DNA of 41,689 bases from Treponema sp. (GCA_004294945.1 SHOL01000003.1:1-41689); one strand, 5' to 3'; positions 1 to 41,689 are shown, counted from the stretch's first letter. Notes: generated from the letters alone by a model not told the origin. Numbers and translations: made by a program.

Positions 1-387
1 ATGTTGGACTGTTATAATGCTAATCCTGACTCGATGGAGCGGGCTATTGAATTCTGTTCTTCCGTAGCATGGAAACGGAATAAAATTTTTGTTTTGGGAA
101 GCATGCTCGAATTGGGCGCTGAATCTGAAACTGCACATCGTTCTGTCTGTGCTAAAGCAGCCGTTTCCGGCGTTCGGTCTGTCCTGTTCTTTGGTTCAGA
201 GATAATTGAAGCCGCCCGAAACACCGAATGGGGAGCCGTAAAGGTATATTTCCTTGAAACTATTGAAGAGGTAATTGCAACTCTGAAGGAAGCAGTTTCC
301 GAAGGTGATCTCGTGTTGGTAAAAGGTTCCCGGGGGATGGCTCTTGAACGAATCATGCCCGCCCTATCGGAGAGATTTCAATGCTAG
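1..387 (+). CDS. murF: MurF, UDP-N-acetylmuramoyl-tripeptide--D-alanyl-D-alanine ligase (3' part only)
   Basis: Cytoplasmic ATP-dependent ligase that adds D-Ala-D-Ala to the UDP-MurNAc-tripeptide, the last soluble step of peptidoglycan precursor synthesis. The window opens inside the gene. The ATG at position 1 is an internal Met just before the family motif DCYNANPDSM, which sits at the junction into the C-terminal Mur ligase domain. The remaining 128 residues show the Rossmann-like C-terminal domain, including VLGSMLELG and the terminal LVLVKGSRGMALERIM typical of MurF. The stop overlaps the ftsW start by 7 bp, so the two are likely translationally coupled within a dcw-type cluster. The N-terminal and central ATP-binding domains lie outside the window. 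The identity is firm; the true start cannot be seen. Confidence 0.93.
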   Translation: MLDCYNANPDSMERAIEFCSSVAWKRNKIFVLGSMLELGAESETAHRSVCAKAAVSGVRSVLFFGSEIIEAARNTEWGAVKVYFLETIEEVIATLKEAVSEGDLVLVKGSRGMALERIMPALSERFQC

Positions 388-1529
388 TGCGTTCAATGAT
401 CGTTGCGGAAAAAAATAAAAATCCCGAAAAGATAGATATGCCCTTTGTCATTCTTGTTCTGATTTTGTGCGGTCTCGGGATGACTACCCTGTATTCCGGG
501 ACAGTCGGGTATGCAAACAGGTTATTCGGGGATCCCCTGTATTTTATTAAAAGGCAGGCTCTAAATTTGATTGCAGGGATATGTGTATTATTTGTTTCTG
601 CATCAGTCAATTTTGATGCTGTAAGAAAACGCCTGCCGGCGCTGCTTGTATTCACTATTATTTTAAGCCTGATGCCATTTATTCCGGGAATAGGAATATC
701 CCGAAACGGAGCATCTCGATGGATAAACCTGGGATTTTCTACGTTTCAACCCTCTGAACTGATAAAAATTGTAATTGTTATATATCTTGCTCATATTTTT
801 GCAAAAAAGCATGATCGTCTTGATGAACCGGAGGTGTCTGTCTATCCCGCAGCTATGGTCACTTTTTTGTTTACAGGACTTGTCTATCTTCAAAATGATT
901 TTTCCACTGCCTTTTTTATCCTGCTGGTCAGTCTGTCGATTTTTTTTCTGGCCGGAGTTTCGATTTTCTTCTTTATTAAGCTCTGTCTTGTGTGTATTCC
1001 TTTCCTTCTTTTAATGATTCTGAGCAAAGAATATCGGGTAGAACGCATTTTATCTTTTTTTCGTCCGGGAGATGATCCTCTCGGGGCTGGGTACCAGGTA
1101 AATGCTTCGATCAATGCATTGCGGGAAGGCGGCTTTTGGGGGAGAGGACTTGGTAACGGAATTAAAAAAATTGCAAGCATTCCAGAAGTGCAATCTGATT
1201 TTATTTTTGCAGTCTGGGGCGAAGAGATGGGCTTTATCGGTGTTTTTCTCTATATCTGCCTGCTATGCTTGTTTGCCTGGAGAGGTTTTCTGGTGAGTAT
1301 GAAGTGCAACGACAGATTCCGGTCTTTGCTGGCCTTTGGCTGTACAGTTATAATTCTCTTACAGGCACTCTTGAACTGCAGTGTAGTTGTCCGTTTATTG
1401 CCTGCAACCGGAATTCCGTTGCCGTTTTTTTCTTCGGGCGGTTCTTCTTTACTGATCACTTTATGTTTGTGCGGTTGTATAATCAATGTTTCGCGGTGGA
1501 AAAACAGGGGAGAATTTGAAAATGTCTGA
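381..1529 (+). CDS. ftsW: FtsW, septal peptidoglycan glycosyltransferase (SEDS family)
   Basis: Polytopic membrane protein of 382 residues that polymerises lipid II at the division septum together with a class B PBP. Visible family signatures are the W-I-N-L region followed by QPSE at about residues 123-126, GRGLGNGIKK near 255, SDFIFAVWGEEMG near 273-285 containing the Asp (about D274) thought to be catalytic in SEDS proteins, and PLPFFSSGGSSLL near 346-358. About ten hydrophobic segments can be seen. FtsW rather than RodA is inferred from the murF-ftsW-ftsQ-ftsA-ftsZ context. The start at 381 overlaps murF; a second ATG at 396 is a possible alternative. The 3' end overlaps ftsQ. Confidence 0.94.
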   Translation: MLVRSMIVAEKNKNPEKIDMPFVILVLILCGLGMTTLYSGTVGYANRLFGDPLYFIKRQALNLIAGICVLFVSASVNFDAVRKRLPALLVFTIILSLMPFIPGIGISRNGASRWINLGFSTFQPSELIKIVIVIYLAHIFAKKHDRLDEPEVSVYPAAMVTFLFTGLVYLQNDFSTAFFILLVSLSIFFLAGVSIFFFIKLCLVCIPFLLLMILSKEYRVERILSFFRPGDDPLGAGYQVNASINALREGGFWGRGLGNGIKKIASIPEVQSDFIFAVWGEEMGFIGVFLYICLLCLFAWRGFLVSMKCNDRFRSLLAFGCTVIILLQALLNCSVVVRLLPATGIPLPFFSSGGSSLLITLCLCGCIINVSRWKNRGEFENV

Positions 1530-2343
1530 ATCTGCATTTATCGACACCTTTTCGGCGCATGCTGTTTCGTCTAGCCAGGAAAAAGAATGGAAACCGGTGC
1601 TGCTCAAAATTCTTTCAGGATTTCTGCTCCTTTTTGTTTTGGCCGAATGTGCTTTCTATTTTGTTTTCATTCCGATGACCGCCCGTATTCACGTATCTGT
1701 TCATGGCTCTATAGGAACTGGATCAGACGAAATTCGATCAATAGCCGGCATCACAGGGCAGGAACGCTGGATTACATTCGATACAGCTTCTGCAGCTGCA
1801 ACCCTTGCGGCAAATCCCCTGTTTGAATCAGTGGTTGTAGAGAAGAAATTTCCGGATAAAATCATCGTTACAGTGATTCCTCGAAATCCGGTAGCCGTTG
1901 CATTCGGAACAGTGAATGGCAGAACTGTTCCTTTAGAGATTGACCGTTCTGGTGTTGTTTTCCGCATTGGCCATTGTGATGTTGATACCCGTCTTCCGCT
2001 GATAACCGGGCTTTCGTTCGATCAGCCTGTAGCCGGTATGAGATTGCATTCCCGGCTCAAGCCGCTTCTGAAGGACCTGGCTGAAATTGAGAGAAATAAC
2101 CCAACTCTGATTTCATCTATTTCTGAAATTAAGGTAGAAGAAAAAACATATGGAGGTTATGACCTGGTTTTATACCCGGTGCATACACCTGTGCGAGTCA
2201 GGACCGATAAGGCGTTGAACCAAGACAGATTACAGTATATGATGCTCGTACTGGATGTAGTTCAGGATCTTGCGCTGGATATTGATGAAATCGATATCAG
2301 GGCAGGTACTGTTGCCTACAGACTAAAGGGGGAGCAGCTTTGA
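1522..2343 (+). CDS. ftsQ: FtsQ/DivIB-type cell division protein with POTRA domain
   Basis: Bitopic division protein that bridges cytoplasmic FtsA/FtsZ to the septal synthases. The 273-residue product has a short cytoplasmic N-terminus, one membrane segment at about residues 27-51, then an exported POTRA-type domain (about 53-125; note RIHVSVHGS and NPLFESVVVEKKFPDKI) and the beta domain. I chose the ATG at 1522 because GGGGAG lies just upstream at 1507-1512 and the gene then overlaps ftsW by 8 bp. An in-frame ATG at 1486 would add 12 residues inside ftsW with no advantage. FtsQ sequences diverge strongly, so the call rests on topology, the POTRA pattern and position between ftsW and ftsA. 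Confidence 0.85.
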   Translation: MSESAFIDTFSAHAVSSSQEKEWKPVLLKILSGFLLLFVLAECAFYFVFIPMTARIHVSVHGSIGTGSDEIRSIAGITGQERWITFDTASAAATLAANPLFESVVVEKKFPDKIIVTVIPRNPVAVAFGTVNGRTVPLEIDRSGVVFRIGHCDVDTRLPLITGLSFDQPVAGMRLHSRLKPLLKDLAEIERNNPTLISSISEIKVEEKTYGGYDLVLYPVHTPVRVRTDKALNQDRLQYMMLVLDVVQDLALDIDEIDIRAGTVAYRLKGEQL

Positions 2344-3581
2344 GTGACGTCGTTGTCGGACTCGACATCGGGACCAGTCGCGTTCGTGCTGTAGTTGGAG
2401 AAATTTCCGATTCCGGAGTTTTCCAGATCACGGGAGTGGGGACTAGTCCTTCTACGGGATTGCGCAAAGGTGTTGTAGTAAATATTGAAAACACCGTGCG
2501 TGCCGTTTCACAGGCTGTAGAAGCAGCCGAAATGATGTCCGGAATCGAAGCTTCTCATTGCCTTATCGGAATCGGCGGTACTCATATTGACGGTCTAAAT
2601 TCTCGAGGTGTTGTTGCTGTAACAGGCAAAGGCAGGGACAACAGGGAAATTGGTCCTGAAGATATTAATCGGGTTATTGATGCTGCCAAAGCGGTGGTAA
2701 TTCCGATGGACCGTCAAGTTATTCATGTAATACCCCAATCATATATTGTTGACGATCAACGCGGCATTAAAGATCCCAGAAATATGATCGGAGTCCGGAT
2801 GGAATCCGAAGTTCATATCATTACCGGATCGGTAACGTCTGTTCAGAACATCGTAAAATGCGTTAACCGCGCCTCTCTAGCCGTTGACGAATATATGTAT
2901 CATGCGCTTGCTGCGGTAAAATCTGTCATGACCGATGATGAACGCGAGCTTGGCTCCATTCTTATCGATATCGGCGGCGGGACAACTGATGTCGTTGTGA
3001 TGGCCGATGGGGCTCCATTGTTTACTTCGGTACTACCCGTCGGAGGCATTCAGGTTACCAGCGACATATCGCTGGTCAAGGGAGTATCGCTTGAAACTGC
3101 AGAAAAGATAAAACTTGATGCAGGCTGCTGTTGGGGAGCCTTGGTTGAGGATAATGAAGAAGTTATCCTTCCGGGAGTCGGAGGTCGTCCACCGGTTGTA
3201 ATACCCAGGATGGAAATTTGCGAAATTATCCAGCCGCGAATGGCAGAAATCTTGACTATTGTTCATAATAAAATAACTCCTGTCACACGATCCCGGCAAT
3301 TGTCCGGGAATGTTGTGCTGACAGGCGGAGCTTCACTGCTTCCCGGAGTGGTTGAACTGGCTTCAGAGATATTCAATACTCAAGCAGTTCGATTAGGCAT
3401 TCCTGGAAATTTTGGCGGGTTGACTGGAGAATACAGAAGTCCGGACTATGCAACCGTTCTCGGACTGGTTCTTGCCGCTTACGAAAAGAGAAAGAACTCC
3501 GAACCGGTATCGAATGAGCATGATAGACCCGAACAACCAGTTTTTGAACGGCTCAGAAACTGGTTGAAGGAGTTTTTTTGA
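2340..3581 (+). CDS. ftsA: FtsA, actin-like division protein
   Basis: Actin-fold ATPase that tethers FtsZ to the membrane and recruits later division proteins. Of 413 residues, the N-terminal phosphate-1 motif VGLDIGTSRVRAVVGE is at about 6-21, the phosphate-2 motif ILIDIGGGTTDVVV near 205-218, and the adenosine motif VVLTGGASLLPG near 326-337. The C-terminus FERLRNWLKEFF is an amphipathic helix, as expected for the membrane-targeting sequence. The start is a TTG at 2340 that overlaps the ftsQ stop by 4 bp and is preceded by an AAGGGGGAG Shine-Dalgarno at about 2326-2334, so coupling to ftsQ is likely. No key motif is missing. Confidence 0.95.
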   Translation: MSDVVVGLDIGTSRVRAVVGEISDSGVFQITGVGTSPSTGLRKGVVVNIENTVRAVSQAVEAAEMMSGIEASHCLIGIGGTHIDGLNSRGVVAVTGKGRDNREIGPEDINRVIDAAKAVVIPMDRQVIHVIPQSYIVDDQRGIKDPRNMIGVRMESEVHIITGSVTSVQNIVKCVNRASLAVDEYMYHALAAVKSVMTDDERELGSILIDIGGGTTDVVVMADGAPLFTSVLPVGGIQVTSDISLVKGVSLETAEKIKLDAGCCWGALVEDNEEVILPGVGGRPPVVIPRMEICEIIQPRMAEILTIVHNKITPVTRSRQLSGNVVLTGGASLLPGVVELASEIFNTQAVRLGIPGNFGGLTGEYRSPDYATVLGLVLAAYEKRKNSEPVSNEHDRPEQPVFERLRNWLKEFF

Positions 3582-3706
3582 GATGAGTGTGTCCCTGTTG
3601 CTCAGGATGCGCTGTCCGCTACTTGCTTTGAAAATGGTTTTTCATGTAAAAGACATTATTGTGAAAATACATAATGCTGGTTGTTTTTTCTGGGAGGGAA
3701 AAATCT

Positions 3707-4915
3707 ATGAAATTTGAGGTCATCGATCAAAGGGAAACGAGTCCCACTGTTATAAAGGTTGTAGGCGCTGGTGGCGGAGGCTCGAACGCTGTTAACAGGA
3801 TGATGGCCGCAGGTCTTCAGAATGTCGACTTTATCGTAGCAAATACCGATCTTCAGGCGTTGAATTACTCTAATGCCCCGGTAAAACTTTCCATCGGATC
3901 AAAGCTAACGGGCGGTCTTGGTGCGGGTGGAAAACCGGAAGTAGGCGAAAAAGCCGCTATTGAGGACACTGAATCGATTACAAATGCTATCCGCGGCGCT
4001 GACATGGTTTTTGTTACTGCAGGTATGGGCGGAGGAACCGGAACTGGAGCAGTACCGGTCATTGCCCAGATCGCCCGGGATCTGGGCGCCCTTACTGTCG
4101 GTGTTGTAACCAGGCCGTTCGATTTTGAGGGAAAAGTCAAGCAGCGGCTTGCAGAAGCGGGTATAGACAAGCTCAGAAAAGCAGTCGACACCTTGATTGT
4201 CATTCCGAATCAACATCTTTTAAAGTTGGTCGACAGACGAACACCAATTAAACAAGCTTTTATCATGGCTGACGATGTCCTTCGACAGGCCGTACAAGGA
4301 ATTTCCGACCTCATTACAAATCCCGGACTCATAAATATCGATTTTGCCGATGTTAAAACCACAATGGAGGGGCAGGGAGATGCCATTATGGGAATCGGTA
4401 CCGGTAGCGGAGATAATCGGGCCGTTGATGCCGCAACCGATGCGATCAACAATCCTCTTCTTGAGGATTCGCATATTGAAGGCGCAAATCATATTCTTAT
4501 CAACATAACCGGTAACGAGGACATGACTCTTCTGGAAATTGAGGAAATCGTGAAAATTGTTACCGCCAATGCCGATCCCGAAGCCTTGATTATCTATGGC
4601 ACTGCAACAGACAACAGTCTTGAAGACAAGATCAGCGTCACAGTGATTGCAACTGGGTTTGTATCCTCAGCATACAAAATGAACCTGTCCCGTAAAGATA
4701 TACTGTCTTCCGCTTCAGACAAGGGTCCGTCTGCGGAGGGAGATTTTATGACCGGTACAGAATGGAAGCAGTGGAACGAACGGTCCCAGAAGCCGGCTCT
4801 TGGACTAGGTCCGAGAAACAGTGCTTTGCCGATCCAGCCGGTTGTCGTTCCGGCGTCTACAGATGATCTGGATACACCTACTGTTGTAAGACTTCAACAG
4901 AAGGCTCAAAACTGA
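3707..4915 (+). CDS. ftsZ: FtsZ, tubulin-like division GTPase
   Basis: Forms the cytokinetic Z ring. The 402-residue product has [11 protein letters not shown] at about 22-32, the NTDLQAL loop at 46-52 and the tubulin signature GGGTGTG at 108-114. The tail ends in [14 protein letters not shown], a recognisable version of the C-terminal peptide that binds FtsA. The ATG at 3707 is chosen because a GGGAGGG Shine-Dalgarno lies at 3691-3697; an upstream in-frame ATG at 3674 would place that site inside the coding region. The 125 bp between ftsA and ftsZ is the widest gap in this block and could carry a promoter, but I see no convincing -35/-10 pair. The stop TGA lies inside the probable start of the next gene. 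Confidence 0.96.
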
Positions 4916-5814
4916 ACAATACGCATATTCTGGAAGAATGGAAGGCGTTTCTTCTGACGGGAGAATCGCAATCCCCCCTGACTGTCCAGACGTATGGCTA
5001 TGCGGTTAGTTTTTTTCTTTCGCGGATGGAAGAAATGTCGGTCGATGTTCTCTATGCGACACCGCAGGATTGTGCAAATTTCGTTCAGGAACGCTCGGAT
5101 TTTGGACTTAGAGGAAAAACCATTGCGCGCGATATTGCCGCGCTCAGATCTTTTTTCCGGTATCTTCTGCTGAAAGGGGTGCGCACCGATAATCCTGCTG
5201 ATGTTCTTGAAAGCCCTTCGCGGGATTCACTGATTCCACGAGTTTTTAGTCCTGAGCAGGTTAACCTTTTTCTGTCCTCCATCCGCACTGATTCCGTTTT
5301 CGGTATACGAGACAAAGCCTTGTTCGAACTGATCTATTCTTGCGGACTTCGAGTCAGCGAAGCGGTATCCCTGAACACTGGAGATGTGTCTTTTAAAACC
5401 TTGACCCTTAGGGTAACCGGTAAAGGGAACAAGGAACGAATGATTCCTTTCGGTCAGACTGCATCGGACTTGTTGGAGGAATATCTGAACAAAGCACGTC
5501 CAGAATTGGCGGGAAAAAAGCGTTCCAGTGCCTTTTTTTTGAATTACAGAGGCTCCCGTCTGTCCAGGAAGGGAATCTGGAAACGCTTCCGTGAAATAGA
5601 GATTGAGTCAGGCTTGTTCGGTAAAATTCATACCTTGCGACATTCCTTTGCAACTCATCTTCTTGCTGGGGGCGCAGATCTGCGGTCTGTTCAGGAATTG
5701 CTCGGACATGCTGATATTTCAACAACCCAGCTGTATACCCATGTCGATACAGAATCATTACAATTATATCATGCGGATTTTTTTGACAATTACAGGGCAG
5801 ATTCCGATCTGTAA
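4912..5814 (+). CDS. Xer-type tyrosine recombinase (XerD-like), probable CTG start
   Basis: Site-specific tyrosine recombinase of the XerC/XerD type, expected to resolve chromosome dimers at dif during division. The first in-frame ATG (5026) would cut off about 38 residues. The frame is open upstream and encodes a normal N-terminal SAM-like core-binding segment (LEEWKAFL, then [16 protein letters not shown]). Starting at CTG 4912, 7 nt after GAAGG, gives 300 residues, the usual Xer length, and overlaps the ftsZ stop by 4 bp. Catalytic residues on this numbering are R147 (CGLRVSE), K171 (TGKGNKER), H240 and R243 (HTLRH), H266 (LLGH) and nucleophile Y275 (TTQLYTHV). A CTG at 4930 is an alternative start. 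A second Xer gene lies at 9706; XerC versus XerD cannot be settled by eye. Confidence 0.9.
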
Positions 5815-5841
5815 TATATAACTATCCTGTTGGAGGCATTT

Positions 5842-6567
5842 ATGAAAGTAATTAACACTGTTTCGTTCGTTTTCCTGTGCATAGTGTGTGTCTCGTGCAG
5901 TCCGAGCACCAAGCAGATCAGAAGGATGCAACAGCTCGAAACCGGAGTGGTCAATCCGACGACAATTGATGAACTCGAATCCGCAATCAAGACATACCAA
6001 AAGCGTATCGAAGACGTGCTCAATTCCGATATCCGGATTGGCATCTGGTACAAAATTCTCGGGACACGATACATGGATAATGGAATGTATGGAAAAGCGC
6101 TTGAAAACTTTCAGACTGCCATTGAATATTTCCCGACCAATCAAAACCTGTACTACTTTGTCGGAGTCTGTGCCGGGTATATGGCAAAGGCTTCGTTGGA
6201 CTTTGCCGCTTCCAGTTCGCACATAGAACGAGATCATTACTACAACCTGTCCGAATCCGCATATAAGCGGGCTCTGGAGCTGGAACCTCGATACGAACGA
6301 GCCTTATACGGCTTATCGGTGTTGTACGTGTTTGAACTGGATCGTGCTGAAGAAGCCATTCCCTATCTGGAACGGATCATGGAAATAGAGAAGCGGAATC
6401 TGGATGCAATGACCGTTCTTGCCCGGGCCTATTATGTAACAGGGACACCAGAACGGGCTATTCAGCTGTATGACAGAATAATTTCCGAATCTAAATCCGA
6501 GGAAAGAAAGGAAGAAGCCCGAAAGAACAAGGAGTTCATCCTGGGTCAAACCTATGAAGCGAATTGA
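5842..6567 (+). CDS. TPR-repeat lipoprotein
   Basis: A 241-residue predicted lipoprotein. The N-terminus MKVINTVSFVFLCIVCVSCS is a short hydrophobic signal ending in a VCVSC lipobox, loose in the way spirochete lipoboxes often are, with the lipidated Cys at about residue 19. The mature part holds several tetratricopeptide-like helical pairs, for example around NGMYGKALENFQTAIEYFP, SAYKRALELEPRYERALYG and TGTPERAIQLYDRII. TPR lipoproteins are protein-protein scaffolds; the partner is unknown. The ATG at 5842 has GGAGG at 5832-5836. An in-frame TTG at 5830 is rejected because it sits on that Shine-Dalgarno. The 3' end overlaps dprA by 14 bp, so it is probably cotranscribed with it. Confidence 0.85.
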   Translation: MKVINTVSFVFLCIVCVSCSPSTKQIRRMQQLETGVVNPTTIDELESAIKTYQKRIEDVLNSDIRIGIWYKILGTRYMDNGMYGKALENFQTAIEYFPTNQNLYYFVGVCAGYMAKASLDFAASSSHIERDHYYNLSESAYKRALELEPRYERALYGLSVLYVFELDRAEEAIPYLERIMEIEKRNLDAMTVLARAYYVTGTPERAIQLYDRIISESKSEERKEEARKNKEFILGQTYEAN

Positions 6568-7546
6568 ACTTGCCCTTGGTCTTAACCGATGCGGATTTTT
6601 GACTGCAAGCGAAAAGAGTTCTCTTTTTAAAAAACTTGACAATCTTAAAGCCCTTACGGTACTTTCTATAGAAGAAATCAGTTTTCTGACGGGCAGATGC
6701 ATTGATACAAAGTGCTGGGAACCAGCTTCTCTCCAGGCGATTGTCGAGCACGACACGTATTTGATGAACATGTTCGGGATCAATATGGTCTCTATCGATT
6801 CGGCGGATTATCCCCCGCTTCTCAGAGAGATACATGATCCGCCCTTTGCCTTGTTCTGGCGCGGTTTTTTGCCGGATCCGGAAAAGCCTCTTGTTGCAAT
6901 TGTCGGCACAAGAAGTCCCACAGGAGATGGCGTATATGCTGCTGCCAGAATCGCGAAAGAATTTGCAGAATCCGGTATTTCGGTGATTTCCGGATTAGCG
7001 AGGGGGATTGATGCTTTTGCGCATAAGGGAAATATTGAAGGCGGGGGGAAATCTGTTGGAGTGCTTGCTTCCGGTGTAGATCGGATTTATCCGGCCAGTA
7101 ACAAAATACTGGCTGCACGAATGCTTCAGCATAATGGATGTCTCCTGTCGGAGTATTCACCCGGAGAATTGCCCCTCAAGTTCCGTTTTCCGCAGAGGAA
7201 TCGCATAATATCCGGTTTAGCGCGTTCAATACTTGTTATTGAAGCTCCCGAACACTCCGGAGCTCTGATTACCGCGGATTTTGCTCTGGAGCAGGGAAGG
7301 GACTTGTTTGTCGGTAAAGATGCACTGCACTCGGCTCGTTCTTCCGGAACACGATGTATGCATTCCCAGGGAGCTCGAGCTGTACAGAGTGCCGAAGAAG
7401 TTCTGTTAACCTGGACTGATTTTGTATGTACGGAAAAGAAGCCTGGCGCTGTTTCAGCGAAACGACCCATGAACGCTCAGGAAGCCGGTTTGCAGTTGGC
7501 TTTCGAATTTAGACAACAATTAGGCCTTCCTGTGAAGGGTGTATGA
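6554..7546 (+). CDS. dprA: DprA/Smf family DNA-processing protein
   Basis: Rossmann-fold single-strand DNA-binding protein that loads RecA on incoming DNA in transformable bacteria and is widespread elsewhere. Family motifs in the 330 residues are VAIVGTRSPTGDG near 114-126, SGLARGIDAFAHKG near 148-161, GVLASGVDRIYP, then FRFPQRNRIISGLA and GALITADFALEQGRDLF. An N-terminal SAM-like helical region precedes the Rossmann fold. I see no clear C-terminal winged-helix domain, so this may be a short form. It overlaps the preceding lipoprotein gene by 14 bp and is followed 12 bp later by topA, the usual dprA-topA arrangement. A competence role in this organism is not shown. Confidence 0.93.
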   Translation: MKRIELALGLNRCGFLTASEKSSLFKKLDNLKALTVLSIEEISFLTGRCIDTKCWEPASLQAIVEHDTYLMNMFGINMVSIDSADYPPLLREIHDPPFALFWRGFLPDPEKPLVAIVGTRSPTGDGVYAAARIAKEFAESGISVISGLARGIDAFAHKGNIEGGGKSVGVLASGVDRIYPASNKILAARMLQHNGCLLSEYSPGELPLKFRFPQRNRIISGLARSILVIEAPEHSGALITADFALEQGRDLFVGKDALHSARSSGTRCMHSQGARAVQSAEEVLLTWTDFVCTEKKPGAVSAKRPMNAQEAGLQLAFEFRQQLGLPVKGV

Positions 7547-7558
7547 GGAGAAAATCCA

Positions 7559-9709
7559 ATGGCTGTTAAAAAGACCGTGACCAAAAAAAAGGAAATCCGA
7601 CCGACTTTGGTCATCGTCGAATCGCCTGCCAAAGCAAAGACAATTGAAAAGTATCTTGGAAACGGTTTCATGGTGAAAGCGTCGATGGGGCATTTGATCG
7701 ATTTGCCAAAATCGCGAATTGCAATCGATGTACACAACAATTTTGAGCCCGAGTACATTACGGTTCGAGGGCGTGCGAAGTTGCTCAAGGAACTTCAAAC
7801 TGATGCGAAGAAATCTAAAGAAGTATTGCTCGCAAGCGATAATGACCGCGAGGGAGAAGCTATTGCATGGCATTTGCGCAATTCTCTGCGTTCAAAACAG
7901 GATATACCGGTACGCCGTATTGTTTTCAATGAAATTACGCCGCAAGCAATAAAAGAAGCGGTTAAGCACCCTCTGGATATAGATGAAAGCAAGGTTAATG
8001 CACAGAAAGCCAGACGGGTTTTGGACCGTCTTGTGGGGTACAACCTCTCTCCGCTGCTCTGGAAAAAGGTTAAAAACGGTTTGTCTGCCGGAAGAGTACA
8101 GTCCGTTGCACTCAGACTTATTTGTGAACGAGAAGCTGAAGTTGAAAACTTCATTCCGGAAGAGTATTGGACCCTCGATGTAACATTTCACAAAGGAAAG
8201 CATGACTTTATTGCACAGCTGGTGCAATACAGAAATGAAAAACCGGAACTGAAAAACGAACCGGAAGTGCGTACAATTATCGACGAGATTAAAGATAAAG
8301 AATGCCGGGTATCCGATATCAAGTATGTTGATAAAAGTATCAAGCCTAAAGCTCCATTTACTACTTCAAAGCTTCAGCAAATGGCCGCGAACCGTCTTGG
8401 TTTTACTTCAAAGAAAACGATGCAGATCGCCCAGCAGTTATATGAAGGCATTAATATCGGTTCAACTCGCGTTGGACTTATCACCTATATGCGAACCGAT
8501 TCAGTTCGCATATCTACTGTTGCAATGGAAGATGTCCGCACCTGGATATCGCAAAAATATCCTGAAGAGCTTCCTGAAAACCCGATTGAATATTCTGTAG
8601 AAAAAAAAGCTCAGGATGCTCATGAAGCAATACGGCCAACGTATGTTACGTACACGCCTGAATACCTGAAGGAATATCTTACCCGAGACCAGCAACGCCT
8701 GTATTCCATAATCTGGGAACGGTTTGTTTCCAGCCAAATGAAGACTGCGAAGAGTCGTACTACCAGTATCGACCTTGTCTCTGGACAGGCTTTGTTCAGG
8801 GTTTCAACGACAAAGATTATCGAAAAAGGATTTTATAAGATAACAAAAACACTTGTTGCGCGGGAAGAAAAAGAGAAAAGTCTTCCTGAACTTGCACCCG
8901 GCGAATTGCTGCAGCCAGTAGAATTTAAACCGGAACAGCATTTTACTCAGGGCCCTTCGCGGTATACCGACGCTTCTATTGTTAAAACGCTGGAGGAAAA
9001 GGGGATAGGCCGTCCGTCTACCTATGCGCCGATTATATCTGTTCTTCTGGAACGATACTACGTGACAAGATCCAATAAACAGCTTGTTCCAACTGCACTG
9101 GGCAGAATCATCAATGATATGTTGGTGGAAAACTTTTCTTCTGTTGTGGACGTCAATTTTACCGCAGCCGTAGAGAATAACCTTGATCGGGTTGAAGAAT
9201 CACAACTTGAATGGCCTACAATGATTGGTGAATTCTACGCCCCTTTCAAGACTCGGGTAGACGAGGTTATGGCAAGTCTGGACAGCATGAAAGGCCGTCT
9301 GGATGAACAAAGCGATTACGTATGCGATAAGTGCGGAAAACCGATGTTGAAAAAACTTGGACGGTTCGGATTTTTTCTGGCCTGTTCAGGGTTTCCTGAA
9401 TGCAGGAATACCCGTTCGATACCCCTAGCGAAATGCCCCCGACCGGGCTGTAACGGAGAGATAGTCGCTCGCCGCACCAAAGGACGCGGGAAGGAATTTT
9501 TCGGCTGTACAAATTATCCCGAATGCGATTTTATCAGTCATTTCAAACCGATTAATATGCAATGTCCTCAATGCGGACATTTCCTTGTAGAAAAGTTCGA
9601 CAAAAAGAACGGTTCTTTCAAATCCTGTATCAATCCTGAATGTGATTATTTGCATACCAGCGATGAACCGGGTGATCCTTCGGTGCAAGGAGAAGACTCA
9701 GACGAATGA
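7559..9709 (+). CDS. topA: TopA, DNA topoisomerase I (type IA)
   Basis: Relaxes negative supercoils by transient single-strand cleavage through a 5'-phosphotyrosine. The 716-residue product begins with the TOPRIM domain (VIVESPAKAKTIEKYLG near 19-35; acidic cluster ASDNDREGEAIAWHL near 91-105). The catalytic Tyr is about Y310 in YMRTDSVRIS, and GIGRPSTYAPIIS follows near 482-494. Three C-terminal four-Cys zinc ribbons are visible: CDKCGKPM...CSGFPEC, CPRPGCNG...CTNYPEC and CPQCGHF...CINPEC. The ATG at 7559 has GAGGAG at 7545-7550. The 3' end shares ATGA with the next gene. Complete, with nothing missing. Confidence 0.97.
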   Translation: MAVKKTVTKKKEIRPTLVIVESPAKAKTIEKYLGNGFMVKASMGHLIDLPKSRIAIDVHNNFEPEYITVRGRAKLLKELQTDAKKSKEVLLASDNDREGEAIAWHLRNSLRSKQDIPVRRIVFNEITPQAIKEAVKHPLDIDESKVNAQKARRVLDRLVGYNLSPLLWKKVKNGLSAGRVQSVALRLICEREAEVENFIPEEYWTLDVTFHKGKHDFIAQLVQYRNEKPELKNEPEVRTIIDEIKDKECRVSDIKYVDKSIKPKAPFTTSKLQQMAANRLGFTSKKTMQIAQQLYEGINIGSTRVGLITYMRTDSVRISTVAMEDVRTWISQKYPEELPENPIEYSVEKKAQDAHEAIRPTYVTYTPEYLKEYLTRDQQRLYSIIWERFVSSQMKTAKSRTTSIDLVSGQALFRVSTTKIIEKGFYKITKTLVAREEKEKSLPELAPGELLQPVEFKPEQHFTQGPSRYTDASIVKTLEEKGIGRPSTYAPIISVLLERYYVTRSNKQLVPTALGRIINDMLVENFSSVVDVNFTAAVENNLDRVEESQLEWPTMIGEFYAPFKTRVDEVMASLDSMKGRLDEQSDYVCDKCGKPMLKKLGRFGFFLACSGFPECRNTRSIPLAKCPRPGCNGEIVARRTKGRGKEFFGCTNYPECDFISHFKPINMQCPQCGHFLVEKFDKKNGSFKSCINPECDYLHTSDEPGDPSVQGEDSDE

Positions 9710-10719
9710 ACGCCCGGTTTGATGAATATTTGGCTTACGCATCCGGGGTACGCAAATTGTCCCCAAGGACAATCGCGAGCTACAGGCGAGATTTATCTCT
9801 CCTTGAACAACATTGTCCGATCGATCCGCTGGAATTGACTGTCGAAGACATTCGTCTTTTTTTGGCAGAACTTGCATCGCAAAAATACCAGTCGGTTAGC
9901 ATCAACCGAGTGCTCTCAACGCTCAGGGGATTTTTTGCCTACGCCATTCGGTTTCATCTGACCGACATGAATCCGGTATCAACGCTTAAAAATCTGAAAA
10001 CTCCGCGAAAGCTTCCTGTTTACCTGGATCCGGATGCGGCAGACTCTTTTTGCTCGATACCGGATGCGACCTTCAGACGTGCAGATTCTTGTAGTTTATC
10101 AATGTCGACAGCACAGCTGGCCGTACCGTCGACAGCACAGCTGGCCGCACCGTCGGTAACCTGTTCTCCCGGGCGAAAAGCATTGTGGCTTTCTAGGGAT
10201 CGAGCGTTGTTGCACGCGCTGTATTCAACCGGTTGTCGTGTTTCTGAAATCGCCTCGCTCAAAATCCGGGATCTTGATTCCCGTCATTCATCCGCAATTA
10301 TCATGGGTAAAGGCGCAAAAGAACGGCATGTTTTCTTTTCACGAAAAGCACGAAGCTGTCTGGATGAATGGATTTCAGAACGAGCGGTGTTCCTTTCAGG
10401 GCTGTCAGACAACAGTAAAAGCGGAGATTTTGTTTTTTTGTCTAGACGTGGAAACCCTCTTTCGATCCGTGGAATTCAGTTTATTATCGATTATTACTCC
10501 CGAGCCGGCAACCTCCCTGCAGGATTTTCCCCCCATGCGCTCAGGCACAGTTTTGCGACTACTCTGGTTGTACGCGGCGCAGACATTCGCATTGTTCAGG
10601 AGCTGCTTGGGCATTCAAGTATTTCCACTACTCAGAGGTATACCCATATTACTCCCGAGCGGCTAAAAAAATTATATCATCGTGCGCATCCGCACGGTCA
10701 GGAGAAACCGGAATCATGA
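9706..10719 (+). CDS. xerC: XerC/CodV-type tyrosine recombinase with a linker insertion
   Basis: Tyrosine recombinase of 337 residues, about 40 longer than usual. The N-terminal core-binding domain spans about 1-100 ([28 protein letters not shown]). Catalytic residues are R178 (TGCRVSE), K202 (GKGAKER), H277 and R280 (HALRH), H303 (LLGH) and nucleophile Y312 (TTQRYTHI), followed by YHRAHPHG, like the HPR tail of XerC/D. The extra length is an Ala/Ser/Pro-rich insert at about 119-158, between the two domains, containing a 24-bp in-frame tandem duplication. Overlaps of 4 bp (ATGA) with topA and with hslV give topA-xerC-hslV-hslU, the same placement as codV in Bacillus subtilis, so I use the XerC name. 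Confidence 0.92.
10104..10151 (+). repeat. 24-bp tandem duplication inside xerC
   Basis: Two adjacent copies of GTCGACAGCACAGCTGGCCG plus (T/C... )ACC, 10104-10127 and 10128-10151, differing at one base. In frame they encode STAQLAVP then STAQLAAP in the linker between the core-binding and catalytic domains of XerC. Being a multiple of three, the duplication keeps the frame, which suggests slippage or unequal recombination. Confidence 0.95.
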
Positions 10720-11255
10720 AAAAGACGATTATCCGCAGCACAACGGTGATTGCGGTACGCAGAAATGGAAAGGTTGCAATGGCCGGCGATGGTCAGGTGA
10801 CAATGGGCGAAACGGTTATGAAGCCGAATGCGCGTAAAGTGCGAAAAATTTACGACGGACGAATCCTGACCGGTTTCGCCGGAGCCACAGCCGATGCGTT
10901 TACCCTGCTTGAAAAATTTGAACTGAGGGTGAAGGAATTTGCCGGAGATCTCGTCCGCGCCGCTGTAGAGCTTGCGAAGGACTGGAGAACTGATAAGGCC
11001 TTGCGCAATCTGCAAGCCTTGCTTTTGGTAGCAGATAAGGAAAAAACGCTGTTAATTTCGGGTACCGGTGATGTGATCGAGCCCGAAGGCGATGCGATTG
11101 CAATCGGATCCGGTGGAAATTACGCGTATTCAGCAGCTCTTGCCTATCTTGATGCGACAGATCTGGATGCGCGGGAAATTGCGCGCAAGAGCCTTGAAAT
11201 AGCCGGAAAGATTTGCATTTACACAAACGACCATGTTCAGATAGAGGAGCTGTAA
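10716..11255 (+). CDS. hslV: HslV (ClpQ), ATP-dependent protease peptidase subunit with short propeptide
   Basis: Peptidase of the two-component HslUV protease, a threonine protease of the proteasome type. The 179 residues match the family throughout: [99 protein letters not shown] and a terminal [14 protein letters not shown]. In E. coli the catalytic Thr follows the initiator Met directly. Here the matching Thr is about T9 (MKKTIIRS then TTVIAV), and no closer start codon exists, so an 8-residue propeptide must be removed to expose it. It overlaps xerC by 4 bp and is followed 5 bp later by hslU. Confidence 0.96.
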
Positions 11256-11260
11256 ACCCG

Positions 11261-12691
11261 ATGGATACACTTGATTCGCTTACTCCCAAGGCAGTTGTAG
11301 AGGAACTCGATAAATACATTATTGGCCAACAGAAGGCAAAGCGTGCTGTTGCGGTTGCGCTGCGCAATCGAACACGGAGACTCAAGCTGCCTGATGATGT
11401 CCGGGATGAAATCGCACCAAAAAATATACTGATGATCGGTCCTACCGGAGTCGGAAAAACAGAAATCGCCCGCCGCCTTGCAAAACTGGGCGGAGCTCCG
11501 TTTCTGAAAGTCGAGGCGACAAAGTATACCGAAGTAGGCTACGTCGGCCGGGATGTCGAATCAATGATCCGTGATTTGATGGCTGTAGGTTATGCGATGG
11601 TCAAGACCGAAATGCAGGCTTCCTTGCGTGCCGAAGCGGAAAAACGCACTGAGGAAGCTTTGCTCGATTTGTTGCTTCCCGGTATGAAGCACAAAAGAAC
11701 CGGTGCATCATCTTCCGGTGCATCATCTTCCGGTGCTGTTTCTGAAGGTGCAGACAAACAGATCGGGACGTCTCTCATCCTCCAGAGTGAACCTTCGCCC
11801 AGCGAATCTGGTACCCGAGAAAAATTCCGTACCATGCTTCGGGAGGGCAAACTCGAGGATCGAATAGTCGAAATCGATGTCCAAAAGCAGGGGATGCCCT
11901 CTTTTGAAGTGTTTGCCGGATCGTCAAACATCGAAGATCTGGAGATGAGCGTCGCAAACATAACCAACCTGATAACTGGCGGGCGTTCAAAACGGAAGTC
12001 TGTTACTGTCAGGGAGGCCCGGGAACTCCTGATTATGGAGCAGCTTGACAAAATAGTAGATCATGATCGCGTGGCCGAAGAAGCCCGTCGCCGGGTCGAG
12101 CAGACAGGAATCGTGTTCATCGACGAAATCGACAAGATTGCTACCAGAGGCGAGCGGGCAAGCGGTCAGGATGTGTCGCGCGAAGGCGTACAGCGGGACA
12201 TTCTGCCAATCGTCGAAGGTTCCAGCGTAAACACAAAATACGGCGTGGTAGATACCACTCACATTCTTTTTATTGCTGCGGGTGCATTCACTCTTTCAAA
12301 ACCCAGCGATCTGATACCGGAATTGCAGGGGCGTTTCCCGCTTCGCGTAGAACTGGATTCTTTGCATGCTGAAGATTTCTACCGGATTTTAAAAGAGCCA
12401 AAAAATGCTCTGCTCAAGCAATACACCGAACTTCTGGGAACAGAAGGTGTAACAATCAGTTTCTCTGAGGATGCCATTCTGCGGATGAGTGATCTTGCGG
12501 CAGAGGTGAACTCGCGAATGGAGAACATAGGCGCACGCCGTCTGCATACGATCATGGAAATGCTCCTTGAAGAGATATCTTTTAATGCCAGCGAGATGTC
12601 CGGGCAGCACATTGATATCGACAGAACGTATGTAGACGATCGGCTCAAAGGAATTGTTCAGGACCAGGATTTATCGCGCTATATTCTTTGA
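11261..12691 (+). CDS. hslU: HslU (ClpY), AAA+ unfoldase of the HslUV protease
   Basis: Hexameric ATPase that unfolds substrates and feeds them to HslV. In 476 residues, Walker A is GPTGVGKTE at about 60-68, followed by KVEATKYTEVGYVGRDVESM with the GYVGRD pore loop. Walker B is FIDEIDK near 286-292, sensor elements follow (ELQGRFPLRVEL), and the C-terminus DLSRYIL is the tail that docks into HslV. The start at 11261 has GAGGAG at 11244-11249 overlapping the end of hslV. The I domain carries a Ser/Ala/Gly-rich stretch built from a 15-bp tandem duplication (GASSS twice, about residues 148-157), a low-complexity insert in an otherwise conserved protein. Confidence 0.97.
   Translation: MDTLDSLTPKAVVEELDKYIIGQQKAKRAVAVALRNRTRRLKLPDDVRDEIAPKNILMIGPTGVGKTEIARRLAKLGGAPFLKVEATKYTEVGYVGRDVESMIRDLMAVGYAMVKTEMQASLRAEAEKRTEEALLDLLLPGMKHKRTGASSSGASSSGAVSEGADKQIGTSLILQSEPSPSESGTREKFRTMLREGKLEDRIVEIDVQKQGMPSFEVFAGSSNIEDLEMSVANITNLITGGRSKRKSVTVREARELLIMEQLDKIVDHDRVAEEARRRVEQTGIVFIDEIDKIATRGERASGQDVSREGVQRDILPIVEGSSVNTKYGVVDTTHILFIAAGAFTLSKPSDLIPELQGRFPLRVELDSLHAEDFYRILKEPKNALLKQYTELLGTEGVTISFSEDAILRMSDLAAEVNSRMENIGARRLHTIMEMLLEEISFNASEMSGQHIDIDRTYVDDRLKGIVQDQDLSRYIL
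11702..11731 (+). repeat. 15-bp tandem duplication inside hslU
   Basis: Two perfect adjacent copies of GGTGCATCATCTTCC (11702-11716 and 11717-11731), followed by the start of a third (GGTGCTG). In frame they encode GASSS-GASSS-GA within the HslU I domain. Confidence 0.95.
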
Positions 12692-12699
12692 ATAACTGT

Positions 12700-12726
12700 T
12701 AACTGCAGGGTGAAAACTGCCGAAAA
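12700..12726 (+). promoter_or_regulatory. Candidate sigma28-type promoter before flgB
   Basis: TAAC at 12700-12703, 15 bp, then GCCGAAAA at 12719-12726, compared with the flagellar sigma28 consensus TAAA-N15-GCCGATAA. It lies in the 55-bp gap between hslU and flgB, 20 bp before the flgB ATG. The spacing is exact and 10 of 12 bases match. The Shine-Dalgarno AAGGAG follows at 12734-12739. No experimental support is available here, and a housekeeping promoter further upstream could also drive the operon. Confidence 0.4.
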
Positions 12727-12746
12727 AATAAACAAGGAGTTTTGCA

Positions 12747-13160
12747 ATGAACAGTTTCACCAGAACGACGGATCTTCTGCATCGCGCAATGGATGTGAGC
12801 ACCCTTCGCTATTCTGTTTCTGCCAACAATCTGGCGAACTCCGGCGTCCCCGAATTCAAACGGACGTTCGTTAATTTCGAAACAGAGCTCAAGAATGCGC
12901 TCGAATCCGAAGAACGGGCCCGGGGTCAGTTTCAGCTTACAGTCGCTGACGACCGGCATATAGCTTCGGATGGTGTAATCGACTACCGTACAGTTGAACC
13001 GAGGCGTGTGCTCGATTACACTACTTCGTCAAAAGCAAACGGAAACAACGTCGATCCTGAAGAAGAAGCCATGGAACTGCTCAGAATCCAGCTGAATTAT
13101 CAAATGCTTACACAACTCCAGAGTTTTGAGTTCTCCCAGGCGAACAGCGTACTGAAATAA
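12747..13160 (+). CDS. flgB: FlgB, flagellar proximal rod protein
   Basis: Rod component of the flagellar basal body; in spirochetes this builds the periplasmic flagella. The 137-residue product has the conserved N-terminal rod motif in the region VSANNLANSGVPEFKR (about 27-42, equivalent to NxANxxTPGFK) and a C-terminal helix with the EEEAMELLRIQLNYQMLTQL pattern that pairs with it in axial proteins. AAGGAG lies about 8 bp upstream of the ATG. It is the first gene of a flgB-flgC-fliE-fliF-fliG-fliH-fliI-fliJ run on the + strand. Confidence 0.95.
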   Translation: MNSFTRTTDLLHRAMDVSTLRYSVSANNLANSGVPEFKRTFVNFETELKNALESEERARGQFQLTVADDRHIASDGVIDYRTVEPRRVLDYTTSSKANGNNVDPEEEAMELLRIQLNYQMLTQLQSFEFSQANSVLK

Positions 13161-13173
13161 AGGGGATACATAG

Positions 13174-13629
13174 ATGGGACTTTTTACCAGCATTAATATT
13201 GCAGCGACAGGAATGAGCGCCGAACGGCTCAGAACAGACGTCATTTCAGACAATATTGCCAATGCCTCCACAACCCGAACCCAGGATGGCGGTGCGTTCA
13301 AACGCAGCCGTGTAGTTCTTGCCCAGAAAGAAAACGGAATCGACTGGCGAACTGCATTCACGCCCGAAAACATCGAGCGCGGTCCCGGGAGCGGTGTAAA
13401 AGTTGTCAGCGTCGAAAAGGATTCTTCAGATATGCGGATGGTCTACGATCCTACGCATCCGGATGCTATCAAATCTGGACCGAAAACCGGGTATGTTGAA
13501 TATCCCAATGTAAATATTGTAACTGAAATGGTAGATCTTATTTCGGCTTCCCGTTCTTACGAAGCGAATTCGTCAGTGATACAGGGCTCAAAAGAAATGT
13601 TTATGCGCGCCCTGGAAATAGGCAGGTAG
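13174..13629 (+). CDS. flgC: FlgC, flagellar proximal rod protein
   Basis: Second rod protein, 151 residues. It shows the FlgC N-terminus FTSINIAATGMSAERLRTDVISDNIANASTT in pieces (ATGMSAERLR; ISDNIANASTT), the middle GPGSGVKVVSVEKD, then DPTHPDA, GYVEYPNVNIVTEMVDLISA and the terminal SRSYEAN helix. These are the standard landmarks of the family and the length is normal. It starts 13 bp after flgB and ends 3 bp before fliE, so it is cotranscribed with both. Confidence 0.96.
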   Translation: MGLFTSINIAATGMSAERLRTDVISDNIANASTTRTQDGGAFKRSRVVLAQKENGIDWRTAFTPENIERGPGSGVKVVSVEKDSSDMRMVYDPTHPDAIKSGPKTGYVEYPNVNIVTEMVDLISASRSYEANSSVIQGSKEMFMRALEIGR

Positions 13630-13632
13630 TAA

Positions 13633-13941
13633 ATGGCAATTTCACCGGTAACTGTGCACAATTTCAGATCTGATATGGTTTCTTCAACCTCCATGATCGA
13701 CAATTCGAGCCGTCCCGAAACAGCCAGTTTTGAGCAGACCCTCCTGCAAGCCTTTGATGAAATGAATACCAAACAGATCCGGACCGACGAACTCGCCCAG
13801 CAGATGATTATCGATCCTGAATCCGTTGATGTGCATGATGTCACTATCGCAATGGCTGAAGCGAACTTGTCCCTAAAAATTGCGCAGTCGGTTATAGACC
13901 GCGTAATAAAAGGCTGGAACGACATTACAACAACCCGATAA
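13633..13941 (+). CDS. fliE: FliE, flagellar hook-basal body adapter
   Basis: Small export-gate-proximal protein that joins the MS ring and export apparatus to the rod. The 102 residues show the family pattern of a Ser/Thr-rich N-terminus, a central SFEQTLLQAFDEMN segment and a C-terminal DPESVDVHDVTIAMAEANLSLKIAQSVIDR region matching the FliE signature (DVHDVxIAxxEAxLSLxxAxxVRDR). The ATG at 13633 is 3 bp after flgC. A 77-bp gap with regulatory-looking sequence separates it from fliF. Confidence 0.94.
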   Translation: MAISPVTVHNFRSDMVSSTSMIDNSSRPETASFEQTLLQAFDEMNTKQIRTDELAQQMIIDPESVDVHDVTIAMAEANLSLKIAQSVIDRVIKGWNDITTTR

Positions 13942-13953
13942 ATGTGCTATACT
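13925..13953 (+). promoter_or_regulatory. Candidate sigma70 promoter with extended -10, inside the flagellar operon
   Basis: TTACAA at 13925-13930, a 17-bp spacer, and TATACT at 13948-13953, with TGC directly before the -10 (extended -10, TGnTATACT). The predicted start of transcription is about 13960. The -35 lies in the last codons of fliE. This would let fliF-fliJ be transcribed separately from flgB-flgC-fliE. Confidence 0.5.
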
Positions 13954-13967
13954 TACGTGCTGAAGAA

Positions 13968-13981
13968 TTAGTGCGCACTAA
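13968..13981. promoter_or_regulatory. 14-bp perfect palindrome, candidate operator upstream of fliF
   Basis: TTAGTGCGCACTAA is its own reverse complement. It sits about 8-21 bp downstream of the predicted transcription start of the fliE/fliF promoter and 38 bp before the fliF ATG, where a dimeric repressor would block transcription. The binding protein is unknown. A short RNA hairpin is less likely because there is no loop. Confidence 0.45.
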
Positions 13982-14018
13982 ACTAACACACAGGTTCGTT
14001 CTGTAACGGGAGGGGAGC

Positions 14019-15722
14019 ATGAACGAATGGCTGAAAAAGCTTGTATCGCAGTTATCGACTCTTTGGGGTAAATGGACGCTTGTCCAAAAGCTCATTCTTG
14101 GTGGAATTATTGCGGCGGTCATCGTCGGCTTTGTCATACTTTTTTCTGTTTCGTCTTCACCTTCCATGGTACCTCTCATAGACAGTCCGATCGCGGACGA
14201 ATCGCTTCGCGACAAGATTGTTCTTCGGCTTAATCAAGAGAATGTAAAGACGTCGATATCTGCGACCGGAATAATCTCGGTTCAGGATGAATCTGTCGCC
14301 CGCAGGATGCGGTCCATTCTGATCCGCGAAGACCTTATTCCGCAAAATGTAGATCCGTGGGCTATCTTCGATGTTGAGCGCTGGACTATCACCGATTTTG
14401 AACGGAATGTAAACAAACGTCGGGCAATAATCGAAGAAGTACGTCAGCACATAAAGGCTCTCGACGATATCGACGATGCAAGCGTCGTTGTTACGCTCCC
14501 CGAAACAGCATTGTTTTCCAACGATCAAAATCCGGTAACTGCCAGCGTCGTCCTGTATCCCAAACCGGGAAGCGACATTACCACAAACCGAAAAAAAGTC
14601 GAGGGCATCCAGAAGATACTCAAGTTTGCTGTTGAAGGTCTTGAAGATGCGAATATTACCATAGCAGACAGTTCCGGCACTGTTTTGAACGATTTTGAAG
14701 GAATGAAGGAATGGGACAGGTTGTCCCGAATCGAGAAAGAACAGAAGCTTATCGCCCAGCTGGAAACCCAGTACCGAGCCCGTATTCTTGGAGCTCTCCA
14801 GCAGATTTACGGAATGGACCGCGTGAGGGATCTGAACCTCAAGATTGAGATGGACATGTCCGACAAGTCTGTCCAAACGCGCGATTATCTGCCGACCACT
14901 ATCAAGCCGGACAATCCTGAGACTCCGTATGACGACTCGCAAATTGTCGAATCCATCACCCTGTCTTCTGAAACTTCAACAACGCGATGGCAGGGATCTG
15001 GATATAACCCCGAAGGTCCCGCGGGCGTCGAAGGACAAACGGCTCCTGCATACAAGGATATGTCGAATCTCTACGGTTTGTCGGAACAGTCTATTGTAAA
15101 GAAGAACGAGCTTGTCGGGCAGCGGGATACCACCGAGACCGTCAGCCCTTCAATGGGACGAAGAACGGTATCGGTCAACATCGACGGCGTCTGGTCCAAG
15201 AGACGGGATGAAAAAGGCAATTTCGTCATCAAGAACGGCGCAATAGAGCGTGAATATGTACCGATCAGCGCTGAGGAACTCCAGTCAGCCACCAAGGCTG
15301 TTCAGGATGCTATAGGCTACAACAGAGCCCGCGGAGATTCGGTCAGTGTGTTGAATATTAAATTCGACAGAACGTCCCAATTCGAAAAAGAAGACGCAGC
15401 GTATTTCCAGAAATTGCAGACTCAGCAGACGGTGCTGTATTCTTTGATTGCGCTTGCGGTTATCCTGTTTGCATTTATAATATACCGGATGATTGTACGC
15501 GAACTTGAGCGCCGCCGTCGGCTCAAGGAAGAAGAACTGCTTCGCAAGCACCAGATGGAACGCGAAAAAACGTTGTGGGAAGCCGAACAGGCCGGTATGG
15601 AAGTATCAATGTCTGTTGAGGAGCGCAAACGTCTTGAGCTCCAGGAAAATGCGATAAACATGGCAAAAGAGCATCCTGAGGATGTTGCTTTGCTGATCAG
15701 AACCTGGTTGATGGAGGAATAA
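14019..15722 (+). CDS. fliF: FliF, flagellar MS-ring protein
   Basis: Inner-membrane ring protein that nucleates basal-body assembly, 567 residues. A first membrane segment lies at about 24-44 and a second near 471-489, with the large periplasmic part holding the ring-building motifs between them. Typical stretches are EENVKTSISATG-like early sequence, KRRAIIEEVRQHIKALDDIDDASV pattern, VTLPETALF, and a Pro/Ser/Glu-rich variable section around 290-380. The cytoplasmic C-terminus with many charged residues (ERRRRLKEEELL) and an acidic helix is where FliG binds. A GGGAGGGG Shine-Dalgarno is at 14008-14015. fliG starts 3 bp after the stop, fitting the tight FliF-FliG partnership. Confidence 0.95.
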   Translation: MNEWLKKLVSQLSTLWGKWTLVQKLILGGIIAAVIVGFVILFSVSSSPSMVPLIDSPIADESLRDKIVLRLNQENVKTSISATGIISVQDESVARRMRSILIREDLIPQNVDPWAIFDVERWTITDFERNVNKRRAIIEEVRQHIKALDDIDDASVVVTLPETALFSNDQNPVTASVVLYPKPGSDITTNRKKVEGIQKILKFAVEGLEDANITIADSSGTVLNDFEGMKEWDRLSRIEKEQKLIAQLETQYRARILGALQQIYGMDRVRDLNLKIEMDMSDKSVQTRDYLPTTIKPDNPETPYDDSQIVESITLSSETSTTRWQGSGYNPEGPAGVEGQTAPAYKDMSNLYGLSEQSIVKKNELVGQRDTTETVSPSMGRRTVSVNIDGVWSKRRDEKGNFVIKNGAIEREYVPISAEELQSATKAVQDAIGYNRARGDSVSVLNIKFDRTSQFEKEDAAYFQKLQTQQTVLYSLIALAVILFAFIIYRMIVRELERRRRLKEEELLRKHQMEREKTLWEAEQAGMEVSMSVEERKRLELQENAINMAKEHPEDVALLIRTWLMEE

Positions 15723-15725
15723 TAT

Positions 15726-16796
15726 ATGGCAGCCGCTGGCTCATCATCTAAAGATAAATCGGCTCCTGCAAGCTCTTCCAAGAAGGCGAAAGATGTAAAA
15801 TCGCTGACTGGCCGGCAGAAGGCGGCTATTTTTCTGGTTTCGCTCGGTTCAGAAATATCGGCCGAAATTTTCAAGCATCTTCGCGAAGATGAAATCGAAA
15901 CGCTGACTTTCGAGATTGCCCGGTTGGAAACCGTCGAATCCGATTTTAAGGACGCTATACTCCAGGAATTCCAGGACCTCATGATGGCCCAGAATTTCAT
16001 TACAACCGGCGGTATCGATTATGCCCGCGAACTGCTAGAAAAGTCTGTAGGAAGCCAGAAAGCAATCGACATTATCAACAGGCTGACCAGTTCTTTGCAA
16101 GTGCGTCCTTTCGATTTTATCAGACGAACGGACCCTGCCCATCTATTGAACTTTATTCAACAGGAACATCCGCAAACTATTGCGCTTATTCTTGCGTATC
16201 TGGAGCCTGCCAAAGCCTCGGTAATTCTCCAGAATCTTCCTGACGACATTCAGAGCGAAGTAGCACGGAGAATCGCCACAATGGATCGTACTTCTCCCGA
16301 TGTATTGCGCGAAGTTGAACGGGTTCTGGAGAAAAAATTGTCGACGCTTTCAAGCGAAGACTATACGGCCGCCGGCGGTGTAGAAAGCATTGTTGAAATT
16401 CTTAACCTTGTCGATCGTTCCTCTGAAAAATCTATCATTGAAGCGCTCGAGGATGAAGACCCCGATCTTGCTGAAGAAATCAAGAAACGAATGTTCGTCT
16501 TCGAAGACATTGTCATGCTCGACGACCGCGCTATACAGAAAGTTATGCGCGAAGTCGACACCCAGGAGCTTGCCAAGGCACTTAAGGCAGTCGATACTGA
16601 AGTCCAGGACAAAATATTCAGAAACATGTCCAAACGGGCTGCAGGCATGCTTAAGGAAGACATGGAGTACATGGGTCCGGTGCGCCTGAAAGACGTAGAA
16701 GAAGCGCAACAGAAAATTGTATCAATCATTCGACATCTGGAGGATACGGGAGAAATCGTTATTGCCCGTTCCGGAGAGGACGAACTTGTTGTATAA
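15726..16796 (+). CDS. fliG: FliG, flagellar motor switch protein
   Basis: C-ring protein that couples the stator to rotation, 356 residues. The N-terminal domain begins after a Ser/Lys-rich leader (LTGRQKAAIFLVSLGSEIS), the middle domain holds the EHPQ motif near 146-149 (QQEHPQTIALIL), and the C-terminal torque domain contains MFVFEDIVMLDDRAIQKVMR near 255-275 with the charged residues that face MotA. AKALK and RAAGMLKEDMEYMGPVRLKDVEEAQ follow as expected. The leader of about 25 residues is longer than in E. coli. It lies 3 bp after fliF and 12 bp before fliH. Confidence 0.96.
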   Translation: MAAAGSSSKDKSAPASSSKKAKDVKSLTGRQKAAIFLVSLGSEISAEIFKHLREDEIETLTFEIARLETVESDFKDAILQEFQDLMMAQNFITTGGIDYARELLEKSVGSQKAIDIINRLTSSLQVRPFDFIRRTDPAHLLNFIQQEHPQTIALILAYLEPAKASVILQNLPDDIQSEVARRIATMDRTSPDVLREVERVLEKKLSTLSSEDYTAAGGVESIVEILNLVDRSSEKSIIEALEDEDPDLAEEIKKRMFVFEDIVMLDDRAIQKVMREVDTQELAKALKAVDTEVQDKIFRNMSKRAAGMLKEDMEYMGPVRLKDVEEAQQKIVSIIRHLEDTGEIVIARSGEDELVV

Positions 16797-16808
16797 CGGC
16801 GGTAGATA

Positions 16809-17744
16809 ATGGCAAAAACTGTATTCAGACCACATGAAATAAAGAAATCCGATGAGCTGGTACTGTTGCAGCTTCCGAGAAAATTCATTGTTGAAGAACC
16901 GGTCGAGGAAATTGCCGAAGAACCTGTCTATGAAGGTCCTACTGCCGACGATCTGCGCCGCGAAGCCCAGCAGTATCTTGAAGAATGGGAACAGCAAAAA
17001 GCACAGATGCTGGAAGAGGCAAAGCAGGAAGCCGATAAAATACTGCGAGATGCCCAAAAAGCGGCGTTTGATGAAGTTAAGCGAAAAACCGATCAGGCAC
17101 AGGTTATCAGACAGCAAGCACAAGACGAAGCATCAAAAATTCTGGATGACGCAAAAGCCGAGGCCGACCGAATCATCGAAGATGCAAAATCCCGTATGGA
17201 GCAGGAAGCCAAAACCGGCTATAACGACGGTTTCGCAAAGGGGCAGGAAGCAGGCTTTAAAGAAGGAAATCTTGAAGCCCAGCGTCTGACAGACCGCCTA
17301 CACACGATCATTGAACGTATGATGGACAAGCGGCAGGAAATCCTTGCAGAAACCGAACAGCAGATCGTCGACCTGGTGCTGCTTATGACCAGAAAAATTG
17401 TCAAAGTTATTTCCGAAAACCAAAAAAACATCGTTGTCTCCAACGTCGTGCAGGCTCTCAGAAAAGTGAAGGGCAGAGGTGACGTTATCATCCGTGTCAA
17501 TCTTGCAGATGTTGCAATGACGACACAACATATAAAAGATTTTCTCTCGACAGCCGAAAACATCAAAAACATATCAGTTGTTGAAGATTCAACTGTCGAT
17601 CGCGGCGGCTGTATTATTGAAACTGATTTTGGTGCAATCGATGCGCGAATTGCGAGCCAGCTTAACGAAATCGAACAAAAAATCCTTGAAGTTTCTCCAA
17701 TACGGACTCGTATCAAGACTGCCAATCCGGTTACCCAGGAATAA
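16809..17744 (+). CDS. fliH: FliH, flagellar export ATPase regulator
   Basis: Regulates and positions FliI at the export gate; related to the stator parts of F-type ATPases. The 311-residue protein has an acidic N-terminal stretch, a long Glu/Lys/Ala-rich coiled coil at about 50-135, then the Gly-repeat segment GYNDGFAKGQEAGFKEG near 137-153 that is a hallmark of FliH, and a C-terminal domain with RKIVKVISENQ, VQALRKVKGRGDVIIRV and RGGCIIETDFGAIDARI. The last of these is the conserved FliH/YscL ending. It sits between fliG and fliI, the usual place. Confidence 0.93.
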   Translation: MAKTVFRPHEIKKSDELVLLQLPRKFIVEEPVEEIAEEPVYEGPTADDLRREAQQYLEEWEQQKAQMLEEAKQEADKILRDAQKAAFDEVKRKTDQAQVIRQQAQDEASKILDDAKAEADRIIEDAKSRMEQEAKTGYNDGFAKGQEAGFKEGNLEAQRLTDRLHTIIERMMDKRQEILAETEQQIVDLVLLMTRKIVKVISENQKNIVVSNVVQALRKVKGRGDVIIRVNLADVAMTTQHIKDFLSTAENIKNISVVEDSTVDRGGCIIETDFGAIDARIASQLNEIEQKILEVSPIRTRIKTANPVTQE

Positions 17745-17750
17745 CCGCTT

Positions 17751-19169
17751 ATGATCCGCATTTTCGACAAGTATGTGGAAGCTGTCCAAGAAGCAGAACC
17801 GATAAAATACACTGGCTATGTAAAGCGGGTCCGCGGCATGCTCATCGAAAGCACCGGGCCCCAGGCAGTTATTGGCGAGGTGTGCCAGATACTGCTGTCT
17901 CGTACCGATACTGCCGTTTATGCAGAAGTAGTCGGTCTGGACGGGAATACAGTCCAGCTGATGAGTTATTCCGACATTCAGGGTATCGAAATCGGATGCA
18001 AGGTAATCGCGAGCGGATCCGTCCTTACCGTTCCTGTCGGCGAAATGATGCTTGGCCGGGTTGTAGATTCGCTCGGCAAGGCCTATGACGGCAAGGGAGA
18101 AGTGTTTTCCACGCTCAAATATCCGGCTATAGCCTCTCCCCCCGATCCCATGCTCAGAAAACCCATCAGTGAACGGATTGTAACCGGCGTCCGGGCTCTC
18201 GACGGGCTGTTAGCTGTCGGCAGAGGCCAGCGCCTTGGCATATTTGCCGGATCCGGCGTCGGAAAATCTACCCTGCTTGGAATGATCGCCCGCAATACAA
18301 ATGCCGACATCAATGTGATTGCGCTTATCGGTGAACGTGGCCGCGAAGTTGTCGATTTTATCGAAAATGATCTTGGTCCTGAAGGATTGAAACGCTCCGT
18401 TGTGGTTGTTGCAACCTCTGATCAGCCTCCTATTTCCCGAATAAGAGGAGCATATGTTGCCACAGCGATCGCAGAATATTTTCGCGACCAGGGCAAAGAT
18501 GTAATGCTCATGTTCGATTCCGTCACGCGCTTTGCCAAAGCGCAGCGTGAAATCGGTCTTGCAATCGGCGAACCGCCGGCGACGCGCGGATACACCCCGA
18601 GCGTTTTTGAAACGCTGCCCAAACTGCTCGAACGGAGCGGCACCTCTCAAACCGGCAGCATCACCGGGTTTTATACCGTATTGGTCGACGGAGACGATAT
18701 GGATGAACCTATATCGGATACCGTGCGCGGTATTCTGGACGGACATATAATTTTGAGCCGCAAGCTTGCGCAAAAGTATCATTATCCGGCAATAGACGTC
18801 CTGACCAGTATTTCGAGGCTCGCAAACCGGGTTTCCGGTGCCGTCACCAGAAAAGCTGCCGGGTACATCCGCAGAATGATGGCCGTTTACGCAGAATCCG
18901 AAGACATGATAAACGTCGGAGCCTATCAAAAAGGATCGAATCCTTCCATCGACGAAGCTATCATGCGTCACGTAAAAATCGAGGAATTTCTCAATCAGGA
19001 AGTCAACGATCCGGCTCCATTAACTGCCACCCTCAAAAAAATGTCAGAGATAACCGATATGGAAATTCCTGAAACGGAATACACCCTGACCGGACCTGGC
19101 GGTGCAAAAAAATACGCCACCGCAGAACCTGAATCTGAGCCCTGGGCACAGAGCGACTGGCAGGATTAA
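17751..19169 (+). CDS. fliI: FliI, flagellum-specific export ATPase
   Basis: ATPase that powers or primes type III flagellar export, an F1-beta relative. In 472 residues, Walker A is GSGVGKST at 167-174, followed by ALIGERGREVVDF and ATSDQPPISR. Walker B is near VMLMFDSVTRFAKAQREIG. GEPPATRGYTPSVFETLPKLLERSG and GSITGFYTVLVDGDDMDEPI are classic FliI landmarks. The start at 17751 is 6 bp after fliH. The stop shares its last base with the fliJ ATG (TAATG). Confidence 0.97.
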   Translation: MIRIFDKYVEAVQEAEPIKYTGYVKRVRGMLIESTGPQAVIGEVCQILLSRTDTAVYAEVVGLDGNTVQLMSYSDIQGIEIGCKVIASGSVLTVPVGEMMLGRVVDSLGKAYDGKGEVFSTLKYPAIASPPDPMLRKPISERIVTGVRALDGLLAVGRGQRLGIFAGSGVGKSTLLGMIARNTNADINVIALIGERGREVVDFIENDLGPEGLKRSVVVVATSDQPPISRIRGAYVATAIAEYFRDQGKDVMLMFDSVTRFAKAQREIGLAIGEPPATRGYTPSVFETLPKLLERSGTSQTGSITGFYTVLVDGDDMDEPISDTVRGILDGHIILSRKLAQKYHYPAIDVLTSISRLANRVSGAVTRKAAGYIRRMMAVYAESEDMINVGAYQKGSNPSIDEAIMRHVKIEEFLNQEVNDPAPLTATLKKMSEITDMEIPETEYTLTGPGGAKKYATAEPESEPWAQSDWQD

Positions 19170-19603
19170 TGAAGCGTTTTTCATTTTCTTTGCAAAAACT
19201 GCTTGACCTTCGCCTGTTTAGGGAAAAAGAAGCTGAAATTGCTCTGGGAAAGGCAATTGCTGAACGGGAAAAAATCCAGCAAGAACTCGAAGAAATTGCG
19301 CGCGAGCGGGTATCCTGGACGTACAGCAGAACCTCCGGTACATCGATTCAAGATCTCCTTTCCATAGAGCGGTATATTTCTCGCCTTGATACAAAAAAAG
19401 AAGAGCTCCTCGAGCATCTGGCTGCAGCCGAACTGGTTGTCGAACAAGCACGCGAAAACTGGATGACCGCAACCCGCGAACGGCAGGTTATCAGCAAACT
19501 GAAAGAAAAGAAAACAGGGATCTGGCACAAGGAAATGCTCGATGAAGAAGCTGAAGTGCTTGACGACATCAGTAACTCTGTATATTCATCAAAAACGAAC
19601 TGA
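19169..19603 (+). CDS. fliJ: FliJ-like flagellar export chaperone
   Basis: A 144-residue, highly charged, almost entirely helical protein with heptad-like spacing throughout, as in FliJ, the gamma-subunit-like stalk of the export ATPase ring. The N-terminus FSFSLQKLLDLRLFREKEAE fits the family start (F-x-LqkvLdlR-xxxE). Sequence conservation in FliJ is low, so the call relies on this motif, the size, the coiled coil and the position one base after fliI. It is the last gene of the flagellar run; the next gene is on the opposite strand. Confidence 0.88.
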   Translation: MKRFSFSLQKLLDLRLFREKEAEIALGKAIAEREKIQQELEEIARERVSWTYSRTSGTSIQDLLSIERYISRLDTKKEELLEHLAAAELVVEQARENWMTATRERQVISKLKEKKTGIWHKEMLDEEAEVLDDISNSVYSSKTN

Positions 19604-19657
19604 AATCAAACCTCAAAAAGACTTCTGTGCAAAACTGACCGAGTGTTTCAAAGTCCT

Positions 19658-21310
19658 CTAATACTTAAAATCGCTGTCCCCGATAAATTCGCGGATAATC
19701 GACTGCCCCGGCACATACGATGGCGGTATCGGCGAGAAATTGTTCAAAAACATCAGAAGTCGTGATGCTTCGGTGTATTCACGTTCTGTCGGCTTAACCG
19801 CCCGCAACAACGGCTCTGCAAAGATTTTCAGCACGGAAAGTTCATAATCCAGCGCAGTATTGAACATGACATCAGCCTGGCTTTGAAAGGGGAAAATATG
19901 AAGTCGTTCTCCCCTTTGCACGCTTGCCCACATAGAAATGGTACCTGCCGCGCCTTTTCCCCGGAACTGGGCATCTCTGACAATTCGCCTGAGCAGACGA
20001 TTGTCCGAGGTCGGTATGCGGTTGTGATCGTCAAGATTGAGCTGCGTCAATGCAGAAAGATATATTTTAAATTTGAACTCGGCAGGAACAAGCGGCGTCA
20101 GCTTATCGTTCAGTCCGTGAATTCCTTCCATAATTAAAATGGTACGTTCATTGAGCTTGAGCTTCCTGCCGGTGAACTTTCGCAAACCGGTCTTAAAATC
20201 GTAAGACGGCAGTTCAACTTCGTTTCCTTTAAACAGGGTAACCAGAATCTCGTTCAGGAAGGGCACGTCCAGCGCTTCAAGACATTCATAATCCGGTTTA
20301 CCGTCCTCGTCCAGGGGAGTATTCGCCGGTCCGCGGTAATAATCGTCAAGACTGATTACAATTGGTTCGTAGCCCAGAACTCGAAGCTGCATGGAAAGTT
20401 TTTTCGATGTGGTTGTTTTGCCGGAGCTCGAAGGCCCTGCAATCAACACAATCTTCGTCGTATTCCTTTCTGCGATTCTGTCTGCAATTTCTGCAATTTT
20501 CTTGTTTTGAAGAGTTTCTGTCACCTCGACATAGTCTTTAATTTTCCGCCGTTCCACCAGCTCGTTCAGTTGTCCGACAGAAGACACCCCGATCAGCTTC
20601 CCCCACTTTTTTGCCTGTTTATAAATATGGAACAGTTCTGGAATGTCTTCAAATTCGCTCAGCCTGTCGGGATGCGACGTAGGCGGAAACCTGAGCAAAA
20701 AACCTTCACCGTATTTTTTCAGCTCGAATACATCAAGAAGCCCTGTACGGGGAAGCAGGGGCTGAAAATACAGATCAAGATATGAATCTAGCTTGTTGAT
20801 AAGTATTTTTGGTTTGCTGATGTGCATAAGGAGCCGGTAGGTATCCGGCTGATTGGATTCCGAAAAAAGATCTAGCGCATCTTCGTAGGAAACGTATCGT
20901 GTTTCCAGAGGAATATCAGCCTTGATCATGTCCCGCATTTTTTGTTCAACCCGGGAAATATCGATTTCCTTGTTGTTTCCGCCGGACTCAAAAGTATAGT
21001 AATACCCGTATCCCAAACTGTGCCCGATCAGTAAACGGAGCTCCGGATACAAATCGCGTGCAGCAGCGGCAAGCACCATGCACAGCGTTCGCCGGCATAC
21101 GTTCGAGCCCTCTGTAGTATTGTTGGATACTGCTTCTACATGTGCGCTTACATCGATGTTTCTGGTTAAAGAAAACAATTCGTTGTTTACCCGAATTGCC
21201 ACAACCGGCTTTTTTTTTGCGCCCATGTACGGCACCAGATCGCAGCCGGTAACCGGAGAATTGAACGTTTTTACGGAACCGTCGAAAAATTTGATGTTGA
21301 ACGATTGCAT
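19658..21310 (-). CDS. Uridine kinase-like P-loop nucleoside kinase with TGS-like N-terminal region
   Basis: A 550-residue protein. The C-terminal half is a phosphoribulokinase/uridine kinase-type fold with Walker A GPSSSGKT at about 292-299, ISLDDYYRGP near 325, DYECLEALDVPFL, and ILIMEGIHGLN near 400, as in enzymes that phosphorylate uridine or cytidine. The N-terminal 200 residues look like the TGS plus editing-like region of threonyl-tRNA synthetase (FFDGSVKTFN..., IGHSLGYGYYYTF near 95-107), a fusion I recall from other spirochetes and Thermotoga. Whether the substrate is a nucleoside is not proven. GGGGAG lies 7 nt before the ATG at 21310. The gene is downstream of two tRNAs on the same strand and convergent with fliJ. 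Confidence 0.85.
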   Translation of the reverse strand: MQSFNIKFFDGSVKTFNSPVTGCDLVPYMGAKKKPVVAIRVNNELFSLTRNIDVSAHVEAVSNNTTEGSNVCRRTLCMVLAAAARDLYPELRLLIGHSLGYGYYYTFESGGNNKEIDISRVEQKMRDMIKADIPLETRYVSYEDALDLFSESNQPDTYRLLMHISKPKILINKLDSYLDLYFQPLLPRTGLLDVFELKKYGEGFLLRFPPTSHPDRLSEFEDIPELFHIYKQAKKWGKLIGVSSVGQLNELVERRKIKDYVEVTETLQNKKIAEIADRIAERNTTKIVLIAGPSSSGKTTTSKKLSMQLRVLGYEPIVISLDDYYRGPANTPLDEDGKPDYECLEALDVPFLNEILVTLFKGNEVELPSYDFKTGLRKFTGRKLKLNERTILIMEGIHGLNDKLTPLVPAEFKFKIYLSALTQLNLDDHNRIPTSDNRLLRRIVRDAQFRGKGAAGTISMWASVQRGERLHIFPFQSQADVMFNTALDYELSVLKIFAEPLLRAVKPTEREYTEASRLLMFLNNFSPIPPSYVPGQSIIREFIGDSDFKY

Positions 21311-21445
21311 GCCTGGACTCCCCGTGGAAAAAAATTACCGGATTTGCGATCCGTATCTTCACACTAATTGGCACAATTCTGTACACAGCGCCGAATTATG
21401 CTTTTTGCATTCTCGCAAATCTTTATATAACAAGGAGTTAACTTG

Positions 21446-21519
21446 CGGGACCAGAGGGACTCGAACCCCCTACCTATTGCTTAGAAGGCAATTGCTCTAT
21501 CCGGATGAGCTATGATCCC
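21446..21519 (-). tRNA. tRNA-Arg (anticodon UCU)
   Basis: Read on the - strand, a full cloverleaf: acceptor GGGATCA pairs with TGGTCCC (one T-G pair), D arm GCTC...GAGC, anticodon stem ATTGC/GCAAT with loop CTTCTAA, so the anticodon is TCT. The T arm is GGGGG-TTCGAGT-CCCTC and the discriminator base is G. The CCA is not encoded. It lies 3 bp downstream of tRNA-Pro and is likely cotranscribed with it. Confidence 0.95.
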
Positions 21520-21522
21520 GGA

Positions 21523-21595
21523 TCGGGATGAAGGGATTTGAACCCCCGATCTTCTGGTCCCAAACCAGACGCCTTAGCCACTAGGCTACATCCCG
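21523..21595 (-). tRNA. tRNA-Pro (anticodon UGG)
   Basis: On the - strand: acceptor CGGGATG pairs perfectly with CATCCCG, D arm GCC...GGC, anticodon stem TCTGG/CCAGA with loop TTTGGGA, giving anticodon TGG. The T loop is TTCAAAT and the discriminator base is A, as expected for proline. CCA is not encoded. It is the promoter-proximal member of the pair. Confidence 0.95.
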
Positions 21596-21606
21596 TAATT
21601 TGTTCT

Positions 21607-21635
21607 ACTTTAAAGAAAACCGACCGCTCTGTCAA
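21607..21635 (-). promoter_or_regulatory. Sigma70-type promoter for the tRNA-Pro/tRNA-Arg unit
   Basis: On the - strand TTGACA (21630-21635, perfect -35), a 17-bp spacer, then TAAAGT (21607-21612). The predicted start is about 5 bp before the tRNA-Pro 5' end at 21595. It sits in the gap after the stop of the ComFB-domain gene at 21667, so the tRNAs have their own transcription signal. Confidence 0.7.
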
Positions 21636-21666
21636 GAATGCGAACTGGGTCTGAAAGCCGTTCGAA

Positions 21667-22377
21667 TCAAATTTGCATGGAATCCAGCTGATCGTCTGCA
21701 GGAAACAAGTGCAGATCAGGCAGCAGATACGCATGATCCGCCGTATATGCCGTGCGGATAATCGACTCGCTGAGGATTCCGATTTCGAAAAAATACTGAA
21801 GCGGTTCAAAGCCCGGCTGTTCGGCGCGGAGTTCGAACGAAAAAACTTTCTTCTGATCTTCTTTTGCTGCTCCAACCGGCTTTACCCAAAACGAAAAGGT
21901 TCCGGGAGTATGGTCGCTAATCCGGTAGGGATTTTCCCAGGACGAATCAATCGATTCTGCCTTCCGGTTGTCCATATAGAGCGTAATGGACGTGTTTTTT
22001 ACGGGCTCGAATGTCATCCCGTCCAGTATGCGGCCGATAAATGTCGGAAAATTGAATACCGGCGTTTCCGGCAGGTCGGTCGGCTTCCCGTGAGGCCGCT
22101 TTGCAGAAAGAACCTGCTTCATACCCTCAAGGCCGATTCTGCTGACATCAGCTGCCATCTGAGCCTTGTCTATCGACTCTTCCATCTGCGAATGCGCAAG
22201 CCCTCGTCCCGACTTGATATATTTCGGCGGTACCCGGTTCAAAACATAACAAATTGTATCGAGCCTGCACTGGCTGCAGCTGCAGGTAAGCCAGGGAGCC
22301 TTGTTTTTTTGAGCTGTATCGAACAGGTCGTTCACTTCAGTATAGACAAGCTCTTCCATTAAATTGTGGACATTCAT
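21667..22377 (-). CDS. ComFB-domain protein with a C-terminal beta-rich extension
   Basis: The first 60 or so residues match the late-competence ComFB domain: NLMEELVYTEVNDLF at about 5-19, then the Cys-rich CSCSQCRLDTICYVLNRVPPKY at 32-53, with C32, C34, C37 and C43 as likely metal ligands. ComFB-domain proteins in other bacteria include cyclic-di-nucleotide-responsive regulators of motility and competence. The remaining 175 residues look beta-rich (TSITLYMDNRKAESID, GTFSFWVKPVG) and I do not recognise them; a carboxypeptidase-regulatory-like fold is possible. GGAGG precedes the ATG. The gene is 16 bp downstream of the HD phosphohydrolase gene on the same strand and probably cotranscribed. 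Confidence 0.72.
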   Translation of the reverse strand: MNVHNLMEELVYTEVNDLFDTAQKNKAPWLTCSCSQCRLDTICYVLNRVPPKYIKSGRGLAHSQMEESIDKAQMAADVSRIGLEGMKQVLSAKRPHGKPTDLPETPVFNFPTFIGRILDGMTFEPVKNTSITLYMDNRKAESIDSSWENPYRISDHTPGTFSFWVKPVGAAKEDQKKVFSFELRAEQPGFEPLQYFFEIGILSESIIRTAYTADHAYLLPDLHLFPADDQLDSMQI

Positions 22378-22393
22378 ACATCCTCCGGCTTCA

Positions 22394-23707
22394 TTAATCC
22401 TGCATTTCAGTGTAATACAGCCCTATGCATTTCGCAAGTTTTTCGGGCAAATCAGCTGTCCGTTCAAGTGCATCGGCTTTTTGCGGATTGACTGCAACCC
22501 GAAGTATCCGAAGCGATTCGGTAAATCGCGAAATGACAGATTCGGAAAAAACAGTCGAGCTTGCGGTAAAAATCCGTTTTTCGTCGCTGATGTACAGGTC
22601 GCTTTCAAACGAAATTCGTTCCGGTATATCGAGAAGAACATCGACGGCCGTAAAGCGGACTCCGGTCCAAAGGGTGAACGCTTCTGCCAGGCGATTCTCG
22701 ATTTCCGTTCTGACAGCCAGATGTTCAAGTTCTGTGGCAGCAAGTTCATCAAAGCCGGGACGGAATTCGCCGACAACCCGATAAAAGGATCGCATCCGGA
22801 TATCCCGGGCGAGTACCTGCTCGGGAAAGCTCCGTGAATCAATCAGCGAGTACAGCGAAGTGTCGTCAAGGGGATACAGTTCTTCCGGCGATATGATGGA
22901 AGCGCTCAGGGCTGCATGCAGCGTTTTTTTCATCATGGCTGTTGCAATGCGGACCTGGCGGTGCCAGTAGACGGAACGGTACATAAGATATTTGGAAAAC
23001 AGTATGTTTTCTACCGACAAAATACCTCTGGAATCAAGTACAATTCCTTTTTCAGGGTCCGGATGCACTTGAGACAAAATAAAATCGATATCCTGGATGC
23101 CATACGGAACCCCGCAAAAATAGGCATCCCGGTTGAGGTAGTCGAGCTTGTCCGGATCAAGCACCCCGGAAAGAAGGTTACGAAAAAAAACCGTCTCCTG
23201 GTCGGGGACGGATGCTGCTTGAGAGCCGTACGCACCCGAAAGATCAATAATCGACGCACTCATGTCGGGATCGGCTCCCGCCTGTGCGATGAGCGTTCTC
23301 AGGGGCTCACAGACAACCAGTTTCGCCGTAAGTGTTTCGTGGTCTTCAAGCGGAAGTTCCTTCAGCGAATGGGTGAAAGGGAAGTGCCCCAGATCGTGGA
23401 GCAAAGCCGCCGCAAGAAAGGAGCGGGCTCCTTTCGGCGTAATCCATTCGGAAGCGCCCTGTTCGCACAGCGTTTCCAGAAGCTTTCGGGCAGCTGCATA
23501 CACCCCGAACGAATGTGATGCTCTGGTATGGGTTGCACCCGGGTACACGTATTCTGTCGGTCCCAGCTGCCTGATCCGGTACAGGCGCATAAAGGGTTCC
23601 GTTCGGGTAATATCCAGAAATTCCTGGGTCAGGCGTATGTGTTTCCAGACAGGGTCGCGAACGGCGAAGAGTCTGATGCTTTCGTCTCCGGGAACGAAAC
23701 AGGGCAT
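22394..23707 (-). CDS. HD-domain phosphohydrolase, dGTPase/SAMHD1-like
   Basis: A 437-residue metal-dependent phosphohydrolase. Key features are YPGATHTRASHSFGVY at about 55-70 (H65 as the first metal ligand), LLHDLGHFPFTHS at 102-114 with the HD pair 104-105, and later DPDKLDYLNRDAYFCGV, the standard second Asp region of this subfamily, followed by the VENILFSKYLMYRSVYWH-like helix. Relatives cleave deoxynucleotides or signalling nucleotides; the substrate is not evident. The start at 23707 has only a weak GAG-containing site. It lies 11 bp after the acnA-like gene on the same strand, so an acn-HD-comFB transcript is plausible. Confidence 0.85.
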   Translation of the reverse strand: MPCFVPGDESIRLFAVRDPVWKHIRLTQEFLDITRTEPFMRLYRIRQLGPTEYVYPGATHTRASHSFGVYAAARKLLETLCEQGASEWITPKGARSFLAAALLHDLGHFPFTHSLKELPLEDHETLTAKLVVCEPLRTLIAQAGADPDMSASIIDLSGAYGSQAASVPDQETVFFRNLLSGVLDPDKLDYLNRDAYFCGVPYGIQDIDFILSQVHPDPEKGIVLDSRGILSVENILFSKYLMYRSVYWHRQVRIATAMMKKTLHAALSASIISPEELYPLDDTSLYSLIDSRSFPEQVLARDIRMRSFYRVVGEFRPGFDELAATELEHLAVRTEIENRLAEAFTLWTGVRFTAVDVLLDIPERISFESDLYISDEKRIFTASSTVFSESVISRFTESLRILRVAVNPQKADALERTADLPEKLAKCIGLYYTEMQD

Positions 23708-23718
23708 TTTCCGCTCGC

Positions 23719-25677
23719 CTATTGTCCGCCCTGGCGTGTCCAGGCTGCAAGCCCGCCAGCAAGCAGAATTTTCCGTGATCGTTCATCGAGGTCGTTTTTT
23801 GCCTTCACGGTATGTCCGTCGGATTTTCGGACCAGTACGAACGGCAGGCCTCTTTCAAGTGAATTCCTGATTCCCGTGAATTCGAGCACGTCGTTTTGTA
23901 AAAGTGCGTCATACGCCGAGGCGTCATCGAGAACGAGCGGAATAATTCCGTAGTTTATAAGGTTGGCTTTGTGGATTCGGGCAAACGATTTGACGATAAC
24001 GGCGCGGACTCCAAGATACATCGGTGCAAGTGCTGCATGTTCGCGGGACGAACCCTGGCCGTAATTTTCGCCTCCAAGCACAAAACAGCCTGCGGCGGCC
24101 GAGGCGCGCGCGAAGAAGGTTGGATCGAGGCGCTCAAAGGTGAACTTTGAAATTTCAGGAATGTTCGAGCGGAGGGGCAGCACTTTGGCGCCTGCCGGCA
24201 TAATGTCGTCGGTCGAAACATTGTCGCCTGCTTTTAGCAGCACCGGAAGTTCAAGGGTATCGGGCAGCTCGGGGCTTGCCGGGCAGGGTTTGATGTTCGG
24301 GCCGCGGAGTATTTCGATTTTTTGGGCCTCTGCTTCCGGCAGAGGGGCTATAAGCATGCCGTCGTCGCGGAAGCTTGCCGTTTGATTGCGCAAGTATTCT
24401 GCCTTTCGTGCGTTCAGATCGGACGCTGTGTGCCTGGGGTCGCTTATAACGCCGGTAATTGCGGCAATCGCTGCTGTTTCGGGCGAGACCAGGTATACTT
24501 CTGCGTCGGGTGTGCCCGAACGGCCCTTAAAGTTGCGGTTGAAGGTGCGCAGCGAAACGCCGGCCGAGTTCGGGGCAAAGCCCATCCCGATGCAGGGACC
24601 GCAGGCGCTTTCCAGTATCCGGAACCCTGCGCGTATCAGTTCTCCGAGTACACCGGTCTTTTCTGCCAGCAAAAGCGTTTGGCGGCTGCCGGGCGAGATT
24701 CCGGCTTCGACGCCTTCGGCAATATGTTTGTCTTTTACGATTGCCGCAACTGCGGCAAGGTCGTTCAGGGAGCTGTTCGTACAGGAGCCAATGGCTACCT
24801 GGGTTACTTTTTTTCCGGCAATTTTAGAAATTTCTATGACTGAATCGGGAGAGTGGGGCTGTGCCGCCATCGGCGTCAGCTTGGAAAGATTGATTTCTAT
24901 GACTGCATCGTACGACGCGCCTTCGTCCGCTTCCAGGGCGGTAAAATCTTCAGGTCTGCCCATTGCTTCAAGAAATGCGCGGGTATTGCTGTCCGAGGGG
25001 AATATACTGCACGTTGCGCCGAGCTCAGCGCCCATGTTTGTGATAGTTGCCCGCTGGGGTACAGACAGGGATTGTACGCCGGGTCCGAAGTATTCATACA
25101 CACAGCCCACACCGCCTTTTACCGTTTCACGGCGAAGAACTTCCAGTATAATATCTTTTGCGCTGACACCTTCTTTCAGTTCTCCAGTCAGCAGTACGCC
25201 CTTGACTTTCGGCATTGCCAGATGAAACGCTCCGCCTCCCATTGCGACTGCAACATCAAGCCCGCCTGCACCGATAGCGATCATGCCGATTCCGCCTCCG
25301 GTCGGCGTGTGGGAATCCGATCCCAGAAGCGTTTTTCCCGGTTTTCCGAAGCGTTCCAGGTGGACCTGGTGGCAAATACCGTTTCCTGCCCGTGAAAACC
25401 AGAGGCCGTATCTGTTCGCCAGGCTCTGCAGATAACGGTGGTCGTCCATATTTTTATAGTCTTCCTGCAGGGTATTGTGGTCGATATAGGAAACTGAAAG
25501 TTCTGTTTTTACCCGGTCAATCCCGATTGTTTCAAATTGCAGATACGCCATTGTACCCGTTGCGTCCTGGGTCAGGGTTTGGTCGATGCGAATTGCAATG
25601 TCATCTCCCCGGTTGGGGAGTGTTGCGTGTTCAACCAGATGTGCAGAAAGAATTTTCTCTGTAAGCGTCAATGCCAT
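23719..25677 (-). CDS. Aconitate hydratase, short form
   Basis: Iron-sulfur enzyme that interconverts citrate and isocitrate. The 652-residue product carries the cluster ligands: Cys in AIGSCTNSSLNDL near 300 and the pair in ACGPCIGMG near 362-370. GSDSHTPTGGGIGMIAIGAGGLDVA near 120-144 and the swivelling domain motif GGENYGQGSSREHAALAP near 540-557 are diagnostic. The length and order fit the ~650-residue aconitases (Aquifex type, from memory) rather than the ~900-residue AcnA. I start at 25677 because AGGAG lies 6 nt upstream; an ATG at 25683 directly abuts that site. A lone aconitase gene suggests glutamate/citrate supply rather than proof of a full TCA cycle. Isopropylmalate isomerase is less likely given the single-chain length. 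Confidence 0.88.
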   Translation of the reverse strand: MALTLTEKILSAHLVEHATLPNRGDDIAIRIDQTLTQDATGTMAYLQFETIGIDRVKTELSVSYIDHNTLQEDYKNMDDHRYLQSLANRYGLWFSRAGNGICHQVHLERFGKPGKTLLGSDSHTPTGGGIGMIAIGAGGLDVAVAMGGGAFHLAMPKVKGVLLTGELKEGVSAKDIILEVLRRETVKGGVGCVYEYFGPGVQSLSVPQRATITNMGAELGATCSIFPSDSNTRAFLEAMGRPEDFTALEADEGASYDAVIEINLSKLTPMAAQPHSPDSVIEISKIAGKKVTQVAIGSCTNSSLNDLAAVAAIVKDKHIAEGVEAGISPGSRQTLLLAEKTGVLGELIRAGFRILESACGPCIGMGFAPNSAGVSLRTFNRNFKGRSGTPDAEVYLVSPETAAIAAITGVISDPRHTASDLNARKAEYLRNQTASFRDDGMLIAPLPEAEAQKIEILRGPNIKPCPASPELPDTLELPVLLKAGDNVSTDDIMPAGAKVLPLRSNIPEISKFTFERLDPTFFARASAAAGCFVLGGENYGQGSSREHAALAPMYLGVRAVIVKSFARIHKANLINYGIIPLVLDDASAYDALLQNDVLEFTGIRNSLERGLPFVLVRKSDGHTVKAKNDLDERSRKILLAGGLAAWTRQGGQ

Positions 25678-25771
25678 AAACATCTCCTGTAACGGCGGTT
25701 GTTCCGGTTTCGGTATATCCGGCGCATGTATTGTGGATTCAATAACGGTACTCTAGCTGTTTGGCCGAAGA

Positions 25772-25801
25772 TTGTCCAGAACCTGCTTCCTGTGGTATAC
25801 T
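25772..25801 (+). promoter_or_regulatory. Candidate promoter directly abutting the 25808 start
   Basis: TTGTCC (25772-25777), an 18-bp spacer and TATACT (25796-25801). Only 6 bp separate the -10 from the ATG at 25808, so transcription would begin at or next to the start codon, and no Shine-Dalgarno is present. Confidence 0.45.
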
Positions 25802-25807
25802 CTCTCG

Positions 25808-26425
25808 ATGTTTGTATCCGGGAATAACCGCCTGTTTGTTTGTATTATGTGCATTGTGTCCGTTTCTGTTACCGTGTTTCCTGAAACGCTTCGGACCCGT
25901 GCAGATTCCTATTTTTCCGGAATTGAGTGGGCAGACAGCAGCGATAAAAAAACGCAAGCGCTTTCTCCGGCGCACACGATACCCGGAGGAACGGAAACAT
26001 TTCCTTTGCTCAAGCCGTCCGAGGAACGCTCTTCCGGAACCTTGTATCCTGAAACAGACAGACTGGGCCGCCTTGATTATTCCGAGTTGCCGGTCGGGCT
26101 GCGTGATTTCCTGAAAACGATCGCATCAGCCCTGAAGAGCAGCACTGTTCCGAATCACTTGTGTCTTCCGGAGTACCCGTTCCTTCCGGTGGTGGTCAGC
26201 TTTCAACTGTCCAGACTGCCAGCAATACGGGAAGTTGCGTATTCAAGGCCGGTATCCAAGGAAGCAGGGGTTTTTTCAGTATTGTACCGATTTACTCTGG
26301 ACACAGGCTCTGCGAATTCCTGGTGTTACGCCGAGGTGCGCATACAGCAGAGGGAGACATCCTGGTATATCAGGGAATTTGATTTTGATGGAGCAAGTTA
26401 TGCCGAATATAGTCGGCAGAATTGA
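25808..26425 (+). CDS. Exported protein of unknown function
   Basis: I do not recognise this 205-residue protein. It starts with a signal-peptide-like stretch: a short basic segment, then a hydrophobic run LFVCIMCIVSVSVTVF at about 9-24, and a plausible cleavage site soon after. The mature part has a Ser/Thr/Pro-rich section, then a compact beta-rich C-terminus (VVVSFQLSRL, VLYRFTLDTG, SWCYAEVRIQQRETSWYIREF). A TTG at 25772 would add 12 residues but coincides with the candidate -35 box. The gene is divergent from aconitase and overlaps the next gene by 26 bp, so the two are likely cotranscribed. Confidence 0.7.
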   Translation: MFVSGNNRLFVCIMCIVSVSVTVFPETLRTRADSYFSGIEWADSSDKKTQALSPAHTIPGGTETFPLLKPSEERSSGTLYPETDRLGRLDYSELPVGLRDFLKTIASALKSSTVPNHLCLPEYPFLPVVVSFQLSRLPAIREVAYSRPVSKEAGVFSVLYRFTLDTGSANSWCYAEVRIQQRETSWYIREFDFDGASYAEYSRQN

Positions 26426-27218
26426 GCGGGAATATCTTTTGACAATTCTTTCCGATTCTCTCCCTTCGCTGTCTGTGGTTTCCTGCGGTCAGACCCTGGC
26501 TATTACCGGAAAATCCTATGCAGTCAGGGAGAATTTGCTTTTTTTTAGCACAAAAAAATGCTCCGCTGTATCGAAGCTTGGAACATCAATCAAGGTTTGT
26601 TTTTCGCATGGCCAGTCGATTCTTTCGTTTACCGCTTCCAGAATGAATCCACCGGGTACAGAAGATGAGTATCAGTATTGCATACGCGATGAGATGTACC
26701 GGGTAGAAGCTGATCCGGATTCCAGAACCGGTGTGTTCATTGTTTCCGGCGACACCGTGCATTCTTTTTTCGAGGACGGGGAGTACCCTCTGGGGTGCAT
26801 CGACTATGCTCCGGCTGAAATGGATGCGCAGCAAGAGGTTCTCGGTATCCTGTGCAGAAGGGCAGGGCTTCCTGATACCGGTATTTCTCCGCTTTCGGTA
26901 CGGCTGTATCAGTTTCTTGACGATCTCAAACAGGGACGAAGAAGTTCTGTCGATCCGTTTTTGCTCTATATTGATCATCAGTATATGATTGTTACCGGAG
27001 GCAGGCACGAATCTTTTTCTTCCGGTGCTACTTTTGCTGCGCGCTATGCGTGCAATAAGCCCGGACAGCGCAGACAGGTTGTGTTTAATCCTTCTGTAAC
27101 ATCAACAATGCCGGTTAACAGAATGACGCAGCTGCTCTTTTTTTCAATGAACGATATTGAACAGGAAGACAAGCGTTTTTTATACGAGTTTGTGCATCAC
27201 GATTTGTACAACGGATAA
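26400..27218 (+). CDS. Protein of unknown function, possibly PilZ-N-like
   Basis: A 272-residue, apparently soluble protein with no signal peptide that I cannot assign. The N-terminal half alternates short beta-like strands (QTLAITGKSYAVRENLLFF, TSIKVCFSHGQSILSFTAS), which is reminiscent of PilZ-associated YcgR-N-type barrels, but no RxxxR/DxSxxG c-di-GMP motif is visible. The C-terminal half has a conserved-looking DPFLLYIDHQYMIVTGGRHE and a helical ending with FFSMNDIEQEDKRFLYEFVHH. I start at 26400 because GGAG at 26390-26393 is 6 nt upstream; ATG 26388 and longer in-frame starts lie deep in the preceding gene. The gene overlaps the exported-protein gene by 26 bp. Confidence 0.65.
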   Translation: MPNIVGRIEREYLLTILSDSLPSLSVVSCGQTLAITGKSYAVRENLLFFSTKKCSAVSKLGTSIKVCFSHGQSILSFTASRMNPPGTEDEYQYCIRDEMYRVEADPDSRTGVFIVSGDTVHSFFEDGEYPLGCIDYAPAEMDAQQEVLGILCRRAGLPDTGISPLSVRLYQFLDDLKQGRRSSVDPFLLYIDHQYMIVTGGRHESFSSGATFAARYACNKPGQRRQVVFNPSVTSTMPVNRMTQLLFFSMNDIEQEDKRFLYEFVHHDLYNG

Positions 27219-27293
27219 CAGAACCGATTTCAAAACTTTCCGGTTTTCGAAAGAGCCTCACATACTTCACACTTTGTACATCTGCTTGGTTTT

Positions 27294-27335
27294 GGTGCCG
27301 ACTTTTTTTGGTGCCGGCTTTTTTTGGGGTGCCGG
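27294..27335 (+). repeat. Three short direct repeats, GGTGCCG followed by a T tract
   Basis: GGTGCCG recurs at 27294, 27310 and 27328, with a T-rich tract after the first two copies (GACTTTTTTT, GGCTTTTTTT). They lie in the convergent gap between the 26400 gene and the anti-sigma gene, just beside the terminator at 27346-27375. The second copy can also pair with the terminator arm. Confidence 0.6.
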
Positions 27336-27345
27336 ATCGCCAAAG

Positions 27346-27375
27346 ATAAAAAAAACCGGCTTTCAGGGCCGGTTT
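27346..27375 (-). terminator. Rho-independent terminator of the partner-switching operon
   Basis: AAACCGGC (27353-27360) pairs with GCCGGTTT (27368-27375) around a 7-nt loop. Read on the - strand the hairpin is followed by a run of T (27348-27355), the layout of an intrinsic terminator. It lies 25 bp beyond the stop of the 27400-27951 gene. Confidence 0.85.
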
Positions 27376-27399
27376 GTAAAGCAGTTGATCACGAAGCGG

Positions 27400-27951
27400 T
27401 TATTCACCGTCAATCGATATGCCATGGCGGCGTTGCGGGTACTTTTTAAGCATTGCTACGCCATTTTTTTTGTCGTTATACACGAATCCGCCGTTCCAAT
27501 ACTCAAGTGCGGCAAATAGCGCATTCCCGCCGTCTTGATCGTCACTTTTTGTGGTTCTGAACGAAACATAGGATCCCAAATGCTCGAAATCCTGCTGATA
27601 CAGGCATTCAAGTCTCTTTCGGTTGAACTCGTTCCATTTTTCCAGGTCCTTGAACCCGGGACCTTCATCTTCGACAATGAGATGTGCATGAGTAGAACTG
27701 AATGTGTACCAGACGCGAACTTTCTTGTTCAAGTCGCAGGAATTACCGTGCTTGACGGCATTTTTGATAATTTCACTGATCTGCTGTTCCAGCAGGTTAA
27801 TTTCCTTTATTTCAAGCGGAGCGGACTGTACAATGAGCAGGGTAAAATATCTGATCTGTCGAAAGTCCGAAGGAAATTCTTTATATAACATATTGGTTTT
27901 ATCAAAAAGCGGATTGTTTCCATCAGCTTTCAATTCTTTGATAGCATTCAT
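27400..27951 (-). CDS. RsbW/SpoIIAB-like serine kinase (HATPase_c anti-sigma type)
   Basis: A 183-residue GHKL ATPase of the partner-switching type. The N box is EIIKNAVKHGN at about 60-70, the G1 box is VEDEGPGF near 94-101, and a late GGNALFAALEYWNGGF forms the G2-like ending. There is no histidine phospho-acceptor domain, so this is not an ordinary sensor kinase. It should phosphorylate the STAS protein encoded just upstream and bind a sigma factor or another target; none is encoded nearby. AGGAG precedes the ATG. It is the last gene of the 29996-to-27400 operon. Confidence 0.85.
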   Translation of the reverse strand: MNAIKELKADGNNPLFDKTNMLYKEFPSDFRQIRYFTLLIVQSAPLEIKEINLLEQQISEIIKNAVKHGNSCDLNKKVRVWYTFSSTHAHLIVEDEGPGFKDLEKWNEFNRKRLECLYQQDFEHLGSYVSFRTTKSDDQDGGNALFAALEYWNGGFVYNDKKNGVAMLKKYPQRRHGISIDGE

Positions 27952-27974
27952 AAAATAAACTCCTGGTGTTTGTG

Positions 27975-28313
27975 TCAGCCTTCCATCTGCTGCAATGCTT
28001 CTTCGATACTATTCGTTATAGGGAAATAACCCATGAGTTTCGTAAGTTCGATAACCTTTTTAACCGAGCCATGAATATTGGTTATTGCAAGTTTAAGGTT
28101 CATCTTCTTGATTGTGGAACAGATATAAATCAAGGCACCGATACCTGAAGAGTCGATATAATCAACCTGTTCAAGGTTGATTATAAAGGACTGTACATTT
28201 TTCTCGAGCATTTTCATTACAAGTTCCTTTAACTTGTAGGAGTTATACAGGTCCATCTCTCCGTTTACATCTATGATGTATACTTCACCATTCTTCCTGA
28301 TTTTAAGTTCCAT
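27975..28313 (-). CDS. STAS-domain anti-sigma factor antagonist
   Basis: A 112-residue single STAS domain like SpoIIAA/RsbV. It begins with KIRKNGEVYIIDVNGEMDLYN and contains the phosphorylation motif YIDSSGIGAL at about 52-61 (first Ser after Asp is the usual site), ending in a helix VIELTKLMGYFPI. Phosphorylated by the RsbW-like kinase, it would be inactive; dephosphorylated by the PP2C phosphatase upstream, it would bind the kinase and free its target. AAGGAG lies about 10 nt before the ATG. It sits between phosphatase and kinase genes, 23 and 27 bp from each. Confidence 0.92.
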   Translation of the reverse strand: MELKIRKNGEVYIIDVNGEMDLYNSYKLKELVMKMLEKNVQSFIINLEQVDYIDSSGIGALIYICSTIKKMNLKLAITNIHGSVKKVIELTKLMGYFPITNSIEEALQQMEG

Positions 28314-28340
28314 ACTGCTGTTGCTCCTTTACCCCGTAGA

Positions 28341-29996
28341 CTAGTTCTTGATCTTCATAATTACTAAAGTCTGGTCATCATGCAGACTTGCTGAACCGAT
28401 AAAAGCCTGAATATTATGCTTTATTTCGGTTGCCAGTTCTTTCGCTGTCAATGAATTATTTTCAGAAATGACTTGAGAAAGCGATTCGGTTCCATACTGC
28501 CGACCCTCTTTGTTCAAGGATTCAATGAGTCCGTCAGTAAATAGAATAATAATATCTCCCTTCTCGACTGTCAACTTGAAATCAGAATAAACAGAGCTTC
28601 TTTCCACCCCGATCGGATCTGTTTTCTGTTGGATCGTTTCCAGTTCTCCTTGGGCTGCCCGCCATATCAGCATGGGCTGATGCCCTGCGCTTGCGTATTC
28701 GAGGCTGTGATCCTGGGGAGAATAGCTGAGATAGGACAGTGTTGCGTAATGATCCATATCGATTTTTCCGGTTATTCCCTTGTTAACCCAATCGAGTATT
28801 GTTCCGGCGCTTTTCGTGGTATTCGTAACAAGATGCAAGATGGAGCGAAGCATCATCATTACCATGCTTGACTGAATACCCTTACCGGCTACATCAGCAA
28901 TCACCAGGGCGATCCTGTCGCGGCGGGCAAGAATGACATCATAGTAATCCCCGCACACGCCTTTTGTAGCATTAAAGAACGAGCCAAAGCCGACTTCCGG
29001 AAGATCCGGGAGCCGTTTCGGGTGAAGTGTTTTCTGGATTTGAGATGCTATGCCGGCTTCGCGTTCAAGGTCTGCCCGCTCCAGTACTTCCTGTACGCAG
29101 TACACATTGTTGATTGCTGCCCCTGAATAGTGGCCAAGTATAACCGCCGTCCGGAGTTCATCGCTCGTGAAGGCAGGTTTTCCGGGAAGCCGGGCCAGAC
29201 CGCTTACTCCGACAACACGGTCTTTTACGATGAGAGGTACAGCGATGTAGCTGCCCGGAACTAGGAATTCTTCCGGTCCGTTGGCAAAAATGCGGGAATC
29301 TTTTGTACCGTCTTCGATAAGAATCGGTTTCCCGTTCGCGGCTACTTCTCCAAAAATGGTTTCGCCAAGCGCAAACTGGACATATCTGAAGTTTGTTTCT
29401 ACCCGAACCGGTTTATGGGGAAGATCCTGCGGCAACTTGTAGGGAGGAGGGAACTGCCCGCTATACGATTTTGCGGCAATAATATCGTCGAAATCATCCG
29501 CAATAAAAACAACGCCACCGTCGGCGCCAGTTTTTTCGATCATCGTCTGGTTGATAAAGTCAAGCAATCGGACCAGATTAATTTCTCCAGTCAATGCTTC
29601 CGTCACATGCTCGAGAAAGGACTGACCGATCGCAACAAGCGGATCTTCTTTTGGCTCTTCGCTCTGCGCTGCGGGAGGTTCTTCCGGTGTTTCTGTTTCG
29701 GCAACAGGAACTGTCTCTTTTTCTCTTGCTGCCGCAATAATTCCTGTAAGAAGCAGAATACTCGCAAAAAAGAGAAATAGTGCGAGAACTGTCAGTACGG
29801 GAACAACGATCGATACCAGACTTCCTGCAACCAGTACGCCGGTTCCTGCAATGGTAATTTTGAACAGTACAGAGGAACGGAATTTTTCCGGGCTTTCTTT
29901 ATACAGTCTGATGAGCAGAAACACCGCGATACTCTGAAGAATAAAGCTGCCAACAAGAGGAAGTATCACAAAAATATCAAGTACTGCTGTTTGCAT
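28341..29996 (-). CDS. RsbU/SpoIIE-type PP2C phosphatase with membrane and GAF regions
   Basis: A 551-residue membrane phosphatase. Two or three hydrophobic segments fill residues 6-88, a Pro/Glu-rich linker follows, then a GAF domain at about 135-315 (VVFIADDFDDIIAAKSYSG; SYIAVPLIVKDRVVGVSGLA). The C-terminal PP2C-like domain covers about 330-551, with metal-binding motifs GVCGDYYDVI, VIADVAGKGIQSSMVM and ILFTDGLIES. It should dephosphorylate the STAS partner in response to a signal sensed by the GAF or membrane part. No Shine-Dalgarno is visible before the ATG at 29996, and a strong promoter ends 8 bp upstream. Confidence 0.9.
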   Translation of the reverse strand: MQTAVLDIFVILPLVGSFILQSIAVFLLIRLYKESPEKFRSSVLFKITIAGTGVLVAGSLVSIVVPVLTVLALFLFFASILLLTGIIAAAREKETVPVAETETPEEPPAAQSEEPKEDPLVAIGQSFLEHVTEALTGEINLVRLLDFINQTMIEKTGADGGVVFIADDFDDIIAAKSYSGQFPPPYKLPQDLPHKPVRVETNFRYVQFALGETIFGEVAANGKPILIEDGTKDSRIFANGPEEFLVPGSYIAVPLIVKDRVVGVSGLARLPGKPAFTSDELRTAVILGHYSGAAINNVYCVQEVLERADLEREAGIASQIQKTLHPKRLPDLPEVGFGSFFNATKGVCGDYYDVILARRDRIALVIADVAGKGIQSSMVMMMLRSILHLVTNTTKSAGTILDWVNKGITGKIDMDHYATLSYLSYSPQDHSLEYASAGHQPMLIWRAAQGELETIQQKTDPIGVERSSVYSDFKLTVEKGDIIILFTDGLIESLNKEGRQYGTESLSQVISENNSLTAKELATEIKHNIQAFIGSASLHDDQTLVIMKIKN

Positions 29997-30004
29997 TGTA
30001 CTTC

Positions 30005-30033
30005 AGTTTAGCATCCTTAATTTCAGTCGTCAA
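30005..30033 (-). promoter_or_regulatory. Sigma70-type promoter for the partner-switching operon, probably leaderless
   Basis: On the - strand TTGACG (30028-30033), 17 bp, TAAACT (30005-30010). Only 8 bp lie between the -10 and the ATG at 29996, so the transcript would start at or within about 2 nt of the start codon. The -35 overlaps the stop codon of the ParB-like gene. Confidence 0.65.
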
Positions 30034-30935
30034 GTTTGAAAGATTTTTTTGATAAAATCGCGAATTGTCGCTAACAGTCCGTGGGGGTGCATATCCGCGA
30101 TCCGGTCAGTTGCTGCATCAAGTGAATATTCCAGGCCGTATTTCTGTTTAAGGTCGTCCCATTGTTTGATAATCCAGACATACAGATCGCTTGCGGTGCG
30201 GTTCCGGAATCTTTTAAGCAGTTTTTTCTTCTTTATAACGTGCATGACCGGTTGATACACATTCTTGTACCAGGAAACAAGCGCATCGTTGAAGGGAATT
30301 TCTTCTTTTATTCCAGTATTAATGTAATACTTGTGAACAAGAATATGGTTGTATATGACATCATACTGACCGGGACTGGTAAAATCCAGATTCCAGTCTT
30401 CAGTGAGGTCTCCAAAAGCGGTTTCCGTATAAAACACTCTTTTTTCATACTTGATTACTTCCGAGAGGATATTTTCCGGTGTAATCCCGGGTTTGAGCAG
30501 TATCTCTGTCTGCAGAGAGATTACTTCCGCATCTATGTACTGTACCCCCTGAGCTTTAGACACTGACACACGATGATTGCCATCGCGCACAAAATACAGC
30601 CCGCCGATTTCATACAGCTGTATCGGCGGGAGTACAATATCGCTCAGGTGGGCTTCATCCACCCGTTCCCATCTTTGTCTGAGATTACTGGTTTTTGGCA
30701 GAAAGTGATTGTCAAAATCCTGGTAGCGTCCTTCGCTTCCGACAATTTTTTGTATCGGTACTGTCTTCATCCCGGCGTACACTTCATTTTTCGGTTTAAG
30801 AATTTTCTTTACGTCATGGAAAGACAAGAGCCGGCTTTTATCGGGATTGAGAAAATTCTGGATTTCGTTGAACAGTGCCTTGTTGCGCGCTCGAGTAAAA
30901 TCTTCTTCTGCTTGATTTCGTATAAAATCACTCAT
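30030..30935 (-). CDS. ParB/sulfiredoxin-like domain protein
   Basis: A 301-residue protein with a ParB/Srx-type core at about 95-150. It shows VLPPIQLYEIGGLYFVRDGN, then HRVSVSKAQGVQYIDAEVI, the G-x-H-R-x-x-A box that in this superfamily binds nucleotide. The N-terminus is helical and charged; the C-terminal half (about 165-301) is unlike ParB and has a basic KKKKLLKRFRNR stretch and a helix near the end. No helix-turn-helix DNA-binding segment is obvious, so it is not a plasmid-type partition protein. Its 5' end overlaps the phosphoesterase gene by 4 bp (ATGA), implying coupled translation. The function is unknown. Confidence 0.7.
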   Translation of the reverse strand: MSDFIRNQAEEDFTRARNKALFNEIQNFLNPDKSRLLSFHDVKKILKPKNEVYAGMKTVPIQKIVGSEGRYQDFDNHFLPKTSNLRQRWERVDEAHLSDIVLPPIQLYEIGGLYFVRDGNHRVSVSKAQGVQYIDAEVISLQTEILLKPGITPENILSEVIKYEKRVFYTETAFGDLTEDWNLDFTSPGQYDVIYNHILVHKYYINTGIKEEIPFNDALVSWYKNVYQPVMHVIKKKKLLKRFRNRTASDLYVWIIKQWDDLKQKYGLEYSLDAATDRIADMHPHGLLATIRDFIKKIFQT

Positions 30936-31606
30936 GTATCAGCATCTCCGGTGTCCAGTATATAGTGGCTGTATGCATTAATAACCGTAGTGTCATGATA
31001 GCGGGAAACCCGAATGTCCTGCAAATCATAGAGATGAATATGGCCATGAATCAGAAATCTGGGTTTGAATTTTTTCATAAACCAGAGAAATGAGGCAAAG
31101 CCCTTGTGGCAGGCGTCCGGTTTATCGTGAATCCCCTCAGGCGCAGCATGCGTAACCAGAATGTCAAGGTACCGGCCGTATCGAAGCTTATTCAGAAGCA
31201 GAGCCGGGACGAGACCGAGCAGCTTCAGTTTCATCTGGGAATCGGTAAATTGATTCAGCCCTGTGTTATACCGGATCGATCCTGAAACACCTGCGATAAG
31301 CAGATTCCCCTCCCGGTATGTTTTAAATCCGAGGTAGGTAGTCCCATGAGACATCCTGGTTTGCGAGTGATAATTATCGCCTGTTTGTCTGGTGTAATCA
31401 ATTTTATGGTACAGCCCGTACTCATTGAGGTTGTGATTCCCGAAAACAAAAAAAACCGGCTTGTTCAGGGATGATACGATAAAATCCAGGTATTCCATTG
31501 GAAGATCGCCTGCTGAAATTACCAGATCGATATCTTTATACCGCTCCTTGATATTGCTGCTATAGACGAGAGGATCGATCTGGTCCGAAACACACAGGAT
31601 TTTCAT
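30932..31606 (-). CDS. Calcineurin-like metallophosphoesterase lacking the first His ligand
   Basis: A 224-residue metallophosphoesterase fold. Motifs in order: VSDQIDP at 7-12, SAGDLP with Asp 34, FGNHN with Asn 57 and His 58, LVTHAAPEG, and the final GHIH near 193-196. The first motif is normally D-x-H; here it reads D8-Q9-I10, so that His is absent while the others are present. This may mean a different metal site or a binding role. The substrate is unknown. The gene lies 8 bp after the TPR/Mrr-like gene and overlaps the ParB-like gene by 4 bp, making a three-gene unit. Confidence 0.82.
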   Translation of the reverse strand: MKILCVSDQIDPLVYSSNIKERYKDIDLVISAGDLPMEYLDFIVSSLNKPVFFVFGNHNLNEYGLYHKIDYTRQTGDNYHSQTRMSHGTTYLGFKTYREGNLLIAGVSGSIRYNTGLNQFTDSQMKLKLLGLVPALLLNKLRYGRYLDILVTHAAPEGIHDKPDACHKGFASFLWFMKKFKPRFLIHGHIHLYDLQDIRVSRYHDTTVINAYSHYILDTGDADT

Positions 31607-31614
31607 AGTGTTAA

Positions 31615-32994
31615 TCAGGATGATTTAAAAAACTCGATCGATGCCAGCATCTGCTCCAGCTTGTCTTTGTTAATCAATTCCAGTGGTCTGCTTTCGGCGA
31701 ATTCAAGGGCTGTCCTGGTAAATCCTGAACTGGTTATGATTACGCCCCGGATGATCGATTGTTTTTTCATGTCTTCCTGGAGGGTTCTGAGATACGAGTC
31801 TTCGATCAGGTTCGGATCACGGTAGAACATAATCATTCTGGGCATTTTTCGTACATTGCGCCATTTTTCTGCATCGTTTTCAACAGCGATAATTGAACAG
31901 CCGGATTTTGTTTCGGAAATTTCTCGAACCGATAATTCCAGAGCTTGGGTTGTAATCGCTTTGCAAATTTCAAAGAACGCGTCCCGGTTGGCGGTCAGGT
32001 ATTCCTTCATGTGATCATTGGAACGGAGTTCCTGGTACTGGGAGAGTTTTTCGCCGACATCCCGGAAATTCCGTTTTTTTGCAAAAATCTTTTCCCATTG
32101 AGAAATAGCCTGATCGATATCCCGTTTTTTTTCGTAGCAGTCTGCAAGAAAATAGCGGGCATACAGCGTATCGTTTGATGTTTCATCCTGGCTTGCCTTG
32201 ATAGCCCGTTCAAATTCGAGTATCGCTTTCTCGATACTGTTCGCTTCCAGATAACAACATCCTCGTTCTATCAGGGCTTTTTGTTTAAACTCCGGATCTC
32301 TGAGCACTTTTTCGAATGAAACAAGCGCGTTCGCATAATCGTGGCTTTCACGCTGCAATTTTCCCTGGATGAACAGAGCCTTATTGTTTCTTGTATCGAT
32401 TTGCAATGCGAGTTTGAGATGCTCTTTTGCGTCTGTAGTCTGCTTTGCCCGATACAGCAGAAAACCTAGAGCTGCATGGGCCGCAGCATGTTTCGGATCG
32501 GTTTCTATTGCTTTCCGGTAGTACTGGATCGCCTGTTCACTGTTCTCTCTGTCTTCGAACAGCACGCCGGTCTGGTAGTAATGGTCGGCCTGAAAAGGCT
32601 CAAGCTTTATCAGCAGCAGGTACTCTTTGAGCGCTTCCTCTGGCTGGTTATATTTCAGGAATAAGTGTGCTATAGTTTTCCGGAATTCTGATTCGGGAAT
32701 GATTTTGGAAAAAATCGCAGTGGTGTTTACCGCTTTGAACTCCATGAGTGCAAGTTCCGATTTGCCTTCTGCAAGATATGCCTTGCCGAGCAAATACCGG
32801 GCTTCGGCGTCCCGATGGTTTTTTGCGGTCAGCGATTTTGCCTGTTTTATTGCTGCGGCGTACTTGCCGTTTTTAATCAGTTTCTGGATGGTTTCAATTT
32901 TCTTTGGAGCAAGCACGGATTTAATGACAAAAACGAGTAAAACGGCTATGCCTGTGCCGAGAATCAATATGATACCGATAAACATGGTAGACAT
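31615..32994 (-). CDS. Membrane-anchored TPR protein with degenerate Mrr-like C-terminal domain
   Basis: A 459-residue protein. An N-terminal membrane segment (IGIILILGTGIAVLLVFVI, about 6-24) is followed by at least five TPR units to about residue 320 (for example RYLLGKAYLAEGKSELALMEF; HYYQTGVLFEDRENSEQAIQYY; AAHAALGFLLYRAKQTTDA, each partly shown). The last 115 residues resemble the Mrr-type PD-(D/E)xK restriction fold: SGCSIIAVE, MIMFYRD and GVIITSSGFTRTALEFA followed by LELINKDKLEQML. The places where Asp and the QxK triad should be read CSII and MIMFYRD, so catalysis looks lost. I start at ATG 32994; a longer in-frame reading would run into the divergent gene. No Shine-Dalgarno, but a -10 lies 9 bp upstream. 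Confidence 0.78.
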   Translation of the reverse strand: MSTMFIGIILILGTGIAVLLVFVIKSVLAPKKIETIQKLIKNGKYAAAIKQAKSLTAKNHRDAEARYLLGKAYLAEGKSELALMEFKAVNTTAIFSKIIPESEFRKTIAHLFLKYNQPEEALKEYLLLIKLEPFQADHYYQTGVLFEDRENSEQAIQYYRKAIETDPKHAAAHAALGFLLYRAKQTTDAKEHLKLALQIDTRNNKALFIQGKLQRESHDYANALVSFEKVLRDPEFKQKALIERGCCYLEANSIEKAILEFERAIKASQDETSNDTLYARYFLADCYEKKRDIDQAISQWEKIFAKKRNFRDVGEKLSQYQELRSNDHMKEYLTANRDAFFEICKAITTQALELSVREISETKSGCSIIAVENDAEKWRNVRKMPRMIMFYRDPNLIEDSYLRTLQEDMKKQSIIRGVIITSSGFTRTALEFAESRPLELINKDKLEQMLASIEFFKSS

Positions 32995-33003
32995 ATCGAT
33001 AAG

Positions 33004-33030
33004 ACTATAGCTTTTATGGGGTATTGTCAA
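33004..33030 (-). promoter_or_regulatory. Candidate promoter abutting the TPR/Mrr-like gene start
   Basis: On the - strand TTGACA (33025-33030, perfect), a short 15-bp spacer and TATAGT (33004-33009, 5 of 6). Nine bp separate the -10 from the ATG at 32994. It lies in the 38-bp gap between divergent genes. Confidence 0.45.
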
Positions 33031-33032
33031 AT

Positions 33033-33773
33033 ATGAAGACTGGACGAACAAAGCAGATAGGGTTCTGTCTGGCAGCCTGTTTTTTTCTTGCAGGTGTGCT
33101 GGAAGACATGTATGCACTAGACTATTTTACCGAGGGCGTGCGGTTGTTCAGGGACAAGCAGTATGCGGAAGCCGTACCCCTGTTGTATCAGGCTTCGGTT
33201 TCTGAAAGACCGGATCCGAAGGTTTTTCTGTATCTGGGACTTTCATACCAGTATACCGGGAAGCTTGCCGACGCCGTCAGCGCATTTATACGGGGAACAG
33301 CAATGAACGGTACGGATCGTGCTGTACTCTTTTTTAATGCCGGAAATGTGTACTTTATACAGGATATGTTTACAGAAGCCGAGGCAATGTTCAACAAGTC
33401 TGTGGAAGCAAACGCTTCGTACGCGCGCGTCTGGCTGAACAGGGCGAATACCCGGGTGCGCTTGGGCAAATTCGCAGAAGCTGTTCAGGATTATACACAG
33501 TACCTGTATCTGGATCCTGCGACCTGGCAGCAAGGGGCGATTCGACAGATGATAACGGTGCTTCAGGCCGAGGAAAATGAAAAACAGTCAGCTGTGCTTC
33601 GCGCTGAGGCTGAGCGGGCAACAGCAGAAGCAGAGCGGAAAGCCGCAGAAGAACGATACCAAAAACTGCTTGATGCGATCAATTCGTCACTGCAGTCGGT
33701 AGATGACGCAAGTACTGTTTCTGCCGGATCTGAACAGATACTCGACTATAATGAGGAAGGTCAACTTGAGTAA
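33033..33773 (+). CDS. Exported TPR protein with C-terminal coiled coil
   Basis: A 246-residue protein with a signal-like N-terminus (basic start, then FCLAACFFLAGVL; about residues 9-21) and three or four TPR units between about 25 and 150: FTEGVRLFRDKQYAEAVPLL, YLGLSYQYTGKLADAVSAF, FNAGNVYFIQDMFTEAEAMF and WLNRANTRVRLGKFAEAVQ. The last 70 residues are Ala/Glu/Arg-rich (AERATAEAERKAAEERY) and should form a coiled coil. ATG 33033 has GGGG at 33018-33021, a weak site; TTG 33024 is an alternative. It is divergent from the 32994 gene and overlaps the next TPR gene by 8 bp. Confidence 0.8.
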   Translation: MKTGRTKQIGFCLAACFFLAGVLEDMYALDYFTEGVRLFRDKQYAEAVPLLYQASVSERPDPKVFLYLGLSYQYTGKLADAVSAFIRGTAMNGTDRAVLFFNAGNVYFIQDMFTEAEAMFNKSVEANASYARVWLNRANTRVRLGKFAEAVQDYTQYLYLDPATWQQGAIRQMITVLQAEENEKQSAVLRAEAERATAEAERKAAEERYQKLLDAINSSLQSVDDASTVSAGSEQILDYNEEGQLE

Positions 33774-35889
33774 TAACAACAAAAAACGGATTATCGCAGT
33801 TACGGTCGCAGCCGCTGTATTGCTTCTGGCCGGTGCCGTTCTGGCCTTCTTTTTGATCAGGGGAGGCTCGGGCGTTTCTGCACTGGACGCCAAACGGCAG
33901 AATACGCTTGCGCTTGTCAGGCAGTATGTAGAGAAGGAAGAATTTGACCGGGCGTTGGCCCTGCTCGAATCGCTTTTAATAGAAAATGCCTCCGATGAGT
34001 CTGCTTCTGAACTGCTGGACGCAGTCCTTGCGGCAAAAAAAGCGCGGCAAGCCCTGGATGCAGGCTCTGCCGGTACAGCACTGGCTGAAGCGGAAGCTGC
34101 AATAGCGGCAGCGCGCCAGGCAGCCGCCCGAATAGCTGAAGCGGCAGAACAGGCCCGAAAGGCAGTTTCGCGTCTCGACGCCCAGTCGGCGCAGAAAAAT
34201 GCAATTCCGTCCGGGACTGGGGGAGAGCCTCCTGATGAGCCGGATCGATCGCAGCAATCGGGGACTACAAGTAATGCTTCCGCCAGGAAAGCTGTCTCCG
34301 CATCAGCAGGTGTATCAGCAGACGCAGCCGAATCCGAATCTGCGCTCCTGGCAGAAAAAGAGGAGCGCGATCGACGACAGAAAGAACAGGCTGCCGCGGA
34401 TGAACAGCGAAGAAAACAGGCAGAAGCCGAACTTGCAAAAAAGAGCGAGTACACGCAAAAACAGCTGGCACAGGTGAAGAAAGCGCTCGACCAGGGAAAA
34501 GGGAGTGCCCTGTCCGGAAATCTCCGATCGGCGCTTTCGAGCTTCGACGACGCTGCTGCTTCGCTCCCTGAAGGAGAAAAAGCCTTTGCCGCCCGGACCT
34601 ACACCGATATGGCTGAATCGCTTCTGGCCCTGGCAGAGGATGCGACAGACAGCACTGTCAGAAACGAAGCGCTTACCGCAGCACTGGAATTCGCAAACCA
34701 GGCTGTTTCGGCAGACTCTTCGCTTGCCGCTGCTCGATTCGCCCGTTCCCGCATACAGGACGAGCTCGGAAAAAAAGATGCGGCGATTGCAGATTTGAAG
34801 GAAGCCGTCCGGCTGGATTCGAATAATTACTTGTATGCCTATGAATTGGGAAAGGCCTACTATGTTCAGCGCAAATTTGCCGAAGCGAAATCTAGTTTTA
34901 CAACGGTTACAAAACTGAAAAAAGACTTTGAGGCGGCATTTTTCAACCTTGGCCTTACCTGCAAAATGCTCGGACAGACCCAAGAATCTCTTGCCGCCTT
35001 TCGCGGTGCGGTTTCGATAAAAAAAGATTACGTAAAAGCGTACATAGAAATTGGGAGAATTCTGGACAAACAGAGCGATTTCAAGGGCGCGCTCGCGGCG
35101 TACTCGTCTGCGCTTGCCACTGAGCCGGGCAACGTCCAGGCCTTGCGTGAAACTGCCGCAATCTATACCAAGACCGGCGACTACAGGACAGCCGAACGCT
35201 TTTTCCGGGAAGCACTGACGCTCGGAGCTGCAGATGCGCTGACCAACTACAATATGGCAACAGTCCAGCTGGAACTGGGAAATCCGTCTTCTGCCCTGGA
35301 TTATGCCCGAAAAGCTGTTGAAACAGACAGCACGAATGCACTGTACCTGTATACGTACGGACTTGCCGGAGAACGTGCCGGAATGCCGGATGTAGCAGTC
35401 CAGCAGTATGCTGCGGCAATTTCGGCCGATCCGAAATACGTTAAACCCCGCATTAATCTTGGAACACTGTATCTTTCCGCCGGAAGAGTAGACGATTCAA
35501 TTTCTCTTTTGAATGCTGCCTGGCTTATAGAAAAGGATAACTTTGAGGTGAACAATAACCTGGGCAAAGCCTACGGGCTCAAGCAGCAGTTTAATAAATC
35601 GGTCGAGCATTATGCCCGGGCAGTAGCGACAAATCCGAAAGATCCCGATGTCCGGGCAAACCTTGCTGCAGCGTATGTGAGTGCCGGGCTGAATGAAAAA
35701 GCGCGGGATACCTACGCCGAGGTGATACGCATGCAGCCGGAGCGCTGGGATGCCTGGTATGAACTGGGAAAAATTTACATAAGCCTTGGGGATCGCGAAA
35801 AAGCCAAAGAAACGCTCGGTGAGCTTTTAAAGCGCAAGAGCGATTACGCGCGAGCCGCTGAAATACGGGCTTTGCTCGGTACCCTGTAG
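33766..35889 (+). CDS. Large membrane-anchored TPR protein
   Basis: A 707-residue protein. It has a membrane segment at about 9-30 (AVTVAAAVLLLAGAVLAFFL), an Ala/Glu-rich region with low-complexity coiled coil (about 60-240), and eight to ten TPR units from about 245 to the end (for example YAYELGKAYYVQRKFAEAKS, FNLGLTCKMLGQTQESLAAF, YTYGLAGERAGMPDVAVQQY, VNNNLGKAYGLKQQFNKSVE). No enzyme domain is present; a periplasmic or envelope scaffold is likely. TTG 33766 is preferred: AGGAAGG at 33754-33760 is 5 nt upstream and it overlaps the preceding gene by 8 bp. ATG 33751 would add five residues but lies on that site. Confidence 0.82.
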   Translation: MSNNNKKRIIAVTVAAAVLLLAGAVLAFFLIRGGSGVSALDAKRQNTLALVRQYVEKEEFDRALALLESLLIENASDESASELLDAVLAAKKARQALDAGSAGTALAEAEAAIAAARQAAARIAEAAEQARKAVSRLDAQSAQKNAIPSGTGGEPPDEPDRSQQSGTTSNASARKAVSASAGVSADAAESESALLAEKEERDRRQKEQAAADEQRRKQAEAELAKKSEYTQKQLAQVKKALDQGKGSALSGNLRSALSSFDDAAASLPEGEKAFAARTYTDMAESLLALAEDATDSTVRNEALTAALEFANQAVSADSSLAAARFARSRIQDELGKKDAAIADLKEAVRLDSNNYLYAYELGKAYYVQRKFAEAKSSFTTVTKLKKDFEAAFFNLGLTCKMLGQTQESLAAFRGAVSIKKDYVKAYIEIGRILDKQSDFKGALAAYSSALATEPGNVQALRETAAIYTKTGDYRTAERFFREALTLGAADALTNYNMATVQLELGNPSSALDYARKAVETDSTNALYLYTYGLAGERAGMPDVAVQQYAAAISADPKYVKPRINLGTLYLSAGRVDDSISLLNAAWLIEKDNFEVNNNLGKAYGLKQQFNKSVEHYARAVATNPKDPDVRANLAAAYVSAGLNEKARDTYAEVIRMQPERWDAWYELGKIYISLGDREKAKETLGELLKRKSDYARAAEIRALLGTL

Positions 35890-36125
35890 CACTGCGTACC
35901 CGCGCCCGCGCGACCGCCAGGTCTGCGCACCGCACGAACCCCAAGACCGCGCGACTGACGCACCCGCGATCGCCGCGACCCGCGCCCCGCGCATCCGCCG
36001 CTCGCCGGTGCAGCGGCGGAGGAGCCGGGCCGATGACAGGCCGAAAATCCGGGCAGACAATCCAGCGGACAATCCAGCGGACAATCCAGCGGACAATCCA
36101 GCGGACAATCCGGCCACTCGCTCGC
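35890..36125. other. GC-rich intergenic stretch between convergent genes
   Basis: The 236 bp between the TPR gene and mutL are strikingly rich in G and C (runs such as CCCGCGCCCGCGCGACC), much more so than either neighbour. They end in a 12-bp tandem array. No credible gene, tRNA or clear terminator is visible in it. Confidence 0.8.
36056..36115. repeat. 12-bp tandem repeat, four perfect copies plus one degenerate
   Basis: GACAATCCAGCG repeats at 36056, 36068, 36080 and 36092, followed by a fifth copy GACAATCCGGCC at 36104-36115. It lies 11 bp downstream of the mutL stop, in the GC-rich convergent gap. Confidence 0.95.
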
Positions 36126-37895
36126 TTACTTCCGGCCGATTTTTTTGAACAGTTCATCCCTGCTCAGCGCAATCCACACGGGACGGCCGTGCGGACACAC
36201 CGGCTCCTTGAGCGCAAACGTCCGCGCGATGAGAGCCGACGCTGTTTCCGGATCGAGAATCGAACCGTCTGTGCACGCCGCTTTGCATGCCGAGTTCGCG
36301 TAGAGTTTGGATACCAGTTTCGGTCCCGAAGATGACGGGTCAAGAATGTCGTCCGCAATATCTTTGCGCGACCCGCGCCATCTGACCGGCACGGCGGTTA
36401 TGTGCCATATTCCGTTGCCCTCGTTGACCAGACGGAACCCTGCCTTGTCCAGTTCTTCGGTGCGATCCGAAAGCATTTTGTCTTCGGTTTGGGAAGCCGT
36501 TTCGATTCGGTAGGGTACCAGCAGTTCCTGTTTCTCGCCGGCGTGTTCAAAAAGTTCGTCGTATAAAATCCGTTCATGAGCGGCGTGCTGGTCGATTAAA
36601 TAGAAGACTTGTGCGCGTTCGACGGCAAGAAATGTTCCCAGAACCTGTCCGAAATACCGGAAATCGTACGTTTCTTCGCGGTGTGCAGCACCTGCGCCCG
36701 GTGTGCGATGCCGGGCCGAATCGCAGGCGAACGCATCGTACCGCCGGTCCGGCAAACGGAAACTGTCGGACTCGAATTGCGGAGCAGCCGTACGGGCGCT
36801 TTCGCGGGCGTCTGCCCCCTCTCGATGTTCGAACATGCCGCCGGAGAACACCTTTTGGCCTGTTTCCTGCGGAGACGCATCTTGGCGCCGCATCGATGCA
36901 ATCGTGTAGTTTCTGAAAAAATCGCGTACTGCGCCGCTTATTGCGCGGTGCAGCGGCGCACTGTCCCTGAACCGGACTTCTTTTTTTGCCGGATGGATGT
37001 TGAAGTCGACCAGCTCCGGTTCGATGTCGATAAAAAGAATGGCGAACGGGTGTGTTCCGTTCGGAAAATGACCTTCGGCTCCGTATTCCAGTGCTTGCAT
37101 CAGCGCGTATTCATAGATTCGCCGGCCATTGATGAATACCATCATGTTTCTGCGGTCTGCGCGCACCACTTCCGGAGACCCGAGTACTGCGGTAAAGGTA
37201 AATCCGCTTCCGCTGCCTGCAATGCTGTAAAAAAAAGAGTCGCTCTCTTTCGGTTCAAGGGCGGCAAGGCATCGGTCCAGAGAGGTTTCAACCTGGGGCA
37301 AAATATATTTGACGGTACCGTCGGTAATAAAACGGAATTCAATAGCCGGCCAGGCGAGCGCTTTTTCGGTACAAATCTGCCGGCACATCGAGGTTTCGGC
37401 TCCCGGACGCTTCAGAAACTGTCTGCGGGCGGGGAAGTTTTCGAACAGATTGTCTATGCAGACGACGGTTCCCCCCGGATGGCTTGCGGGTTCGACCCTG
37501 CCGAGCGACAGCTTCCAGGCCTCTCGCCCGTTGCGTGTTGTGGTAATTTCGAGACGGCTGACTGCCTGGATGGAAGACAGCGCTTCGCCCCGGAAACCGA
37601 GCGTGGAGAGGTTCAGAAGATCGTCTTCCGAACGGATCTTGCTTGTCGTGTGGGTACGTGTGCAGATTGCAAGGTCTTCGGCCGTCATGCCCGAACCGTT
37701 GTCGCTGACCCGTATCCGGTCGATGCCTCCGCCCGAGATTTCGACAGTGATCTTGTCGGCGCCCGAGTCTATCGAATTGTCCAGGAGTTCGCGAACTACG
37801 GCCGCTGGACGGTCGATCACTTCTCCGGCTGCAATCTTGCGGGCGACTTCGGGCGGAAGTTCCCGGACCGGGTTCAAGGCTGTACCCTCAGTCAT
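36126..37895 (-). CDS. mutL: MutL, mismatch repair ATPase/endonuclease
   Basis: GHKL ATPase that couples MutS mismatch recognition to strand removal, 589 residues. N-terminal motifs are IAAGEVIDRPAAVVRELLDN at 21-40, DNGSGM at 65-70 and TLGFRGEALSSI at 98-109. The C-terminal domain carries the nicking-endonuclease motifs of MutH-less bacteria: DQHAAHERILYD near 434, an ACKAA-like CKAACTDG, and CPHGRP near the end. In DQHA(X)2E(X)4E the last Glu is Asp here. A poorly conserved linker lies at about 330-410. The start overlaps the end of xseB by 8 bp on the same strand, forming xseA-xseB-mutL. Confidence 0.96.
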   Translation of the reverse strand: MTEGTALNPVRELPPEVARKIAAGEVIDRPAAVVRELLDNSIDSGADKITVEISGGGIDRIRVSDNGSGMTAEDLAICTRTHTTSKIRSEDDLLNLSTLGFRGEALSSIQAVSRLEITTTRNGREAWKLSLGRVEPASHPGGTVVCIDNLFENFPARRQFLKRPGAETSMCRQICTEKALAWPAIEFRFITDGTVKYILPQVETSLDRCLAALEPKESDSFFYSIAGSGSGFTFTAVLGSPEVVRADRRNMMVFINGRRIYEYALMQALEYGAEGHFPNGTHPFAILFIDIEPELVDFNIHPAKKEVRFRDSAPLHRAISGAVRDFFRNYTIASMRRQDASPQETGQKVFSGGMFEHREGADARESARTAAPQFESDSFRLPDRRYDAFACDSARHRTPGAGAAHREETYDFRYFGQVLGTFLAVERAQVFYLIDQHAAHERILYDELFEHAGEKQELLVPYRIETASQTEDKMLSDRTEELDKAGFRLVNEGNGIWHITAVPVRWRGSRKDIADDILDPSSSGPKLVSKLYANSACKAACTDGSILDPETASALIARTFALKEPVCPHGRPVWIALSRDELFKKIGRK

Positions 37896-38127
37896 CGTCC
37901 GAACCGGCCGAAAAAAGGTCCAGTTCCGGCTTGTCTTCCGGAGCTGCCGGCGTGTTTTTCAGAATTTCTATTTTGCCTTCGATCCGGTCCAGATCCTTTT
38001 CGAGCGAGCGGGCAAGTTTGATGCCCTCCTCGAAAATTGCAAGCGCATCTTCGAGCGCTACCTCGGGGTCCCTGATCGCATCGCTCAGCGATTCGAGCCG
38101 TTCAAGCCGTTCGCCAATTTTTTTCAT
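37888..38127 (-). CDS. xseB: XseB, exodeoxyribonuclease VII small subunit
   Basis: A 79-residue small subunit that, in multiple copies, sheathes the long helix of XseA. It shows the family pattern GERLERLESLSDAIRDPEVA then LEDALAIFEEGIKLARSLEK, i.e. the (L/F)E-x-x-x-x-L-x-x-I-v-x-x-L-E helix pair, and ends in a variable acidic tail. ATG 38127 overlaps the xseA stop as ATGA, with GAGGAG about 9 nt upstream. A longer in-frame reading on this strand lies inside xseA and is not real. Confidence 0.93.
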   Translation of the reverse strand: MKKIGERLERLESLSDAIRDPEVALEDALAIFEEGIKLARSLEKDLDRIEGKIEILKNTPAAPEDKPELDLFSAGSDDD

Positions 38128-39326
38128 GAGTGTGTCTCCTCGACTGTTGCGCGGATAGTTCCCGCACCTGGAATAATGTGGAGGCGGGCTCCCGCTGCAG
38201 TATCCTGTGCCGATCTGATGGTCTGTCCGGTCGCTGCGTCCCGGACAATGGAATATCCTTTCGAAAGGATTGCAGCCGGATTGCCGCCTTCGATAATGTG
38301 CGAGAGCACCTCGACCCGGTGCCTCGTTTCGCGTATGCGGGTACCGATGGACTCCAGCAAGCTTTCCTTGGCGTCGTCGAACCTGAGCAGGTAGGGCTGC
38401 TCGATTTTTCTGAACCGCATTTCCAGCGATTCCCGGGAAAAGGATGCCATCATCAACCTGATCCTGTCCACTTTCGATTCTATTCCGGCTTCCAGGGCGC
38501 CGGCCGCAGCCTTGACGCGATCTGCAAGGTCGTCCCTGAGCGGGCACACCAGCTCCGCCGCCGCAGAGGGAGTAGGGGCACGCAAGTCCGCCGCAAAATC
38601 GCACAGCGCCCAGTCGATTTCGTGGCCGACTGCGCTGATCACCGGGATCTTGGAACCGGCGACTGCCCTGACCACCGCCTCGTCAGAAAAGGGGAGCAGG
38701 TCTTCGAGCGAACCGCCGCCCCGGCCGATAATAATGACGTCCGCCATGTGGTACCGGTTCGCCGTCTCAAGTTGTCGCACCAGTACCGGTGGCGCTTCCG
38801 GACCCTGCACCGGAGCGGGGAGGATAACAACAGAAATTGCCGGATTCCGGCGGCGGACAATCTGCAGAATATCACGGACGGCAGCGCCCGTAGGGCTCGT
38901 AATCACGGCGATCCGTTCGGGGATTTCGGGAATCTCCCTTTTGCGGTCCTGATCGAACAGCCCCTCGGCAGCAAGCGAACGTTTCCGTTCTTCCAGGATG
39001 CGCAGAATGTCGCCCGTTCCGGCGGCTTCCATCCGGTCAATAATAATCTGATACGTTCCGCGGGCTTCGTACACGGAAATCGAACCGGTCGCCCGCACCA
39101 GCATGCCGTCCGCGGGAGCAAAGGGGAGATAGCGTGCCTTGCCCTTGAACATAACCGAGGCGATCGCGCTCGATTCGTCCTTCAGCGTAAAGTACAGATG
39201 GCCGGTACTCGACGGCCGGTAATTGGAAATTTCTCCCTCCAGCGTCACCAGGGGGAAGGAACCTTCGAGTATTTCTTTAATCAAACTGGTAATTTCCGCG
39301 ATTTTCAGCGGTTGGGGCGCGGACAT
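38124..39326 (-). CDS. xseA: XseA, exodeoxyribonuclease VII large subunit
   Basis: Catalytic subunit of exonuclease VII, which degrades single-stranded DNA from both ends. The 400 residues begin with the OB-fold domain (ITSLIKEILEGSFPLVTLEG, ISNYRPSSTGHLYFTLKD, VMFKGKARYL). The core has RIAVITSPTGAAVRDILQI near 130-148, VIIIGRGGGSLEDLLPFSDE near 190-209 and PVISAVGHEIDWALCDFAADLRA in pieces, all diagnostic. The coiled coil and GYSIVRDAATG C-terminus follow. No Shine-Dalgarno precedes the ATG; a promoter ends 6 bp before it. Confidence 0.96.
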   Translation of the reverse strand: MSAPQPLKIAEITSLIKEILEGSFPLVTLEGEISNYRPSSTGHLYFTLKDESSAIASVMFKGKARYLPFAPADGMLVRATGSISVYEARGTYQIIIDRMEAAGTGDILRILEERKRSLAAEGLFDQDRKREIPEIPERIAVITSPTGAAVRDILQIVRRRNPAISVVILPAPVQGPEAPPVLVRQLETANRYHMADVIIIGRGGGSLEDLLPFSDEAVVRAVAGSKIPVISAVGHEIDWALCDFAADLRAPTPSAAAELVCPLRDDLADRVKAAAGALEAGIESKVDRIRLMMASFSRESLEMRFRKIEQPYLLRFDDAKESLLESIGTRIRETRHRVEVLSHIIEGGNPAAILSKGYSIVRDAATGQTIRSAQDTAAGARLHIIPGAGTIRATVEETHS

Positions 39327-39332
39327 GAATCA

Positions 39333-39361
39333 AGATTATCATGCAGAATGACTTTTCTCAA
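39333..39361 (-). promoter_or_regulatory. Candidate promoter abutting the xseA start
   Basis: On the - strand TTGAGA (39356-39361), exactly 17 bp, TAATCT (39333-39338), then 6 bp to the ATG at 39326. This places the transcription start at the start codon, and no Shine-Dalgarno is visible. It lies within the divergent gene's possible upstream extension. Confidence 0.55.
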
Positions 39362-39394
39362 GACGCATCATTCGGTGCCGATACTCATAACAGT

Positions 39395-40957
39395 ATGAAA
39401 GCACTTGCCGTCCTGTATGCCGGAACACTGTCCCGGTACGCCCTGCAGCCCGTATCCGCCGGAAAATCAGCCTTTGCCCGCTGTCTCGAATCCGCATCCC
39501 GATTCCCGGGGGTATCCGAAATTCTTGTTGCCGGGAGCGAAAGCCTTGCCTCCGCAATCCCCTCAGGCCTTTCTGTTCCGGTCCGTACTCAAAATCCTTC
39601 GGCACCCGGAATTGCATCCCTGTTTGAACTGATGGCTGCAGCTTCGCCCGGTTTCGATTCGATCTATTTCAGCTGGGCCGACTGTCCGTATCTTGATGTT
39701 TCGCTGACGTCAAGCCTTGCCGAAAAGCATACCCGCTATTTCGCCGAATATACCTTTGCGGACGGCTATCCCTACGGATTGACGCCGGATATTCTTGCCT
39801 CCGGGATCGTTCCGATAATCACAAAGCTCGCGCAGAACGAACAAGGGCCGGTAACACGATCGGTTGTGTTCGACACAGTAAAAAAAGACATCAACTCGTT
39901 CGATATCGAGACAGATCTTGCACCTGTTGATGCCCGCTATCTACGCCTGGCGCTCTCGTGCGATACCAAGCGAAATCATCAACTATGCGAAAGCCTATCC
40001 GGTATAACTGCTGATAATTACGCATCGTTCATCGCCGGACGGGAGCGCAGTCTGCGCACGCTGCCTTCGTATTATGCTGTCCAGGTGTCTGCGCGTTGTC
40101 CCCATGAGTGCGTTTTCTGCCCCTATCCGGGTCTGTGCAGGAGTGCTGCGCGTTCTGCTCCCGGCATTCCGGCAACTGAACGCCGCGACTATATGCAGGT
40201 GGCCGATTTTCGGAACATCGTTGCAAAGATAGAGGCCTTTTCCGGAGACGCGGTCGTGTCTCTTTCCCTGTGGGGCGAATGTTCGTATCACCCCGATCTG
40301 GCGGAACTGGCAGCAGCGGTACTCGAATGGCCGTCCCTGTCGCTTTTGATCGAGACGACCGGCATCGGCTGGCGGAAAGAAACGCTGGAGACTATTGCCG
40401 CTCTTGTCCACGCTGCACCTGCCCGAACAAACGGCCAGGCGGCGGTCAACTGGATTGTGTCTCTTGATGCGGTTAGTTCCGCCTGTTATGCAAAACTGCA
40501 CCGTGCTGATGAAGCGTCCTTCCGGGAAGCCCTTGCCTGTACGGAATCGCTGCATGCGCTTTTTCCCGGAGCGGTCTGGCCGCAGTTTATACGAATGAAA
40601 GAAAACGAAGAAGAACTCGAAGCGTTCTACCGGTTCTGGAAAGAAAAAACCGGAACGGTCATAATCCAGAAGCATGATCATTTCTGCAAAACGATAGAAG
40701 ACCGCCGAGTCGCCGACCTTTCTCCGCTAAAACGCTTCCCCTGCTGGCATCTGAAGCGGGATTTGTGTATTCTGGTGGATGGAACTGTTCCGCTGTGCAA
40801 AGAAGATGTCTTTGCGCACGTTTCTGCCGGCAATGCGCATTCCGACAGCTTTGAAACTGTGTGGAGCAGAATCGGCGAACGGTACGGTTCTCATTGTTCG
40901 GGGCTGTATGAAGGATTGTGCGGAGACTGCGATGAATACTATACCTATAATTTTTAA
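39395..40957 (+). CDS. Spiro-SPASM protein: nucleotidyltransferase-like domain plus radical SAM/SPASM
   Basis: A 520-residue two-part protein of a spirochete-specific group. Residues 1-220 resemble a GT-A/nucleotidyltransferase fold (ALAVLYAGTLSRYALQPV, and an Asp motif WADCPYLD around 97). The rest is radical SAM: the cluster motif is CPHECVFC with C235, C239 and C242 (Cx3Cx2C), and the SPASM-type tail has CWHLKRDLCILVDG, VPLCKEDVF and CGDCDEYY, with Cys for extra FeS clusters. SPASM proteins usually modify peptides or proteins; the substrate here is unknown. I prefer the ATG at 39395, where the conserved protein begins; an in-frame ATG at 39341 adds 18 unconserved residues. The 3' end overlaps the next gene by 26 bp. 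Confidence 0.85.
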   Translation: MKALAVLYAGTLSRYALQPVSAGKSAFARCLESASRFPGVSEILVAGSESLASAIPSGLSVPVRTQNPSAPGIASLFELMAAASPGFDSIYFSWADCPYLDVSLTSSLAEKHTRYFAEYTFADGYPYGLTPDILASGIVPIITKLAQNEQGPVTRSVVFDTVKKDINSFDIETDLAPVDARYLRLALSCDTKRNHQLCESLSGITADNYASFIAGRERSLRTLPSYYAVQVSARCPHECVFCPYPGLCRSAARSAPGIPATERRDYMQVADFRNIVAKIEAFSGDAVVSLSLWGECSYHPDLAELAAAVLEWPSLSLLIETTGIGWRKETLETIAALVHAAPARTNGQAAVNWIVSLDAVSSACYAKLHRADEASFREALACTESLHALFPGAVWPQFIRMKENEEELEAFYRFWKEKTGTVIIQKHDHFCKTIEDRRVADLSPLKRFPCWHLKRDLCILVDGTVPLCKEDVFAHVSAGNAHSDSFETVWSRIGERYGSHCSGLYEGLCGDCDEYYTYNF

Positions 40958-41689
40958 CGAAAAGAAAGTTCCTCATACGGTCATTGGCGGTTCCATAAAA
41001 AAAAGCGACGAGGATCCGTCTCCCTTTACGGTTATTTTACTCAATCGCGGCGGGCGGTACTATCGTTCTGCGGTATTCCAGAATCTGGAAAGCGCCGGCT
41101 TTTCTTCTATTATTTCTATAGAGATGTCGACAGAACCCTATGATATCGAAAATCTCTCGCTCCGGTTTCCGTCCGTCAAATTTCTTGTGCCGCTGGAAAA
41201 AGTCACTGTCGGTGAAATGATAAACACCGGGCTTGCGGAAACAGATGCCCCGTATGTGCTGGTTCTCTGGAACGACATGCGCCTTACTGCATCGAGCATC
41301 TCAAACCGGCTGATGGACAAGGTACAGACTGAAGCCCTGCTGTGCTGTGCCCCGCAGCTGACCAGCCAGCGAATGGAGCATTTGCCGGTTCAGATGGTAC
41401 CGGCCCTGAATAAAAATTCGTTGCAGGTTGAACCGATGCCCTGCTACCGAGATATGTCTCCCACTATCTATCCAGCCGATTTTACCGGTATCTATGATCG
41501 TGAAAAATGCATCCGCCTTGGCGGTTTCGATCATACGATCGCGAATCCGTACTGGCAGAACCTTGATTTCGGTTTTAGGGCGCATCTGTGGGGAGAAAAA
41601 ATAGCGGTTTCAACCTCCTTTCGTCTTTCCTACGACGGGGAAGTACCCCGCGAAGATATTACAGCCGATGAATCCTATATGCGTTTTTA
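40932..41689 (+). CDS. Glycosyltransferase family 2-like protein (runs to the window edge)
   Basis: Starts at ATG 40932, overlapping the spiro-SPASM gene by 26 bp, and has no stop for at least 700 bp. The N-terminal part reads as a GT-A-like fold: SPFTVILLNRGGRYYRSAVF, a TDAPYVLVLWNDMRL segment in the place of the DxD strand, and the GT2-type motif LGGFDHTIANPYWQNLDFGF ending with RAHLWGEK, as in enzymes that recognise a donor-sugar acceptor. It probably works with the spiro-SPASM protein. The last 50 bases carry a G run at about 41636-41641 where my frame count could be off by one: one reading continues to the edge (ending ADESYMRF), the other closes with TGA at 41670-41672. Confidence 0.72.
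   Translation, partial: MNTIPIIFNEKKVPHTVIGGSIKKSDEDPSPFTVILLNRGGRYYRSAVFQNLESAGFSSIISIEMSTEPYDIENLSLRFPSVKFLVPLEKVTVGEMINTGLAETDAPYVLVLWNDMRLTASSISNRLMDKVQTEALLCCAPQLTSQRMEHLPVQMVPALNKNSLQVEPMPCYRDMSPTIYPADFTGIYDREKCIRLGGFDHTIANPYWQNLDFGFRAHLWGEKIAVSTSFRLSYDGEVPREDITADESYMRF

Follow-up and report, generated by a model that had tools for sequence, protein, structure and literature searches.

Linked inheritance and linked decay of a metallophosphoesterase and a ParB/Srx-fold protein in a Treponema operon

The window, by which we mean the whole stretch analysed, comprises 41,689 nucleotides of Treponema sp. DNA (GCA_004294945.1 SHOL01000003.1:1-41689). A first-pass annotation had described three minus-strand genes with a gap of 8 bp and an overlap of 4 bp, and the open reading frames match it exactly: positions 31607-31614 separate the gene for a TPR protein with an Mrr-like domain (TPR/Mrr) from that for a calcineurin-like metallophosphoesterase (MPE), which in turn shares 30932-30935 with the gene for a ParB/Srx-fold protein. 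The upper end given there, 33030, lies too far upstream, as TPR/Mrr starts at ATG 32994 (459 aa), the same start as in its homologues. GTG 33117 was rejected as a start on the same grounds. RsbU-, RsbV- and RsbW-like genes follow the first three in the same direction, with gaps of 33, 27 and 23 bp before them, giving an operon of six genes (Table 1). The order of the first three genes is kept in most of the sampled Treponema-order loci, a conservation far beyond chance. A Sigma-70 scan of the operon returned no more promoters than shuffled sequences did. For the divergent gene encoding a secreted TPR protein, the listed reading frame opens at TTG 33024, and ATG 33033 is the likelier start. Elsewhere in the window, a radical SAM/SPASM protein with a fused MobA-like NTP transferase domain is encoded at 39341-40957, and a short tandem repeat (RTIQ unit, one frame) occupies ~36033-36100, between the gene for the long TPR protein and mutL.

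Table 1. Genes and other features of the operon and its divergent neighbours, in window coordinates.
Feature	Position	Strand	Description
Gene 1, TPR/Mrr, 459 aa	31615..32994	-	TM helix, ~nine TPRs, C-terminal Mrr/PD-(D/E)xK-like domain ~337-452
Gene 2, MPE, 224 aa	30932..31606	-	calcineurin-like metallophosphoesterase without motif-I His
Gene 3, ParB/Srx, 301 aa	30030..30935	-	ParB/Srx-fold domain 51-146 and helical DUF4032-like domain ~149-283
Gene 4, 551 aa	28341..29996	-	membrane GAF-SpoIIE (RsbU-like) phosphatase
Gene 5, 112 aa	27975..28313	-	STAS anti-sigma antagonist (RsbV/SpoIIAA-like)
Gene 6, 183 aa	27400..27951	-	HATPase anti-sigma-like kinase (RsbW/SpoIIAB-like)
Terminator-like hairpin and T run, operon end	27353..27375	-	8 pairs, 5 GC
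Divergent gene, secreted TPR protein	33033..33773	+	conserved neighbour of TPR/Mrr gene
Divergent gene, long membrane TPR protein	33703..35889	+	conserved neighbour of TPR/Mrr gene

A single TM helix lies at the N terminus of TPR/Mrr, and positive charge follows it in 35 of 36 homologues; by the positive-inside rule, the TPRs and the C-terminal domain are therefore probably cytoplasmic and anchored to the membrane. The C-terminal domain matches Pfam Mrr_cat (E=1.4e-7; 32.1 bits against a cut-off of 21), as it does in 32 of 36 homologues, and residues 337-452 of the structural model (pLDDT 89.6) follow the order alpha-beta-beta-beta-alpha-beta-alpha. Profile and modelled topology together place this domain among the Mrr/PD-(D/E)xK folds; a fold search with the full model returned TPR proteins only. 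The catalytic D...(D/E/Q)xK set is absent from the domain: in its beta-3 strand the sequence is F-[Y/F/L]-R (R in 44/45), and neither an acidic residue nor Lys is conserved at this point. Judged by its residues, the domain is a dead nuclease fold. The earlier description of a membrane-anchored TPR protein ending in a degenerate restriction-endonuclease-like domain therefore stands, and structure prediction does reveal the Mrr-like topology.

A distant full-length paralogue of TPR/Mrr is encoded in the same genome on contig 76 (L153:4703-6067), beside LysM and SLT transglycosylase genes, and in G042 (L162) there is an SLT gene close by as well. We considered TPR/Mrr as a flagellar collar protein and set this aside, since flagellin is encoded in all 120 genomes of our phylum sample and presence or absence is not discriminating. 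Comparison with FlcB/FlcC gave TPR-level matches only, in the small genomes of family f7, which we took by their size as Borrelia and in which the collar genes were not singled out.

MPE matches Pfam Metallophos (E=1.5e-9) and retains motifs II-V (GD, GNH, H, GHxH). Motif I reads D-x-[I/V/L], and the missing first His, already remarked on for the window's protein, is absent from all 63 homologues. In these homologues, all accompanied by ParB/Srx, the ligands D8, D34, N57, H58, H153, H189 and H191 are invariant. We read MPE as a likely active enzyme whose metal-1 site is altered. When D11 was weighed as a substitute for the missing His, proteins of other phyla proved to carry an acidic residue at a different offset. 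The nearest solved structures by profile were lariat debranching enzymes and MPPED2, both weak matches (E ~0.006 to 0.01). In G028 (L090:7182-7912), which keeps ParB/Srx, the MPE gene is split between two overlapping frames by a frameshift or a sequencing error.

The third protein matched neither ParB nor any other Pfam family with confidence. Its domain profile found ParB and SbnI structures at E=0.003, and its AlphaFold model (pLDDT 92.7) has a ParB/sulfiredoxin/SerK fold at residues 51-146, for which a fold search returned sulfiredoxin (Z 7.7), CDP-bound ParB (Z 7.1), SerK (Z 6.7) and SbnI (Z 6.1). The Z scores are middling taken alone; motif and profile agree with them, and the modelled domain belongs to this fold. 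Model and profile bear out the ParB/Srx-like core proposed in the first-pass annotation, and binding of a nucleotide by it is plausible. The protein's signature is GSEGRYxDF ... RDGNHRVS, with the nucleotide motif DGNHR (DGVHR in SbnI, DGHHR in SerK) instead of the ParB GERR box, which is absent. Among 56 members of the family, no ParB or HTH Pfam domain was found except one marginal match each.

By alignment range offsets only, E68 falls on SerK E30 and SbnI E20, and D118 on SerK D69 and SbnI D58; the two SbnI residues we take to be catalytic, and PDB titles list solved E30A and E30Q mutants of SerK. E68 is invariant in Spirochaetota (72/72) and is V or T in homologues outside the spirochaetes, for which reason we rejected the SerK Glu as a family-wide mark. 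The C-terminal helices weakly match DUF4032 (PF13224) in 49 of the 56 members (best 8.5e-6), the window's protein reaching 13.7 bits, below the curated cut-off of 23.8. In Actinobacteria, DUF4032 is joined to a kinase-like domain.

The family also has variant forms. Three genomes encode ParB/Srx fused to a C-terminal PnrA-like Bmp ligand-binding domain (L171:7863-9779, L175:4784-6922, L176:5004-6926), possibly a cytoplasmic sensor of nucleoside type. Three further loci, from spirochaetes (L128, L179, L180), contain tandem paralogues with a duplicated C-terminal domain, in a conserved cluster with genes for a TrmB regulator, an alpha-amylase and a MatE transporter. A Rubrobacter plasmid encodes, within an arsenic-resistance island, a short stand-alone protein of 159 aa that is ~50% identical in the core (L172:5812-6291).

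In a sample of 120 genomes from the phylum, 34 had both MPE and ParB/Srx, 3 had MPE only, none had ParB/Srx only and 83 had neither (Fisher 8e-27, a value that ignores shared ancestry, while joint absence in draft genomes can reflect one missing contig). The corresponding numbers for 244 genomes of the order were 218, 8, 0 and 18. MPE and ParB/Srx are adjacent in 27 of the 34 phylum genomes with both, and both are kept even where unlinked, on different contigs (G060, G081, G096, G100, G117) or more than 1 Mb apart (G260, G301, G344). In contrast, TPR/Mrr homologues or paralogues occur in 102 of the 120 genomes, mostly without the other two, and TPR/Mrr often adjoins two further TPR genes, which are divergent from it in the window. 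Because TPR/Mrr is phylum-wide and often alone, the conserved core consists of MPE and ParB/Srx. Genes found apart, which the first-pass annotation named as a refutation of its reading, are thus seen in part, TPR/Mrr occurring without the other two. The three-gene operon of the first-pass annotation is indeed conserved and unnamed, but it is a six-gene form in the window's family, where genes 4-6 have been added, and its core is the pair.

The Mrr-like domain and a weak match of MPE to PADLOC PDC-S10 might suggest an anti-phage or nucleic-acid-sensing system. The nuclease motif is missing, the PDC-S10 match is limited to the general MPE C-terminal motif region, and inheritance is near-universal in the order (218/244). 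No known defence gene or defence-island context was found at the locus, and a check for such an association, proposed earlier, turned up housekeeping neighbours instead (mutL, xseA, flagellar export genes, aconitase). We regard a role in defence as highly improbable.

Among spirochaetes, a nadA-MPE-ParB/Srx-nadK-recN cluster is conserved in three families (L117-L122), and the order mutL-MPE-ParB/Srx occurs as well. Outside Spirochaetota, where we searched plasmids by tblastn, the adjacent pair turned up in plasmid sequences of Fusobacteriota and Actinomycetota: in Cetobacterium it follows a maltose transporter and glycogen phosphorylase, in Tsukamurella it belongs to a sugar ABC operon, and in Collinsella its ParB/Srx member carries a fused PnrA-like Bmp domain. 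No one pathway fits all of these contexts. Besides the plasmid matches, there was a single weak phage match.

Loss of ParB/Srx is accompanied by decay of the MPE active site. In genus g15, all 7 MPE-bearing genomes are without ParB/Srx, and in all seven MPE has lost N57 (to S, G or K) and H189 (to Q or N). Likewise, in G016 of genus g6, a genome 76% complete, no ParB/Srx lies next to MPE, in which Y replaces H153 and F replaces H189. On the tree of TPR/Mrr, the lineages devoid of ParB/Srx represent at least two separate losses, with G016 on a long branch. A third loss is suggested by G030 (1.14 Mb), which has neither MPE nor ParB/Srx, since its genus includes members with both. The dead MPE proteins evolve under purifying selection (dN/dS ~0.04-0.14) and are still encoded between TPR/Mrr and RsbU. 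It appears that the catalytic activity of MPE is of use only alongside ParB/Srx; given the selection and the retained position, the MPE protein has a further, non-catalytic role in the operon. A possible exception to this coupling is the draft genome G269 (L191:6228-7871), where MPE is intact, an unrelated ORF takes the place of ParB/Srx and no ParB/Srx was found. G312, also a draft, has MPE without ParB/Srx.

Neighbours of the pair vary across lineages, as they would if unrelated housekeeping genes had come to share an operon by accident; set against the co-loss, the retention of both genes when unlinked, the coupled decay of MPE and the pairing across phyla, this is very improbable. The preservation of dead MPE beside TPR/Mrr under purifying selection, and of the order TPR/Mrr-MPE-ParB/Srx through most of the Treponema order, would also suit one obligatory envelope complex of all three proteins. 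That too is improbable, if less so, as over most of the phylum TPR/Mrr stands without either of the other two, and the pair exists without an adjoining TPR/Mrr in some lineages (L058-L061, L098, L105) and beyond the spirochaetes. Of the envelope-located complex sensing nucleotides or nucleic acids that had been proposed for the locus, the membrane anchor with domains inside the cell and a plausible nucleotide binding survive, but the sensing of nucleic acids is unsupported.

MPE and ParB/Srx are, we are confident, functionally coupled, and being coupled they would act on one substrate or signal. The best explanation as a whole, which we advance tentatively, is a two-gene module that sets a single phosphorylated species. 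ParB/Srx would bind a nucleotide and most likely move phosphate to a hydroxyl of a small molecule or a protein, as SerK and SbnI do; MPE would take phosphate off the same substrate or product, and the pair would thereby set the level of that species. Because of the SerK-like residues, phosphoryl transfer and its reversal is the simplest reading. Even so, we rate a ParB/Srx kinase opposed by the MPE phosphoesterase at somewhat under an even chance: E68 is not kept outside the spirochaetes, and kinase chemistry may not be general in the family. The ParB fold is a general NTP-binding module for CTP, ATP or GTP with many roles still to assign (PMC12704722). A SerK-like protein is reported to bind CTP in place of ATP (PMC12704722), so the chemistry cannot be read off the fold.

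ParB/Srx might instead be gated by a nucleotide and not be a kinase, its shape changing when an NTP or a signalling nucleotide is bound, with MPE destroying that nucleotide to reset a switch whose output goes to TPR/Mrr or the Rsb proteins. Such a sensing switch would agree with the fold common to the CTP-switch proteins ParB and Noc, the range of nucleotides bound by ParB-fold proteins (PMC12704722), the Bmp fusions in three genomes and the variable E68 position outside spirochaetes. It leaves the invariant spirochaete E68 to be explained, and the protein has the DGxHR motif of SbnI and Srx-like kinases, not the ParB GERR, and no HTH domain was found in it. We consider this reading possible but doubtful.

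For the module that sets a phosphorylated species, the spirochaete operon invites further suggestions. The pair would have been added beside an older membrane-anchored TPR protein, whose dead nuclease-like domain is probably a surface for docking or for binding a ligand; that the pair docks on TPR/Mrr seems to us nearly an even call. In the window's family the operon would have been lengthened by the RsbU-RsbV-RsbW partner switch, and the output of the pair may feed that switch, a connection suggested by the operon only and, in our view, less likely than not. Joint inheritance across several phyla and the loss of the active site in lineages devoid of the partner point towards a new biochemical switch with two parts. 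In its most far-reaching form, which we think unlikely though worth stating, this would be a regulatory module, so far unknown and shared across phyla, that writes and removes a new kind of phosphorylated signal or modification, coupled in spirochaetes to a membrane pseudo-nuclease receptor and the RsbU partner switch, with the eraser turning into a conserved pseudo-enzyme once the writer is lost.

Our search of open-licence papers found none that joins the MPE and ParB/Srx genes and none in which DUF4032 is named, and phosphoesterases, spirochaetes and Treponema are absent from the main text of a survey published in 2025 on the ParB-CTPase fold (PMC12704722). The earlier statement that no named system with this set was known agrees with that search. 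Each component has a known fold; what appears to be undescribed is the module together with its evolution. In this ParB/Srx family the enzymatic partner is fixed, evolution itself supplies a clear test of whether the two are coupled, and there are conserved residues to mutate, so that its chemistry is open to direct test. It would further provide an initial clue to operon genes that are retained, without annotation, in most Treponema-like spirochaetes, and to the input of their RsbU-type switch.

Each component has a known counterpart from which it departs. TPR/Mrr shares the Mrr_cat match and the order of secondary structure with Mrr-type PD-(D/E)xK nucleases, but it lacks their catalytic acidic/Lys set and is fused to a TM-TPR region. 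MPE has motifs II-V intact like other calcineurin-like phosphoesterases, such as the RNA lariat debranching enzyme and MPPED2, and is distinguished from them by the motif-I His missing throughout, by a signature of its own, GxxGSxRYxxGxNQ, and by its constant partner. ParB/Srx resembles SerK and SbnI in fold, in the DGxHR motif, in the lack of a detectable ParB-type HTH and, in spirochaetes, in an acidic residue where SerK has E30, one that is replaced in other phyla; it differs in its helical DUF4032-like C-terminal domain, partner phosphoesterase and GSEGRYxDF signature, and its sequence similarity is weak (E=0.003 for SbnI). With the ParB/Noc CTPase clamps it shares the nucleotide-binding fold, but not the GERR box, the HTH or, in the annotated stretches, a parA neighbour. 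Finally, genes 4-6 are by their domains clear members of the RsbU-RsbV-RsbW partner switch, whereas the input genes upstream of them in this operon are new.
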